64,000 nt of DNA from Craterostigma plantagineum (Eukaryota; Streptophyta; Magnoliopsida; Lamiales; Linderniaceae): the NCBI GenBank assembly GCA_027422505.1, contig JAPQWV010000006.1, positions 9,910,501 through 9,974,500 of the forward strand. Reading direction: 5' to 3'. The notes below the pieces were generated by a model. It was not told the DNA's origin. It made no database searches and saw nothing but the letters and a program-made list of their open reading frames with translations. A program made the position numbers and the translations under genes. Below are positions 1 to 64,000 of the stretch, one piece after another (positions within the stretch are counted from its first letter, which is position 1; each line of letters begins with the position of its first letter).

Positions 1-428
1 CTAACCTTGTGTGAAATAGGAATGTGAGAAAAGAAATAGTGTGCAGTGGTATGTGAGATATTGGGATTGGGGTTGAGTGCACACTTACAGACATGTATTT
101 TATTCACCTATTGGGCAAATAGCTCAGTGTTTTCGTGTTGTAGGTACTGAGTCTGACGCTGATACGCGTCATGACTGTGGCGGCTGGTGGCGGTGCTCCA
201 CAGACTTTTGAGGGCGGGGCGCTACATGGATGAAGACTTGTGGAGCGACGTTATGGTTTTTGTTCTTTTGACATTTTGGGCTTTGGCCCGTGTATAGTGA
301 TGACGATGTAGATGGATTTTCATAGTAATGTATATTATTTAGGAAAAAGTTTTAATTAGATGGGCCTTCCGCGGCTTACGTTGCGGAAATCCGCCACTAA
401 TCATAATTAGAAAATGAGGGTCGCTGCA
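1..428 (+). mobile_element. 3' part of a Ty3/gypsy-type long LTR
   Basis: This stretch aligns by eye with the last ~400 bases of the solo LTR at 12323..15080. Shared landmarks in the same order are a 'gggcaaat..ctcag' segment, a 'ttgtaggta' segment, the 'tgactgtggcggctg' region, 'acttttgagggcgg', and a final 'gggtcg' block just before the end. The likely LTR end is the CA at 427..428. The start lies outside the window, so it cannot be told whether this is a solo LTR or part of a full element. No coding capacity is seen. Confidence 0.7.
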
Positions 429-440
429 GTTACTGTGTGG

Positions 441-708
441 AGGGGTGGCAAAATCCCACGGTGAACCATCATCCCCTTCGAGACCCGAGGCTATTGGGAT
501 GGGGAATCCCCAGCCAAAATGAGGATGGGGAGTTGACGGTGATTCCCCGTTGGTAAATGAGCGGGGACGGGATCCCCGAACGTTGATTACCCATCGCAGA
601 ACCAATTCATCATAAGCGGTGAATTAGTGGGGATGGTATTAAGAACGGGAATTTGGTATGGGGACGACATGTTCATTACCAGTCCCAAACCCGCCCATTG
701 TCATCCCT
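441..708. mobile_element. Short non-autonomous hAT-like element (G/C-rich MITE)
   Basis: The segment begins AGGGGTGGCAAA and its opposite end reads AGGGATGACAATGGG on the other strand, giving imperfect terminal inverted repeats of the form AGGGRTGRCAA. The interior is rich in GGGGA/TCCCC blocks. The flanking 8-mers (ctgtgtgg and aaatgtgg) agree at only 5 of 8 positions, so the duplication is weak. It is a non-coding internal-deletion type element. Similar G/C-rich blocks recur at 19068 and 19386. Confidence 0.5.
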
Positions 709-1083
709 AAATGTGGTGCCGAACAATAATAAAATAGATAGATATTTGAGAAAATATTACTACTAAAATTTCAAGTCATCAATTAATGAGTTATGTTTTT
801 AGTAAATAAGATAAAATAATATTGAAAAGTTAAAATATTAAATTTTTATAAGTTACGTATATAACTACAATTAAATAAATGCAAGGAATGATGGGTGCTG
901 AAATCAATGTACAAATATAGAATAAATTAATCAATTCATACGAATAAAAATTGTTACCGGCTAATAGATTCCAATGTACTAAGAAAACAAAATTGATAAG
1001 AGAAAAAAATAGATTTACTAACTTCAAGGAAATTATTTCATTTATTAAGGGGGTATAAATAGCATTTTTCATTTAAAGTGGGT
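709..1083. other. AT-rich spacer, nothing recognised
   Basis: AT-rich sequence between two hAT-type insertions. The 80-codon minus-strand open frame here has no recognisable motif and is treated as chance. Confidence 0.5.
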
Positions 1084-1291
1084 CTCGGTAGCAATGTTTT
1101 AAAACGCGCATCGCGCATAGTGTCGCGTTTTAGTTCCGATGTAGCGTAGCGTAAGTAGCGTAGCACATTGCGTGAGTATTTCGAGAAAACCATTTATAAT
1201 TAAAAAAAATAATATACAACTACAAAATCAAGCAAACATAATCAAAGTGGTCTCCAATCATGAAATTAGGCTTTTAAGTCTAGGACAACCT

Positions 1292-1820
1292 TTATATACT
1301 CTGCAATGCCCTCAACCATTGGTAACCAGTGAGGATCGTTGACGACATTGAAAGAAAGTCCAGCCGAGTACATGAAACGAGCCACCCTGCGATCAATATC
1401 TTTTTCAATTCCTTTTTGTATGTGGAATTAAGAGTTGTTTGCCTCGGTTCAGAGCTAACGAACATATCCATTGTGCCGACGCCTTTAGAATGACTTTTGC
1501 TAATTCCTTGTGAAACCCCGTCCCCATCAGAAGAAGAAAGTCTAGTGCCACTTGGACCCTCACCGATATCGTGGAGCAATTCATTACTCTTGCTTTTGAG
1601 AGTCTTATAAGTTTGTAGACTCACTAATTTCCCTCCTCACATCATCTGGAACTTTGTCACAAGGTGCAACACCTTTGCGGGATTGAGCTAAATGTTCTTT
1701 AAGACGGGAAATGCCCCCATTAGATTTATGGTGACAAAATCTACATTTGATAGTTTTCTCCCCGTCTACTTTAAATCCATATTTCCACCCGATATCCTTC
1801 TTGCTATTTGTTGACATTTT
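1292..1820 (-). pseudogene. hAT transposase N-terminal fragment (BED zinc finger)
   Basis: The minus strand encodes a start MSTNSKKDIGWKYG followed by a Cys-x2-Cys...His-x5-type finger with the words 'CRFCH' and 'GGISRLKEHLAQ'. This is the usual BED finger that opens plant hAT transposases; the finger binds transposon ends. Further downstream on the same strand, across frame changes, comes a linker rich in Ser/Gly. Then follows a motif resembling 'ARFMYSAGLSFNVVNDPHW', which in intact family members lies soon after the finger. The catalytic RNase H-like core and the C-terminal dimerisation domain are absent. Frameshifts plus missing domains make this a dead remnant. Confidence 0.75.
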
Positions 1821-2017
1821 AACTGCAAATAAAAAAGCTGAGATTAATGGACGCGTGAACAAAAGCATTGAAATAAAAACAAGATGAAACCAAAAGAGCA
1901 ACAACATCGAAAGAAAAAAAAATATATAAAGTTGATTTCTAATGCCCAACAGCTAATTATAGAGCAAGCAAAAAATCAATTCAATTAAAGGAAAAAACAA
2001 ATAACAAGAGTCCAAAA

Positions 2018-2421
2018 TAGGGCTGAAAACGAGCCGAGCTGCTCGCGAACGCTCGCGAGCAGCTTGGTCAAAGCTCGGCTCGAGCTCGGTCAACGTCGAG
2101 CTCGAGCCGAGCTCGAGCCTCGACCTTTCACAATCGAGCCGAGCTCGAGCTTTTTGTATGTGGGCTCGATAGCTCGTCGAGCTTATCGAGCCCAATTTTT
2201 TTTTAAGTTATATATATATGTTTTATTATTATTGTTATTATAATTAAATATAATATATTATATTTTTTATGACGAACCGAGCTTTTCGAGCCGATGGTTT
2301 ATCGAGCCGAGCTCGAGCCTCGCCTTTTCGAGCTCGATCGAGCTCGAGCCCACTTATACATAGTCTAGCCGAGCTCGAGTCGGGCCATGCTCGGGCTCGG
2401 CTCGGCTCGTTTTCAGCCCTA
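2018..2421. mobile_element. 404-bp hAT-type MITE with perfect 8-bp TSD
   Basis: Terminal inverted repeats TAGGGCTGAAAACGAGCCGA at the left and its near-perfect complement ending CTCGTTTTCAGCCCTA at the right are flanked by a perfect 8-bp duplication, GTCCAAAA (2010..2017 and 2422..2429). The arms are packed with GAGCTCG/CTCGAGC motifs, and the centre is AT-rich. It is non-coding and sits inside the 1092..2873 hAT remnant, so it inserted later. Confidence 0.92.
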
Positions 2422-2881
2422 GTCCAAAATGCAAATTGAAGCTCAACGAAACCACGCATAGAGCCATGTCACAAAAAGAGTCCAAAATCCATTTATTTCC
2501 CGAGCACCTCAACGAACCACGCATAAAGCCATACAATATTAACAAAATCGAAAACATAATTGAGCTTACTGAGTGAGATGAGATTGGAAGCTAGCAAACC
2601 AAGAAGACGACTGAAAGGGTAACGAAACCTAGATGCAATTGTGCTTTAAATGAGCTATTTACGTATTACACCCCAGACTTTCAGTAAATGATCAAACGGT
2701 ACGAATAGCGTCGGTATTTTACCTAAACGCGTAAAACGCGCGCTATATGAGTAATATAGCGTGCCACGTCACATAAAGCGTAGGCATTTCAGGAAAAACG
2801 CAAAATACTATAAGCTACAACGCGTTTTGGGGTGAAAAAAACAAAAGCGCGCTCGGCACTTTTTAAAACACTGGTCAGTAG

Positions 2882-3535
2882 TAGCACCTTTTTTTTTTTG
2901 TCTACACTTTTTTTCTGTTAATGAGGTATCCTTACTCCAAAGTCCCAAGAAAGGCATTAATTTCAACTCTTATGTTAATTCTACCAGGAAATAGAAGTTG
3001 ACCAAATCTCTGCCTATAGGCACTGTATAAGCGTACCCATTTACACCATTGATTTCACTTTTGAGCATGTCACCCAAGCTTGCCTTGGTGAGTTCCCGTC
3101 TTCTCTTTTCTCTAAAAAAGATCCGTCACATCCTATACTTTTAAATGTAGTTTTGTTGTGGTGTTAACACATGTCCCACAATAATAATTACAATAAGAAT
3201 AAATATAATATTAAAAAAAGTACCCATTTGTTAGCTTACTAATTAAAATACCCATTTATCTTAGCTTAATTGTTAAATAAACAAACTACTATAAATAGTT
3301 AATATTTTATATATAATTAACTCCGTGCATGTGCATGTAGTTACTAGTTCCATCAAAATAAATGTATAGATAAGGTAAACAATCCTTGTGAAATCCATGG
3401 GACACAGCATATTTTCACGGTTTCACCAGCAAGAAATGTTTGGAAAGAGATCTCTTACCTTAAGCTAACAAAATGAGTCAGAGACATACATGTAACTTCG
3501 TCATCAATAGGACAATGAACTCTTGTCCCCTTACA

Positions 3536-3589
<54 letters not shown>

Positions 3590-3741
3590 TATACACTCAT
3601 AACATTAATGCATTACCTGTACAATGCGCACAGGAAAATCAATTATAATTGTAAAATTGATCCATGAGTGTCTTCAAGCAATTCTGTTTTTCTTCTCCTT
3701 GCAGTTTTGAGGCCCTTTATTAGTTTAGCTGTGTAAAGATT
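2882..3741. other. Intergenic region downstream of the DUF1336 gene
   Basis: AT-rich, with no gene recognised apart from the microsatellite at 3537..3589. The part next to 3741 probably includes the 3' UTR of the minus-strand gene that ends at 3742. Confidence 0.5.
3537..3589. repeat. (TCA)n microsatellite
   Basis: About 53 bases of uninterrupted TCA/CAT trinucleotide repeat, seen directly. It lies roughly 150 bp beyond the stop codon of the DUF1336 gene, possibly within or just past its 3' UTR. Confidence 0.97.
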
Positions 3742-6360
3742 TCAAAAGCCAAGTTGGCAATAGTTTGCATAGTCGATCTCCTTCAATCTTAAACAGCACA
3801 GTATGCACTCTGGTAAATCTTCGGCTTTATTTCCCTGCATTATATAACATAAACAAACACCATTTGGAACCTCTTAAGATGTTTCGATTTCTGCTCAAGA
3901 CAAGATTTATCAATAGATCTTACCTGAATTGTCAGACCAAAATCAAAGATGCAGTGCTTAATTCTGTCGTGAAAAGACTCAAAGCCTTTTCGAGCAATGT
4001 AACTGAATCTGTGTATGTCCAAATCGATTTCAAAGTAGTTTTCTCCCTGCAGGAAAAAAAGGGCGTTTTCCAACATTACCAACCGAAAAAATTCAAGAAT
4101 CCTTTAGTGTTCTTGCAAGAATAACAAAAATACCAGGTAAAACTCATGTTGTGGGCGTGTAAGAACAGGTTTCTCGTTATAAGCTTGCATGAGTTTCCTC
4201 TCGGCCGAGCTTAACTGAAGATCCTCAACGTTTGCCACTCGGGCCAAAATCTTTAATCTTTCTCTGATGGGTGCGTTTGTATCCTTTGGGAAAGCTTTCA
4301 TCTTCTCTACCTCATTAGCGATTACTTTCTGCAGCAATCAAAACCATATAATTTAATACGCAGAAGGTTACTTGAAACTTTTTGCCACAATTACTTGCTT
4401 TTACCTTGATATTCTCACGAAAATGAATTGGTAGGTTATTCGAATAATTTTCCGAGAGCCTGAAGTAGAATACATAACTCACGCCGGCTCCATCATAGTC
4501 GTTTTGGAATATAGCAGCGGGATATAGTGGAATCTGTTAAGATAATACAAATTACAAGGGAATATATTTTAGCCAGAAAATATTATGTGCAAAGCCCAGT
4601 TCATTTAATTGAGATCACTCATATTGTCAGCTGTTTTAGTGTTAACAAAGATATTTCTATTACAGGACATTTGTGATGTTACTATATTGAGCATGACGAG
4701 GAGAATCAAATCTTGAACACATCGTTAACACAAAATAGTTGTCTTTGAGTTTATTAGCAACTTATTCAAATTAAATTGGAAAAAGACAACTCAAAATGTA
4801 AGATAGTCGATCTGTGCTCGTAGATTACCTGGAGATTTACCACAAGAAGAGAAGGGATTTCTCCATAAGAGCCAATTGAAGGCAGTTCCACGAACCGAGC
4901 TATATGATCAATCTTGCGAGGTGATAAGAACACATCTACTCCAAAGGGGACATAAGCAGCATTGTCTGAAGCAAATTCTTTCTTCTTATCTCTGCCAATA
5001 CAACAAAAAATCGAAATCAATATCCGAGTCTTTTCACTACGTTGAACGAAATTAATCAGCTCCCAATATTAGTAAAATCAAATGCTTTACTTGTGAAAAT
5101 TTTGTCCGCGGACTTTGAAGGTGTTTGGCTCGATCGGTGACCAAGATTCTGGCACAATCTTCTCCAATGGGGAACACCTAATCTGAGAGCCTGCTATTGG
5201 TCTATGGATCACAGGCTTCGATAATGCTGAGACATTAACAAACCGCGTGTCATAAAATATTACAGCAGAAGACTGTTTCAACCATAAGAGTTACTTAGCT
5301 GCAAATGTTAGAGGCTAACAATGGTTAAAGAATAGAAACATCGTTCTTATAACATTTGGAATTAGAAACAAAAAGCCACTAACGTACCTATTGAAGTATT
5401 CTCCTGAGGTTCTTTCCATTTAAACGAAGGAGTGATAGAGAGTCTTTTCTTAAAGCTGGGACCACCTAAACCACTCGGTTTTTTCTTACCATCTATGGAC
5501 TCATCACAAGCAAGACATGGGAGCAAAGAATTAGAAAGGAAACTGCAGTTGTGCAATGCAGATTCTTCTTCGTCTTTTTCAGCTGTCTCGTGAGTTTTCT
5601 GCTCATTTTCTGGGTCCTCAAAGCTCGATCGAAACTCGTTATTAGAATTAACTGCGAGATTCGAGAATCTTGGCGTGACACCGGTCGATATAGATCCAGC
5701 TTGCGATATATCTGGTAAAACAGTAATTTCGAGATATTAGCGCTTTTTTTCTTCGAATGGAAATGATAAAATTGTTATTAGCAGCTTTAAACTAACCGTC
5801 TTGGACGCTATAAAATTCGTCTTCACCATCAGAACTAATCACCGAATCTGGGTCGTGCCAACACTCGTTATTACCTGCTCAAATTCATACAAAAAATTGC
5901 AAAGCTTTTATCACCTCAAAAACAAGCTCCAATACTATAATCAAGCTGCATTTACCTTTTGTATTATAGTAAATCAATCTATACAAACCTCATCAATCAA
6001 AAATAACGAAAGCAACAAGAACAGCGCTGCATAAATCCACCCTAACAGCACATATAAATCGATAAACAGAAAAGGAAAATCAACCAAAATAAAATTGCAA
6101 GCTTTGAGCTGATCCAGGAAGAATTCCAAACAAAAATCACACAACCCACAATTCAAACAAAATAATAGAAAAAAACAAAAACAAAAACCTTGAAAAGCGG
6201 GATTATTGTAAGAAATCTCCGATGGTTCGGCCCTCTTTTTATTTGAAGATCGATGGGCGCTCGTTACTCGCCTGGCTCTCCTCTTCCTCCGCCGTTTCTG
6301 CAAGTTTAATTTGCCCTTCACACCAACGCATCCTTGCGGCTTCGATCCACAAACACCCAT
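3742..6360 (-). CDS. DUF1336 / EDR2 C-terminal-like protein (CW14-type), 9 exons
   Basis: Nine exons read cleanly on the minus strand, all with GT/AG introns and phases that join without a stop: 6360..6189, 5874..5797, 5711..5388, 5226..5091, 4991..4829, 4533..4405, 4328..4134, 4046..3924 and 3834..3742. The product is 470 residues plus stop TGA. The N-terminus [13 protein letters not shown] has Gly2 and nearby Cys, fitting N-myristoylation and palmitoylation, followed by a basic [10 protein letters not shown] stretch. The middle holds an acidic low-complexity region and an 'LLPCLAC' motif. The last ~270 residues form the DUF1336/EDR2-C domain, with the words 'RPIAGSQI', 'SWSPIEP', 'FKVRG', '[22 protein letters not shown]', 'ERLKILARV' and 'RPQHEFYL'. 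EDR2-family proteins are linked to lipid or membrane association and to defence and cell-death control; the role of this short START-less class is not established. The start was chosen as the only upstream Met with the conserved MGxCxSxP motif. Confidence 0.93.
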
Positions 6361-7289
6361 CTTTCTTTTTTTTTTTCAGATTCTATAAATCAGATCTTCG
6401 TCTCAAGGGAGACGAGTAGAAGCTGAAAATTGGGGGAATCAGTCAATCAATCAATGAATTCACTCGTCTCCTCGATCCATCTAAAACATGGGTAGTTGTA
6501 CGTAAGTAGTAATGTCACACCAGCATTCAATATCAAACCGAACAAAGAAAGGTGCGAGAGCTTAACTTCATTGAATAGAAATAAAGATAAAAAAGAAATT
6601 GAAGTATTTATTTACAAAAGATTTGGCTTCGGTCAATGAAATGTGGGATATGTTGACCTGCAATGATATAATGGCGTAAAGCTTTTTCCACCCAGATTAA
6701 TATTTTATTTTATTATATTCTCCTCGCACTAAAGTCTAAAACAATATATGATAGCATAGCATCACCGGGTTATACACGCCGACTAATAAATTTAAATATA
6801 AGCTAATCGAGATAATATCCCCACTTAAATCTTGTTTCAGATTTGCCTGCTTACGGAATTTATGATTTGCGTATAAGCTTCACTTATTAAATTTGAAATT
6901 AAAATCGTATTCTCCCTGATGTCACTTTACCACTTTATTTTTGTTTTTTGATGAAAGTCCTTTTACTGTTTATAAAACAATATCTTGGATAATTCCAATT
7001 TTAACCCTAATAATAAAGAAAAATAATTAGAGTAAATGAGAAAATAATTAATTAAGTGTACAAAGATATTTCTTTTTATTTCTTGATATGCGTACAATTA
7101 TTATTTTAAGGGGATTTTAGTAGAAAATACCTCATGAGGAATTTAACTTAAGAATCAGTCCCTACTGGTTTAATTTTAGAAATAGGTACTGACATTAGAC
7201 AGAAAAACAGTTTTAACTCCCTGACATGTAAGTTACTATAATACCCCTTAGCTCTAAATTGAAGAGAGAGAACAAAACACCACGGTTCA
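6361..7289. promoter_or_regulatory. Upstream region of the DUF1336 gene
   Basis: The first ~120 bases beyond the start codon contain a pyrimidine/purine-rich leader that is a plausible 5' UTR. The rest is AT-rich non-coding sequence that should hold the promoter. I could not place a TATA box with confidence, and no other gene was recognised. Confidence 0.4.
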
Positions 7290-7842
7290 GTTCAACTCAC
7301 AGTTTTCTCCGATCGCCGCATGCCTCTTGTCATCCAAAAACAAGAACGAAGACTCACCAACCTCAACGGTTCTTGTGCCGCCTTCTTCCAATCAATGGCA
7401 TTCTCTTTCAATTCTCTTATCATCTCTTCAACTTCATCTCTCTTCACATCGTTATCAATTATCTCCATCCCAATTCCCCTTTCGACGCAGCTATATACAT
7501 AAAATTCGTCTGCTTTGCTCGGCGAAGAACGGCCAGCAAATAACTGAAACTCCGCCGACGATGCTCTCAAGCGTCGAATTCCACCCACTATGAGTCAGAA
7601 ACCCTCCAATCGCCGAATGCTTGAGCACCCGTTCTTGGTCGCACCAATCGACCATCAAGCTTCGATCTTTGGTCTCGGCCACAAAATCCGCCGGCAACAT
7701 AGCTTTCTCTCCGGCGACTAAATCGAATGACCCATAAAAATGGCTTCTTGCTATTAGCGAGTCTCCAAGCAAATTTCTTCATCTGAGGGGCAGACATAAC
7801 AGTGATGCTCCCAAAGTTAACGTAGACAACTGATCTGGGCTC
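7290..7842 (-). pseudogene. UDP-glycosyltransferase pseudogene (UGT85-like C-terminal half)
   Basis: Read on the minus strand from ~7842, the sequence gives the family signature '[16 protein letters not shown]', then '[17 protein letters not shown]'. After a frame change it continues into a near-complete PSPG box: '[20 protein letters not shown]', then 'GWNSTLES' and 'CWPFFAEQ'. After another frame change come 'GIGMEI.NDVKRDEVEEMIREL' and a tail resembling the family C-terminus. The PSPG box binds the UDP-sugar donor; the His/Trp/Asn/Glu pattern is largely present, but Cys in the usual 'HCGWNS' is Ser. The acceptor-binding N-terminal half, a start codon and about nine residues after 'REL' are missing, and there are at least two frameshifts. 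It is a decayed fragment of a UGT85-type glucosyltransferase for small molecules. Confidence 0.88.
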
Positions 7843-8519
7843 TCCTTTTTCTTTTCCTTTTTAGTCGTCGTGGCCATGGATTAGTTGCTGGATTGCATCT
7901 CGATTATCATCTTCCGTATAGAGTAAAAGATATAAGTCTTTTTTTAATTCCTTTTATTTCTTAATCGTGAGTCTCTGATTGGGTTTCAGTTATGCTCAGT
8001 CATTCGAGTTCAGCTGTAGTGTTCCTGTAGAGTAAATCTCGATTGAAACTTAAGATTTAGCAAAGAGTATAATAGACACACACACTCCTTTCATGTTCTC
8101 CTACATTTCGTGTGAGATTCCATATGGGGCAAAGTTGAGTTCGCGATTATGCAGGCTGGTCTAAATGGTCATTTCATTTGGCAGTTGCAAATCAGCCAGC
8201 AGATAAATCATGACGATGATGCCCCAAGACCAATTTCATATTTGCTACTAAGACACAGTCAGTTCAGAATTGCATGTCTTATAGCAATAGCAAACACCCA
8301 TCTACGTGCAACCCCGACGACGATACGTGCAACGCCGACTACGACTTTGATGCATTTGTAGGCTTCCATGGAGTCACTTGAAGCATTACCATATGTCAAT
8401 GATGCCCAAATATTATGTTTGTTGGAGATTAATGAAACGCCAACTAACAAGACCCATCTAAACTTGTAATAGTTATGTTTGTTATTGCATATTGAATGAT
8501 GTAAGTATTTTTGCATAAA
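7843..8519. other. Intergenic region, nothing firmly recognised
   Basis: No gene or element was recognised. Short open frames on both strands at 8149..8516 have no family motif. Confidence 0.45.
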
Positions 8520-11260
8520 TATCGGTACTTCCTTCCAAAAATTAAGTACTTTTCTCTCGATTTTGGGTATTTACCTTGAAAATTCAAGTACTTGATATGA
8601 TTTTGGGGTGAAGTTGGGAACAAGCTCTTTTAATTATGATGGTGGCGATCAATGTCATATCATGTGTGATTTATGATGTAAATGGTTTAAGATCATGCTT
8701 GGTAAGGATATTGATCATCAACAACACAAAAAGAACGTTTCTTGCTACTTTAGCTTTTAACCAAGACAAGTACTTGAATTCAATGGTAAAATACCTAAAT
8801 CGGGACAATAAATACCTCAATTCGGGACAAAAATACCTACATTTACGCGAAAAATACTTATTTATTGGGATGAGACATCTACGAATAAAATGGTTGATTT
8901 TAATAAAAGATGATGCTTGGTAAGGATATTGATCATCAACAACACAAAAAGAAGGTTTCTTGCTACTTTAGCTTTTAACCAAGACAAGTACTTGAATTCA
9001 ATGGTAAAATACCTAAATCGGGACAATAAATACCTCAATTCGGGACAAAAATACCTACATTTACGCGAAAAATACTTATTTATTGGGACGAGACATCTAC
9101 GAATAAAATGGTTGATTTTAATAAAAGATGATGCTTGGTAAGGATATTGATCATCAACAACACAAAAAGAAGGTTTCTTACTACTTTAGCTTTTAACCAA
9201 GACAAGTACTTGAATTCAATGGTAAAATACCTAAATCGGGACAAGAAATACCTCAATTCGGGACAAAAATACCTATATTTACGCGAAAAATACTTATTTA
9301 TTGGGACAAGACATCTACGAATAAAATGGTTGAGTTAGTAAAAGATCATGTTTGGTAAGGATATTGATCATCAACAACACAAAAAGAAGGTTTCTTGCTA
9401 CTTTAGCTTTTAACCAAGACAAGTACTTGAATTCAATGGTAAAATACCTCAAATCGGGACAAAAATACCTATATTTACGAGAAAAATACTTATTTATTGG
9501 GACGAGATATCTACGAATAAATGGCTGATTTTAGTAAAAGATGATGCTTGGTAAGGATATTGATCATCAACAACACAAAAAGAAGGTTTCTTGCTACTTT
9601 AGCTTTTAACCAAGACAAGTACTTGAATTCAATGGTAAAATACCTAAATCGGACAATAAATACCTCAATTCGGGACAAAAATACCTATATTTACGCGAAA
9701 AATACTTATTTATTGGGACGAGACATCTACGAATAAAATGGTTGAGTTTAGTAAAAGATCATGCTTGGTAAGGATATTGATCATCAACAACACAAAAAGA
9801 AGGTTTCTTGCTACTTTAGCTTTTAACCAAGACAAGTACTTGAATTCAATGGTATATACCTCAAATCGGGACAAAAATACCTATATTTACGCGAAAAATA
9901 CTTATTTATTGGGACGAGATATCTACGAATAAAATGGTTGATTTTAGTAATAGATCATGCTTGGTAAGGATATTGATCATCAACAACACAAAAAGAAGGT
10001 TTCTTGCTACTTTAGCTTTTAACCAAGACAAGTACTTGAATTCAATGGTAAAATACCTAAATCGGGACAATAAATACCTCAATTCGGGACAAAAATACCT
10101 ATATTTACGCGAAAAATACTTATTTATTGGGACGAGACATCTACGAATAAAATGGTTGATTTTAGTAAAAGATCATACTTGTTAAGGATATTGATCATCA
10201 ACAACACATAAAGAAGGTTTCTTGCTAGTTTTGCTTTTAACCAAGGCAAGTAATTGAATTCAATGGTAAAATACCTAAATCGGGACAAATACTGATTGAT
10301 TTTCATAAGAGATCCAACATGGTAAGGATATTGATCATCACTGACATAAAAAGAAGGTTTCTCGCAACTTTAGCTTTTAACTGAGACAAATACTTGAATT
10401 CAATGTCAAAAATACTTGAAGTTGGGACGAGACATCTACGAGTAAAATGGTTGATTTTCATAAAAGATCTTGTTCGGTAAGGAAATGGATCATCTCCAAA
10501 CAAAAAAGAAGCTTTGCCTCCGCTTTCTATTTTAACCGAGTCAAGTACTTGGATTCAGGGTTAAAATACCTAAATCGAGACGCAAAATACCTAATTTCTG
10601 GCCAAACGTACCCACATTCATTCAAGAAATACTTGTAAGTTGGGACGAGAGATCTACGAATAAAATATCAGTATTTGTGCCTCAAATTGAGAATTTTGTC
10701 TCGGTTTAGGTATTTTATGTTTGAATTCAAGCTTCATTTTGTTGAATGTGAAGATGCGGGAAGACGTTTCTTTTATGTTGGTGATGATAAATGTTCGTAC
10801 CATTTTAAGATGTTAGATGAAAATCTGCGATATTATACTTCGGTGGCACACTCACGTTTTTAGTATTATATGTGTAAACATTAGTATTTTATGCCACAAA
10901 TTGAGTGTTTTTTTGTCTTGATTTAGGTATTTTACGCTTGCATTCAAGTACTTGACTTAGTTGGAAGTAAATATGCGGAAAACATTTCGCTCGTATTTTA
11001 TGCATCTATTTCGGTATTTTTGGTTTAAGTATTTTTCGTCACGTATAATACTAGTATGTCTTTTTTATGACATTTAAATGCATTCACCATAAAAGATTTA
11101 TTAATAAAGCATTCCTTTTTATCAAAATACTCCTTCCAACTACCTGTACTTTTTGCGTCAAGATTGGTATTAATTGCTCAAATTAAGTACTTTTGCTTTC
11201 ATTTTAAGTATTTAATCTACAATTTCAAGTATTTTGTGTCATGTTTTGCAGAAATTACGA
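8520..11260. repeat. 21-bp-period repeat field, with inverted flanks
   Basis: Across almost 2.7 kb the sequence repeats with a 21-bp step built round TACTT/TACCT (or AAGTA on the other strand). The central part (8692..10660) runs in one orientation and contains the 218-bp higher-order array. The left flank (8520..8615) and right flank (about 10660..11260) carry the reverse complement: 'GGTATTTACCTTG..AATTCAAGTACTTG' at the left mirrors 'CAAGTACTTGAATTC..GGTAAAATACC' in the centre. No termini with target duplications were found, so the element class is unknown. The long open frames through the array have a repetitive product and no start or codon bias that would mark a gene. Confidence 0.85.
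8692..10480 (+). repeat. Tandem array of ten 218-bp (or 196-bp) units
   Basis: The marker GGTAAGGATATTGATCATC or a close variant recurs at 8701, 8919, 9137, 9354, 9550, 9767, 9963, 10181, 10321 and 10476. The spacings are 218, 218, 217, 196, 217, 196, 218, 140 and 155. Each full unit contains five consecutive 21-bp sub-repeats opening with TACTT or TACCT. The 196-bp units lack exactly one sub-repeat (217 minus 21). The last two intervals are shorter and more diverged. Internal units differ at only a few positions, which suggests recent expansion or homogenisation. Confidence 0.95.
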
Positions 11261-11280
11261 AAAATAATTATAATACTTAC

Positions 11281-11758
11281 GAGTATCGAAAAATATAAGA
11301 AATGGATGTCATTTTGGTCGGCATGAAACAAGGAGTAAATTACATATTTTTATTTATTTCTATTATATAATTCACGTGAAATAACGACGATTTAATGATT
11401 CGGTTGAATATATAATGTAAATGGGCATTTTGGTCATTAATCATTGGGGAGTTAAAACTATGTTTTTGGTAGTTAGCTACAAATCAAATCCGCATGGTCT
11501 GATCCCCAAGTTCAAACATCAATTAGGTATTTATCTCCAAAATACTCTTATTTTAAACGATTTCTTTTTTTTTTTTCTAGTTCAGATTTCAGAGTGTATA
11601 CTGTATGGATTAAGTGATACTATTAATTTCAATATTAATTTAAAAATGAGCTTTGATTTGACCAAGAGTGGGCTTCCACAAACTTCGTAGTAGAATAATC
11701 AATGCGCGTACAATTATGTTCTCTATGCAGAATGAATACGTATATGTTTATTAATGAT
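11281..11758. other. AT-rich spacer, nothing recognised
   Basis: Non-coding AT-rich sequence between the repeat field and the left arm of the foldback element. The 89-codon plus-strand open frame at 11421..11690 shows no known motif. Confidence 0.45.
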
Positions 11759-12515
11759 GGAGAACAATATTTTTAGTCCCAATGTTTGGGGCATAGACGT
11801 TTTTCGCCCCATGTTACGAGGTGTCACTTTTAATCCTTAATCTTATTGATTTTGGGCCGCTTTGCCCATTCTATTAACGTAATCACTACTTTAGACGGAA
11901 TTTAACACATGAGAGCTCTCAATCTTCTTTAACTTGACTTAATACATCATGACTCATTATCTTCTTCAACTAAAACGCACGTGAGCATCATCACATTTAA
12001 TCATTTTCAAGGTTGTCATTCCCTAAATTTGATGCATAATGTTGTAGATAAAGTGAATGACTTAAAGGGGTGTGAAGATTAACTCTAAGAGGCATATCTA
12101 AAGAGAACATAGAGGTACATTTGAAAAGGTACCAAAGAGGTACATTGGCAAAAAGGTATATAAGAAAATGTAGTTTTCCTTAAACATATGATTCCCTTTG
12201 GAGATGAAAAAAGATACATGCAAAAGGGTATCTATTGTACCTAATGACACTTGGTGATGAGCCTCTACTTTAAGTACCTCACATGAATGAGTATTTCAAA
12301 ACACAAGAAAGTATAGAGCAATTGTAATACCCGTAAAATTTATATGGGATTATTTCGATAATATTCGAAATGCGAAATCAATTTTCGGACAAGAACCCAT
12401 TTCTTTTCGGGTCGAGCAAAAAATTTACAATTGGGCCCGAAAATTTTAAATGGGCCAAATAAAGAAAATAATGGCCCAAGTTTGTGAGATGGATGAACGG
12501 TTGGGAGTTTGATCC

Positions 12516-12516
<1 letters not shown>

Positions 12517-12573
<57 letters not shown>
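12517..12573. repeat. (AAT)n microsatellite
   Basis: About 57 bases of ATA/AAT trinucleotide repeat inside the solo LTR, seen directly. Open frames of poly-Tyr or poly-Leu on the minus strand are products of this tract. Confidence 0.95.
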
Positions 12574-12576
<3 letters not shown>

Positions 12577-12845
12577 CATAATATAAGGGCCGAAAATAAT
12601 TAGAGCCAAATAAAATAAATATTTTCTCCTCCATGTGAGTTTGGTACTCTGAAACAAAAATCCTTACACCTAATATACCTCTTTAACAGCATAAGGACAA
12701 GGTGAAACAACTAAGGCATCTCCATGTGAGCATGAGGACAAATTTAAACCTAATGCCAACTCTTTTATGCATGAGTACAAAATAATATACCACCTAAGCC
12801 ACCTCATTCGCTTTGCTTAAGGACAATATAATCAATCTATAATTA

Positions 12846-13020
12846 AAAAAAAGGGAAAGGGAGGAGAAGTAGAGAGCGAGAGAGAGAAAGAGGAAAAAGA
12901 GAAAAGGAAGAAAAAGAAAGGGAGAGTGCCGTGAGGGAGAGGAAAGGAAAGAAGAAGAGAGAAAGGAAAGAAAAAGAAAGAAAAAGAGAGGAAGAAGAGA
13001 AGGAGAAGAGGGAGAAGCCC
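12846..13020. repeat. Polypurine (GA-rich) tract
   Basis: Roughly 170 bases composed almost wholly of A and G (aggaga, gaaaga, gagagag blocks) within the solo LTR. Its complement gives artefactual Ser/Leu/Phe-rich open frames. Such tracts may act as GAGA-type sites or form triplex DNA, but that is inference. Confidence 0.85.
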
Positions 13021-15385
13021 GCGGACGAGGAGAAGCTCGGGATAGAAGCTCTCCGGTCGGGATCACACGGAAACACCCCGTGATTTAGCTCTACGGACGT
13101 AAGGTAGGTGAAGATCACCTACACGCGTAAACCTTTTCTTTTTAAACTTGTGATTACTACGTGTTGCATAGTAATTTACGTGATCGTATGAAATTTGTGA
13201 TTTACATGCTAATATATGCTCGAACGTGATCTCATGCTCGCTATATGAATACTTGTGTGTCGTCACCATTCCATGCCGTTCAATTTTCATGCTACTTGCG
13301 TTTAGATCGTAAAATGTTCGGAGTTTAGGTAGGAAGATTGGAAATTAGCAAATTTAGGAGCAAATTCGGGTATTAGTACAAATTAGGATTTTCTAGGGTT
13401 TCTTTTAAATTCAAAGGTCTAAAATAAATATTTAAAACTCGGCCAGGGAATTCTTTGCAATTTTCAGAATTTTCGGAGAGTTAAATAAATATTTAAAACT
13501 CAGCCAGGGACTTCTTTGCAATTTTTAGAATTTTCGAGATGTTTAAAGTCGATTGGGGCATTGGAGCAATTTTCAAAATTTCTATATTTTTAAAGTCGAT
13601 TGCGGCCTTCGAGAAATTTTCAGAATTTTCGAGGTGTTAATAAATATTTTTAAAGTCGATTGGGCCTTAAAACAATTTCGAAAGTTTCCGAGGTGCTTAA
13701 TAAATATTTTAAAATCAACTTCGTGCAATTTTTAGAATCTCCAAGGAGTTAAATAAATATTAAAAAAACTCAAATGGGGTCTTTGTGCAATTTTCAGAAT
13801 CTCCGAGGGGTTAAATGAACATTAAAAATATTCGGCTGGGGTTAATTGTAAATTTTCGAACGTTTAGGGGCAGATCTGAAATTTCTAAAAATTTGGGACA
13901 GATCTGAAAATTTTGAAAATCTGGTTAGATTTATAATTTAAAAATCGGGGTACATTTATAATTTCTGAAAATTTTCGGGACTTAAACTGAGATTTTAAAA
14001 TCCGGGGCAGATTTGTAAATTTGAGAAAATTTTCGGGTCTTAAATAAAATTTAAGGATAATTTTCGGGTCATTTTATAATTATCAAAGATTTTCGAATTC
14101 TAAGTTAAAACTTTCAAATTCGCATCCTTAAAAGTGAAATTATGAGTTTGTGGGGTTTGAAGGTAAAATTTGGAAAAATATTTTTAAATTAAGAATTTAA
14201 GTATTAACTTGTAAATTTGGGACTTAGAGTAAAATGGATTAAATTTTGTAACCCTTAACGAAATTCGGAGGGGGAGTTCGGTGAGAAAGGTTTCAGGCCG
14301 AGTAATTCGGAACGCGGGCTTTGGCCCGATTATTTAGAGTACGATAGTTTTCGGATCGGGCCGAGCTGATACCTCGGGCCGATACGTGATATCGTACAGT
14401 GATGTGGAGTGGAGTAGTTTATGATCGAGTGGTGATCGTTGAATTGTAAGAGTAGTGAGGTTAGGACTAAGGCGCACTATATGATTGAGATGTGGGGAGT
14501 GGGCCTCCCGAGCTACTGACCCTTGTGGGGAGTGGGGCCTCCCGAGCTACTGATCCCTGCGCGCGTGTTGCCTTTAGTCCTAAGCCTCGGGCCCTGATTT
14601 GATGTGATGTGATGAGATGAGTTGAGATGAGATGAGATATGAGAAAAGAGTCGAGCGTGTATTTTGTGAGATGTGTCGGGATGGGAGTCGAGTGAGAGCA
14701 TTTGCATTCTTGCATATTTTCATCTAATGGGCAAATGCTCAGGGTTTACATGTGTAGGTACGAACGAGTCGGACGTTGATAGACGTCACGACTAAGCGGC
14801 TGATGGCGGTGACTCCACGGACTTTTGAGGGCGGAGCAGTACATGGGGCGTGACCTGTGGAGTGTTTTAAATTATGTTTCATGTTTTTACTCTTTGGGTT
14901 TCGGTCCAATAAATAAAAGTGTGTGTTGTTAAACATTTTATATTTTCGGGTTTAGACTTTGGAGCTTCGGCCCAGTACATGAATATTATTATGTTTTAAA
15001 AACTTTTTATTAAAAGGGCTTTCCGCTGTTTCGCTTTGTAAATCCGCCTAAATAAGTATTTGAGAAGTAGGGTCGTTACAACAATCCTCTGCATTTTATA
15101 AAATGCGTAGCATATAGTCTTTTAGGGTACGTCCGTTTGTGAGTCCCAAACAAGAGTAAGTTCGCCGAAGTTTAGTGTATTTGAGATACTGCTATACACT
15201 AAACAGAAGTCGTTGTATGTCTGAGACGTTTGCCGTAACCGTGGGTATTAGGGGGCAATTTCGTCTTCAAGAGAGCGTGTTTCACGTGCCTCGACTTGTG
15301 CTTCGCTTGACTCCTTTCGTAGGAGTTCACTTTCTATTTCTAAAGAAAACGTCGACCTATCAGAACTACGAATAAGATAACATTC

Positions 15386-16146
15386 TGAAGACGAAATCTG
15401 ATATAGTTTCTGTTGGTTGGAAGCAAGGCATGTGTGCTTGCTGGAAAAACATAAACTAGTGACGCGTACAGAATCAACCATCATGAGCAGTGGCCAATGA
15501 CATGCGTATCAGCAAATGGCAAATCTGAGGAGAAAAGTCAAGATGAAGTTTTCAACGATTTGATAGAAGAAATTAAATAATAAAGTACTTAAGAAGTGTT
15601 TGACTTTCAAAAGAAGTACTAAAAAGAGAGGTAAGTGGAAGCTTTTAATTTGGTGGTCGAGAAGGAGGTTCGAAGAGGTATACGACTTGGGTAGGATCTT
15701 TTGCCCAATGTAACTCATATCCATCGAATAAGCAATATCAGAGCAAGATAAGTTTCATTTATTTTAGGCGAACCTATTTTGATTAATGCCCCATGCTGCT
15801 AAATAAAATGGTGCTCTCATTCGTTTTATGATCAGCGTGACCACTCAGTAGTCATTAAAAAAACTTATCACCTTTTGAACTTGGACCCCTCGTGAAGAAA
15901 AGCAACAATCACAGAAGAAGACGGGATGGACCAAGGCCAGCCGTGGCAGCGAATTAGCAATGGTTCAAGGCTAGGCTGGGGGCAGCGTGGATGTCATCTC
16001 ATGACGCCCCGTCGGCATCGCAGGTGCTCAACTGAGTTCTTTGAAGGGCAAAGACGAGCACCCGTGAAGGACAGCTCGTATCAGAATGACTACTCACGTC
16101 ACCTCGAATCTGCGCCAGCCGGTAAGATAGAATGAATCGAATAAGA

Positions 16147-16183
<37 letters not shown>

Positions 16184-16238
16184 TGCTGCTAGATGCATCG
16201 CAGTCATGTGTGACGCGTGTCACCCAAGCGGAGGCTTT

Positions 16239-16284
<46 letters not shown>

Positions 16285-17318
16285 ATATATATTTAAAAGC
16301 CTCCGCTTGGGTGACACGCGTCACACATGACTGCGATGCATCTAGCAGCAATCATGCTCGCAGGTCTAGGCGTGAACTGATTGCTCAAGATCGTGGTCTA
16401 TCTAGTTAGAGCGTGGCTGAGCCACCCCAGGATGTGGTACGACCAATTAAATATGGCTGAGCCACACGTCACGCGGTCATACAGACCAACCATCTCACCG
16501 ATATGTACCCACGCGCGCTCGGCGGCGAGTATGCGTGATAAATAGGGCATGGTTAGAGCGCCTACGTAGCAGTGCATGAGTCTAGGGCATTGTGACGGCT
16601 GTGTGGCTGTGGGCGGAGCACCGTCGTCGGGCGTTATGTAGTGGTTGTGCGATTATGTGCCCGCCCAAGAACTGCGGCCCATGAGTGCAATCAAATATAA
16701 TAAAATAAAAATAAATGTCCTCTAAACGTTAAGGCATTATCGAAGGCTGCTCTTTGTGGCTTCATGGCATCTGCGCAGGCAGCGCCATCGACGGCTTCAG
16801 GCTGTGCAGCCTGGCCTTAAAAACCATTGTAGGGTTGCCAAGGCTGCATCGCTGCAGCGAGAAGTCCGCAGATGTGCACAAAGAATCTTGTCGGGCACTG
16901 CGGTGGCTTTGTACAGAGCGACTTGCTCGGCACTATATGATGGTGCAAGGTGCAGCTCGTTGGCGGGTGCCCTACTATGCCCAAATGAAGCTTCGTCGAT
17001 AGCTGCTCCCCCGAGAGCAGCATCGGGACATGAGGTTTGGAAAAACAAAAGAGAGAGAAAAAAAACTTCATTGTTGTGCGCTATGCTTAATGCAGCACAA
17101 CTATATTAATGGACGAGAAAAGATATGTAGAATCCCGGCCAACATCAATGAAAACGTAGCGGGATTTTGTAACTCAAACGATGATGGCTTTAGAGGATTT
17201 GTTCCTCATAAGCTTATGTAGGTCCCAACCCCACCTACAAGTATATAAAAGTGTGGGGGTATTTGATAAATATTTAAATATCAAAATAAAAAATCGAATA
17301 GTCCATATTGGAATGAAC
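15386..17318. other. Unassigned interior of copia-E
   Basis: Between the left LTR and the RNase H remnant, where gag, integrase and reverse transcriptase should lie, nothing of those domains was recognised. The segment holds the near-perfect hairpin at 16181..16353 and a stretch at 16740..17110 with several overlapping open frames but no known motif. It may be foreign sequence that replaced most of the element. Confidence 0.5.
16181..16353. repeat. Perfect 62-bp-arm inverted repeat (hairpin MITE candidate)
   Basis: The left arm 16181..16242 and right arm 16292..16353 are exact reverse complements over 62 bases. They are separated by 49 bases of alternating AT that is itself self-complementary, so the whole unit folds into a near-complete hairpin. 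An (AT)15 tract (16151..16180) abuts the left side. This resembles MITEs that sit in TA microsatellites, or a recent local inversion-duplication. Confidence 0.93.
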
Positions 17319-17319
17319 T

Positions 17320-17632
17320 TGCGCCCGTTGCAATAGTACATTATGCAATCGGCAATTGGAAGGCACAAAGAAGTTTGTACATTGCTAAGCGTCGACATAC
17401 ACGTCGTAGACACAATACCGTAATACATATGGTTGATCTCGAGTGGGTTATTTCGGTTGACTACGTAAAGTCAAAGGAAAAAAAACCTAGCGGATCGCTT
17501 GCTGAAGGCATTAAACGAGATCAAGTGTACAAACTGGTTAGTGGAATGAGATAAAAAAATCCACAACATAAGAACTGTCTTAGCGGTAACCCAACCTTGA
17601 GAATCGGAGATCTCGAAACCTTGGTTCAATGG
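17320..17632 (+). pseudogene. Copia RNase H C-terminal remnant (copia-E)
   Basis: The plus frame reads 'AIGNWKAQRSLYIAKRRHTR' then 'RRHNTV', then 'GVIS'-like 'WVISVDYVKSKE', a 'LAEGIKRDQVYKLVSGMR' stretch, and 'GNPTLRIGDLETLVQWEN'. These follow the order of the copia RNase H end, normally R-H-I-R-R-R-H-N-T followed by DYVKSKDNIADPLTKGL. The start is undefined and the upstream polymerase is missing. It lies ~460 bp before the right LTR, as expected for the 3' end of pol. Confidence 0.8.
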
Positions 17633-19067
17633 GAAAACTAAGTTTTGACAGTTCAGTGAAACACTTGAAAACTACACTGATTCCAAAGAACCATCATGTG
17701 AAATCTACCTAAGTGGTGAGGTTAAGTCTAGGACTTTTAATAATTCCTATACATAAGGGTGGAGTAAGGCAGGATACTCTTTATAGGAGAATTACCTTTG
17801 TAAGTGAATAAATAAATTGGCCGCTTATAAATGAACACTTACTAAACGGAGATTGGTACAGGGCCGAAATGGATAACGTGAGAACAACAAATTGTTAGAA
17901 CTATCATTGTGTGAGTACTGTTGTCTTGGTGCACACAAATGGTAGGTAAGTTCAAAGCATCGCACTACTAACCGTACAGTGTATCCGATAGTATTTCACT
18001 AAAGAAGATTCAAAGCCACAAGCTATTATGCAATGTTGGTTCGCCGGAACTCTCAAATGTTGCACAGATGCATTAAATTCATTCATGTGGAGGATTGTTA
18101 GATAAAGTAAATGAATTAAAGGGGTGTGAAGATTAACTCTAAGAGGCATATCTAAAAAGAACATAGAGATACATTTGAAAAGCTACCAAAGAGGTACATT
18201 GCCAAAAAGGTATATAAGAAAATGTGTTTTTTCTTTAAACATGATGCCCTTTGGAGATGAAAAGATACATGCAAAAGGGTATCTTTTGTATCTAATGACA
18301 CTTGGTGATGAGCCCCTACTATAATAAATACCCTACATGAGTGAGTATTTCAAAACACAGGAACAGTATAGAACAATTCTCTGCATTTTATAAAACGCAT
18401 AGCATATAGCCTTTTAGGGTTCGTCCGTTTGTGAGTCCCAAACAAGAGTAAGTTCGCCGAAGTTTAGTGTATTTGAGATACCGCTATACACTAAACGTAA
18501 GCCGTTGTATCTCGGAAACGTTTGCTGCAACCGTGGGTATTAGCGGGGCCATTTCGTCTTCAGGAGAGCGTGTTTCACGTGCCTCGACTTGTGCTTCGCT
18601 TGACTCCTTTTGTAGGAGTTCACTTTCTATTTCTAAAGACAACGTCAACCTATCAGAAACTACGAATAAGATAACATGTTTAAGTCGAAGAAGAATATGT
18701 GTTATGAGGTTTTAAGTCGAGTAAAAGGATATCATGTTCTCTCACATGTTGAATTCCGTCTAAATTAGTGACTAATTAATCGAGGGACCAAAACAGACCA
18801 AAATCGATAATCTTAGGGAGTAAAAGTGGCCTCGGAACATCGGGGAAAACATCAATGCCTCAAACATTGGGACTAAAAATAATGTTCGCCCTTATACGAT
18901 GATACATTTGTTGTACTTTGAATCTGTTGTCATCTTCGTCAAATACACGAGAAATCGTTTCTCGTGTATGTCCTGTCCTCTGCATCAGATGATACGTTGT
19001 TATGTTACACAATAGTACAAATTTTCCTATAACAGTGACGTAGATGCGGTACTTTAGGTACGGCCTT

Positions 19068-19200
19068 AGTGTTGGCAACGGGGCGGGGCGGGGGCGGGGA
19101 CCTAATCCCCGTCCCCGCCCGCGAGTCTTTCGGGAACAAAATTGTCCCCGTCCCCGTCCCCGCCGGATCCCCGCGGGGATCGGATTCCCCGCAGGGATTC
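19068..19200. mobile_element. G/C-rich hAT-like element fragment
   Basis: Starts TAGTGTTGGCAACGGGGCGG and contains GGGGCGGGG, CCCCGTCCCC and GGATCCCCGCGGGGATC blocks, followed by ~130 bp of AT-rich sequence. The terminus resembles (C/T)AG-G-TGGCAA ends of plant hAT MITEs. A matching right end was not found. Confidence 0.45.
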
Positions 19201-19331
19201 AATTTTTTTAAAAAAATTAATATTTTAAATATAATAAATAAATTTAATTATATTTCGTTATAAATATTATATAAATTATAGTTTTATATATTATTTGTAT
19301 TAATTTAATATTATTTAATCTATATTTAATA

Positions 19332-19385
19332 CTCCCTCCGTCCCAAAAGTTTTTGTACATTTTACTAAATCGGGCGTCCCACTTA
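19332..19385. mobile_element. Truncated Stowaway-type MITE
   Basis: After a TA, the sequence CTCCCTCCGTCCCAAAAG is the classic Stowaway (Tc1/mariner) terminus. About 54 bases follow, ending in 'GGGCGTCCCACTTA', and then the sequence switches to a G/C-rich hAT-like block (19386..19490). The right terminus is missing. Confidence 0.75.
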
Positions 19386-19490
19386 GGCTTGGCAATGGGG
19401 CGGGGATTCCCCATCCCAACGGGGATCCGCCCCGAACGAGGTGTGGAATCCTCGATATTTTATCCCTGCGTGACGGGGACGGGGCATGAT
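19386..19490. mobile_element. Second G/C-rich hAT-like fragment
   Basis: Reads 'GCTTGGCAATGGGGCGGGGA', then TTCCCC, GGATCC and GACGGGGACGGGGC blocks, the same composition as at 441..708 and 19068..19200. It appears to interrupt the Stowaway fragment. Its right end is not defined. Confidence 0.4.
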
Positions 19491-20196
19491 TTCGCACTGG
19501 ATAATTCTATACAGACCCCCTATATTCTATTGAGAACCCCTATTAATTATCACACAATTAAATGCAGCTTTGAAAACTATGTTTTTTACCAAATATAAAT
19601 TAACTAAAATCTTTTAGGACTTTTTCTATGTGAACGTCCTTGAATAACACATTAATCAAGTTCCTAGCTAACTTCTTCATACATGTTTGAATGACTATTA
19701 AATAAATATACACATTATAATTTTATTACTTTGTATACATGTTCTTGTATAAATTGAAGAAAAACTAATGTTTAACAAATCTCACTTTCCATAATATTTA
19801 CTTCTATATTTTTAATTTCTAAAAAATGTGAGAGGAATATTATGTTATTTAAGAATAATTTTTATATTGGACTAATAAACTCCTAATTCTTTTTCCAAAT
19901 ATTTCGCTTCAGGTTCCTGACTTTTTCAGCTGCAAGCCTGCAGACAATGGAGAAAGTAACCTACATGCTTATATAAGTTGAAATTCCTGAAGTGTGTCAC
20001 TAGCCAAAAAGCTAACTCGTTTCGAATTTCGCAACATCGAGTTTCATGAACAGCTTCTTCCTTCGATTCGCTTCAAACTCTTCAGATATATATACTTTGT
20101 CGACGGTCTTACTTAGTTTCAACTCAATATATGTCTACGTAACTACGACAAACCTCAACCTCGGTCTAAAAATGTAATATAGAACCGAAAACCCCA
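19491..20196. other. Region downstream of the PLC-X gene
   Basis: AT-rich with no second gene recognised. The part adjoining 20197 probably holds the 3' UTR and poly(A) site of the minus-strand PLC-X gene. Confidence 0.4.
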
Positions 20197-23100
20197 TCAC
20201 GACAGAAACAAATAAGGCAGAAGCATTATTACTGCAAAAAATAATCCGTGGATCCCAACCGACGACGGAGAATCTCCGGTCAACTGAACGGCCCCCGAGA
20301 AGCTTCCGGAATTGCTGCTATCGACGGGGGAAGCCGAGATTGGTGCAGACATCGTCTTGCAACTTCCAAAAGGCTCTCCCGCCTGTAATAGAAAGAAAAC
20401 TTTTGTTCTTATACGTAAGCGTTAGCTAACCACTTTCACTTAACAGTCTGTGTTTGGTATGAAGAAAGCAGTGTGGAGAAGAAAATTAGAGGGAATGTGT
20501 TTTAATTAGTTTTTCCTTGCGCTTTCCTCACTATTTTGCGAAGAAAATAGTTTTCCTTGCCTTTAAATACTGGATTACTATTCACCACCCCCTTTTTACT
20601 AGTCACCGTCCCCTAAAGGGCGATAAAAACGACTTTGCCATTTTGAAAAAAATTTATATTTAAAGCCCTTTTCCAGACAACACTTTCCATATCGCAATCA
20701 TACATCCAAATCAGACTAAAAAAACAAGATATACTCAAATCGCAGTGGATCGATCAATCATCGACAGGGGAAAGGAAAAGGGTCTATTCGCACGACTGAT
20801 AAGCAAATTCTCGTAAAATCGTTTGTACGTAGATGAATTATCGAACAGGGGTCGGAATCGTTTCAAAAAAGTCCCGATCGAACGAATTTTTGGGCCGACG
20901 CATGCAGTCGAAAAATATTTTGCACAATAGCCAGGCACAAATTATACTGCTCCATTAGGTACAGCTAGTGATCCAATCGACCCTGATATCTGCTTTTCCA
21001 ACCGGCAACTCGACCATCACGATTCGTGAACCAATACGGATGTAAGACGGGCATAGGAAACGTTGGACATAAGTTAAGTCTAATATAATGCTGATAATTA
21101 TCTTCAAGGTGCGCCATGACGATCATACGGCTCGGTCCAGTAGCAGTCCGACCGGCACGCAGTGGCAATATTATGTTCGAATGCATGTTGATGTTCGACC
21201 AATTGCCGTACCCGTAGAGGATAATTACAGCGTTCCAAAGCCACAGATCACACGGTGTCGACATCCAGTGGTTCATTCGACAAGGCCCCCTTCCCAACGT
21301 ATACGATTCACCTGCATTTCCAATGACCATAGTACAATGCCGAGTAACGCTCCCAGTGGGCTGCGAGTTCGTTCGCGACGTGATTCCTTATGGTGATCCA
21401 TTCGTCCTCGTCATTGTAAATATGATGTGCGATAACGCGAAAGCCACAGTTGCCGTCAGCAACCACATTCTTATAGCTAACTATATATGGATGGATGGTT
21501 GTTGTTATGCAATTCGCCAAGTAGGTGTGGTAGAAGTCTGATTCACCTATAGAACACATTTTTCAGGATTAGATGTGCATCCGTGTTGAACGAATTTACG
21601 AGTAAAAGATAGTAGTACGTGTCTCCGTAGTAGATCCACGAGAGTGCTTCGCAGACCAAGATGACGTACGACCCTGCCTGCTACGACTAGTACTGCTGCG
21701 CGTCCACCCCTTGGGATTGCGTACTTCCAAGCACTTCGATCCCGCTTCGTCGAGTTTTTTTCTTTCGACCCACCTTTGACTAACGTATTAATGACAGGCT
21801 CATTGCGTCAGGATACAGATGATCGTGGACGATCGATGGAGGCCACGCATAACGGCGGAATCGCGGCCTTCTGTCTCACGCACGAGGTCGCATAAGTAAT
21901 CCCGATCAGAAATATCGGGAGTTACTCCCTCACCGATCGTAAGTGTCCTTCAGAAATCGTGCACGAAGTCTACAGCAACTGGATAGTTGTTGTCGACACA
22001 CTGTCGAAGCTCGCATGCACATGGGAGCTCGTGCGTACGTCGTACCACACATCCGCACTCGGAGTAAACCTCATCCGCCAACTCTTTAGCACGCCTCAAT
22101 CCAGTTCCCATTATCGATATTGAATGGTGTGAAACTCCGAACAATATTGTGTGGAATGGAAATCCTGATTTCCCAATAGGTCGTTTCGAGCGGGACTCTT
22201 CCAGTGCCATAACATAAAAAATTATTAGATAAGGATTTCGTTTGACACGTAATAATAATTAATTTATCTTTCTTATGCGATTCAGTTGGTTCTGAATCTG
22301 CTCGTGCACCTTCACCCACACGGTGTCAAGAGACCCAGTGGCCGAGTTCAACCATTGCTTCAGCTCGCTGTGAGGACTCTCCACATGATATGTAGTGGTG
22401 TACCAACCATGTGGCGTCAACGTACTGGACGATAGCGGGGTGGGCTACCCAACGCAGAGACATGTCATTATATGCCTGCTCGTATGCGTCATCGTCGGAG
22501 CTTCCACGACATCTTTCCAGGCTTTATGCGACTGCTTTTCAGGTCTTATGCGTCAGTCGCATAAGGCCTGGAAAGATGTCGTGGAAGCTCCGACGATAAC
22601 GCATACGAGCAGCCATATAATGACATGTCTCTGCGTTGGATAAAGCCTGGAAAGCAGTCGTGAAAGCTCCGACGATAGAGCATACGAGCATGCATATAGT
22701 GACATATCCCAGCGTTGGGTAACCGACTCCGCTATCGTCCAGTACGTTGACGCGACGTGGTTGGTGCATAAGGAGAAGTTCGTCAAAGCTTGGACGAGCC
22801 ACGTGCTTCATTTCAGTTACACCACTACATGAAGTGTGGGGAGTGCTCACAGCGAGCAGAAGCAATGGCTGAACTCGGCCACTGGGTCTCTTGACACCGT
22901 GTGGGTGAAGGTGCACAAGCAAATTCAGAACCAACTGCATCGCATCATAAAGGTAAATTAATTATTATTACGTGTCAAACGAAATCCTTATCTAATCCTG
23001 AAAAATGTGTTCTACAGGTGAATCAGATTTCTACCACACCCACTTGGCGAATTGTGCAACAACAGTCATCCATTCATATATAGCTAGCTATAAGGATGTG

Positions 23101-26100
23101 GTAGCTGACGACAACTGTGTATTTCGCGTTATCGCACATATTTACAATGACGAGGACGAATGGATCACCGTAAGGAATCACGTCGCGAACGAACTCGCGG
23201 CCCACTAGGAGCGTCACTCGGCATTGTACCATGGTGAGATTGGAAATGCAGATGAATCGTATACGCTGGGAAGGGGAGCCTTGTCGAATGAACCACTGGA
23301 TGTCGATACACCGTGTGATCTGTGGGCTGTGACGACACTTTGGAACGCTGTAAATATCCTCGACGGGTACGGCAATGGGTCGAACATCAACATGCATTCA
23401 AACACAACATTGCCACTACGTGCCGGTCGGGCTGCTACTGGACCGAGCCGTACGATCGTCATGGCGCACCTTGGAGATAATTATCAGCATTATATTAGAC
23501 TTAACTTATGTCAAGAGTTTCCTATGCTCATCTTACATCCGCATTGGTTCACGAATCGTGATGGTCGAGTTGCCGGTTGGGAAAGAAGATATCAGAGTCG
23601 ATTGGATCACTGGCTGCACCTAAAATATTGTGACTATCTATTGTGCCGACCGAAAATATTTTTTTCGGCCGTGCCATGAACCGGCCCAAAAATTCGTTTG
23701 ATCGGGAATCTTTTTCAAACGATTCCGACCCGTGTTCGATAATTCATCTACGTACGAAAGATTTTTACGAGAATTTGCTTACCAGTCGTGCGAATAGACC
23801 CTTTCATTTCCCATGTGTATGTCGTCGATCAATTGCGATTTGAGTATTTTTTGTTTTTTTAGTCTGATTTGAATGTATGATTGCGATATGAAAAGTGTTG
23901 TCTGGAAAAGGACTTTGAACAAAAATTTTAATTCAAAAGGGCAAAATCATCTTTTTATCGTCCTTTAGGGACGATGAATAGTAAAAAGAAGGCGGTAAAT
24001 AGTAATCCAATTTTTTTTTTCCTTACCTCGTTTCGATCATCGAATTTCTTTGTGTATGTAATTTTCAGTATTTCGTACCGAAATTATATATAGACGTTAG
24101 TTTTTTCTTTTTAAATTAATTTAAATATCATAAGGGCAAAATCGTCTTTTTACAGTTCTTCAGGAGTGATAACAAGTAAAAAGGGGCGGTGCATAGTAAT
24201 TCCCCTCTAAATATAAACCCCAACTAGATTTTCTTTCTTGTCCTCGTCTATTTCACAGAACGTAGAAACTGCTTTTCATTTTCCTTTTGTTTTCGTTTCC
24301 CTACTAATCCACAAACTATAAGATGTTAAAGGGGTGTATCACTTTTATATTTTCCAACACGCTGAAGTCTAGTTTGGTCTTTGTTTCGTAGGTTTTGAGG
24401 ATTTGAACCCAATATGCCCACTTCATCTAAAAGATATTATATATGTATCACTTTTTTATTTCCAAAAGCAAGAAACTCATTACCTTGCAAGCGGCGATGG
24501 TATTGCATCCGCACAATGTCCTTCCATTCGTGTGATCCAAACCGTCGAAAACGCCTCCCCCGTCGCTTCTCTGAGAAGTCACAAAAGAAAAAAAAATATA
24601 AGAACAACAAAGTAAAAATTTATGTTTGCAACAATTCTAATACAAGGAAAGTCCCATTACCATGTAGAAGTTCACCGCAAGAAAATTAGGCATTTTGTTC
24701 CCAGCTGATTTATAGCACGTAGACACCATATCAGCGAGCGGAGCAGAATGCTCCTTGCAAGCCTCGCTCTCAACAGGAATCGTCGGGAAATAGTTCATCA
24801 GAATCAGCGATGAGCTCTTAGAATTCAAAGCCTTCAATTCCTTACGGTTATGGCACGAACCCTGTTGCACGCCAGGGTCCCCAGCTGTAAGACAATCATA
24901 AAAAGATAAACTTTTTTAAGTTTCCGAAAAATTCAACGTTCTTCATCAATAACGATAAAAAAACTCACTACTTACGCTCGTTTTCAAGCATATAGTTCCA
25001 CAGATATGCGATTTCTTCTGAGGCCTCTTTCGAGGGATCGGAGGTAAAAACGAGAAGCCGTCGATTACTTTGAACCATGGAGTTAACAATGGGCCAATCT
25101 TGGCCTTTCTTGGGCATTTCCTTAACTGGGAACCAATATTTGTCCAAACCAGCATCAGTAAACAGCCTCGTTAAACCCTTTGGGGCGCGAACGTAATCTT
25201 CGATTATAATAGTCACGATCTCCTTTGGATTTTGAGCCAAGAATGCTTCGATTTCTCTCAGTGTATTGATGGCGGGTCCCTAAAATTTCATAATTATTGC
25301 TGTTAAGACTGCTATTTGTTTTCGAGACAAACATTTTTGTTTTTCTTACAAAGGCTGTGAAGTTGTAGCACTGTCCCTGAAACGAATGGCAAAGCCAGAC
25401 ATCGTTCTCGAAATCGTACATGTCGAGCATTAATCCCCTCACACCATTCTACAGTGAGAGCTTAGTCAAATCAGTTTAATTACCAAATCAAGATTATTAC
25501 ACATGACTAAAGAAAGAAAGCTTATGCAGCTGTATGAACACAAAGGGCCAAGAAATATTTCACCATACCCTCAATTGATTAGTGACAGTATCTTCTTGAT
25601 TGTAGAAAGTAACTCTTTGAGGACCACTCACCAAAGGCGCATCAACGATCGAAAACGCATTGTGAGTCACCAGCCAAGTGTACTTATTAAAGGGCAGCCC
25701 ACTAATCTGTAAAAAGAACAAACCATCCTTAAAAAAAAAATCTTGAATATATATGATCAACTACAGAAATAAACCATAACTGAAGTATTACAATTGAAGT
25801 TGGTATTGTGGCTTGACCCCTTATGCAAAAAGGTTGAGTCTTTGCAAGTGAAGGGCAGCTCCCACAGTAAAGACCTGAGCCACAATCAGTGGCAGCTGAG
25901 CAAGTTTCAAGGAGCTGCAAGAAAATTGATTTCTTTGTTCTTGTAATAAATCTGCTCAAACCCACCTAGTAAATCGACGCGAAATTGCAAGAATCAGCAG
26001 AAATAAGGTACCTGACAATTCCCATTAGAGCAAGCAGTTGAAGTCGTCGACAAGAATATCAGTGATATTAGGTTTAAAAAAATGTAATATATTCTGCTTT

Positions 26101-26131
26101 TGATGCAAATATTCATGGCTCGAAGAACCAT
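20197..26131 (-). CDS. PI-PLC X-domain protein (At5g67130-like), secreted, probably GPI-anchored, 8 exons
   Basis: Eight exons on the minus strand join in frame: 26131..26012, 25914..25792, 25706..25569, 25448..25350, 25279..24976, 24884..24661, 24570..24484 and 20382..20197. All introns are GT/AG. The product is 426 residues. Residues 1..33 form a signal peptide (hydrophobic 'YYIFLNLISLIFLSTTSTA'). A Cys-rich segment follows ('CSAATDCGSGLYCGSCPSL'). The X domain has both expected histidines: His96 in 'VTHNAF' and His148 in 'LCHS', plus 'GVRGLMLDMYDF' and 'EIVTIIIEDYV'. The C-terminus has a Ser/Gly-rich linker and a hydrophobic tail 'GLFFAVIMLLPYLFLS', typical of GPI attachment. The family cleaves or binds phosphoinositide-type substrates, though the plant members' reaction is unproven. 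Intron 7 is 4.1 kb because of a MULE remnant. Met6 (26116) is an alternative start. Confidence 0.93.
20965..22230 (-). pseudogene. MULE transposase C-terminus: SWIM-like and OTU-like domains (left arm)
   Basis: On the minus strand a segment (about 22210..21950) encodes 'CGCVVRRTHELPCACELRQC', the Cys/His-rich SWIM-like motif of MULE/FAR1 transposases. It is followed at 21559..21308 by 'VADGNCGFRVIAHHIYNDED' then 'WITIRNHVANEL', the catalytic Asp/Cys start of an OTU cysteine protease domain (D-G-N-C). A further segment ends with 'HYIRLNL' and 'LHPYWF', where the OTU histidine is expected. The pieces lie in different frames with stops between, partly old introns and partly decay, so no intact product is likely. 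A transposase carrying its own deubiquitinase-type domain is an uncommon but known combination in plant MULE-derived proteins. Confidence 0.7.
22700..23679 (+). pseudogene. MULE transposase and OTU-like remnant (right arm)
   Basis: The plus strand first shows the transposase words 'YVDATWLVHKEKFVKAWTSH' and 'SLDTVWVKVHKQIQNQ', which in MULE/FAR1 proteins lie after the catalytic core. From 23005 an OTU-like segment follows, 'VADDNCVFRVIAH' and 'WITVRNHVANELAAH', then a stop (TAG) and a continuing frame to 23679. That frame ends with 'HYIRLNL' and 'LILHPHWF'. Compared with the left arm, the glycine of the D-G-N-C motif is replaced, and the SWIM-like segment is absent. It is a diverged, broken copy of the left arm in inverted orientation. 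Confidence 0.7.
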
Positions 26132-27342
26132 TAGCAGGGGAGTGTGAGGAATAGATATGTTTGCCGGGGAGAGATTAAAAAAAATTATTAATCTTTGTAG
26201 AGCGAGAGAGCGAGATTCATGTAATAAAGATTAAAGAGGGAAAGAAAGTGAAAGCTGTATTCTTTTTGCACCCATTTGGGACAAGAGACCTTACATGAGC
26301 TTGATTTGCGGGACTTGTTCTCTTATTTTAATGCGAATTATTCTTGGACACTCGGATTTTATCGGCGTACATGATGAATAAAAAATAGATATATAAATTT
26401 GGTCTTTAATTCCTAAAAATGATGTTTGATTTTTATACATCGAACATGCTCTAATTGACTATCGATGAGGTGACGGCGTTCACGTGGTGGTGCCTGGGGA
26501 ATTACTGTTGTTCTCCTCAACTGTAAACCGTGCTAGGCCAATTTTTGTCCTTCAATCATCTATGATTGCAATGTAATGATAATCATCACGTTATTAAGTT
26601 CACAATGGGCAATGTCTTCTTCTTTTTTTTCTCCTCTTTTTCCAACATTTTTCGGAAGGCAACAATTGCTGCATGAAATTCAAAATGAGTGACGCATAAT
26701 CGACGAAGTAGGTGAAACGTGTAAAAATTGCGATGAAGAATGAGGGGTTGAAACCGCAACAAAAATATTAGGTTAGGTGTACGTAAGCAACGTATGTACC
26801 TAGTTGGAAATTGTTACATGTAACGTAAGAAAAATAGGTAACAAAGTGTCAAACAACACCTACGTGAATAAATTCATTCCACGTTGCATATACACCCTTT
26901 AGGGAAAACAAAAAATCTATTCATGAATAGAAGCCGCAAAAGCGCTTGAAATTCATTCCACGTTACGGATACTCTTTTTGTTCATATTCTTTTTTATTTT
27001 TCAAGTCTTCTATATTCCACTAAATTATTAAATAATCATTATTTCATATGATTTGAATGATAAAAAATAAATAAACACACAATTTATTCATTGTTTTAGG
27101 ATAATCAAATGATATTCATATCTTGTATTTTTTGATAAGAATCATTTTTACATATTGTATAAAATGGGATAGAAAATGAGACATTAATTATGGGATAGGT
27201 GATTTGAGCGGCCACGAACAGACGAATCAAGGCCTAGAAAATCATTTCAATGAAGAGATGCTACTCCTCGTTATCCAAAAAAAAAAGTCCACATTTTTTA
27301 TCAACCTTGGAAAATTTACTGCATAATCCTACTTATCCTAAA
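26132..27342. promoter_or_regulatory. Upstream region of the PLC-X gene and spacer to copia-A
   Basis: The first ~150 bases before the start codon are purine/AT-rich and should include the 5' UTR and core promoter; no confident TATA box was placed. The remainder is AT-rich with no gene or element recognised. Confidence 0.4.
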
Positions 27343-27813
27343 TGGCGCATTAAAGACAACAAGGAAACTTCAGGTGGCTATTACTTTCAAAGGTGAGGGC
27401 GCCTGACTATGTAATGAATAAGAAGAAGACGAAAGCAAAATAGCGTCGATTTAATATGACAAAGGGGACGGCTGAATTTTCTCTTTTGTTCACAAAAGAA
27501 ATTCATATAGAGGCTCGCCTATAAATAGGCATGAGGCGAGGCAAAAGAAAGACAACCCAACACAATAGATCTTCTGTTAGTCCGTTCATTTTTATTCTCA
27601 CAGACGTAGTTGTTTTTCTACACTTCATCCTTACGAGGCATACCTATTTGTAATATCTCCATAAAGAAGTTCAACCCTCCGATCCGTGGATGTAGGTCAC
27701 TCTAACCAAATCACGTAAGTTCTTGTGTTCACTATCTAAATAATTTTTCGTCATTTTATTTATTATCATCAATTTGGGCAATTATATTATCGAGAATTTA
27801 AAATATCCTAACA
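27343..27813 (+). repeat. Copia-A 5' LTR (start approximate)
   Basis: Homologous along its length to 63381..63852 with many point differences, implying an old insertion. It ends CCTAACA directly before the tRNA-primer-like site. Confidence 0.8.
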
Positions 27814-27856
27814 AATTAGTATCAGAGCCAACTTTTCAATTTATCTTTAGCCACCA

Positions 27857-28360
27857 TGACGATAACAAAAATGTCAATTGAGAAGTTCGACAGAAATGTC
27901 TTGCGAGTCTCGAGATGAAGGCGATACTCATTCAAGACGGTTGTGAGGTTGTGCTTGATGGAGAAAAGAAGAAACCAGCAGAAATAAAAGTCGCAATTTA
28001 AAGAACTGGACAAAAGAAGTTGGCACATAGATGACGGCCATGGGTATGTGGAATAAGTTAAAAGCTCTCTACGTGAAAAGACTAAGGAGAATTAGCTTAA
28101 ACTAGAAGTTATACAATATGAAAATGATGAAAGGTATTTCTATTCACTCGCATCTCGATAACTTCGATTTAACCGTTATCGATTTGGCAAACGTAGATGT
28201 CAAAGTGACTAACGAAAATCAGACCATAATATTGTGTTATCTTTCCTCGTCTGTAAAGCATTTCCGTGACACTATTACATACGAAAAAGATATGCTATCA
28301 TATCTAGTGCCAAATCCGCAATACAATCGAAAGACGGATAGACATGGATCATGAGAAACA
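27857..28360 (+). pseudogene. Copia-A gag (UBN2-type) remnant
   Basis: Opens with 'MTITKMSIEKFD', the usual start of Tnt1-type gag (x-KF-G). It continues across frameshifts to a segment equivalent to 'HIDEFNKLVLDLENIDIKLEDEDQ' (here 'HLDNFDLTVIDLANVDVKVT') and 'LPKSY..FRDTITYEKD'. Gag forms the particle shell. Stops and frame changes make it non-functional. Confidence 0.8.
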
Positions 28361-28559
28361 AAAGGTAGTCAGACAGAAGGTCTATTTGCACGGGGAAGAC
28401 CAAAACATTGAGATGCTGAAAGTAATATATGTAAGGAAAGGTCAAAATCCAAGTATAGAAATAAAGAGAAAAATAATCAACAATATAATTAACCCACCAA
28501 AGCTAGTAGCTGCAGATGAAAGCGATGAAACTATTTTTGTAGCAACTGCAAACATTATT

Positions 28560-29640
28560 AGTTCTGATAATGAATGGATCTTAGATACGGATTGTTCTTA
28601 CCACATAAGTCGATCAGAACTGTTTTTCCACATGAAATTTCGTTGGTGGATACATAATAATGGAAAATGATGATTTGTGTAAAGTTATTGGTAAAGCTAC
28701 AATTCCGATCAGATGTTCGAGGAAATCATTTGAACACTAGCAGAGGTCAGACACGTTCCAGATATGAAGAGAAATCTTATCTCTTTAGGCACACTTGATA
28801 CTCAAGGGTGCAACCTCTCAGGTGACGGTGGATTTTGGAAGTTCGCCATAGGTGCCCTTGTCGTGATGGAAGCTTGTAGGTCTGAAAATTTGTATATTTC
28901 CTCGAAAGTTAATACCACAAGATTATGGCATACGCGACTTGGACACATGGGAGAACAATGCTTGATGTTACGTAAGTGGGGCCTACTATGCGGTCAATAT
29001 ATTAGTAAAATGGACTTCTGCAAAAATTTTATTTGGGAAGCAGAAATGAGTCAGCTTCAATTAGCCAGCTATCCACAAGAATAAAGGTAGTTTGGACTTT
29101 ATTCATTTTGATGTATGGAGTCATTCTCGTGTTCCATCGAAAGGTGGTGCAAGATACATGTTGACTTGATTTTTCAAGGAAAGTCTGGGTCTACTTTCTT
29201 AAGCAGAAGAGTGATGTTTTCCTAACGTTTAAAAAGGAAAGCTTTGATGAAAAGCAAACAGGAAAACAAATTAAGCGGCTGAAGCGAGTTCAACGAATTT
29301 TGCGAAAATGAAGGAACTGCTTGACATCAAGCTGTTCGAATTACGCCTCAATGAAATGGTGTGCCGAGCACATGAACCGGACGCTTTTAGAGAGAGCTTG
29401 ATGTATGATCTCTAACGTTGGGTTGACAAATGAGTTTTTGGACGGAAGCTATCGCCGGAGCATGTTATATTGTAAATCGCTCCCCATGTTCTCCGATAAA
29501 TTTCAACACTCGGGAAGAAGTATGGTCATGTACTCCTGTTGGTTACTCCAATCTAAGAATATTTTGGTGCCCAACTTATATTCACGTAAACGAGAGAAAG
29601 TTAGAGCCTAGAGCTTAGAAGTGTATTTTTCTCGGTTACG
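28560..29640 (+). pseudogene. Copia-A protease, GAG-pre-integrase and integrase remnants
   Basis: A protease-like 'EWILDTDCSYHIS' is present, with the catalytic D-S-G replaced by D-T-D. Then come 'MKRNLISLGTLDTQGC', 'RLWHTRLGHMGEQ' (pre-integrase) and an integrase part with 'HFDVW', 'SRVPSKGGARY' and 'FWTEAIAGACYIVNRSP'. It ends with 'LRIFWCPTYIHVN' and 'KLEPRA'. The order matches Tnt1-94-type polyproteins. Several frameshifts and stops are present. An acidic linker leads to the CACTA insertion at 29957. Confidence 0.85.
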
Positions 29641-30222
29641 CTTAGGAGGATATAGATTATATAATCCTAATTCCAAGTCGCCCAAATTCGTAATTAATAG
29701 AGATGTTACATTTGACGAGTCTTTTATGTTATATCCTTCAAAATAGCCTATTAACCTTTCTAATAAAGAAGAAAATGATAGTGTAGAGAACGATGTGAAG
29801 CTCGAGATCAACAAAGATCCTTTAGATGACACTGCGATGAGTTCAACAGATCAAGATGATGAGCTAGAACCAGAACATGGTTCAAATCCAGTTGAAGATG
29901 AAAGCTCTGAGCAGATTCCTATAGCAATGATATACAGAGATGGATGATTCGACTGTCACTACAAAAAAAGACGCGTTTAGCGACTACAATTACTGACCAC
30001 AAATATGTTAGTCGAAAGAATAAAAAAATACCGATTAAAGTTGGAATTTTACGACTAAGCTGTGTAGTCGCAAGGCCGACTGCAAAAGATGGTCACAAAA
30101 GTACAACATTGTAGTCGCTACTACTATTTCCGACTAGAAATCAGACTACAACTATAGTCGGAACGTTCGACTAGCAATTGTTGTCTCTATGGATAGAGAA
30201 TTAGTCACAATTTTAATGTTAC

Positions 30223-30572
30223 TGTTAGGTCCTAATTAATCAACTCTATGATCATAGGCATGAATTCTAAAGGAATCGATAAGAATTGCATAGAATGAGA
30301 TTTCGATCGAAAACCTTCTTGGAGAGCTTTTGAGAGAATCTCGAGTAGTGAGAGAAGATATTTTTGTTTCTCTCTCTAGAAATCGAATTGCAAGCCTTTT
30401 GGATCAAATTCTAAAATCTTCTCTATTAGCTCAATGTTTGTACATCTATTTATACCAAACAAGCTTGGTATAAATTACAAACTAAGTCCTAAACTAAGGA
30501 CAACTATACATCAAGTCCCTAATTACAAGGACAGGTAATTATATCAATGCACAATTAAAATCGTATTCTACA
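30223..30572 (-). repeat. Copia-B LTR (3' LTR of the minus-strand element)
   Basis: A 350-bp repeat nearly identical by eye to 54263..54619 over most of its length (few substitutions and a short indel near the end). This suggests a younger insertion than copia-A. Confidence 0.93.
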
Positions 30573-30653
30573 ATCTCCCCCTTGTGCTTGATTTCTTTTC
30601 CATGCCGTCTGTCCTCGTCGAGCGTAGTATGACCTGCGCAAGCCCAGCGCATG

Positions 30654-32329
30654 CTAAAAGTTCCTGAGCGTGTTCCTTAGCTCCAGACGCTCCTCGATAT
30701 CATCTAATAGTTCCATTAGGAGAGACTGTTTTCTCACGAACCGGTGGATCCTCAGCATCGTCTCTCTATTGATTTCTTCTAACCTCTGCTCTATATTTCT
30801 CCTGATGACCTTGAGCGTCCCATCACAGAATTTGTGTATCTCAGTCCTCGGCATCATCCTAGTCTTCTTCACGATTGGATAGTTGTAGGTGACGCCTAGG
30901 ACTGAGCTGATGTGCACGTGATTATTGGGAAGCCCTTCGACCCAAGTCCTTTGTTGAGTGGAGCGGTCATGTTGACCTTCTTCATGTTGCTCTACAGAGC
31001 CATCTGAAGGTTGTGTGCGGCGAAGTACTTGATTTGGCACATCATGAACCGATAGAGTCCCTTGGGTCCTTATTTCTTTACGAAGCCTTGAGGACCCTTG
31101 TACTTCTCTACGTAGAACAGGTAGAGACGGTACACCTCCTCGTGAGGAAGGTAGGGTAGGTCACTTTCGCTGAGTTCATCTCGAGTTCTGTCCACTCTCT
31201 CGATTACATAGAACGGTGTTGGAAGGCCTCCTTTGGCGCAGTAGACACTTAGTAGCTGGCAGCTGGGAGATAGACTCTTATAATGGTTCCTTGCTTGTGC
31301 TTTAGTCATCTTCATCCTCACATCCGGTCCGAGATGGGTTAGCATCCAGAGATATGCCATTCTCTTTTGCTGATCCCAGTGAGAAACCCCTCTCAGCTCA
31401 ACCTCGATCGGCTTCTTGACTTTGTCCGGTGACCTCCAAATATTTTCAGGGACTTATTCAAGGAAAGGTATATCTATTGGAATATTCTCCCACGGCATGT
31501 CGATCCGAACGGTCCCTGGCATTTGTCTTGTGGGGGAACCGCTCGTTGTGTGATCAGTTCTGAAAGCCCTGTGGGATCTTGTTCATGGTTTCCACCTTCC
31601 TGAAGTTCGTCGTCTTCTATCAACACGAGGTCCACCGAAGCTTGTTGCAAAATTTGTCGAACTTCCTTAAGCCGTTGTACTTGATGCTCCTCGGGCATAT
31701 AATGGGTCGCTCATTGTCCTTCGAATATCAGTTTGTCGAGGAACTCATGTGGATTGATGCCATATCCTGAATGGCCCGGTTGATCTCGAGCTACAGAGGG
31801 AGTAGCTTGGGTTTGCGCTAGTGCTACGAGCACGCCTGCCTTGGGCTGTGCTACTTGTTGAAGAACCTCCTCAATGGGCTCGAGCACGCCTACATGGATG
31901 GACACTTCCACTTGGAGTGTTTCCGTTGGGGTCTCTTGTTCCAACTCTTCTGCCACAACATCAATCAATGTGGCATCGTCGTCAGGGATTTGCACATCCT
32001 GAGTTGGAGGCTCCTGCTCAGGGGAGGTCGAGGATGAGACCGAAGTCATTCTTGTTCATATTTATGTGCCTCGTCCCTATCACCGTTGTGAAGCTGTATG
32101 TCCCTTCAATAACGTGGCTCTTGATCATCCCCCAAAATTGTTGAAGGTAGACCATAGGCACTGAGGCCGTCACCGTCAGAGCATGCCACAGGGGATGGCC
32201 TTGTAGTATAGACACCATAATCTCGTCAGGACACCGAAAGGACATCATATCGAGCTGAAAATTAGTGTCTTGGACACTGAGGTACAGGGCCTTTTCGTAG
32301 ATGTGATTGTACGTAGGATGGTGATCCAT
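30654..32329 (-). pseudogene. Copia-B extra 3' ORF (retroelement-associated, env-position)
   Basis: Starting at 32329 the minus strand reads 'MSFRCPDEIMVSILQGHPLW', then 'SVPMVYLQQFWGMIK' and 'FGLILDLP'. This resembles an uncharacterised domain found in many plant Ty1/copia polyproteins (pattern LQxHPL...SVPxxYxxQFW). A Pro/Glu-rich linker and further segments with 'MAYLWMLTHLGPDVRMKMTK' and 'PHEEVYRLYLFYVEKYKGPQG' continue to 30654 in changing frames. It sits downstream of RNase H, the position called env-like in SIRE-type elements, but no signal peptide or membrane segment is seen. Function is unknown. Frame changes make it a pseudogene. Confidence 0.65.
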
Positions 32330-32339
32330 CTAAAATACA

Positions 32340-35300
32340 CATAAGAAATGTAAATCATTAGTTCAGGAATTGTAATTTGAGTCGAATTTTGAATTTATCA
32401 AACCATAATGATGAATCGTGTCATAGCATGTTTGAATAAATTCGTAATTGAAATCATGAAATTTGCACATAAATCATACGAAGTGAATATTGAAGAAATA
32501 ATTCAATTGCGACATAAGTATGGTGGTCTTATTGAGGTTCAATCGAAATTTTTCTAAGTGTTTAAGCATTGTTCACTCCGTGCTATTTGTCGCGCGAGAA
32601 TTAAAGTTCAATTGAATTTCCTTAGTGCAAATTTCAAATGCAATTCTCCGTTTTAATTTGCGATCGAAAAATTTTATGCGCTATTGAAAGCTACAGTGAA
32701 AAGGACTTAGAAACTTTCTAAGTTTTTGAACTTAAGATACGGTACTGTAGCCGAGAAATTTTACGATCGAGAAAAATTTCCGTGTGAATTTACGATCGAA
32801 AAATTGAAATTTCTGAGTAATTTACTGTCGAGAAACTTTATGCGCGTGAATAAAATTTTTCGCAGTGAAAATTATCGAGCGAGAATGTATTTCGATTTAA
32901 AAATAGTTTTTCGCTATGAAATTTTACGATTGAGAAAATTGACAGCGAGAAACTTGGTGACTCACCGAGAAAATTTTCGATCGATAAAAATCGTTAATGT
33001 GCATGTTTGCGATCGAGAAATTTTATCGTCGAAAAATTAATTTTATCGCCGCTAGAATTTTCGATCAAAAATGAAATTGAAATCGAAATTACTATTTGCG
33101 ATTGTAAGTTTTGCGCTCGAAACTTAATTACATCTATTTGAACTATTCCGCACAGTAATCTTTTCGCTCGCATAAAATCAAGATTCGATTTCTCGATTTT
33201 AAGTATAATTCGACTTATGTTATTTATTTTATCGATTTAAGTCAGGAATTTAGCGATCGAAAAACTTTACAATGCAAACAATAACCCAATCAAATTAAAA
33301 TGCAATTGACACTGTTTGCAAGCGAGAAAGTTCTTCGACGCCTTCAAACATTTAAAACTCAGTTCAGTCTAACTCTCAATCGATCCTTAAGAACGCAGAT
33401 AATCGAAGAATAGACCCCTAGAATGATTTAAAACACCGTAACTATCTTGAGTGCAGATTATAGCCCAGATTTTACTCATAAAATGATCGAAAAACACTGC
33501 AAAGTAGCACTCGAGTCTCCATATTCTGAACAAACGAGAAATTTGCACAGAATCATGCGAAAGATTACAGAATATAGATGCAAATGAAGTTTAAACGCAC
33601 GATAATCCCTAAAAGAAGTCAAATCTACCTTCTAAAGACGAAAATCAGAGGAAAATCGAAAGATTTGAAGGGTTTTGACGTTCGTCTTTTGAGAGAAAAA
33701 GTTTTTCGCACGAGAATTTTGACTGTTGAATTTTGCGATTGAGGGTTTTAGCGTGTAGTTAGGGATTTTCATCTTCAAGATTAAGTACTTTAATGGACTG
33801 ATTAGACGTTTTAGACACTTAAGAATTTCTAGGCCCGTTATTTGCGATCGAGAAACTTACGACCGAGAAATTTTCTATGGTTACTGTTTAATTTTCCTCG
33901 CGACGAATTTCGATCGAGAAATTTCATTTGGTTCCTAATTTTCGCTCGTTAGTATGCAAAAGAAAATTACAACTTGGTCCCAAATAAATTTTCGCTCGAG
34001 AATATGTAAGAGAAAATTACGAATTTTGCCTAAATTTCTCGATAACAAGGTTCTCTGTGTTTTCAGATTGATCCAAAGTTTTCGAGTATATCACATAATT
34101 GCTCCCCCTTTGTATGAAAATAAATGCAATTAACTCCCTGTAATTCTGATTGATGACATCTGGCTCCGTCTTCACATTTTATAGATCTGCAAGGCTTAAA
34201 GCAACAGATGTCGAAAATATTAGAGTTAATTTTGGAACCAATTATTTTTATTTTATTTGATTCCCTTGAAAAATATTTGAGATAAATTGGTTAAAATAAA
34301 AATCATAAACACGTTGATGATCCAAATATTTAACCAACCAAAATTTAAACCAATGTCGTGTGCACCAAATCCTGTAAATTCATGAAGTCCTTCTCATTGA
34401 GGTGCGTGGTACGGGAAAATTTAGATCGATTCTTGCAACACTTAGAGAAGAATCATCAAAAATATTTGGAGCTCAAGACATAAATTTTGTATATGATCCC
34501 CCCTCAAATAATGCATCTCAATTGATTCATCAAATAAGCATATAAATCAATCAAATAGACACTTTCTAAAAACACGTGATTTATCAAGATTAGCCTAGAT
34601 ACATGTTCTCCTATACATGTAACTGTGATTTTGCGCAAGGGTATGAACAAGAACAAGTATTCGCATTTTTATCAATTCAATTCGAATGCAAATATTGCGT
34701 GTCAAAATGTGCAATTAAAACTATATTATTATTATATATTTTTTTATTATTTTTTATGTATATTAATATTATTAATACTATGGGGTCAGATTATTTTGCT
34801 ACGATCATTGTCACGCCTAATAATTCATACGACATTTGAAAGATTAAATGCCGTGAAGCCATGTCAGCAAACTAAGGTCCTAGGTTCAACGTATGATTCC
34901 ATTTCGACAACTCTCACTAGGTTCGCTCTAGTACTCTTTTAATTTTGACTAGGGATTTTATATTTATATCGCTCAAGTCAACACATGTCATATTAAGTCA
35001 AAATACCTGTGATCGAGGCACTTTTAATCATTTTCCCTTTGCAAGAGACCGTCGATTTGGAATCAAAGGGACTTTGAGGGATTTTAATTTGCCTCTGACT
35101 TTGAAGGAAAGGATAATGTTTGGGAAAAATAGGCTTTATGTCATCTTTCGTTTCTTTGTCGTTCTCCTTTTCTCCGGCATTTTTCTCTTTCGTCTTTTCA
35201 TTCTCAACCTTTATTTTTTTTATCGTCTGCACTTGCTCAAGCTGAAGCATCGCTTCTCTACGAGGCTGAGAGATTATCTAGGCGAAGTTCTTCTTGTTCG

Positions 35301-36221
35301 TTCTCGGGCCGATACCATGCTCCTTTTCTCTTATTCCCTAGAGAGGTTTCAGAGATTATCGATTTGAAGAAGTTCATGGTTATGGAATTCGAACCCAAGG
35401 CCGTGCTCCTCTTCTCACTGTCTCGATATAAGACCAGATTATCGTTGGAGAAGTTCCCTTCTAGGCGCTCCACTTTCCAGCCGTTCTTACGAGTGTACGA
35501 GATTATCTATGGAGAAGTTCACAGCAAGATCCATGCCTCCGTCTTAAATGTTTTGAGAGTGTCATAGTTGAGAAATAGGTTCTTTTGATCTGTTTGTTGT
35601 GCGTTAAGCATTCCTCGTGTGCGTTTTTCTCCTCATTTTGTCATCTTTTTTTTATTCTCCCCCTCATTTTCTTGATTGAATATCCCGTCCAAATCATTAA
35701 ATCGTCTGTTGAAGGCATAAAGGGTTTTCAATTGAAGAAAAAGAATTTGGAGAAAGCTCAAAATGGATGACTAAAGGTAATCTTAAAGGAATGAAAATTT
35801 AAATTTGGCCAATTGAGGAATTTCCTAAGTGCCCTAATCATTTTCGGAACGATCTATTACACGGCAACTATGAGGCCGAGAATCACAAGTTAAAGACAAG
35901 CAATTAATTTGTGACTCACTCAAGTTAAGATCCGACGAGAGTAATAACTAGAATCCTCACTTATATGAAGTGGTTTTGTGTCTTAGTGGAACAAACTCAA
36001 TGCCTAAGAAACACAAGAATGCGACTGAGACTTTCAAAATTTAAGCAAGCAATCAGTCTCATGTCAGTGAATTCTAATCGTGACGTAGATCGAGAATCCT
36101 AAAGATATCGTCATACCCCTAATATTATACTTACATATATATATATATATAAATGAAAAATTTCACGCAAGATATAACATTTGCTAAGTATAGAAAACAT
36201 ATAGCATAGAATACGTGAAAG
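32340..36221. other. Non-coding 3' region of copia-B
   Basis: Long AT-rich stretch with dense 'CGAGAAATTTT' and 'TTTTCGATCGA' motifs (32700..33300, 33660..34030). A purine-rich motif in complement (GCTCCCCCTTTG, 34092) could be a second polypurine tract. Four loose ~90-bp repeats carry 'AGATTATC...GAAGTTC' (35260..35520). No protein domain was recognised. Confidence 0.55.
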
Positions 36222-36226
36222 CACAT

Positions 36227-39203
36227 TGTGACGCCCCGCCATCTACTACTATTTTCTTACGCTAACTTACGTGAGTAAATAGAATATAAAATATATTACA
36301 TATAAAACACCGATAGAATTTTTCGATTTTACAAAGCACACCACACACAACTATTTTACAATACAAACATTGTTCAGATTTTACATACAATACAAACGTA
36401 TTTTACAAAAACACACATAATTAAACATGACGCCCGCCTCACAGGTCGCATCCATGTACACACCACCCTCAAAAGTCACCGAAAGTTCCAGAAGGACCAG
36501 CCTCGTCATCTAAACATTTACGTACCGGATTCGCTATGTGTACAACACATAAAAACATGGGATGAGCTATAAAGCTCAGTAAGTAGAAATGTGCATGTAT
36601 GCACGTGCCAAAATAGCAAAGGCATCCGCGCCAATGCTTTCTAATACTATCCTCACATCATACTCATTCTTTTCTCATTTTCACCGGGGCCCATAGCTAC
36701 TTACTAACCGTACCTTCATATCATGAGCTTAAATCCTATACGGATAAACATACGATAGTGGCCCACTCTGGCTAGGATAAGATTAGGGTTTATCTCCAAT
36801 CTTATCATTCACCAGGTCGCCCCTCTAGCACGTCACTTTCCTGGCACTATAGTTCATACTATGTGCCTTCCCATTACCTAAATAATTTAGGTAAATATAT
36901 TCGACGGTCTTACCCCCATCATGGTGCCTTTGTAGAAGTAGCTATATTCTCATTTATCTACATTACATATAACTCACTTTCAACTCGAGTAACACAATGC
37001 ATGCTCATTCCTCAAATCAATATGATTCGTGCGTGCACATGATCATGCTACATAAATAATGCGACCATAAATATTCCAAACAATCGCATATAACAGATAA
37101 TTCACATACCACGTATTCATCGAAGCAATTAGTCACATAGCGATACACATATCAATCAATTTATGTGTTGTAGGTGAAATTCCCACTTACCTGGTATCCT
37201 TAGCTTATCGCACGGTTAAATCGTTAACCTTCGAATCCTAATTATAAAAACATATAAAATCATAGTTCATTAATTTAGTTACAATTCCATGAAATTGGTT
37301 AAATTTGAAAACCCTATTTTCGACTTAAAATTTCGAAACCCTAAAATTCCAAATTTGACTTAAATTAAAAATACCATTTTAAATTAAATCTCGAAATTTA
37401 ATCTCGACACCACCTTTAATGTGAATGTCGAGCTTCTTACTATAATATATAATATTTCTAGGTTAAATCTCGATATGAATTAAATAGATCTCGAGTCGAG
37501 AACTCGACATTACATACGAGGTTCGACATTTAAACTACATAAAGATCTCGACATGTATTTACAAATAAATCTCGAGATCTCATGTCGACATTTTATAAAT
37601 TTCAAAACAACCTCACACAGAGATCTCGACATCTTCATAATAATTTCGAAATCTTCTTCAAACTCTTATTCGAGATCCTCAACATAACATTTCGAAATCC
37701 CACATAAACAATCTCGAGATCACCTTACTCAAACACTCGACATTCTTCTCAAATATTCATTTAATATTCATAAAACTCGAATCACAACAATATCGAGATC
37801 TTGTTTCGACATTTTTTTAAAAATGTATCTCGATATCTCATGTTATAATATATATATATATATATATATATCGATATTATAATTCGAGATTATCACTTCA
37901 CATTAGACTTCGACATTTATATATAAATCTCGACACTCTCATAAAAATTTCGAAACCTTCTTTGATAATTCTTCGACATTTTACCCGATATTTATCAAAA
38001 TTTCGAACCACTTAACCTAACACTTCGACATATTACTCGGTATTCCTTTTTAATATTTATAAAACTCGAAATAAACTTCACATAACATGTCGACATCCTC
38101 ATAAGAATTTCAAAATCTTCCTCGACATCTTCTTCGACATTTTCATAAAACTCGAACCAACTACATATAATCATTTCGAAATCCTTACAAAACACTATTT
38201 AATTCTTAACCCTTATAATCTTTCGATCAAAACCTTATCTATCATGAACACCTTAATTATCACAAGAACACTTTAAATATCATATCAACTCTAAATGATG
38301 TTCTTCCCTTTTCAAAAATCAAAACCCTAAAGAACATAAACTTACGTGAATTTCATACTTAATAACATTAATATATACCAAACCCTAATTAAAACATAAA
38401 TATCTTAGTAAATTCCGTACCTTATTCGTAAACTTTGTTCCCAGTTTTCCTCTCCTCTCACTTCCTAATCTTTGTAAAATGATAATGAGATGCTCTCCTC
38501 TACGTTCATATCTCAATGCCAATTATTGTTATTTCTTTAATCCTAAATGGTTTGGTATTTTGTCTTTAGCCTTTAAAGTTTTGGATTTTTCTTCTCATAC
38601 TTGTTATGCATTAGTTCCTAAAGAATTGTAACGTTTACCTAATACATTAGTTAAAATCTCGAGAATTGTAACATTTCACAAGCCACATATTAATTTTTTA
38701 TGTGTTTAGTTAATCTTTATTCATAAAATCTCGAGATCTATACCATAAATTCCCCCATCGATTTCTAACAAAATCTCGAGCTATACTTTGAAAATTATAA
38801 TAAAGATTTCGAAGCACAATCTCGAGTTTCCTAAGAATTTCAAATCACCTCACATAAATATCTCGACATTATTTTCGAGATCCTCTTTCGACATCCATTA
38901 AAAATCTCGAAATCTCCTTACACATACTTCTCGACATTCTCTTCACACTAACATTTCGACATTCTCATTCAAATTTCACTTCAATCTTCATTTCGACATT
39001 TTCCTAATTGTTACCAAAAATCTTTCGAGATTCTTATAGAAACACTATAAACTTCAACATTGAACAAACCCTAAATTTCAAACTTATAATATTAGATATC
39101 ATGTAGTCACGAAATTAAATAAATACTAAATATAAAATCACATAGCCACATAATATGCATGCAAATTTATTGGCCAACTTACTTACGGGACCCGGGTATT
39201 ACA
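36227..39203 (-). mobile_element. Solo Ty3/gypsy-type LTR, 2977 bp
   Basis: Plus-strand ends are TGTGACGCCCCG and CCCGGGTATTACA, flanked by a perfect 5-bp duplication CACAT (36222..36226 and 39204..39208). On the minus strand it starts TGTAATACCCGGG, like the 12323..15080 LTR, and shares the 'CTCAAAAGTC' region and 'GAGC..AAAGCTC' segments in complement. It has no coding interior, hence a solo LTR. The interior is crowded with CTCGAGAT, TTCGACAT and TCGAAATC motifs (37380..39000). Confidence 0.93.
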
Positions 39204-39228
39204 CACATAGGATCACATCATGCACAAA

Positions 39229-40888
39229 TCACGAAAGGTTCAACATGACTAATTTTCCGACAAGGAATTGGAACCGTTTTTCATCCAAAGCCTTGGTGAA
39301 AATGTCGGCTAGTTGATGTTCCGTGTTCACAAAATACATGTCAATCGTGCCTTTTTCTACGTGATCTTTGATGAAGTGATATCTTATGTCTATGTGTTTT
39401 GTGCGTGAGTGGTGAACATGATTACATGTAATCGCAATGGCACTTTGGCTATCGCTATAAAGGAGTATATTATTTAGATTGTACCCATAATCGTGAAGCT
39501 GAGTCCGCATCCATAGCATTTGCTAGCACCAGCTGACAGCCGGCGACGTATGCTGCCTCGGTCGTCGATGTCGAGACGCAGTTATGCTTTTTGGATGACC
39601 AGCAGACTAGTTTTTCGCCTGAAAATTGAGCGCCACCGGATGTGCTTTTCCTGTCCATTCGGCAACCTGCGCAGTCAGCGTCAGTATAGTCAATTAATTT
39701 GAAATTTGTTCCTTTAGGATACCGTAGTCCTAAGGTGGAGGTGTTTTTAAGGTAACGCAGAATTCGCTTCACCGCAAGCATGTGAGATTCTTTGGGATCG
39801 GCTTGAAAACGGGCGCATAGACATGTGGCAAACATGATGTCTGGCCGGCTTGAGGTGAGATAAAGAAGAGAGCCGATGATGCTGCGATATAATGTAATGT
39901 CGACCGCTTTTCCTGTGGGATCGGCATCCAACTTGCAGCTTGTGGACATGGGAGTGCTGAGTGGATTGCTCTGATCTGATGGAATTTCTTCAAGATGTCC
40001 TTGATGTATTTATTCTGACTGATGAATATCCCATCATCGAGCTGCCTTACTTGAAGTCCTAAGAAGAACTGTATCTCTCCCATGTGGCTCATTTTCAAAT
40101 TTGCTCTTCAACAATTCTCCAAATCTCTTGCATAGCCTTGGATTTGTTGATCCGAATATGATGTCGTCTACATAGGACCATCAAATCTTTGTCTTTCCAT
40201 TTTATGATGAGGGTCGTATTGATCGTTCATCGGATAAAGCTAGATTACGAGGAAATCGGTCAATACCTCATACCAAGCGCGTGGAGCTTGTTTCGGTCCG
40301 TAGAAAGCTTTGCCCAATCGATAGACGATATCGGGATGTTTTTGATCAATGAAGCCTTCTGGCTGAGCGACGTAGACTTCATCTTTTAGCACACCATTGA
40401 GAAAGGCGGTCTTTACATCCATTTGGTATACTTTGAAGTCTTTATGAGCCGCAAGTCAGAAAGAGACGAATGGCTTCTATTCGGGCAACCGGAGCATATG
40501 TCTCGTCGTAGTCAATTCCTTCATGTTGGTTATAGCCCTTCGCAACCATTCTAGCTTTGTTCCTTATCACTTCGCCATCTTCATTCTTTTTGTTTTTAAA
40601 TACCCATTTCATTCCGATGATTGTTTTCCCAAGCGGACGGGATACTAGCATCCACACTTGAAGACGCTCAAATTGGTTGATTTCCTCTTGCATTGCTATC
40701 ACCCAATCCGGGTCTTTTAGTGCGTCTGTTACCTTAGTTGGCTCATTTTGGCTTAAGAAGCAGCTGAATAAACTGTGTTGATGACGTGTCCGTACTCTAC
40801 ATGAAGGATCACCAATAATCTGATCAATCGGATGTGCCCGAGTGCATTTTCGCTCATGGGGTAGTGCAGAGCTAGACGCATCGGTCAT
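39229..40888 (-). pseudogene. Copia-B reverse transcriptase and RNase H
   Basis: The minus strand gives, in order, '[19 protein letters not shown]', '[10 protein letters not shown]', '[20 protein letters not shown]' and '[20 protein letters not shown]'. After a frameshift near 40180 come 'YVDDIIFGST' (the catalytic YVDD), 'FFLGLQVRQLDDGIFISQ' and 'SIIGSLLYLTSSRPDIMFA'. RNase H follows with 'DADCAGCRMDRKSTSGG', 'SSKKHNCVSTSTTEAAYVA', 'SDSQSAIAI' and 'RTKHIDIRYHFIKDHVE', ending 'LADIFTKALDE'. Catalytic residues are mostly kept. At least three frameshifts separate the pieces, so it is inactive, but decay is mild compared with copia-A. Confidence 0.92.
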
Positions 40889-41162
40889 TTGGGGACTGAG
40901 ACTTCCAATGATTTCAGATCGGTCAGGAGATAGAGGTAAGTCAGATTCTGCATTTGGATTGAGTGATCATGTAGAGACTTCCTCATTTACTGTTGTAGGT
41001 TCGTCATTGATCTGTGTAATTCTAAATCGGGTGAGGTAGGAACATTTGAAGAGCTCGGTATACTGTCCTCGTCGAGTGGGGGTTCCACTAACGGTGTTGC
41101 TATGATGTTTTCTGACCGATATACAGGCTCAAAGAGAGAGTCCAAATCTTCCAACGCAAGTT

Positions 41163-42560
41163 TCAGTGCTTCTTCAGACGTCTAATCTGGAGTTGTTGCC
41201 ATCTTCTGTTGGTTTTGTGCCAACACACCAGTGTATACGAGTTCTGACTGTCGTATTCAGAAGCCATCGGGTTTGGTACAGGTCCTGATTTGAGACGTGT
41301 AGGAGCCATTTCTGGCACTTCGTGGAAAGAGACGTTGTAGCTTTCTTGGATTGATCGGTTGGACTTGATGTAAACTCGATACGCCTTTGACGTTGATGAA
41401 TACCCAACGAATGTGGCTTCGAATGCTTTAGGGTCGAACTTAGCACGTTGCTCTCTGTCATTCGCCACAAAGCACTTGCATCCGAAGAGTTTACTCAACA
41501 AATGTGTACTCGCTTGTTTATTATTTTGTACAGAGTTTTATTAAAGCGCTTCTGAACCACCATCCTGTTCTGAGTGAAACAAGCGGTAATTACTGCTTCA
41601 GCCCATAGAAAATGTGGGAGGCCGGAATGAATTAGCATCGTAGGGGCAGCCTCTACTAGAGTTCTATTTTTCCTTTTAACAACCCCGTTCTGTTGAGGGG
41701 TCTTGGCGGCCGAGAATTGCTGATTAATGCCAAGTTTCTGATAAAAGTCACTGAGATACTTGGTTTTGAACTTAGTGCCGTTGTCCGTTCGGATGACTTG
41801 GATGGATAGTTGCAGCAAATTCTGAGTAGTGTTCATGAAATTAACTATCAAGTCCCGTGTCTCATCTTTAGTTCGGAGGAACATTGTCCATGTGTAGCGT
41901 GAGTAATCATCAACGATCACTAGTACGTACTTTCGCCCACTAATACTCTATGTCTGCATAGGTCCACACAGATCCATATGTAGCAATTCCAAAGGACGCG
42001 AAGTGGAGGCAATAGTTTAACATGATGAGATGCTCGCTTCATTTTTCCTAATTGACATGCTGAACACTGATGCTCTTTTTGTAGATTAATTGTTGGTGGA
42101 CCGTGAACCAACGTTTTCGTTAATAGTCGTTGAAGAGCTTGATGTTTAGATGAGACACACGTTGATGCCATAAGTTGTTCCTCTGAATTGTAATGTGGGA
42201 GATGAGGCAAACAGCTGTCGTTCCGCACAGACGTCAGATTGGTCGTGTAAAGATTAGATTTCCGAAGTCCTTGCAGGAGTTCTTTGTTCTGACTGTCCAA
42301 TATTCTGCACCGGACAGCATGGAAGACCACCTGGAAGCCTTTGTCGCAGAATTGGCTATGTTGAACAAGTTATGGCGGAGACCTTCGACGTAAGAGACAT
42401 CTTTTATCGTCAGATTTTCCAGAATGATGTTCCCAACTCATAGTATGGGGGCTAAGTCGTTATTTCCGAATCTGACTTTTCCATCTGGTCTGTCTTTGTA
42501 GTTGCTCAGCAGCTCTTGTATTCCCGTCATGTGTGTAGAGCAACCAAAGTCGAGGTACCA
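41163..42560 (-). pseudogene. Copia-B protease, GAG-pre-integrase and integrase
   Basis: Near 42560 the minus strand encodes 'WYLDFGCSTHMTG', the copia protease active-site region with D-F-G in place of D-S/C-G. Next is the pre-integrase segment ('LQRLLTKTLVHG', 'CSACQLGKMKRASH' zinc-binding Cys pair). The integrase core follows with 'VDDYSRYTWTMFLRTKDET', 'IRTDNGTKF' and 'TPQQNGVVKRKNRTLVEAA'; the D, D and E of the catalytic triad are recognisable. The C-terminal part has 'KLFGCKCFVAND' and 'FDPKAFEATFVGYSSTSKAY'. Frameshifts lie near 41500 and 41920. Confidence 0.9.
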
Positions 42561-42815
42561 CACATGATGGATCTGCAAAAACAATTTAGAGCGCTTTAGG
42601 TACCCACTTGTAAATGGGTCTTCGTGGATTAGAAGATTTAGTCTTAGGTTCAGATAATGTTCCTAACTTATCACTCTTAGTGACTTTGGCAACCCAAACC
42701 ATCTTTAAAGATGTTGATTTTGGTTTTGCCCGTGGTAGGAGACTTGGCCTTTTTGGCTTTTGTCTTCTTAGGCGGAGTCTTAGGAACCCATTTGGGTTGA
42801 ACCCGGTAGAGAAGG

Positions 42816-44364
42816 TTAATCAGCACGAACAAATGCTTTGATAGGCTTGATCGAGGAAAAGATCTTCTCATTGGATAGTCTCCTAAGGTGTTTGGTGGAT
42901 TCTATCTTAACGGGATACTTTAGCTGAGAACAAGCATGTATAGCGCCATATGCTTTCTTAATGGCTGGATCTTGTTTCCTGCGGGTCATCCTAGAAGCAT
43001 TTGTCTTAGAATGGATGTTTGGTATCGTAGATGAAGAGCCTATTTCAATGTCGGTGCTTATGAAGATGATAGGTTTTAAAGAACAAGTAGAAGCATTTAA
43101 TTGGAGAGATGAAATAGCTCTTTTATTTCTACGAGTGTCTTTTATTTTTACAGAAGGAGAAGATAAGCTTGTAACTTTAACATCTATGGGCTCCTTCTTA
43201 ATATCTAGGCTGGACACTTTCGCCTTCGGTTTCTCTAGCTCAAGTACTGCGCTCCCTGTCGATGTAGTAGATACAAAGTTAGAGTTAGTATTTTTAACAT
43301 TTTTATTTTTAGACTTATGATCTTTTGAAGACGATTTTTCTTTCTTCACGCTTTTCAGAATGATATTCTCTTTTGGAGAAGATGTGTGAGAAATGGTGCT
43401 TGAGATGGCGGAAGCTTTGAGATTTTCCATCTCTTTTTGGAATTTAGTCTTTTTTCAGCTTCAAAATTCTCTCTTTCTTTATCTAAGGCAATTCGTAATT
43501 CCTCTATTTTCTTAACTATAGGAGGGATATAGAGAGAATTTTCAGAACGATGATGTTGAACTTCCTCATTTTTAGAATGATCTTCAAGAAAATTAACAGT
43601 TTCAAGGCTCCAGCCCTTAGGAGATACCCAAGTTTTGTCGCGTTGATTCAGTTCGATGTATGAAAGGGTATTTCAGCCCTTGTACTGGCTTGTCTCTTGG
43701 CTTCTTCTTCCTCAAATATTACTTCTGAGTTGGTAAAGTTCATAAGAAAAGTTAGTCCGAGACCCATGTACGAGATATCATAAAGTTGTTTGCAATCAAC
43801 TTTCTTGAGGTTATGTGGGTTCTTATAGCCTAAGCCATACCTATAGTCATAGAATTCTAAGTCCTTGGACTGATTCAAGAATATAGTTTGATCAGTATGT
43901 GCCCTTTTCACAACAAGATCTTCTAACTTCTTGATTTTAGTATATAGCTTCTTACGCTCATCTTCTAAGAGAGTGAAGTTATTCGCCACCATTACCTTGG
44001 CGGCTTGACAGGCATCTAGGTCCTTCACAAGTTCACAAACCTTAGTATTCGATTTATCTAATTCGGCTTCTAGATTAGTGATCTTGGAAGTTGCTTCTGT
44101 TAATCTACAATTGAGATTAGCTTTCTCATTGAGATTTCTAATCAAGCAATTATAGTTATTTTCTAGCCTGTCTTCTAATTCCTTCACTTTCGAGCTATGC
44201 TTCTCTAACGAAATATGCTTAGTCTCGCTAAGGTTCGAGCTCTTAGTTAGTTCATCTATTTTCGCACTAGAGCTCATAAGTTCTAATTCGAGACTGGCTA
44301 TTTTCTCCTCAGACTTAGCTAGTTTCTTCTCTACTTCCTTTATGCTTTTCTGCACACGTTGCAT
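42816..44364 (-). pseudogene. Copia-B gag extension: coiled-coil and Lys/Ser-rich region
   Basis: 43648..44364 encodes a heptad-rich Lys/Glu/Leu protein ('VEKKLAKSEEKIASLELEL', 'LEDRLENNYNCLIRNLNEK') with strong coiled-coil character. 42816..43430 encodes a basic Ser/Lys-rich stretch ('KSVKKEKSSSKDHKSKNKNV'). Such a spacer between the zinc knuckle and protease is usual in the larger plant copia elements. A short gap with a frame break separates the two parts. Confidence 0.8.
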
Positions 44365-44639
44365 GTTAGTGTATGGTAATTGATATGATTATAACATGGT
44401 CAATAATGTGGAAGGAGAGATCACCTCATGTGAAAAATCAGATGCTTGGTCCTCGTCTGTCGAGTTTGAGTCTTCGGCGTCCGATTATTTGTCTTGGAGG
44501 CCATTAGAGCTAGATTCTCTTCCTCTGAGCTAGACGTGTCCTCGAGCCAGTGGTCTTATTCAGCCATTAGAGATACTCCAGCTTCCTTTTGTTTTGTAAG
44601 TTAAAGCTTCCTGGAGTAGTAATTAGTGTCTCTCTTCTT

Positions 44640-45638
44640 CGGGAGAGTACATTCTAGGGCGTAATGACCAGGTTTTCCGCAGTTAAAGCATTTGGACGGT
44701 TCTTTGATAGTCTTGACCTCAGAAGTCTCAGGTGCAGGTTCTTTGTTCTTCAAGCTTGAGGTCTAAGTCGATTGGCTGATGATGAGGACTTCTTTTTGAA
44801 GTACTGTTTGTTCATCATTTTCCCAATTAGCGCCAACTGCTTTCCCAGCAATTTCATGTTAGGATCCATGTCTGAATCTGATTCGTCTTCAGATTCTGAT
44901 GGGGTGACGATCTTTTCTTTTCGCAATTTTGCGCTCTTCCTGCCTGAGACTAGGGCAACTGTGCCGTCGATAAGTTTGCCCTTCTGCTCCTTCTGAACCT
45001 CGCTTATGTCTTCCTCGTGCTGTGCAAGATTGTCAAACATGGCATGGATATCCAGCTCCTCAATGTCTTTATTCTGTCTGATCTGAGCGGATATCTTTTT
45101 CCATTCTGAGGGCAGGGAGGAAAGAAATCTGATGTTGGTTTCCGTGTTTTGTCTTGGAGATTTCGATTTTCCTCATCTCATTTTGAAGGGCGAGCTCTGA
45201 TATAGATCATGTAAGCACTCATCTAGTTTAGCTCTGAATGAATCGGAGGCTGTGAGAATATTAGCCTTCTTGGCCTTGATACCTACTTCTGTTCGTTGCA
45301 TCATCTTGTGCAGCTCATCCCACATTCCCTTAGCGGTTGGAATACTATCGATCTGTCGATAGATATTATTTGGGATTCCTTGCATAAGCGTGTTCTTGGC
45401 TATTAGATCAACTTTTGCTCTCACTCTTTCCTCCGCAATATATTCCCTAGGCTCTTTCAGCTGCCTAGAGACAGGAATTGGAGGGTTAGCAGTGTTGTCC
45501 CCGGGAACATCTACCCAAAACTGAGCTGGACCTTGCTCAATTGATGAGAGAAGGTCTTCTGCCTGTTCCTTTAGCTCTATGAAATTTAGAAATCGGCTTC
45601 TACAGACTGTATATTCACCTCTCTTGAGAATTGGAGGA
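44640..45638 (-). pseudogene. Copia-B gag, main part (zinc knuckle included)
   Basis: The minus strand has 'GEYTVCRSRFLNFIELKEQ', then 'NTLMQGIPNNIYRQIDSIPT', 'MWDELHKMMQRTEVGIKAK' and a CCHC zinc knuckle, 'KCFNCGKPGHYALEC'. The first codons of gag lie on the far side of copia-C, at 53312..53276; when copia-C and one copy of its duplication GAGGA are ignored, the frame runs straight from that Met into this segment. Internal stops occur between 44750 and 45170. Confidence 0.88.
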
Positions 45639-46002
45639 TGTTGGACCCTATTCTATCCAACAATACTGACCTAGGACGATTTACCACGCTAATGATGAAA
45701 GATTTAAAGATCAAACGTGGGGTGGGTTATTGTAGACGATGGGAGCTTTGAAAATGCTTTGTTTTACTATTCAACACACACACAACTCACACATATGACA
45801 CCAAAAACACACACCCTAATGAATTAGGGTTTGGGGGTATATATACCGCATTAGTTGGTATATTATACCCCTAGTAACTAAGAACTAGAATATTACAAAC
45901 TAGCTCAAAGTTAATTAAATACAAACCAACTAAGATAAACACAATGAAATTGAACACTCCTAATAATCTCCCCCTTAGTGTTCAATCTTCAATTCAGCAC
46001 GG

Positions 46003-48297
46003 TGTTGGGTACATGGAGAATCTCTCGAGTCCTAACAGTTGGGAAACCCCGGGTGACCCAAGGCCCTGCCCCGGACGCAGCGGAATTTAAAATTTTTCCC
46101 GGGTTCCCCATACGGTTTCCCCAGGATACTCGGTTAAATAAAGAAAATTGCATGATCGACACGTATAAAAGAATAAGGATCTTACCCTTGTAGCGAAGAT
46201 CCTTAGCTCCCGTAGCTCACGAACTGTGCCGAAGAGAATCACGCCGACCCCGTGACGTGCCGTAAACCTACACCACCCCAAGGATGGCTAGAGATGGTGT
46301 GGAGTATTGTATAGAGATGTTTAGATGTGTATGTGATTTCTAAAACTCACAAACACTTAGGGTGATTTATCAAGAACAACCCCAAATGCTCTAGCTTCTC
46401 TCTAAAATCTCTAAGTTTAGTGTGAGAAAGCTTATAAACTTGTTATGGACGAAAATCCCAAGTCTATAATTGTAAAACCAAGTTTTAAATCATGAAATAG
46501 ACTTTAGATTTGTATAAGTGAGATCATGTCCTACATTACTCGTTTTTGTTTGATTCTCTTGTTATTTTATCATCTAATGACTAGATATTGTCCCACAAAT
46601 CATAACAAAAGAACAAGGAACGAAATTGGATTTGATTTGGATCAAATTTGACCAAAAAACTGTCGGTCACGGCCTCTGACATGACCTGTCACGGCCGTGA
46701 CACATCATTGGACGACTTCTGCCGCTCGTCACGGCCTTGGTCACGGCCGTGACCATCTTCTGGAGGCTGTCACGGCCTGGGCATGAAGTGTCACGGCCGT
46801 GACACCATCGGGCACCATTTTTGCTCGCCTTTGCCAGTCGTCACGGCCACGTGCAAGGCTGTCACGGCCGTGACATCCCTGACAGCTTTGCGGCAGTTTC
46901 ATATTTCGATCCAATCGAGGGGTAAACGATGTCCGATTGACCTGAAATTTTAACCAGACTCACCAATCTTGATTTTGACCAAAGGGATTCTCAATCCGAG
47001 GTCTAGATTGGGAGATATGAATTTTTGAAGCACTGCTACTTTGCAGAGGGACTTCATGACCGTGACAAGCCTTGCTTGTCATTGTGAACCCTATTTACGC
47101 TTCATTCTTCACCTTTTCCGTTCCATAAATTTCCGTCCATGTAAATATAGTTTCTAAAACATATATTTAACATTTTTATTAACATCTCTAAGATCGTTAA
47201 ATCATTTTACATCTCATATTAGTTAGGCACTATCACAGTGATCATTTTTAAGCCCGACTCTCTTGGTTCGTCTCAACCCGGGCAAGGGAGGAATCCAAGA
47301 ATTAAGCGCCTAGCCAATCCCGCGGTACCTAATAGATCCCGTGTTGAGTACAATCTTTGATCTACGAACCGACTACAGATTATTGTCGTACGTATAGACC
47401 CTTCAGTCCCGATCGAGTGAGAGTCATGGTTACGTCAAACTCACTAGACTCGACTCTATGACTAATTCGTGACTGGTGAAATTACTAAACTGCCCTTATG
47501 TCCCACGTAAGTCAGTTTATAGCTTCGGCCTAAGACTTCGTAATTTCCCGTCCCCGAATATGCATAGGACATATATCTCAGTTACTAACGAGATAGTGAA
47601 TCCCTAACGTTAGTCTAAGCACGGCAGTTACCCTTTGTTGTCAAGACCGCATGTCGCCGCCGACCCATGTTCTTTCCCGAACAAGGTGGGCCTAGCAAAC
47701 TAGTGACATTTCAAGACCCCGAAGTCAACTCCGTCAAAAACCCTTCGGTCTAAGGTCCACGCACACTACTACAATCAATCGATCGATCATTGACGCTACC
47801 CAGAGTAACGATAAGGCCCATGTGATCGTCGATTGCGAGTCGTGTCCAAGTACAAGTTAATCCCCTGATTCAACTTATACCGATGTTACGACCTCCCGCT
47901 TCCCAAGCGAATGATTGGCACAACCATATAAGAGTCGTCAACAAATAAGTCGTAATTGACGCTCAGTCACCCTACTGAGGTCTAAGGCTTATGGTCTAAT
48001 TTAATATCGGAGAATAATAGCTCACCGGTGCCCCTCTCTCATCTCATGAGAATCGGTGAATAAACTCACGATATATGGGATTTATTTATTTACCGTCTCA
48101 CCGGATGCCTAGTAAGACTTTATAGGTAAATAAATAATATGCCTTTTTGAAGAATAAATTCTAAAGTATAAATTCCATTAATACGTATAAGAATACATTA
48201 TTCAAATACATAACGAATAATACATCGATTATTAAATACATGCCCTATTCATTACATCCTCGAATGGCATTCCGAGGGCACATCCCCAACACTAACA
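46003..48297 (-). mobile_element. LTR-D: 2.3-kb copia-type LTR inside copia-C
   Basis: Plus-strand ends are TGTTGGGTACATGG and CCAACACTAACA (TG..CA). The adjoining ATCTCCCATT at the right is the complement of a polypurine tract AATGGGAGAT, so this looks like the 3' LTR of another minus-strand copia element rather than a true solo LTR. No duplication is seen (cacgg against atctc) and the partner LTR was not found. It contains an array of GTCACGGCCGTGAC palindromes (46660..46890). Confidence 0.7.
46660..46890. repeat. Dispersed palindrome array GTCACGGCCGTGAC
   Basis: The 14-bp palindrome or its half GTCACGGCC(T/A/G) occurs about nine times in ~230 bp, with full copies near 46690, 46750, 46790 and 46860. 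Half and full copies alternate. It lies in LTR-D, so it may be a promoter-type regulatory array or a remnant of tandem duplication. Confidence 0.85.
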
Positions 48298-50400
48298 ATC
48301 TCCCATTGCTCCCCCTGCAAATGCTATCTCCTTTGTGGAGGATTTGAATGCACTTTCAGCTAGAACTCTCTTGTCTTGACTATATGGTGTGGATCGGATC
48401 TATGCTGTGATTCACGCCCCGATATTCGTTTCTTGATTATGTCGCAGATCTTTGAAATGTTGTTTGCATCTTGTCCTTGTCTTTTTCCGTATTTTGAAGT
48501 AGTCAAGTCTTCTCCAATCTTTTTCTTCTCAGAGCCAGAATCGTCTTCGTCGAAGGAAGTTGTTTGGTTCGTCCCCGAGAAAGCTTCTCTGGCTCCAGAA
48601 GAAGGTATACATGGGGTGCCTTTTAACATGTGCCAAAGCTCCTTTGGAATGTGACACTGTAGGTTCCAATGGAGTTCGGCTTCATCGTGGTAAGCGCGTC
48701 GGAATATTGATGGTGAGCGTGGGATGTGTTATAAAATGTGCCAAGGCTCCTTCTGAATTGATGTTTGAGTGCAGGAGAGCCCGGCTTTATAGTGGTACGC
48801 GCGGCGGAAGTTGGTGGGTGGTCCGACCTGTTTATTTATACTTGTTTGTTTATACATGTCCCCTTCTCCCCCTCATGGCGATTCGTGTTAACGAGTTCGG
48901 CATGCTTGTATAGGAGTCGAAGAAATACACAAACGACAGGTCGGTGTGGGTAATAACCAGACAGAGTCACTAAGGCAAACCGTCGCACGAAAACTCTGAG
49001 ATGCGGCAGCGAGGACAGGGCTTGATAAACCGGGGCCACTTAGGCATCCCGTTAACATCAACCTAGGCGCGTAGCTCATAGGCGATGGCCTAAAACATTT
49101 GTTGTTTTGATGTTGCAACGGCAGGACTTCCTTCCGATCATTGAAGCATGTCTTAGAATGACATGTATGCGGAAGTTCAGATCTGGTCACAAAGTCCAGA
49201 TGAGAAAAGGTGATGTGTCCTAAAAAATATAAAACTTTTAGGAAGTGAGGACACCTAGACTCGATGTGTTCAAGAAAGTTCAGTGGTGTGGGGCTAACTA
49301 CCACTTAATTCAATATCTCCCGATTCCCATTGAAGTGGTGATAGATACGTGGCTCCCCGTGATTTTATGAAACATCAGTCTATTTGGAGATCGATGAATG
49401 GGTAAGGCTCGGTTTGCATGCGCCATTGGACCAAATGAGGCGACTTCTACCCGGGAGTTGAAGAAATCAACTCCTACACCTATATGGGATGGTCCAAGTA
49501 ATTTGTGAGCTAAGGGAATTTTGTATCTTCCGCTCTTTGGTCTTATCAAGAATTGCCAAATAGGGATGTGGCTTATGGACTTGAAATCTTCACTAACACT
49601 CGGCTATGTTCCGGTGTTAGGTTCAGTTTGGTCTGACTGAACCATGGGAACCTAGAATCCATGCGTCCGTCAATTTTTGGTGAGTGCTGCTTCATCAGCA
49701 AGTTGGAGCAGGGCGGTTTAGATCATCTTCGTGTTTGTGTATGGATGTCATGCCTTTCGTAATTCTCGAACTCTTGAGGGTCGAGTTTTCAGGTAAAGTC
49801 CGTCTTGTGAGGTGGAAGCATCTAAGAGGGTTTTTCTTTCTTTTTTTTCTTTTTTTTGCTTTTCTTATTTTTTTATGTATACATATATATATATATATAT
49901 TATCGTAATAGTAGTAGATAAGTAGTATCGTAATAATAATAGATATAGGTATATGTATACGTATATGTATATGGATTAAATGAAGTTTCTCCCCCTCAAA
50001 CCGCGCACCTAAGATGTTCTCACCCTAAAAATGTATGCTCCCCTCGTAAATATGGAGTTATACTCCCCCTCAAAGCATGCACGTTTAAACATGTAAGTTC
50101 TCTCCTAATTAAATAAGCGTGAACATATTTATTTATTTTCAGATCAGATGCAAACTAAAGATATTGTTCTTTAAAAATGCATTAGAATGTACGTTTTTCG
50201 CTATTTAATACATAAAAATAGGTACTTTAACGATTCAGCTTATGTGCATACCTGAATGTTTGAGCTTGAAGTTCTTTAAGATATATGCATAGTTGAAATG
50301 TACCTATCATGGGGTATTAGACATTTCAGCTCATATGCATGCGAAAATTTAACATTTAACGTTCTTTTGAATCATGCATGTATATAATGTATCCCCCGTG
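48298..50400 (-). pseudogene. Weak 3'-ORF-like traces of a copia element
   Basis: Minus-strand fragments such as 'KSGRYKIPLAHKLLGPSHIG' and 'MFHKITGSHVSITTSMGIG' (49310..49549), and a Ser/Lys-rich piece at 48360..48629, resemble in composition and position the extra 3' ORFs of large copia elements. No domain is firmly recognised, and frames are short. The rest is AT-rich with alternating 'TATATG' repeats near 49870..49970. Confidence 0.35.
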
Positions 50401-50402
50401 TT

Positions 50403-51790
50403 TTAAAAGTAGGTATATTGTCTTTTCAGCTCAAGATGCTTACCAGTCGTGTATGTGGAGCAACCCAAGATACCATACACGCTGGGATGTTTGGCTGCAC
50501 TCGTCGCATACCAGTCATGAGTGTGGAGCAGCTCTCTTAGTACCTCCCCATGCTGGGATTCTGCAAAAACTTTATTAGGACTTTGGTACCCATTTTTGGA
50601 TGGATCCTCCCTTGTTAGCAGAAAACAAGTTAAGCACATTTGGTTCAGTATTGATCCTAAATCATCCTTTAAAGTCCTATTCAATTTGATTTGTGATTTG
50701 GGAATCCAGGTTTGGTGAACCATAGAGGGAAATGACATATCAGTGCTAGTGAATGTGTGCCTAGGTCTAGAAGATCTAAAGATTTTCTCCCTAGCCAGTC
50801 GTAGAAGGTGTCTTTCCGACTTAATCTGAACTGGATATTGTATGTAAGAATACGAGCATAAAGCATTATAAGCATCAGTAACAGGAAAACTGGTATTCCT
50901 ACGACATTAACGCGCGTCATTCACATTATAATGATAAGTGTGCGGGATTTGAGAAGTTCGTCTGCGTAAGCTTGGAACTTCTTCGTTGCACGCTTTCCTT
51001 TTGATAAGAATGGAGAGGAAAAACCTTGAACATTCTCGGCTTTAATTTTGAAAGATAATACCGATTTTCCTTTCTCCTTCGTAATCTTTTATTTGTTCCT
51101 TAGCTATTTTTAGCGCTTTGCTTTTACTTAACGTTTCAGCTTCAGTCAAAATTGACTTAGAATGATTAGTAAAAGTTTTCTCGGTTTTAGGAACGAAGAT
51201 GCTGGTTTTTGGTTTTGTTTTCTTTACCTGTTTTGAGGATGTATAACTTGAAAAATCATTGGAAACAAATAAAGATGGGGAATTTTTTTGATGTAAAATC
51301 TCTTTTGAGAGTTTTTCCTTTTCAGCTTGAAAACCTACTCTTTCAGATTCCAAGATTGCGTTCAATTCCGAAATTTTACTAGCAACCTCTGGAATTTCCC
51401 AACAAGGAGTAGGTTTTTGATAATGTAAATTATTTTCCTCGATAGAAATTAAGTTAGAAAGAGAGTTCTGATCTGTTAGACCTATGTTCGAAATAGCATT
51501 CTCTAATCGTTTAATCGTAGAGTAAAGCATACGCTGTTCCTCTAAAATGGTCTCATATTTTGATGAGAACTCATTTCGCTCAGCTTCGCAAGATCATAAA
51601 TTCTTAGTCATCTCGCAGGCCCTATTTTCACTATCTTCTTAGTTTCTAAGCTAAATTATATTTGACTTGGCGTTTGTCAAATCTTCATTAGCATAAGCTA
51701 GGCTTTCTTGTTGCTTAAGCAACACGGAGTAATTATTAGCAAGTCTTGCTTCTAATTCCTCAATTTCCTAACTTGAGCATCCATTGAGAT
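50403..51790 (-). pseudogene. Copia-C coiled-coil gag part and protease trace
   Basis: From 51790 to 51042 the minus strand gives a heptad-rich segment ('IEELEARLANNYSVLLKQQE', 'MLYSTIKRLENAI', 'ISELNAILESERVGFQAEKE'), equivalent to the coiled-coil region of copia-B. A Lys/Ser-rich stretch follows. Near 50500..50450 there is 'GCSTYTTGKHL', equivalent to the protease-adjacent 'GCSTHMTG' of copia-B, but without its catalytic Asp. The N-terminal gag and everything after protease are missing. Confidence 0.7.
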
Positions 51791-51799
51791 TAAATTGAT

Positions 51800-52938
51800 A
51801 TCAATTAATTAATAAAAATTAACTTTAAAACTAAAATGGCTTTTGGAAATTCAGTGTCGAAAAGTTTGTTTACTTGAGAAGTATCGTGAAGTATCGAAGA
51901 AAGTCGGTGTCGAAAAGTTTTGGTGTGCACCGACAAATTTTGTGATGATTTCGGAAACTTCGAGAAAATGACCAGAACTTTTTCAATAATTTGCCAATGA
52001 TGTCCTAAGTTGATTTGTGGATGTAAATGATCGTTGACACGTTTTGTGGATTTGCTTTAAAGAAACAAATTTACAAAAACGTCTACACCGAAAATTTTGG
52101 ATCAATGAAAAAAATAGAAAATTTTGAAAGATTTTTTTTTAAATTCAAGTACTGTAGCGTTTCGGGCACTGTAGCAGTTCCGGGCGAATTGCTACAGTGA
52201 ACCGCACGAATTGCTACAGTGAGTATGACGAATTTGCTACAGTTAATTTGTGAAAATCATTTGCAATCGGGCGATTAGATTGAATTGCTACTGTGTTTCG
52301 GGTGCTACAGTGAAGGCTACAGTGTTTCGGGCGAAACTGGTACAGTGAAAATTTGCAATCGGGCAATTAGATTGAATTGCTACAGTGTTTCGGACGCTAC
52401 AGTGGAATGCTACAATGTATCGAACTGCACAGTGAATTTCTTTATTTTTTTAAATCAGTCCACTATCGGGTGTTGACCAGTCAAGTTTCGGGTGTTGACC
52501 AGTCGAGTTTTGAGTTTGACCAGTCAAAATTGGATTAACTAGTCATTTCAGGTGTTGACCAGTCCACTTTCGGGTTTGACCAGCCAAATTCGGGTTTGAC
52601 CAGTCAGTTTCGCCCGAAACTGAAAAAAAACGCTCGAAACTGAATGAAGACGCCCGAAACTGAATAAAAACGCCCAGAATAAGGTACTGTAGCAATCTAG
52701 ACTGAAAACTAACGAAAAAAACAGATCGATTTCTACCCAAAAACTCACCCAAATTAACTGAAAAAAGTTGGGCAATCACTTCAAATCACTCGAAAACAAC
52801 CTAATTACCTCTTGAGCTTACAAAATCAGTAAAATCAACTCAAAAACTCAAGATATTGCAGAAATTCGAACCCAAAAGAAATAACCAAAAATTTCACAAA
52901 TCTCACTCAAATCCAAACGTGTTTGATCTGATACCACT
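51800..52938. other. Copia-C leader with GCTACAGTG repeats
   Basis: Untranslated leader between primer-binding site and gag part. It has at least ten copies of CTACAGTG or its complement CACTGTAGC (52150..52440). There are also repeated 'GACCAGTC' (52460..52610) and 'CGCCCGAAACTGA' (52610..52680) units. Confidence 0.7.
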
Positions 52939-53280
52939 TGTTGGACCCTATTCTATCCAACAATACCGACCTATGACGATTCACCACGCTAATGATAAAA
53001 GATTTAAAGATCAAACGTGGGGTGGGTTAGTGTAGACGATGGGAGCTTTGAAAATGCTTTGTTTTACTATTCAACACACACACAACTCACACATACTACA
53101 CCGAAAACACACACCCTAATGAAATAGGATTTGGGGGTATATATACCACATTAGTTGGTATATTATACCCCTAGTAACTAAGAACTAGAATATTACAAAC
53201 TAGCTCATAGTTAATTAAATACAAACCAACTAAGATAAACACAATGAAATTGAACACTATAAAATATTCCTAACTGAGGA

Positions 53281-54250
53281 CGATTATCATTTCCTAGTGA
53301 GTAAGCATCCATGTCTTCTTCGAGTTGAAGTAGGATCTTCGTTTGTTGTTTTGATGTCTTGAACTGATGTGATGTGCTTCACAAATAGCGTTTGACTCAA
53401 TCTTTAAAGTTTGATCAAAAATTAATTCGTCGAGAAAAATTTTCCCTCTTACTGTTCTCATGCGAGATAGTATGTCAGCGAAAAATTTTACGAGCGAGAA
53501 AAATTGCTCAAAATCTTTTGGTCGAGAAAAAAATTTGGATCGCGAATTTATTTCGAGCGCGGAGAAACAGTATTGTTTAAAAAGTTTCTCGCTGGGTCAA
53601 AATAAATTCGTTGACTGCAGAAGTTTCTCGGGCACAAAAAGTTTTCACTTAGTCAAACTGACGAGTCTGACCGAAAAATTTTCGACAGTAAGTTTTACGC
53701 ACAGAAAGTCAAAATTGATCTTTGTCGAAGAAGTTTTTCGCTAATTAATGCTCGAGAAAATTTTCAACTAAAGTCGTTCTTGACAGAAACGAATTTAGGT
53801 CTGAATCGTATTCTGATCGAGAAAAATTCTCGCGCAGAGTTTTTCGATTGAGAAATTAATCTGATCGAAGAATCTAGCGAGAAAAATTTAATATGATCGC
53901 AAAAAATACAGAATACAATAAACACTGATTCAAGCAAAGATGATGAATTAGACCGTGAAATTACACCTATCTGCTCGAAATCAACTACTGACTACGCACG
54001 AACAGGCAATTAAACACGTCATGAAGCAAAATATGCTAAATCGAAGTTCAAACAGCTATAGATCTAATTGCGATCAACTTATATCACTAAGACGAGCACA
54101 TAATCATCAAATTCAAGTCAAATAAGCACAGAATTGAGCTATTAGATCGAAATTGAATTTCGCGCCAAAACTGTTCTTCGATGAACAATGTCAGAATTAA
54201 AATTTCGATCCAATTCTAACAATTTTCGATTCAAAACAGAACGAATCTAC
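53281..54250. other. Copia-B leader
   Basis: AT-rich untranslated region between the primer-binding site and the gag start codon (Met at 53312, minus strand). It is dense in 'CGAGAAAAATTTT'-type motifs similar to those at 32700..34030, so both ends of copia-B share this composition. Confidence 0.65.
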
Positions 54251-54262
54251 TCTGATACCAAT

Positions 54263-54619
54263 TGTTAGGTCCTAATTAATCAACTCTATGATCCCAGGCA
54301 TGAATTCTAAAGGACTCGATAAGAATTGCATAGAATAAGATTTCGATCGAAAACCTTCTTGGAGAGCTTTTGAGAGAATCTCGAGTAGTGAGAGAAGATA
54401 TTTTTGTTTTTCTCTCTAGAAATCGAATTGCAAGCCTTTCGGATCAAATTCTAAAATCTTCTCTATTAGCTCAATGTTTGTACATCTATTTATACCAAAC
54501 AAGCTTGGTATAAATTATAAACTGAGTCCTAAACTAAGGACAACTATACATCAAGCCCCTAATTACAAGGACATAGGACATGTAATTAAATAAATGCACA
54601 ACTAAAATCGTATTTTACA
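54263..54619 (-). repeat. Copia-B LTR (5' LTR of the minus-strand element)
   Basis: A 357-bp match to 30223..30572. The primer-binding complement TCTGATACCA ends two bases before it, and the target duplication GTTAC follows it. Confidence 0.93.
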
Positions 54620-54699
54620 GTTACCGACTATTATTTCCGACTACACGTGTAGTCGCTACATTTTTTAACCTAAGTCGCAGCTCACCGCTTCCTCAGTTC

Positions 54700-55240
54700 C
54701 AAATCTCATCTCTACCTCTCTTCTTTCTCCCCCACGTCGCCACTGCAACCTGCCACCTCCTCGCGACATCCCTAGCTGCGCCACGTCAGATCCGCCGCCC
54801 ACTCCTCGTCGCGCCTTGTCCTCGCCGCCGCCGCTTCGTCGCCGCCCTCAGATCCGCACCGCATCCCGACCTCGCCGGGCCAGCTCCCGCGACAGCCCTA
54901 GCCGCGCCACGTCAGATCCGCACCCCCCCTCCTTGCCGCGCGTCGTGGTCGCCGCGCCACCTCCTCGCCGCTTCCTCGCTGCCCTCAAATCCACGCCGCC
55001 CCTCCTCGCCGTGCCCCACTGCTCTGCGCCGCCCAGCCCTCGCGACAGCACTAGCCGCGCCACCAGCCTCGACAGCCGCCGCCACCGCCCCGCTTATCGG
55101 CACCGCCCTCTTATCCCGCCACCCTCTGACCCGTGCCGCCCTCTGATCTGCGCCGTCCAGCTCTCGCGACAGCCCTAGTCGCGCTGCCACTAGCCGACCT
55201 CCGCGCTGCCCAGCCCCGTTGCACCGTGCCCATTCATTGG
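54700..55240 (+). other. GC-rich block in the CACTA 5' part
   Basis: A sharp change to very GC-rich sequence with imperfect repeats of 'CGCGACAGCCCTAGCCGCGCC' type (up to three clear copies) and 'CAGATCCGC'. Open frames on both strands (for example 54816..55178) give Pro/Arg/Ser-rich products with no domain, so coding is doubtful. It precedes the transposase and may be its leader and promoter region. Confidence 0.6.
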
Positions 55241-55461
55241 GGTATGCCATTTTATTTGCCTTTGTTAACTTGGGTTTGAATCGATTTGATTAATTGATTT
55301 TATCCGCATTTACTATTGGTCTTGCCGATCGATGTAGGTTAATTGCTAGATATGTTGTCGATTAATCGCAGCCGTACGTATTAGTCGTCGTGATAAATAA
55401 GATTTAATATTTAATTATCTCTATTTATTGGTTTTGTTGTGCAGTTGTCCCATTGAATTCG

Positions 55462-57540
55462 TACAGACAATGGATGTACGATCAATGGGACGGAAATTGG
55501 TTAAAACCTGAATATGTAGAGGGAGTGAAATAATTCGTTGAGTGGGCTCTTAATCCAACTCGTTTCATATCCTATGGAAGAATACGGTGTCTCTGTAATA
55601 TTTCCTGGAATAACCAATATAAATCCCCAGATGATGTCTACTTACAAGTATGAATTTCGACCAAATTACTATACTTGGGGGTTACATGGTGAAAATTATG
55701 ACGTGGGTAGTTCATTGAGACAAGCTCACAATTGTCATTTTTCAGATATGATAGTTGATGGGTTCGGTGGAAATAATGAGAATTACTTTTACGGGCACTC
55801 ACAGGGTAGCAATCGAATTATGGATAATTCAGATTCGAAAATAGAACATACGAAGAAGAACCACGAGCGATGACAAGAGATTTTTTTGAATTGTTGAAAT
55901 CTGTTGAACGTCCTATTTACGATGGCTGTAAAATGACTCTTCTTGTTGTTGCTTCTAGAGTTCTCAACATTAAGTGTGAGTATTATTTGCCACTTAGAGC
56001 TGTTGATGCTTGGACGTCATTGATGAAGGATGTGTTACCGAATGATAATATTACTGTTGACACATTCTATAGAACAAAAAAATATTGAAAGGTCTTCGAA
56101 TGCCCTCTCAGTTCATCGATGTATGCATTAATGGGTGCATGCTCTATTGGAAAGATCACGAGAATGACGATTCTTGTTGGCGTTGCCTTGAGACAAGATA
56201 TCGTAGTACTCGCCGCGGACGTAGAGTTAGTAAGAAGAGGCTTATATATTTTCCATTGACTCCAATGTTGCAGCGGTTGTATGCCACAAAAAACATCTCA
56301 AAGAATATGTTGTGGCATCATGAGAATCCTAGATATGATGGAGTAATGTCTCATCCTTGTCATGGATCGGAATGGCTTGATTTCAATGGCATGTATCCTG
56401 ATTTTGCAGGTGAGCCACGTAATGTGCGATTAGGTCTTTGCACGGATTGATTTGCACCACACGGTAAGAGCGACAGTACGTACTCCTGTTGGCCAGTAAT
56501 AATAACCCCATATAATACCTCATGGATGTGTATGAAGAGATATTTCTTAATATGTTAGTTCCAGGACCTCGCAGCCCTAAGGGAAATCTGGATATATATT
56601 TGCGTCCGCTGATTGACGAGCTCAATCAGTTATGGGATGTTGGCGAGTCGACCAACGATAGTTCTTGTAAACAAAATTCACTATGCGTGCCGCTCTTCTG
56701 TGGACAATAAATGACTTTCCTGCGTATGGTATGCTATCCGGTTGGAGAACGACACCTCCGGGAAAGTATGCATGTCCGATTTGTATGGAGGACACTCACT
56801 CTTTCTCATTACACCATGGCAAGAAGTTCTCGTGGTTTGACTGTCATAGAATTTTTTTGCCACGTGATCACGTTTTTAGAAAGAATAGAAAGAACTTTAA
56901 AAAAAATGTCGTGGAGTCTAATGGGCCGGCCGAGAGAGTCGATGGACATATTTTATCAGAGATTGTCTCATCAATTCCGAAAACAGAAGATGAAGAGCAT
57001 AATGGGCAAGTTTATCATCTTAATTGGCTTAAGCAAAGTTTAGTTTGGGAACTTCCGTACTGGAAGAACTTGAAGATAAGGCATAACTTGAAAAAAATGT
57101 GTTCGAACAAATTATATGGGCCGTTATGGGAGTTCCTGGTAAGATGTAGCAATTTATTGTAATAGGCCAAGTTTGAATTTATCAGAAGTCTGTGGGCGTG
57201 ATGGTTCGGTGAGACTCAAAATGCCAAAGGCTAGTTTTGTGTTGAGCAAACAAGAAAGATTTTGGAAATGGCTTAAGGAATTAAAATTTCCGGACGGGTG
57301 GGGTTCGCGAGTATTTGCAGTCGTTGTGTGAATGTAGAATCTGGCAATATGTTTGGATGGAAAAGTCACGACTGTCATGTATTCATGGAAAAATTGATGC
57401 CAGTTGCCTTTTGACATTTGTTACCTTCGAATGTGTGGAAATCATTGACCGAATTAAGTCAGTTATTTCGCAACTTGTGCGCAAAATCGTTGTCAGTCGA
57501 TGAAGCATCCAGACTTGAGAAGAAGGAGAAGATGGTAAGT
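55462..57540 (+). pseudogene. TNP2-type CACTA transposase
   Basis: The plus strand opens with 'RQWMYDQWDGNWLKPEYVEG', the transposase-associated domain, with in-frame stops. TNP2 follows: 'ERPIYDGCKMTLLVVASRVL', 'CINGCMLYWKDHENDDSCW', 'MLWHHENPRYDGVMSHPCHG', 'VPGPRSPKGNLDIYLRPLID', 'TINDFPAYGMLSGW' and 'CPICMEDTHSF..HHGKKFSWFDCHR'. A DUF4218 trace ('WKSHDCHVFMEKLMPVA', 'LPSNVWKSLTELSQLFRNLC', 'SVDEASRLE') lies at ~57340..57530. TNP2 is the catalytic protein that cuts CACTA ends in the nucleus. At least five stops or frameshifts interrupt it, so the element can only move, if at all, with a helper. Confidence 0.93.
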
Positions 57541-57789
57541 AGATGTCATTTTTTTTATGGTTTTTGGATTGAATATGTTGAACTGAGATCATTGTTATTA
57601 CTATGTGTTGTGGAATGAGATATTTGATTTCTATGTTGGGTTATGGTGTTGCAAAGAATGGTTGAAAAATATAGGTTGGTCATTTTATAGGGGAGGTTCT
57701 ATCGAAATTTTCTTATTCTTTCACATCACTTGTGTTCTTGATTGTTAACATGCGGATTTTAATGCGAATAAGGCATCTAATCCATCCAT

Positions 57790-58015
57790 ATCCGACGCAC
57801 AAGCTTTCTATGAGGTTTCTGGAGGTTATACGAGGTTCAAAAACGTACCCGGCATGGGTAACGCGTCGAACCTCTTCTATGAGACACCTACGGAGCCATC
57901 CCTATCGAGCGCCAATAACTATGTGCCTTCTCGAGCAGAGCTTGAAGCATTGAAGAAGAACTACACTGAGGTCAGTCAGTTCCTTGAGCACTTGGGTTTT
58001 CGTAGAGAGTGGTTC
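57790..58015 (+). pseudogene. Possible second CACTA ORF, 3' exon remnant
   Basis: The plus frame reads 'DAQAFYEVSGGYTRFKNVPG', 'SNLFYETPTEPSLSS', then 'NNYVPSRAELEALKKN' and 'VSQFLEHLGF', a mostly open stretch. Composition and position are compatible with the C-terminal part of the TNPA/Ptta-type accessory protein encoded downstream of TNP2 in CACTA elements, but the match is weak. Confidence 0.4.
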
Positions 58016-58259
58016 GGACGCAGTGGATGATACGCAGACATGTGCCACGATGACTTCCCAGACGGCGGTAGCTCCGGCCATGGCATGGCGTAGTTTAGTC
58101 TCGTTCGGTTTATTAAGTTGGGACGACTTTTTATTATATTATATATTCGACCTTTTATTATTTTATGTATTAGACCTTTCGACGTCTTTAATTCTAGTGG
58201 ATTCTGGTCTATTTGGATTTTCTAATATGTTTTTTTAATATATATTTTAAATAATTAAA

Positions 58260-58743
58260 TAGCGAAACCAAAAAAAGAAAATCCTACATGGCAACTACAA
58301 AAGGGGTCGCTAAACTAGCCGCTAGAGAAATTACGTAGTCGTCGTGTCACGGAGTATTCCGACTAGAACTGTAGTCACTAGAGTTCCGACTACCACTATA
58401 GTCGCAAAAGTAGTCGCTAAAGAGCGGCTACAAGTTAGTCGGAAAATAGTCGGAATATGGCAACTAGGTGTTGGTCGCATTTTAGTCGCTACTGTTGGTC
58501 GCATTTTAGTCGCAAAATAGCGACTACAATTTCAGTCGTTGTACTCGGTATAATACCGACTAGCACATGCAGTCACATGTGGTCGGAAGCGGCGGCTGAC
58601 TAGCAACTACAGCTCGTTTAGCGACAGGCGTTATAGCGACTAACTTTGTAGTCGGAATATCAATCGATATTCATTTTAGCGACTACGTATATCCTTTTAG
58701 CGACTAATATATGTAGTCGGTAAACTGCAGTTTTTTTGTAGTG
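58260..58743. repeat. CACTA right subterminal motif array
   Basis: More than twenty copies of GCGACTA/TAGTCGC or CCGACTA/TAGTCGG variants in both orientations over ~430 bp, ending at the terminal inverted repeat. Such arrays bind the accessory transposase protein in En/Spm. Confidence 0.85.
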
Positions 58744-59050
58744 TGTCACAGCGGTACGCGCATTTAGTTTTGTACGCTTTATTAGTGACACATTCTACCT
58801 ATTTGGAGCAATACACGATATTAATTGTAATAACTGGCTGGTAGTGATGAATGAAGACATGGAGTCTCTACACAAAAATGGTATTTGGATTTTTGTGCCG
58901 CCGCCGAAGAAAAACGAAATTAACGGATGTAAGTGGGTCTTCAAGAAGAAAGAAGGTTTATCTGGTTCTGACGATACAAGGTATAAGGCACGATAAGTTA
59001 CGAAAAGCTATAGTCAGGTACAAGATGTTAATTTTAATTATGTATTTTCA
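58744..59050 (+). pseudogene. Copia-A reverse transcriptase, first part
   Basis: Pol of copia-A resumes right after the CACTA duplication, with 'MNEDMESLHKNGIW' and then 'CKWVFKKKEGLSG' and 'RYKAR' in one frame, ending at 'VNFNYVFS'. The same residues resume at 61753 after the second insertion. Stops are present. Confidence 0.85.
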
Positions 59051-59154
59051 GGAACCGAAAGCAAAACCATTTCACGCATTCACATAAATTTATGCATTTG
59101 CATAATTAGTTTTATGATATGCATATAGTTAAAGATCATAATTAGAGGTGAAAA

Positions 59155-59345
59155 ATGTGTTTCGGGTCGTGAACTACGTTTCGCGAATGAACGGTGATTT
59201 TGTTTAGCGGGTGAACAGTAACTTCGCTAAGTGAATAGTATCTTCGCGGGTGAACAGTCACTTCGCGAGTGAACAGTGAATTCGCGAACTAAACAGTGAA
59301 TTCGCGAAGTGAACAATGATTTCGCGAATGAATAGTAATTTTAGA
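59155..59345 (+). repeat. TTCGCG(A/G)..GAACAGTGA tandem repeat
   Basis: About eight diverged copies of a 19..23-bp unit centred on TTCGCGAAGTGAACAGTGA. Confidence 0.85.
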
Positions 59346-60359
59346 AAATTAATAACAATTAGGTATAAGGAATGTAATTTAAAAATGAGTCAGTTGAGAG
59401 AAATGAAATTTTTGGAAGAATGAAATTTCGAAATATTGAGGATAAGTGAAGTTTGAGGATTAGTCAAAAAGGGGAAACTATTGTAATACTAAAGTAAGGA
59501 TCATTATTACTAAAAGACAAGTATGATGTCAATGTTATTTATCTATTATTATACGTAAATAACATATCTAAGAGATAGGCATAAGAATTCATTATCATTA
59601 AAGAAACTTTCGAAAATTTTTTTAAAAAAAAAAAGGAAGAACTCACCTAGCGGTCGAACTACAACTTGGAAGGGGTACGAACTTGGTTATGATTTTCATG
59701 TTTTAAATTTAATTAAGCATGCTAGTATATTCATTAAACACAAAGGCCGCATAGATTCATGCTTTATATATAGTCTTTAATATTCGGAAATAATAAAAAA
59801 AGGGGGACTTGAAGTTTTATGTTGTTCGTTAGGTTCTTTGGAATTAATTTTGATCGAAGGTTTTAAGGATTTTGAAAGATATAAATGCTTTGGAAGTTTT
59901 CGAAGATTTGCAAAAAAAAATGATGATTTGAGGTTTTCAAGTTCTTAATGTTTTGGGAAGTTAGGATTTGATCGTGTGTTGTTAGGATTTTTGGAAAAAA
60001 TAGTGTTTCTTTTAGAAAAAAAAAACAAGAAAAAGAAAATTGGCTTGGAACGTTTAAGACATTGAATAGTGAAGTAGGAGGTTGAAGTGAATAAGTGAAG
60101 TGGAAGGTTGAAGTGAATAAGTAAAGTTGAAGTGGGTTAGTAAAGTGGAGGGTTGAAGTGAGAGATTTTGAAAAAAAAAATAATAATAGTAATAAAAAGA
60201 AATGAAAATGGAAAAAAAAAAGAAACGAAAAAATACTAATAATAATAATAGTTATAAATAGATATATGAAAAAAATAATAAATAAATAATAAATAAAATG
60301 ATGTTGAGATAGATTTGATTTTTAACACGATTTCGACAATTTAGCAGATTTCTGAAATA

Positions 60360-60617
60360 CTTCCTCCGCCCCACTTATTTCTTCCCATCTTTCTATTTCG
60401 GGCGTCCCACATAATTGTTCCCATTTCTACTTTGGTAAAAAATTAGTCCAATATTAAACTAATTACATCATTTATATTTAAAAAGACGTCTTAATTTGCG
60501 TGCCCACAAATTAGTTTTTTCTCTCCATTCCTTAAAAGTGTACTATAATATTAAAAAATTGTGGTTTCTTATCTACGTGCCCACTAATTTTGGGAAGTAT
60601 TAAGTGGGACAGGGAAG
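60360..60617. mobile_element. Stowaway-type MITE, 258 bp
   Basis: Ends CTTCCTCCGCCCCACTTA and, on the opposite strand, CTTCCCTGTCCCACTTA, flanked by TA duplications (60358..60359 and 60618..60619). Non-coding. Nested in the 2.7-kb insert. Confidence 0.85.
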
Positions 60618-61752
60618 TACGAAGTATTCTGCACTTGGGAAAAATTAGCAGTTGATACTATTTAAATATAACTTCTCAAGCAGAGAGTCTAGTATTTAAT
60701 AATTAATAGGTCCAGATTCCGAAAGAGCAAGGATAAACTCGAGTAACGAACGAGGCTTTAAGTCATACTGTGAGTATGATATGCAACATGTGTTCTGTTC
60801 CTATTTGCTTTATGTGAATTAAACGATGGTGATTTTCTGATATACGTATTATTTGAAATTAACGTGAATTATGTGGTTATAATGTGCTACTGTGCGATAT
60901 GAGCGATTCGATGGTGTATGGAACTTATAGGTCATATAAGGTGAAAGTATAGTGTTGCATACGGATAATAATGAAAAGAGAAACCGTTATGACTGCTACG
61001 ACATCAGACGACTTGATACACAGCTATGGTTACATGCCTACAAATCTGGGGATTACAGAGTCATGTACAGGCATAATATATCTACGGTTACAGAGTCCCA
61101 TGCATGGGCCCTACGGGCTAAATAGTGCGAGTCTAGCAGGTTCATAACGGAAGTATCGAAATTAAATGATCATATAGATGCATTAGATCTACGGTCATAT
61201 GAATGATTCTATGGTTATGTAAAGAGCTTAATGATTAATTACGTGAGGGTTATTTGATTTACAATGTTACAGCACAAGTGATACGAATCTACGGATTCTA
61301 CGAACAATGATATATTCTATAGAAATGTCTATGGAAATAAACGAAAGGAAGAAATTTTTTTGCTACGGTTTCATTTATTATTTGTATAATGGAATAACAT
61401 GTTGCGATCATACTCTGAATAATTGTTTTCTCAGTTGTTGTAGATATTTAGCAGGCAACTTAGAGTGCATCGTCATACGACAGTATAGATTCAAGGTTGG
61501 CCGGCTACGCTCTCACCTACTCCTCTATGTTCATCGTGTGCATATTGTATATGAAACGTTAGCGACGTTTGTGTAATGTAAAATAAATATGATACATGCA
61601 AATATATATGTATAATATGTGCAAAGAATACTAGACCGGATGTACGAACCCGTTTATGTATAAAGGCATGGTTATGGAAAGACGAAAAATTTTATGTGAA
61701 AAATATAATAGCTGCTAAAGTAATATAGAACGAGACGTTACATGTATTCTCA

Positions 61753-62115
61753 CCTATTGTTAGATATAGCTTTATTCATGTATTACTTGTATCTGTTGCC
61801 ATGTATGATTTAGAGTTAGCACAGCTCGACGTCAAGATGGCGTTCTTATATGGCGTTTTAGATGATTATATTTACATTAAGCAACCTTAAGGTTTCATGG
61901 TTGAAGGAAAAGAAGACCAAGTCTATTTACTAACACATCCCTATACAGATTAAAACAGTCTCCAAGACAGTGGTATAAATGGTTTGATTCTTGTATGTTG
62001 GGTCATGGTTTCTCCAGGAGCAAGTATGATAGTTTTGTTTCCTTCCTGAAGTTAAATGACCATTCGTTCATTTATCTATTGTTATATGTTGCCGACATGC
62101 TCATTGCTAGAGGAG
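61753..62115 (+). pseudogene. Copia-A reverse transcriptase, middle part
   Basis: Reads 'SVAMYDLELAQLDVKMAFLY' and 'VLDDYIYIKQP', the conserved D-V-K-T-A-F-L region, and after frame changes 'YLLLYVADMLIA', equivalent to the catalytic Y-V-D-D with Asp replaced by Ala. Dead. Confidence 0.85.
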
Positions 62116-62120
62116 TCAAT

Positions 62121-62400
62121 CTGTCCCGCCCCGCCCTTTTGGCTGGGCGGCCCAGCGCGCAGGTCACGGGCTTTGTCGGGGCAGGCCCCCAACTTAAGTA
62201 ATTATTATATATTATATAATTATATTCTATAGAAAATAAATATAGAACTAATTAGATAATTTAATTAATGATTCATTAATTATATCTAGTTAATATAATA
62301 TTTATTAATAAATACATAATTAATGGCATGTTTATACTTAATCTTTTAATAAATAACATAATTAATAAACATTTATTAGTAAATTAAAAATTGTTAAATT
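62121..62400. mobile_element. Small insert in copia-A pol, G/C-rich head and AT-rich body
   Basis: Begins 'CTGTCCCGCCCCGCCC' with GGCGGCCC blocks like other hAT-like fragments here, followed by ~200 bp of AT-rich sequence. It interrupts pol between the catalytic motif and 'GEFEMKELGAAKKILGMEI'. Exact ends and a duplication could not be set. Confidence 0.55.
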
Positions 62401-62404
62401 AAAA

Positions 62405-63240
62405 TATTGAACGGTGAATTTGAGATGAAAGAGTTGGGAGCAGCTAAGAAGATTCTTGGTATGGAAATTAGACGTGATAGATGAGCCGATAAGTTAGACC
62501 CGATTCAGGAAAGTTACTAAAGAAAGTTTTATAGTGATTTGGCTTGCACGTTGCTCAACCAGTCAGTACTCCTCTTCCTAGGAATTTTAGGTTATGCATT
62601 GCTCAGTCACCGTCATCAGATGGAGAAGGAGAGTATATGGCACGAGTTTCTTACTCGAGTGCATTTGGCGTATTTTGTATGCAATGGTATTACGTCCTGG
62701 TATGTCATAGGTTGTTAGTGCTATTAGCAGTTATATGTTTTTAGAGAAATAACACTGGTAAGCAATGAAGTGGATCATCAGATACTTGAAGGGTACTCTA
62801 AGCACTTGTTTGGAGTTTGGCAGAAAAGTGATACTCTCGCTGGCTTCATTGATTCAGACTACACAGGTGGTCTCGATAAACGACTATCTCTTACTGATTA
62901 TTTTCTATTGGAGGTAGTGCATTTAACTGAAAAGCTACTCTACAACACGTAGTCGCTTTATCTACTACTGAAGCAGAATGCATGGCCATTACCGACGCAA
63001 TACAAAATGTTGTGGTTGAAATGATTATTCAACAAATTGACTCAGAATCAGGGAGTCATTACTATTTTCTGCGATTAAAATGATACTTAACATCAATATG
63101 CTTGCTTCTTTCGTGATATTTTAATCGTGATATTATTGCAAATAAGAAGGTGTTTATAAAGAAGATTAACACGAAGGATAACCATGCGGATATATTTACG
63201 AAGACTCTTGTCAGTTTTCAAGTTTAAGCACTGCTTGGAC
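62405..63240 (+). pseudogene. Copia-A reverse transcriptase end and RNase H
   Basis: Contains 'GEFEMKELGAAKKILGMEI', 'AQPVSTPLPRNFRL', 'SSDGEGEYMARVSYSSA', then RNase H 'GFIDSDYTGGLDKRLSL' and 'VALSTTEAECMAITDAIQ', ending 'NHADIFTKTL'. Stops and frameshifts are frequent. The polypurine-type GGTGGAG near 63317 and the 3' LTR follow. Confidence 0.88.
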
Positions 63241-63380
63241 ATAATTGGTGATATAGAAATGGTGAACTAGCGGTAGGGCTAAAGTCGAAGGCAGAGAAAA
63301 ATATTACTAAGTCAAGGTGGAGAAATTTCAGAACCAAAGGCCAATGCGGAGATTTGTTTGTGACCTTTGGTCCATCATAG

Positions 63381-63852
63381 TGGCACATTAAAGACATAAG
63401 AAAACTTCACGTGGCTATTATTTTCCAAATGGCGCGTGACTATGCAATGGATAAGAAGAAGACGAATGATTTCCATGACTGTGCCGATTTAATACATCAA
63501 AGGGGACGGTTGAATATTTCTCTTATGTTCGCATAAGAAATACATTCAGGGGTTCGCCTAATAGGTATGAGACGAGGCAAAAGAAAAGACCATCACAACA
63601 TAATAGGATCTTCTATCAGTCCGCTCATTTTTATTCGCACACTCGTTGTCGCTGCTTTTCTATACTTCATCCTTACGAGGTGTATCTGATCTGTACATAA
63701 TAAAGAAGTTCTACCTCTGACACGTGGACGTAGGTTGTTCTGACAGAACCACGTAAAAATTCTTGTGTTCATTGTCCAAATTTATTTTTCATCCTTTTTG
63801 TTATCGTCATTTCCGAGCAATTATATTATCGGGAATTTAAAATATCCTAAAC
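63381..63852 (+). repeat. Copia-A 3' LTR (start approximate)
   Basis: Homologous to 27343..27813 through its whole length with many scattered differences. Confidence 0.8.
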
Positions 63853-64000
63853 TATACTCAATAATTAATACGTAAAACTTACTTGCTGAAAGTTCTCCGA
63901 TATCATTCAAAAAACTATATTTGATCTACGAGGAGGACAAACGTTTAGAAGATTCTTCTCTTGTTTTTTGGTAGCACAAGCAGGCCTCCTTAACACCGAG
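63853..64000. other. Right edge, nothing recognised
   Basis: About 150 bases beyond copia-A. A GTAAG on the minus strand at ~63880 could be a splice donor, but no open frame with a recognisable product supports an exon. Confidence 0.3.

Follow-up and report, generated by a model that had tools for sequence, protein, structure and literature searches.

A folded-back Mutator-superfamily transposon in the last intron of a Craterostigma plantagineum PI-PLC X gene, a putative source of small RNAs

A single insertion fills the last intron of one PI-PLC X gene copy

The 64,000-nt stretch of Craterostigma plantagineum DNA analysed here (the window) contains, on its minus strand, a PI-PLC X gene (At5g67130-like) with seven introns (Table 1). 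The first six introns are 70–120 nt each, whereas the seventh is 4,101 nt. In our splice model this intron has GT/AG borders and its removal restores the full reading frame, confirming the original prediction that it separates the exon for the GPI tail from the remainder of the gene. On sequence grounds, intron 7 is still spliceable despite the transposon that it contains.

Table 1. Positions in the window of the PI-PLC X gene and of the inserted element
Feature	Positions	Strand	Basis or remark
Exon 8, coding part: hydrophobic C-terminal (GPI-type) tail and stop	20197..20382	-	tail judged by eye
Intron 7 (last), 4,101 nt, GT..AG	20383..24483	-	splice sites conserved in four other gene copies
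Target site duplication, left copy, CTTTAAATA	20561..20569	.	single copy in empty sites of C32, C741 and C632
End B, terminal, CTGGATTACTATTCACC...	20570..20921	+	family comparison and empty sites
Left arm: OTU-like region, C-terminal transposase half	20926..22530	-	stops interrupt; gene sense minus
Hairpin tip, 19 nt	22535..22553	.	between central arms 22446-22534 and 22554-22642, 96%
Right arm, inverted copy: C-terminal part of transposase, OTU-like region	22554..23640	+	gene sense plus
Internal second end B, opposite in orientation to the left copy	23641..24009	-	family comparison
End A, last ~195 bp, terminal	24010..24204	-	meets internal end B at a short overlap
Target site duplication, right copy, CTCTAAATA, one mismatch	24205..24213	.	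empty-site comparison
Exon 7	24484..24570	-	gene model
Exons 6 to 1, whole span	24661..26131	-	gene model and homologues; start codon not fixed
Exons 6, 5, 4	24661-24884, 24976-25279, 25350-25448	-	gene model
Exons 3, 2, 1	25569-25706, 25792-25914, 26012-about 26131	-	gene model

The 421-aa model has 1399 homologues at E<=1e-30, and query coverage is 82–100% among the 120 listed. Full-length homology together with the hydrophobic C-terminal tail, read by eye, places it with the GPI-anchored PI-PLC X proteins; the portion of PMC6221933 consulted holds nothing on a GPI tail of At5g67130. Pfam returned no PLC domain in the model, the sole match being a sub-threshold CBM49 (17.0 bits, cut-off 23.4), and the PLC-X name therefore rests on named homologues. 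Two exon pieces taken from the window likewise had no Pfam match.

Intron 7 is filled by a single Mutator-superfamily insertion of 3,635 nt (20570-24204). It is flanked by a 9-bp target duplication with eight of nine positions matching, a length within the 9–11 bp expected of MULEs. Three of the four other gene copies in the same genome (C32, C741 and C632) carry the empty site, and the fourth (C14) has a deletion across it, so that the element is found in one of five copies. The original prediction correctly placed the element in the gene's last intron, ahead of the GPI-tail exon, but the empty sites replace its proposed limits of 20440-24320.

A Mutator element with an inverted duplication of its own gene

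Fifteen inverted pairs lie within 19500-25500, and those that form the two halves of the element are 83–98% complementary, the left half (20565-22534) pairing with the right (22554-24015). The two inverted halves were thus predicted correctly, but not their equal size of ~1.7 kb: the left is about 1.97 kb and the right about 1.46 kb. The difference stems from a stretch of about 650 nt (21575-22223) in the left arm that has no partner. The right arm additionally holds a 79-bp tandem duplication at 22556-22713. The arms are 88% identical in the outermost part and 96% at the tip, with an overall figure of about 91%; the two copies of end B are 88% alike over 347 sites. By eye, the internal end B joins end A at a short AATC-type overlap and no target duplication is seen there. 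Pfam found no match in three arm pieces from the window, and Rfam gave 0 matches over the window at gathering scores.

The family to which this element belongs is abundant, with at least 164 matches counted from the 40 candidates scored out of 6080. A plain relative on contig C30 has the order end B, OTU-like region, MULE transposase, end A, without a foldback. Relative to this form, the N-terminal transposase half of the window element is replaced by an inverted block (transposase C-terminal half, OTU-like region, end B), which joins the last 195 bp of end A. Part of the transposase/OTU-like gene is thus present twice, in inverted orientation, within an element that has three ends.

The Pfam MULE transposase domain (PF10551) is absent from the window copy and present in relatives (L022, 2e-14; L018, 2.1e-11; L009, 4e-9; L015, 5.3e-8). 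Ends B and A share about 97 bp at 79%, measured between the C28 end B and the window end A, and have a similar terminus, as expected of terminal inverted repeats. Together with the 9-bp target duplication, the paired ends and the transposase domain of the relatives bear out the predicted MULE identity. The best OTU match (PF02338), in a fragment of a relative, reached 17.5 bits (E 0.006) and fell below the curated cut-off of 23.3, for which reason we call the region OTU-like only. The OTU passage seen in PMC6431247 concerns Helitrons, and OTU is absent from PMC6446971.

Large inverted duplications of the family's own gene occur at four of 17 distinct family loci, in a sample biased toward the window element as query. 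The C28 copy (L009/L010) resembles the window element in having the same junction of end B and OTU-like region on both arms and inverted arms about 90–91% alike. It differs in carrying end B at both outer ends, in its longer arms and in the approximately 5 kb between them, which include other sequence; by eye, no target duplication was recognised. The copies on C108/C130 (L018/L021) and C4 (L026) also have inverted arms with OTU-like and transposase sequence (2.4–3.1 kb, 92–93% alike), but about 430 and 145 nt separate their arms, and the outer end recognised is A, on one side in L018 and L021 and on both sides in L026. We considered whether the foldback had moved in one piece, given the junction shared with C28, and rejected this because the junction occurs in many copies, including the non-foldback C30; it is nearly whole at eight other places and partial or weak at two further ones. 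The join between internal end B and end A is crossed only by the window among the matches listed (40 of 6080 candidates scored).

Predicted fold and divergence of the arms

The predicted fold of the element has an energy of -2372.7 kcal/mol, compared with -1028 to -1039 for three mononucleotide shuffles, a difference that places the inverted arms beyond chance. Of the 1505 predicted base pairs, 1128 span more than 300 nt. The predicted fold agrees with the original prediction of a folded-back MULE that, if transcribed, could form a long double strand.

The divergence of the arms gives no sign that pairing has been maintained. In the OTU-like part, the arms are 91% alike to each other, and either one reaches up to 94% identity with another family copy. 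As a way of dating the inverted duplication relative to the insertion, the outer arms, which are 90.7% alike (92 differences over 987 sites), were compared with the gene's non-coding sequence: they differ more than that sequence does from C32 (46/803; Fisher p 0.006), but transversions taken alone show no difference (31/987 and 18/803, p 0.31), so that neither order of events is favoured. As a test for methylation-type decay, C-to-T changes at CHH versus CG sites stand at 33:15 in the window element and 186:191 in 15 other copies, a shift with p 0.014 in a post hoc comparison; CHH C-to-T changes set against transversions show no such shift (p 0.26). The best tree, which is nearly star-like, unites the two arms weakly (56/67), and a tree from a shorter alignment does not unite them.

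Origin and possible activity of the intronic hairpin

We consider it probable that this is a Mutator element rearranged into a foldback, spliced out with the host intron, whose hairpin could feed small RNAs. In this reading, a transposon of a family with transposase and OTU-like sequence inserted once into the last intron of one PI-PLC X copy and lost its N-terminal transposase half, an inverted copy of the other half and end B taking its place. The most likely route would be a repair or replication event that was interrupted and changed strand at the tip of the hairpin, end A being rejoined at a short matching stretch; we think this repair mechanism somewhat better than an even bet. Transcription of the host gene would then yield intron RNA folding into a long imperfect hairpin of transposase sequence, and that the hairpin is transcribed seems quite probable. 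It could be diced into small RNAs directed against itself and related elements, by analogy with Mu killer and MuDR. The production of small RNAs of any size is a tentative proposal, effective silencing in trans appears improbable, and silencing by the intronic hairpin is, on our analysis, plausible but unproven.

An inert, decaying insertion that is spliced out with the intron without measurable effect has only slightly less than an even chance. The reading frame and all splice sites of the gene are intact with the element present, no open stretch in the element exceeds 156 residues, and the arms diverge like unconstrained copies in a nearly star-like tree. Against inertness, a long hairpin in a transcribed intron is a good substrate for dicing, and the element has many exact 21-mers in common with its relatives: 1257 of its 3615 21-mers (247–666 per locus) and 1062 of its 3612 24-mers match at least one of 19 related loci exactly.

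The element could instead act on its host, with intronic heterochromatin altering splicing or favouring early polyadenylation to give a form without the GPI tail. Arabidopsis intronic transposons are associated with such a change on losing silent marks, according to the part of PMC4417168 consulted, and reading past exon 7 yields VMSFLLLEIKK and then a stop (11 extra residues). This GPI-less end, however, is encoded upstream of the element, and C32 and C14 contain an identical sequence; as both lack the element, the element does not create this reading. The original prediction that the element could favour an alternative last exon without the GPI signal is thereby weakened, and we regard an effect on the host as unlikely.

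Two neighbouring or nested insertions of related elements, rather than an inverted duplication by repair, would be in keeping with the abundance of the family and with the weak, alignment-dependent union of the arms in the tree. Yet one target duplication fits the outermost ends, the empty sites agree with it exactly, none is visible by eye at the internal end B, the tip is just 19 nt with arms 96% alike around it, and other family copies also have large inverted duplications, leaving this origin rather improbable. Misassembly of the arms, named in the original prediction as grounds for abandoning it, is very unlikely: single contigs of the assembly do contain mirror-image copies (C31 and C88, and, judged by coordinates, C247), but the C31 and C88 pairs are 96–99% alike while the arms here differ by about 9% with a 650-nt gap, and the element is bounded on both sides by its target duplication and by the limits that the empty sites define.

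The rearranged, hairpin-forming Mutator element that we favour invites comparison with Mu killer (Muk) of maize. As described in the portions consulted of two papers, Mu killer is a partial inverted duplication of transposase sequence with a potential long hairpin, possible read-through from a host gene and a reported ability to silence MuDR via small RNAs (PMC3440606, PMC2563033). It is described as one derivative with its origin in a single maize line (PMC2563033), and silencing Mu killer plants are reported to have had short antisense transcripts, read-through hairpins being disputed as the cause (PMC3440606). The window element is likewise a partial inverted duplication of its own transposase gene. 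It differs in duplicating the 3' rather than the 5' part of that gene, and in having B as its left and A as its right outer end, plus a further B inside, whereas both ends of Mu killer derive from the mudrA-side end (PMC3440606, PMC2563033). Its arms are about 91% alike, unlike a hairpin termed perfect in one of these papers, it lies inside an intron, and silencing by it is only putative.

Type 3 multi-TIR MULEs, in the passages seen of Ferguson and Jiang (PMC3310237), have one additional (solo) end at one side; a target duplication flanks their external end, and the internal end lacks one. The window element shares this arrangement, the internal side being judged by eye. It differs in that its extra end is accompanied by an inverted arm, and in type 3 elements the similarity of the additional end to the external one extends over at least 100 bp, where ends A and B here share about 97 bp at 79%. 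A search of literature titles and abstract openings, mostly outside subscription papers, found no intronic Mu killer-like element, and within mostly the same literature no paper combined foldback, Mutator-like, inverted repeat, siRNA and intron. It is a long shot that the family repeatedly makes Mu killer-like hairpins of which one, in a transcribed intron and driven by a host promoter, silences the whole family.

Among natural triggers of heritable transposon silencing, Mu killer is well known. The present analysis adds another Mutator family with large inverted duplications of its own gene at several places, one of them inside an intron of a host gene that is itself intact and has sister copies with the empty site. 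Because only one of five gene copies carries the element, the putative silencer is testable against copies without it, and for the host gene the set offers a natural contrast between presence and absence of a 3.6-kb intronic hairpin. Should the element yield small RNAs, the question would follow of how frequently triggers of this kind appear and whether they are powered by host introns.

Host gene and insertion site

The minus strand of the window (C6:9910501-9974500, on one of the 6262 contigs of this 1.71-Gb genome) encodes a gene whose eight exons, separated by seven GT/AG introns, join into a single open frame of about 421 residues. A search with this model gave 1399 homologues at E<=1e-30, of which 120 are listed; these share 67-79% identity over 82-100% of the query, are from plants wherever a name is given and in many cases are called PI-PLC X domain-containing protein At5g67130. 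A Pfam search of the 421-residue model returned a sub-threshold CBM49 match only and no PLC match, so the PI-PLC X name rests on these named homologues. Six introns measure 70-120 nt, and the last, of 4,101 nt, lies between the main coding part and a tail that by eye is hydrophobic and of GPI type.

We identified four further close copies of this gene, on contigs C32 and C14 (97%) and C741 and C632 (91%). All four keep the splice sites and, like the window copy, have one stop in the joined exons, at the expected end. C741 and C632, distinguished by 2 of 1828 sites, probably represent one locus twice. The corresponding intron is element-free in C32, C741 and C632, where both window flanks join around one CTTTAAATA. 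These empty sites, together with the flanking CTTTAAATA/CTCTAAATA, establish 20570-24204 as a single Mutator-type insertion that occupies 3,635 nt of the intron. The original prediction of a folded-back MULE in the last intron, before the GPI-tail exon, is confirmed and given sharper limits; the element itself, its insertion and the gene model are secure on sequence grounds. In C14, a deletion joining 20418 to 24259 spans the site, so prior presence of the element is not decidable from this copy.

Downstream of the insertion (19800-20418), the window copy is 5-6% diverged from C32 and C14, which differ from each other by 1.6%; upstream, all three are about 2% apart. Recombination or locally raised mutation is offered as a reading of this step. 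Elsewhere, the window contains a tandem array (8689-10289; periods 196-413 nt, 78-97% matches) and 3 kb of strong negative GC skew (36001-39000; -0.26 to -0.49, 30-37% GC).

Anatomy and likely origin of the element

Features of the insertion in the last PI-PLC X intron, in window coordinates
Feature	Position	Remark
Target site duplication, left copy	20561-20569	CTTTAAATA
End B (outer left)	20570-20921	
OTU-like and C-terminal transposase sequence	20926-22530	gene sense minus
Hairpin tip	22535-22553	19 nt
Inverted copy	22554-23640	with 79-bp tandem duplication
Second end B (internal)	23641-24009	
End A	24010-24204	last 195 bp
Target site duplication, right copy	24205-24213	CTCTAAATA

The longest stretch between stops in the window element is at most 156 residues. 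Its contents are revealed by relatives, which encode a MULE transposase domain (best E 2e-14) followed downstream by an OTU-like match that is weak (E 0.006, under the cut-off). Identity between the two inverted arms rises inward: it is 88% in end B, then 91% and 92%, and reaches 96% at the tip, which contains a later local copy.

Most family copies read have terminal sequence A on the OTU-like side, and one subfamily instead carries end B there. Eight further places cover the end B-OTU junction (20850-20990) almost entirely (two on C11, one each on C30, C15, C3 and C165, and two, inverted, on C28), with partial or weaker matches on C672 and C4790. The 2.4-kb C30 copy has the order end B, OTU-like, transposase, end A, with its own internal deletion and without a foldback; the C3 copy lacks inverted arms within the 6.6 kb examined, its far end not being located. 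Compared with C30, the window element is missing the N-terminal transposase half and has gained an inverted copy, fused to end A, that comprises the C-terminal half and all that lies between it and the terminus of end B. By eye, a short AATC-type stretch at this join is common to the terminus of end B and the interior of end A. A single strand-switching repair or replication event, before or after insertion, would jointly account for the third end, the inverted arm and the lone outer target duplication; a repair origin is likely.

Inverted arms and unusual copies in the family

Target duplications of 8-9 bp were seen by eye in some other family copies (exact 9 bp at locus L015, 8/9 at L020 and L022, 8 bp at L027) and were not seen by eye at L011 or the C28 copy. 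Two of the regions on C28 overlap, and three further pairs are near-identical (L018/L021, 97.8%; L015/L017, about 96%; L022/L023, 99.3%); once these are merged, the 20 fetched regions amount to 16 distinct loci, or 17 including the window. Inverted arms of at least about 1 kb occur in 4 of the 17 (window, C28, C108/C130 and C4), a count that is distinct from a genome rate since loci were picked by similarity to a folded query, that may miss arms since several regions do not have both ends in view, and in which C4 perhaps depends on C108/C130, with which it has a stretch of flank in common. Tree support for arm sisterhood is 100/98 for C108 and 100/99 for C4 (both starred), 92/77 for C28 and only 56/67 for the window.

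Element copies lie in opposing orientation on C31 (L015/L017), C88 (L022/L023) and C247. The flanks match too on C31 and C88 (96-99% alike), and the C247 arrangement is read from coordinates only. These contig parts look mirror-imaged and may be assembly foldbacks or joined haplotypes. L027:4171-7063 and L020:1243-4140 each have two same-orientation end B copies some kb apart, with target duplications (by eye) at the outermost ends; these may be additional multi-end copies, or insertions nested in one another. Between the two at L020, an open frame of 244 residues (2029-2760) presumably resembles the plant mobile domain, which some transposons carry.

Possible consequences for the gene and the family

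Reading through beyond exon 7 gives VMSFLLLEIKK and then a stop, a reading that lacks the GPI signal. This stretch sits upstream of the element and is identical in C32 and C14 (C741 and C632 diverge there). A GPI-less form is thus possible even where the element is absent; at most, the element could alter the share of that form. Intronic transposons are reported to shift the share of alternative transcript forms in Arabidopsis mutants (PMC4417168).

The predicted fold of the element reaches -2372.7 kcal/mol and contains 21 unbroken helices of at least 21 pairs (G-U counted); three mononucleotide shuffles gave -1028 to -1039 kcal/mol. Counting against upkeep of this pairing, the outer arms show 92 mismatches in 987 sites, and each arm's OTU part is nearer some other copies than its partner. 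C-to-T changes by context are equivocal.

Mu killer, a maize Mutator derivative with a partial inverted transposase duplication, has been described as a perfect 2.4-kb hairpin cut into small RNAs (PMC2563033), and its silencing is elsewhere ascribed to short antisense transcripts, not read-through hairpins (PMC3440606). In its structure, the window element is a further form of the Mu killer type of rearrangement, not a proven silencer. Since 1257 of its 3615 21-mers have an exact counterpart in one or more of 19 related loci, small RNAs from the element, if produced, could reach the family.
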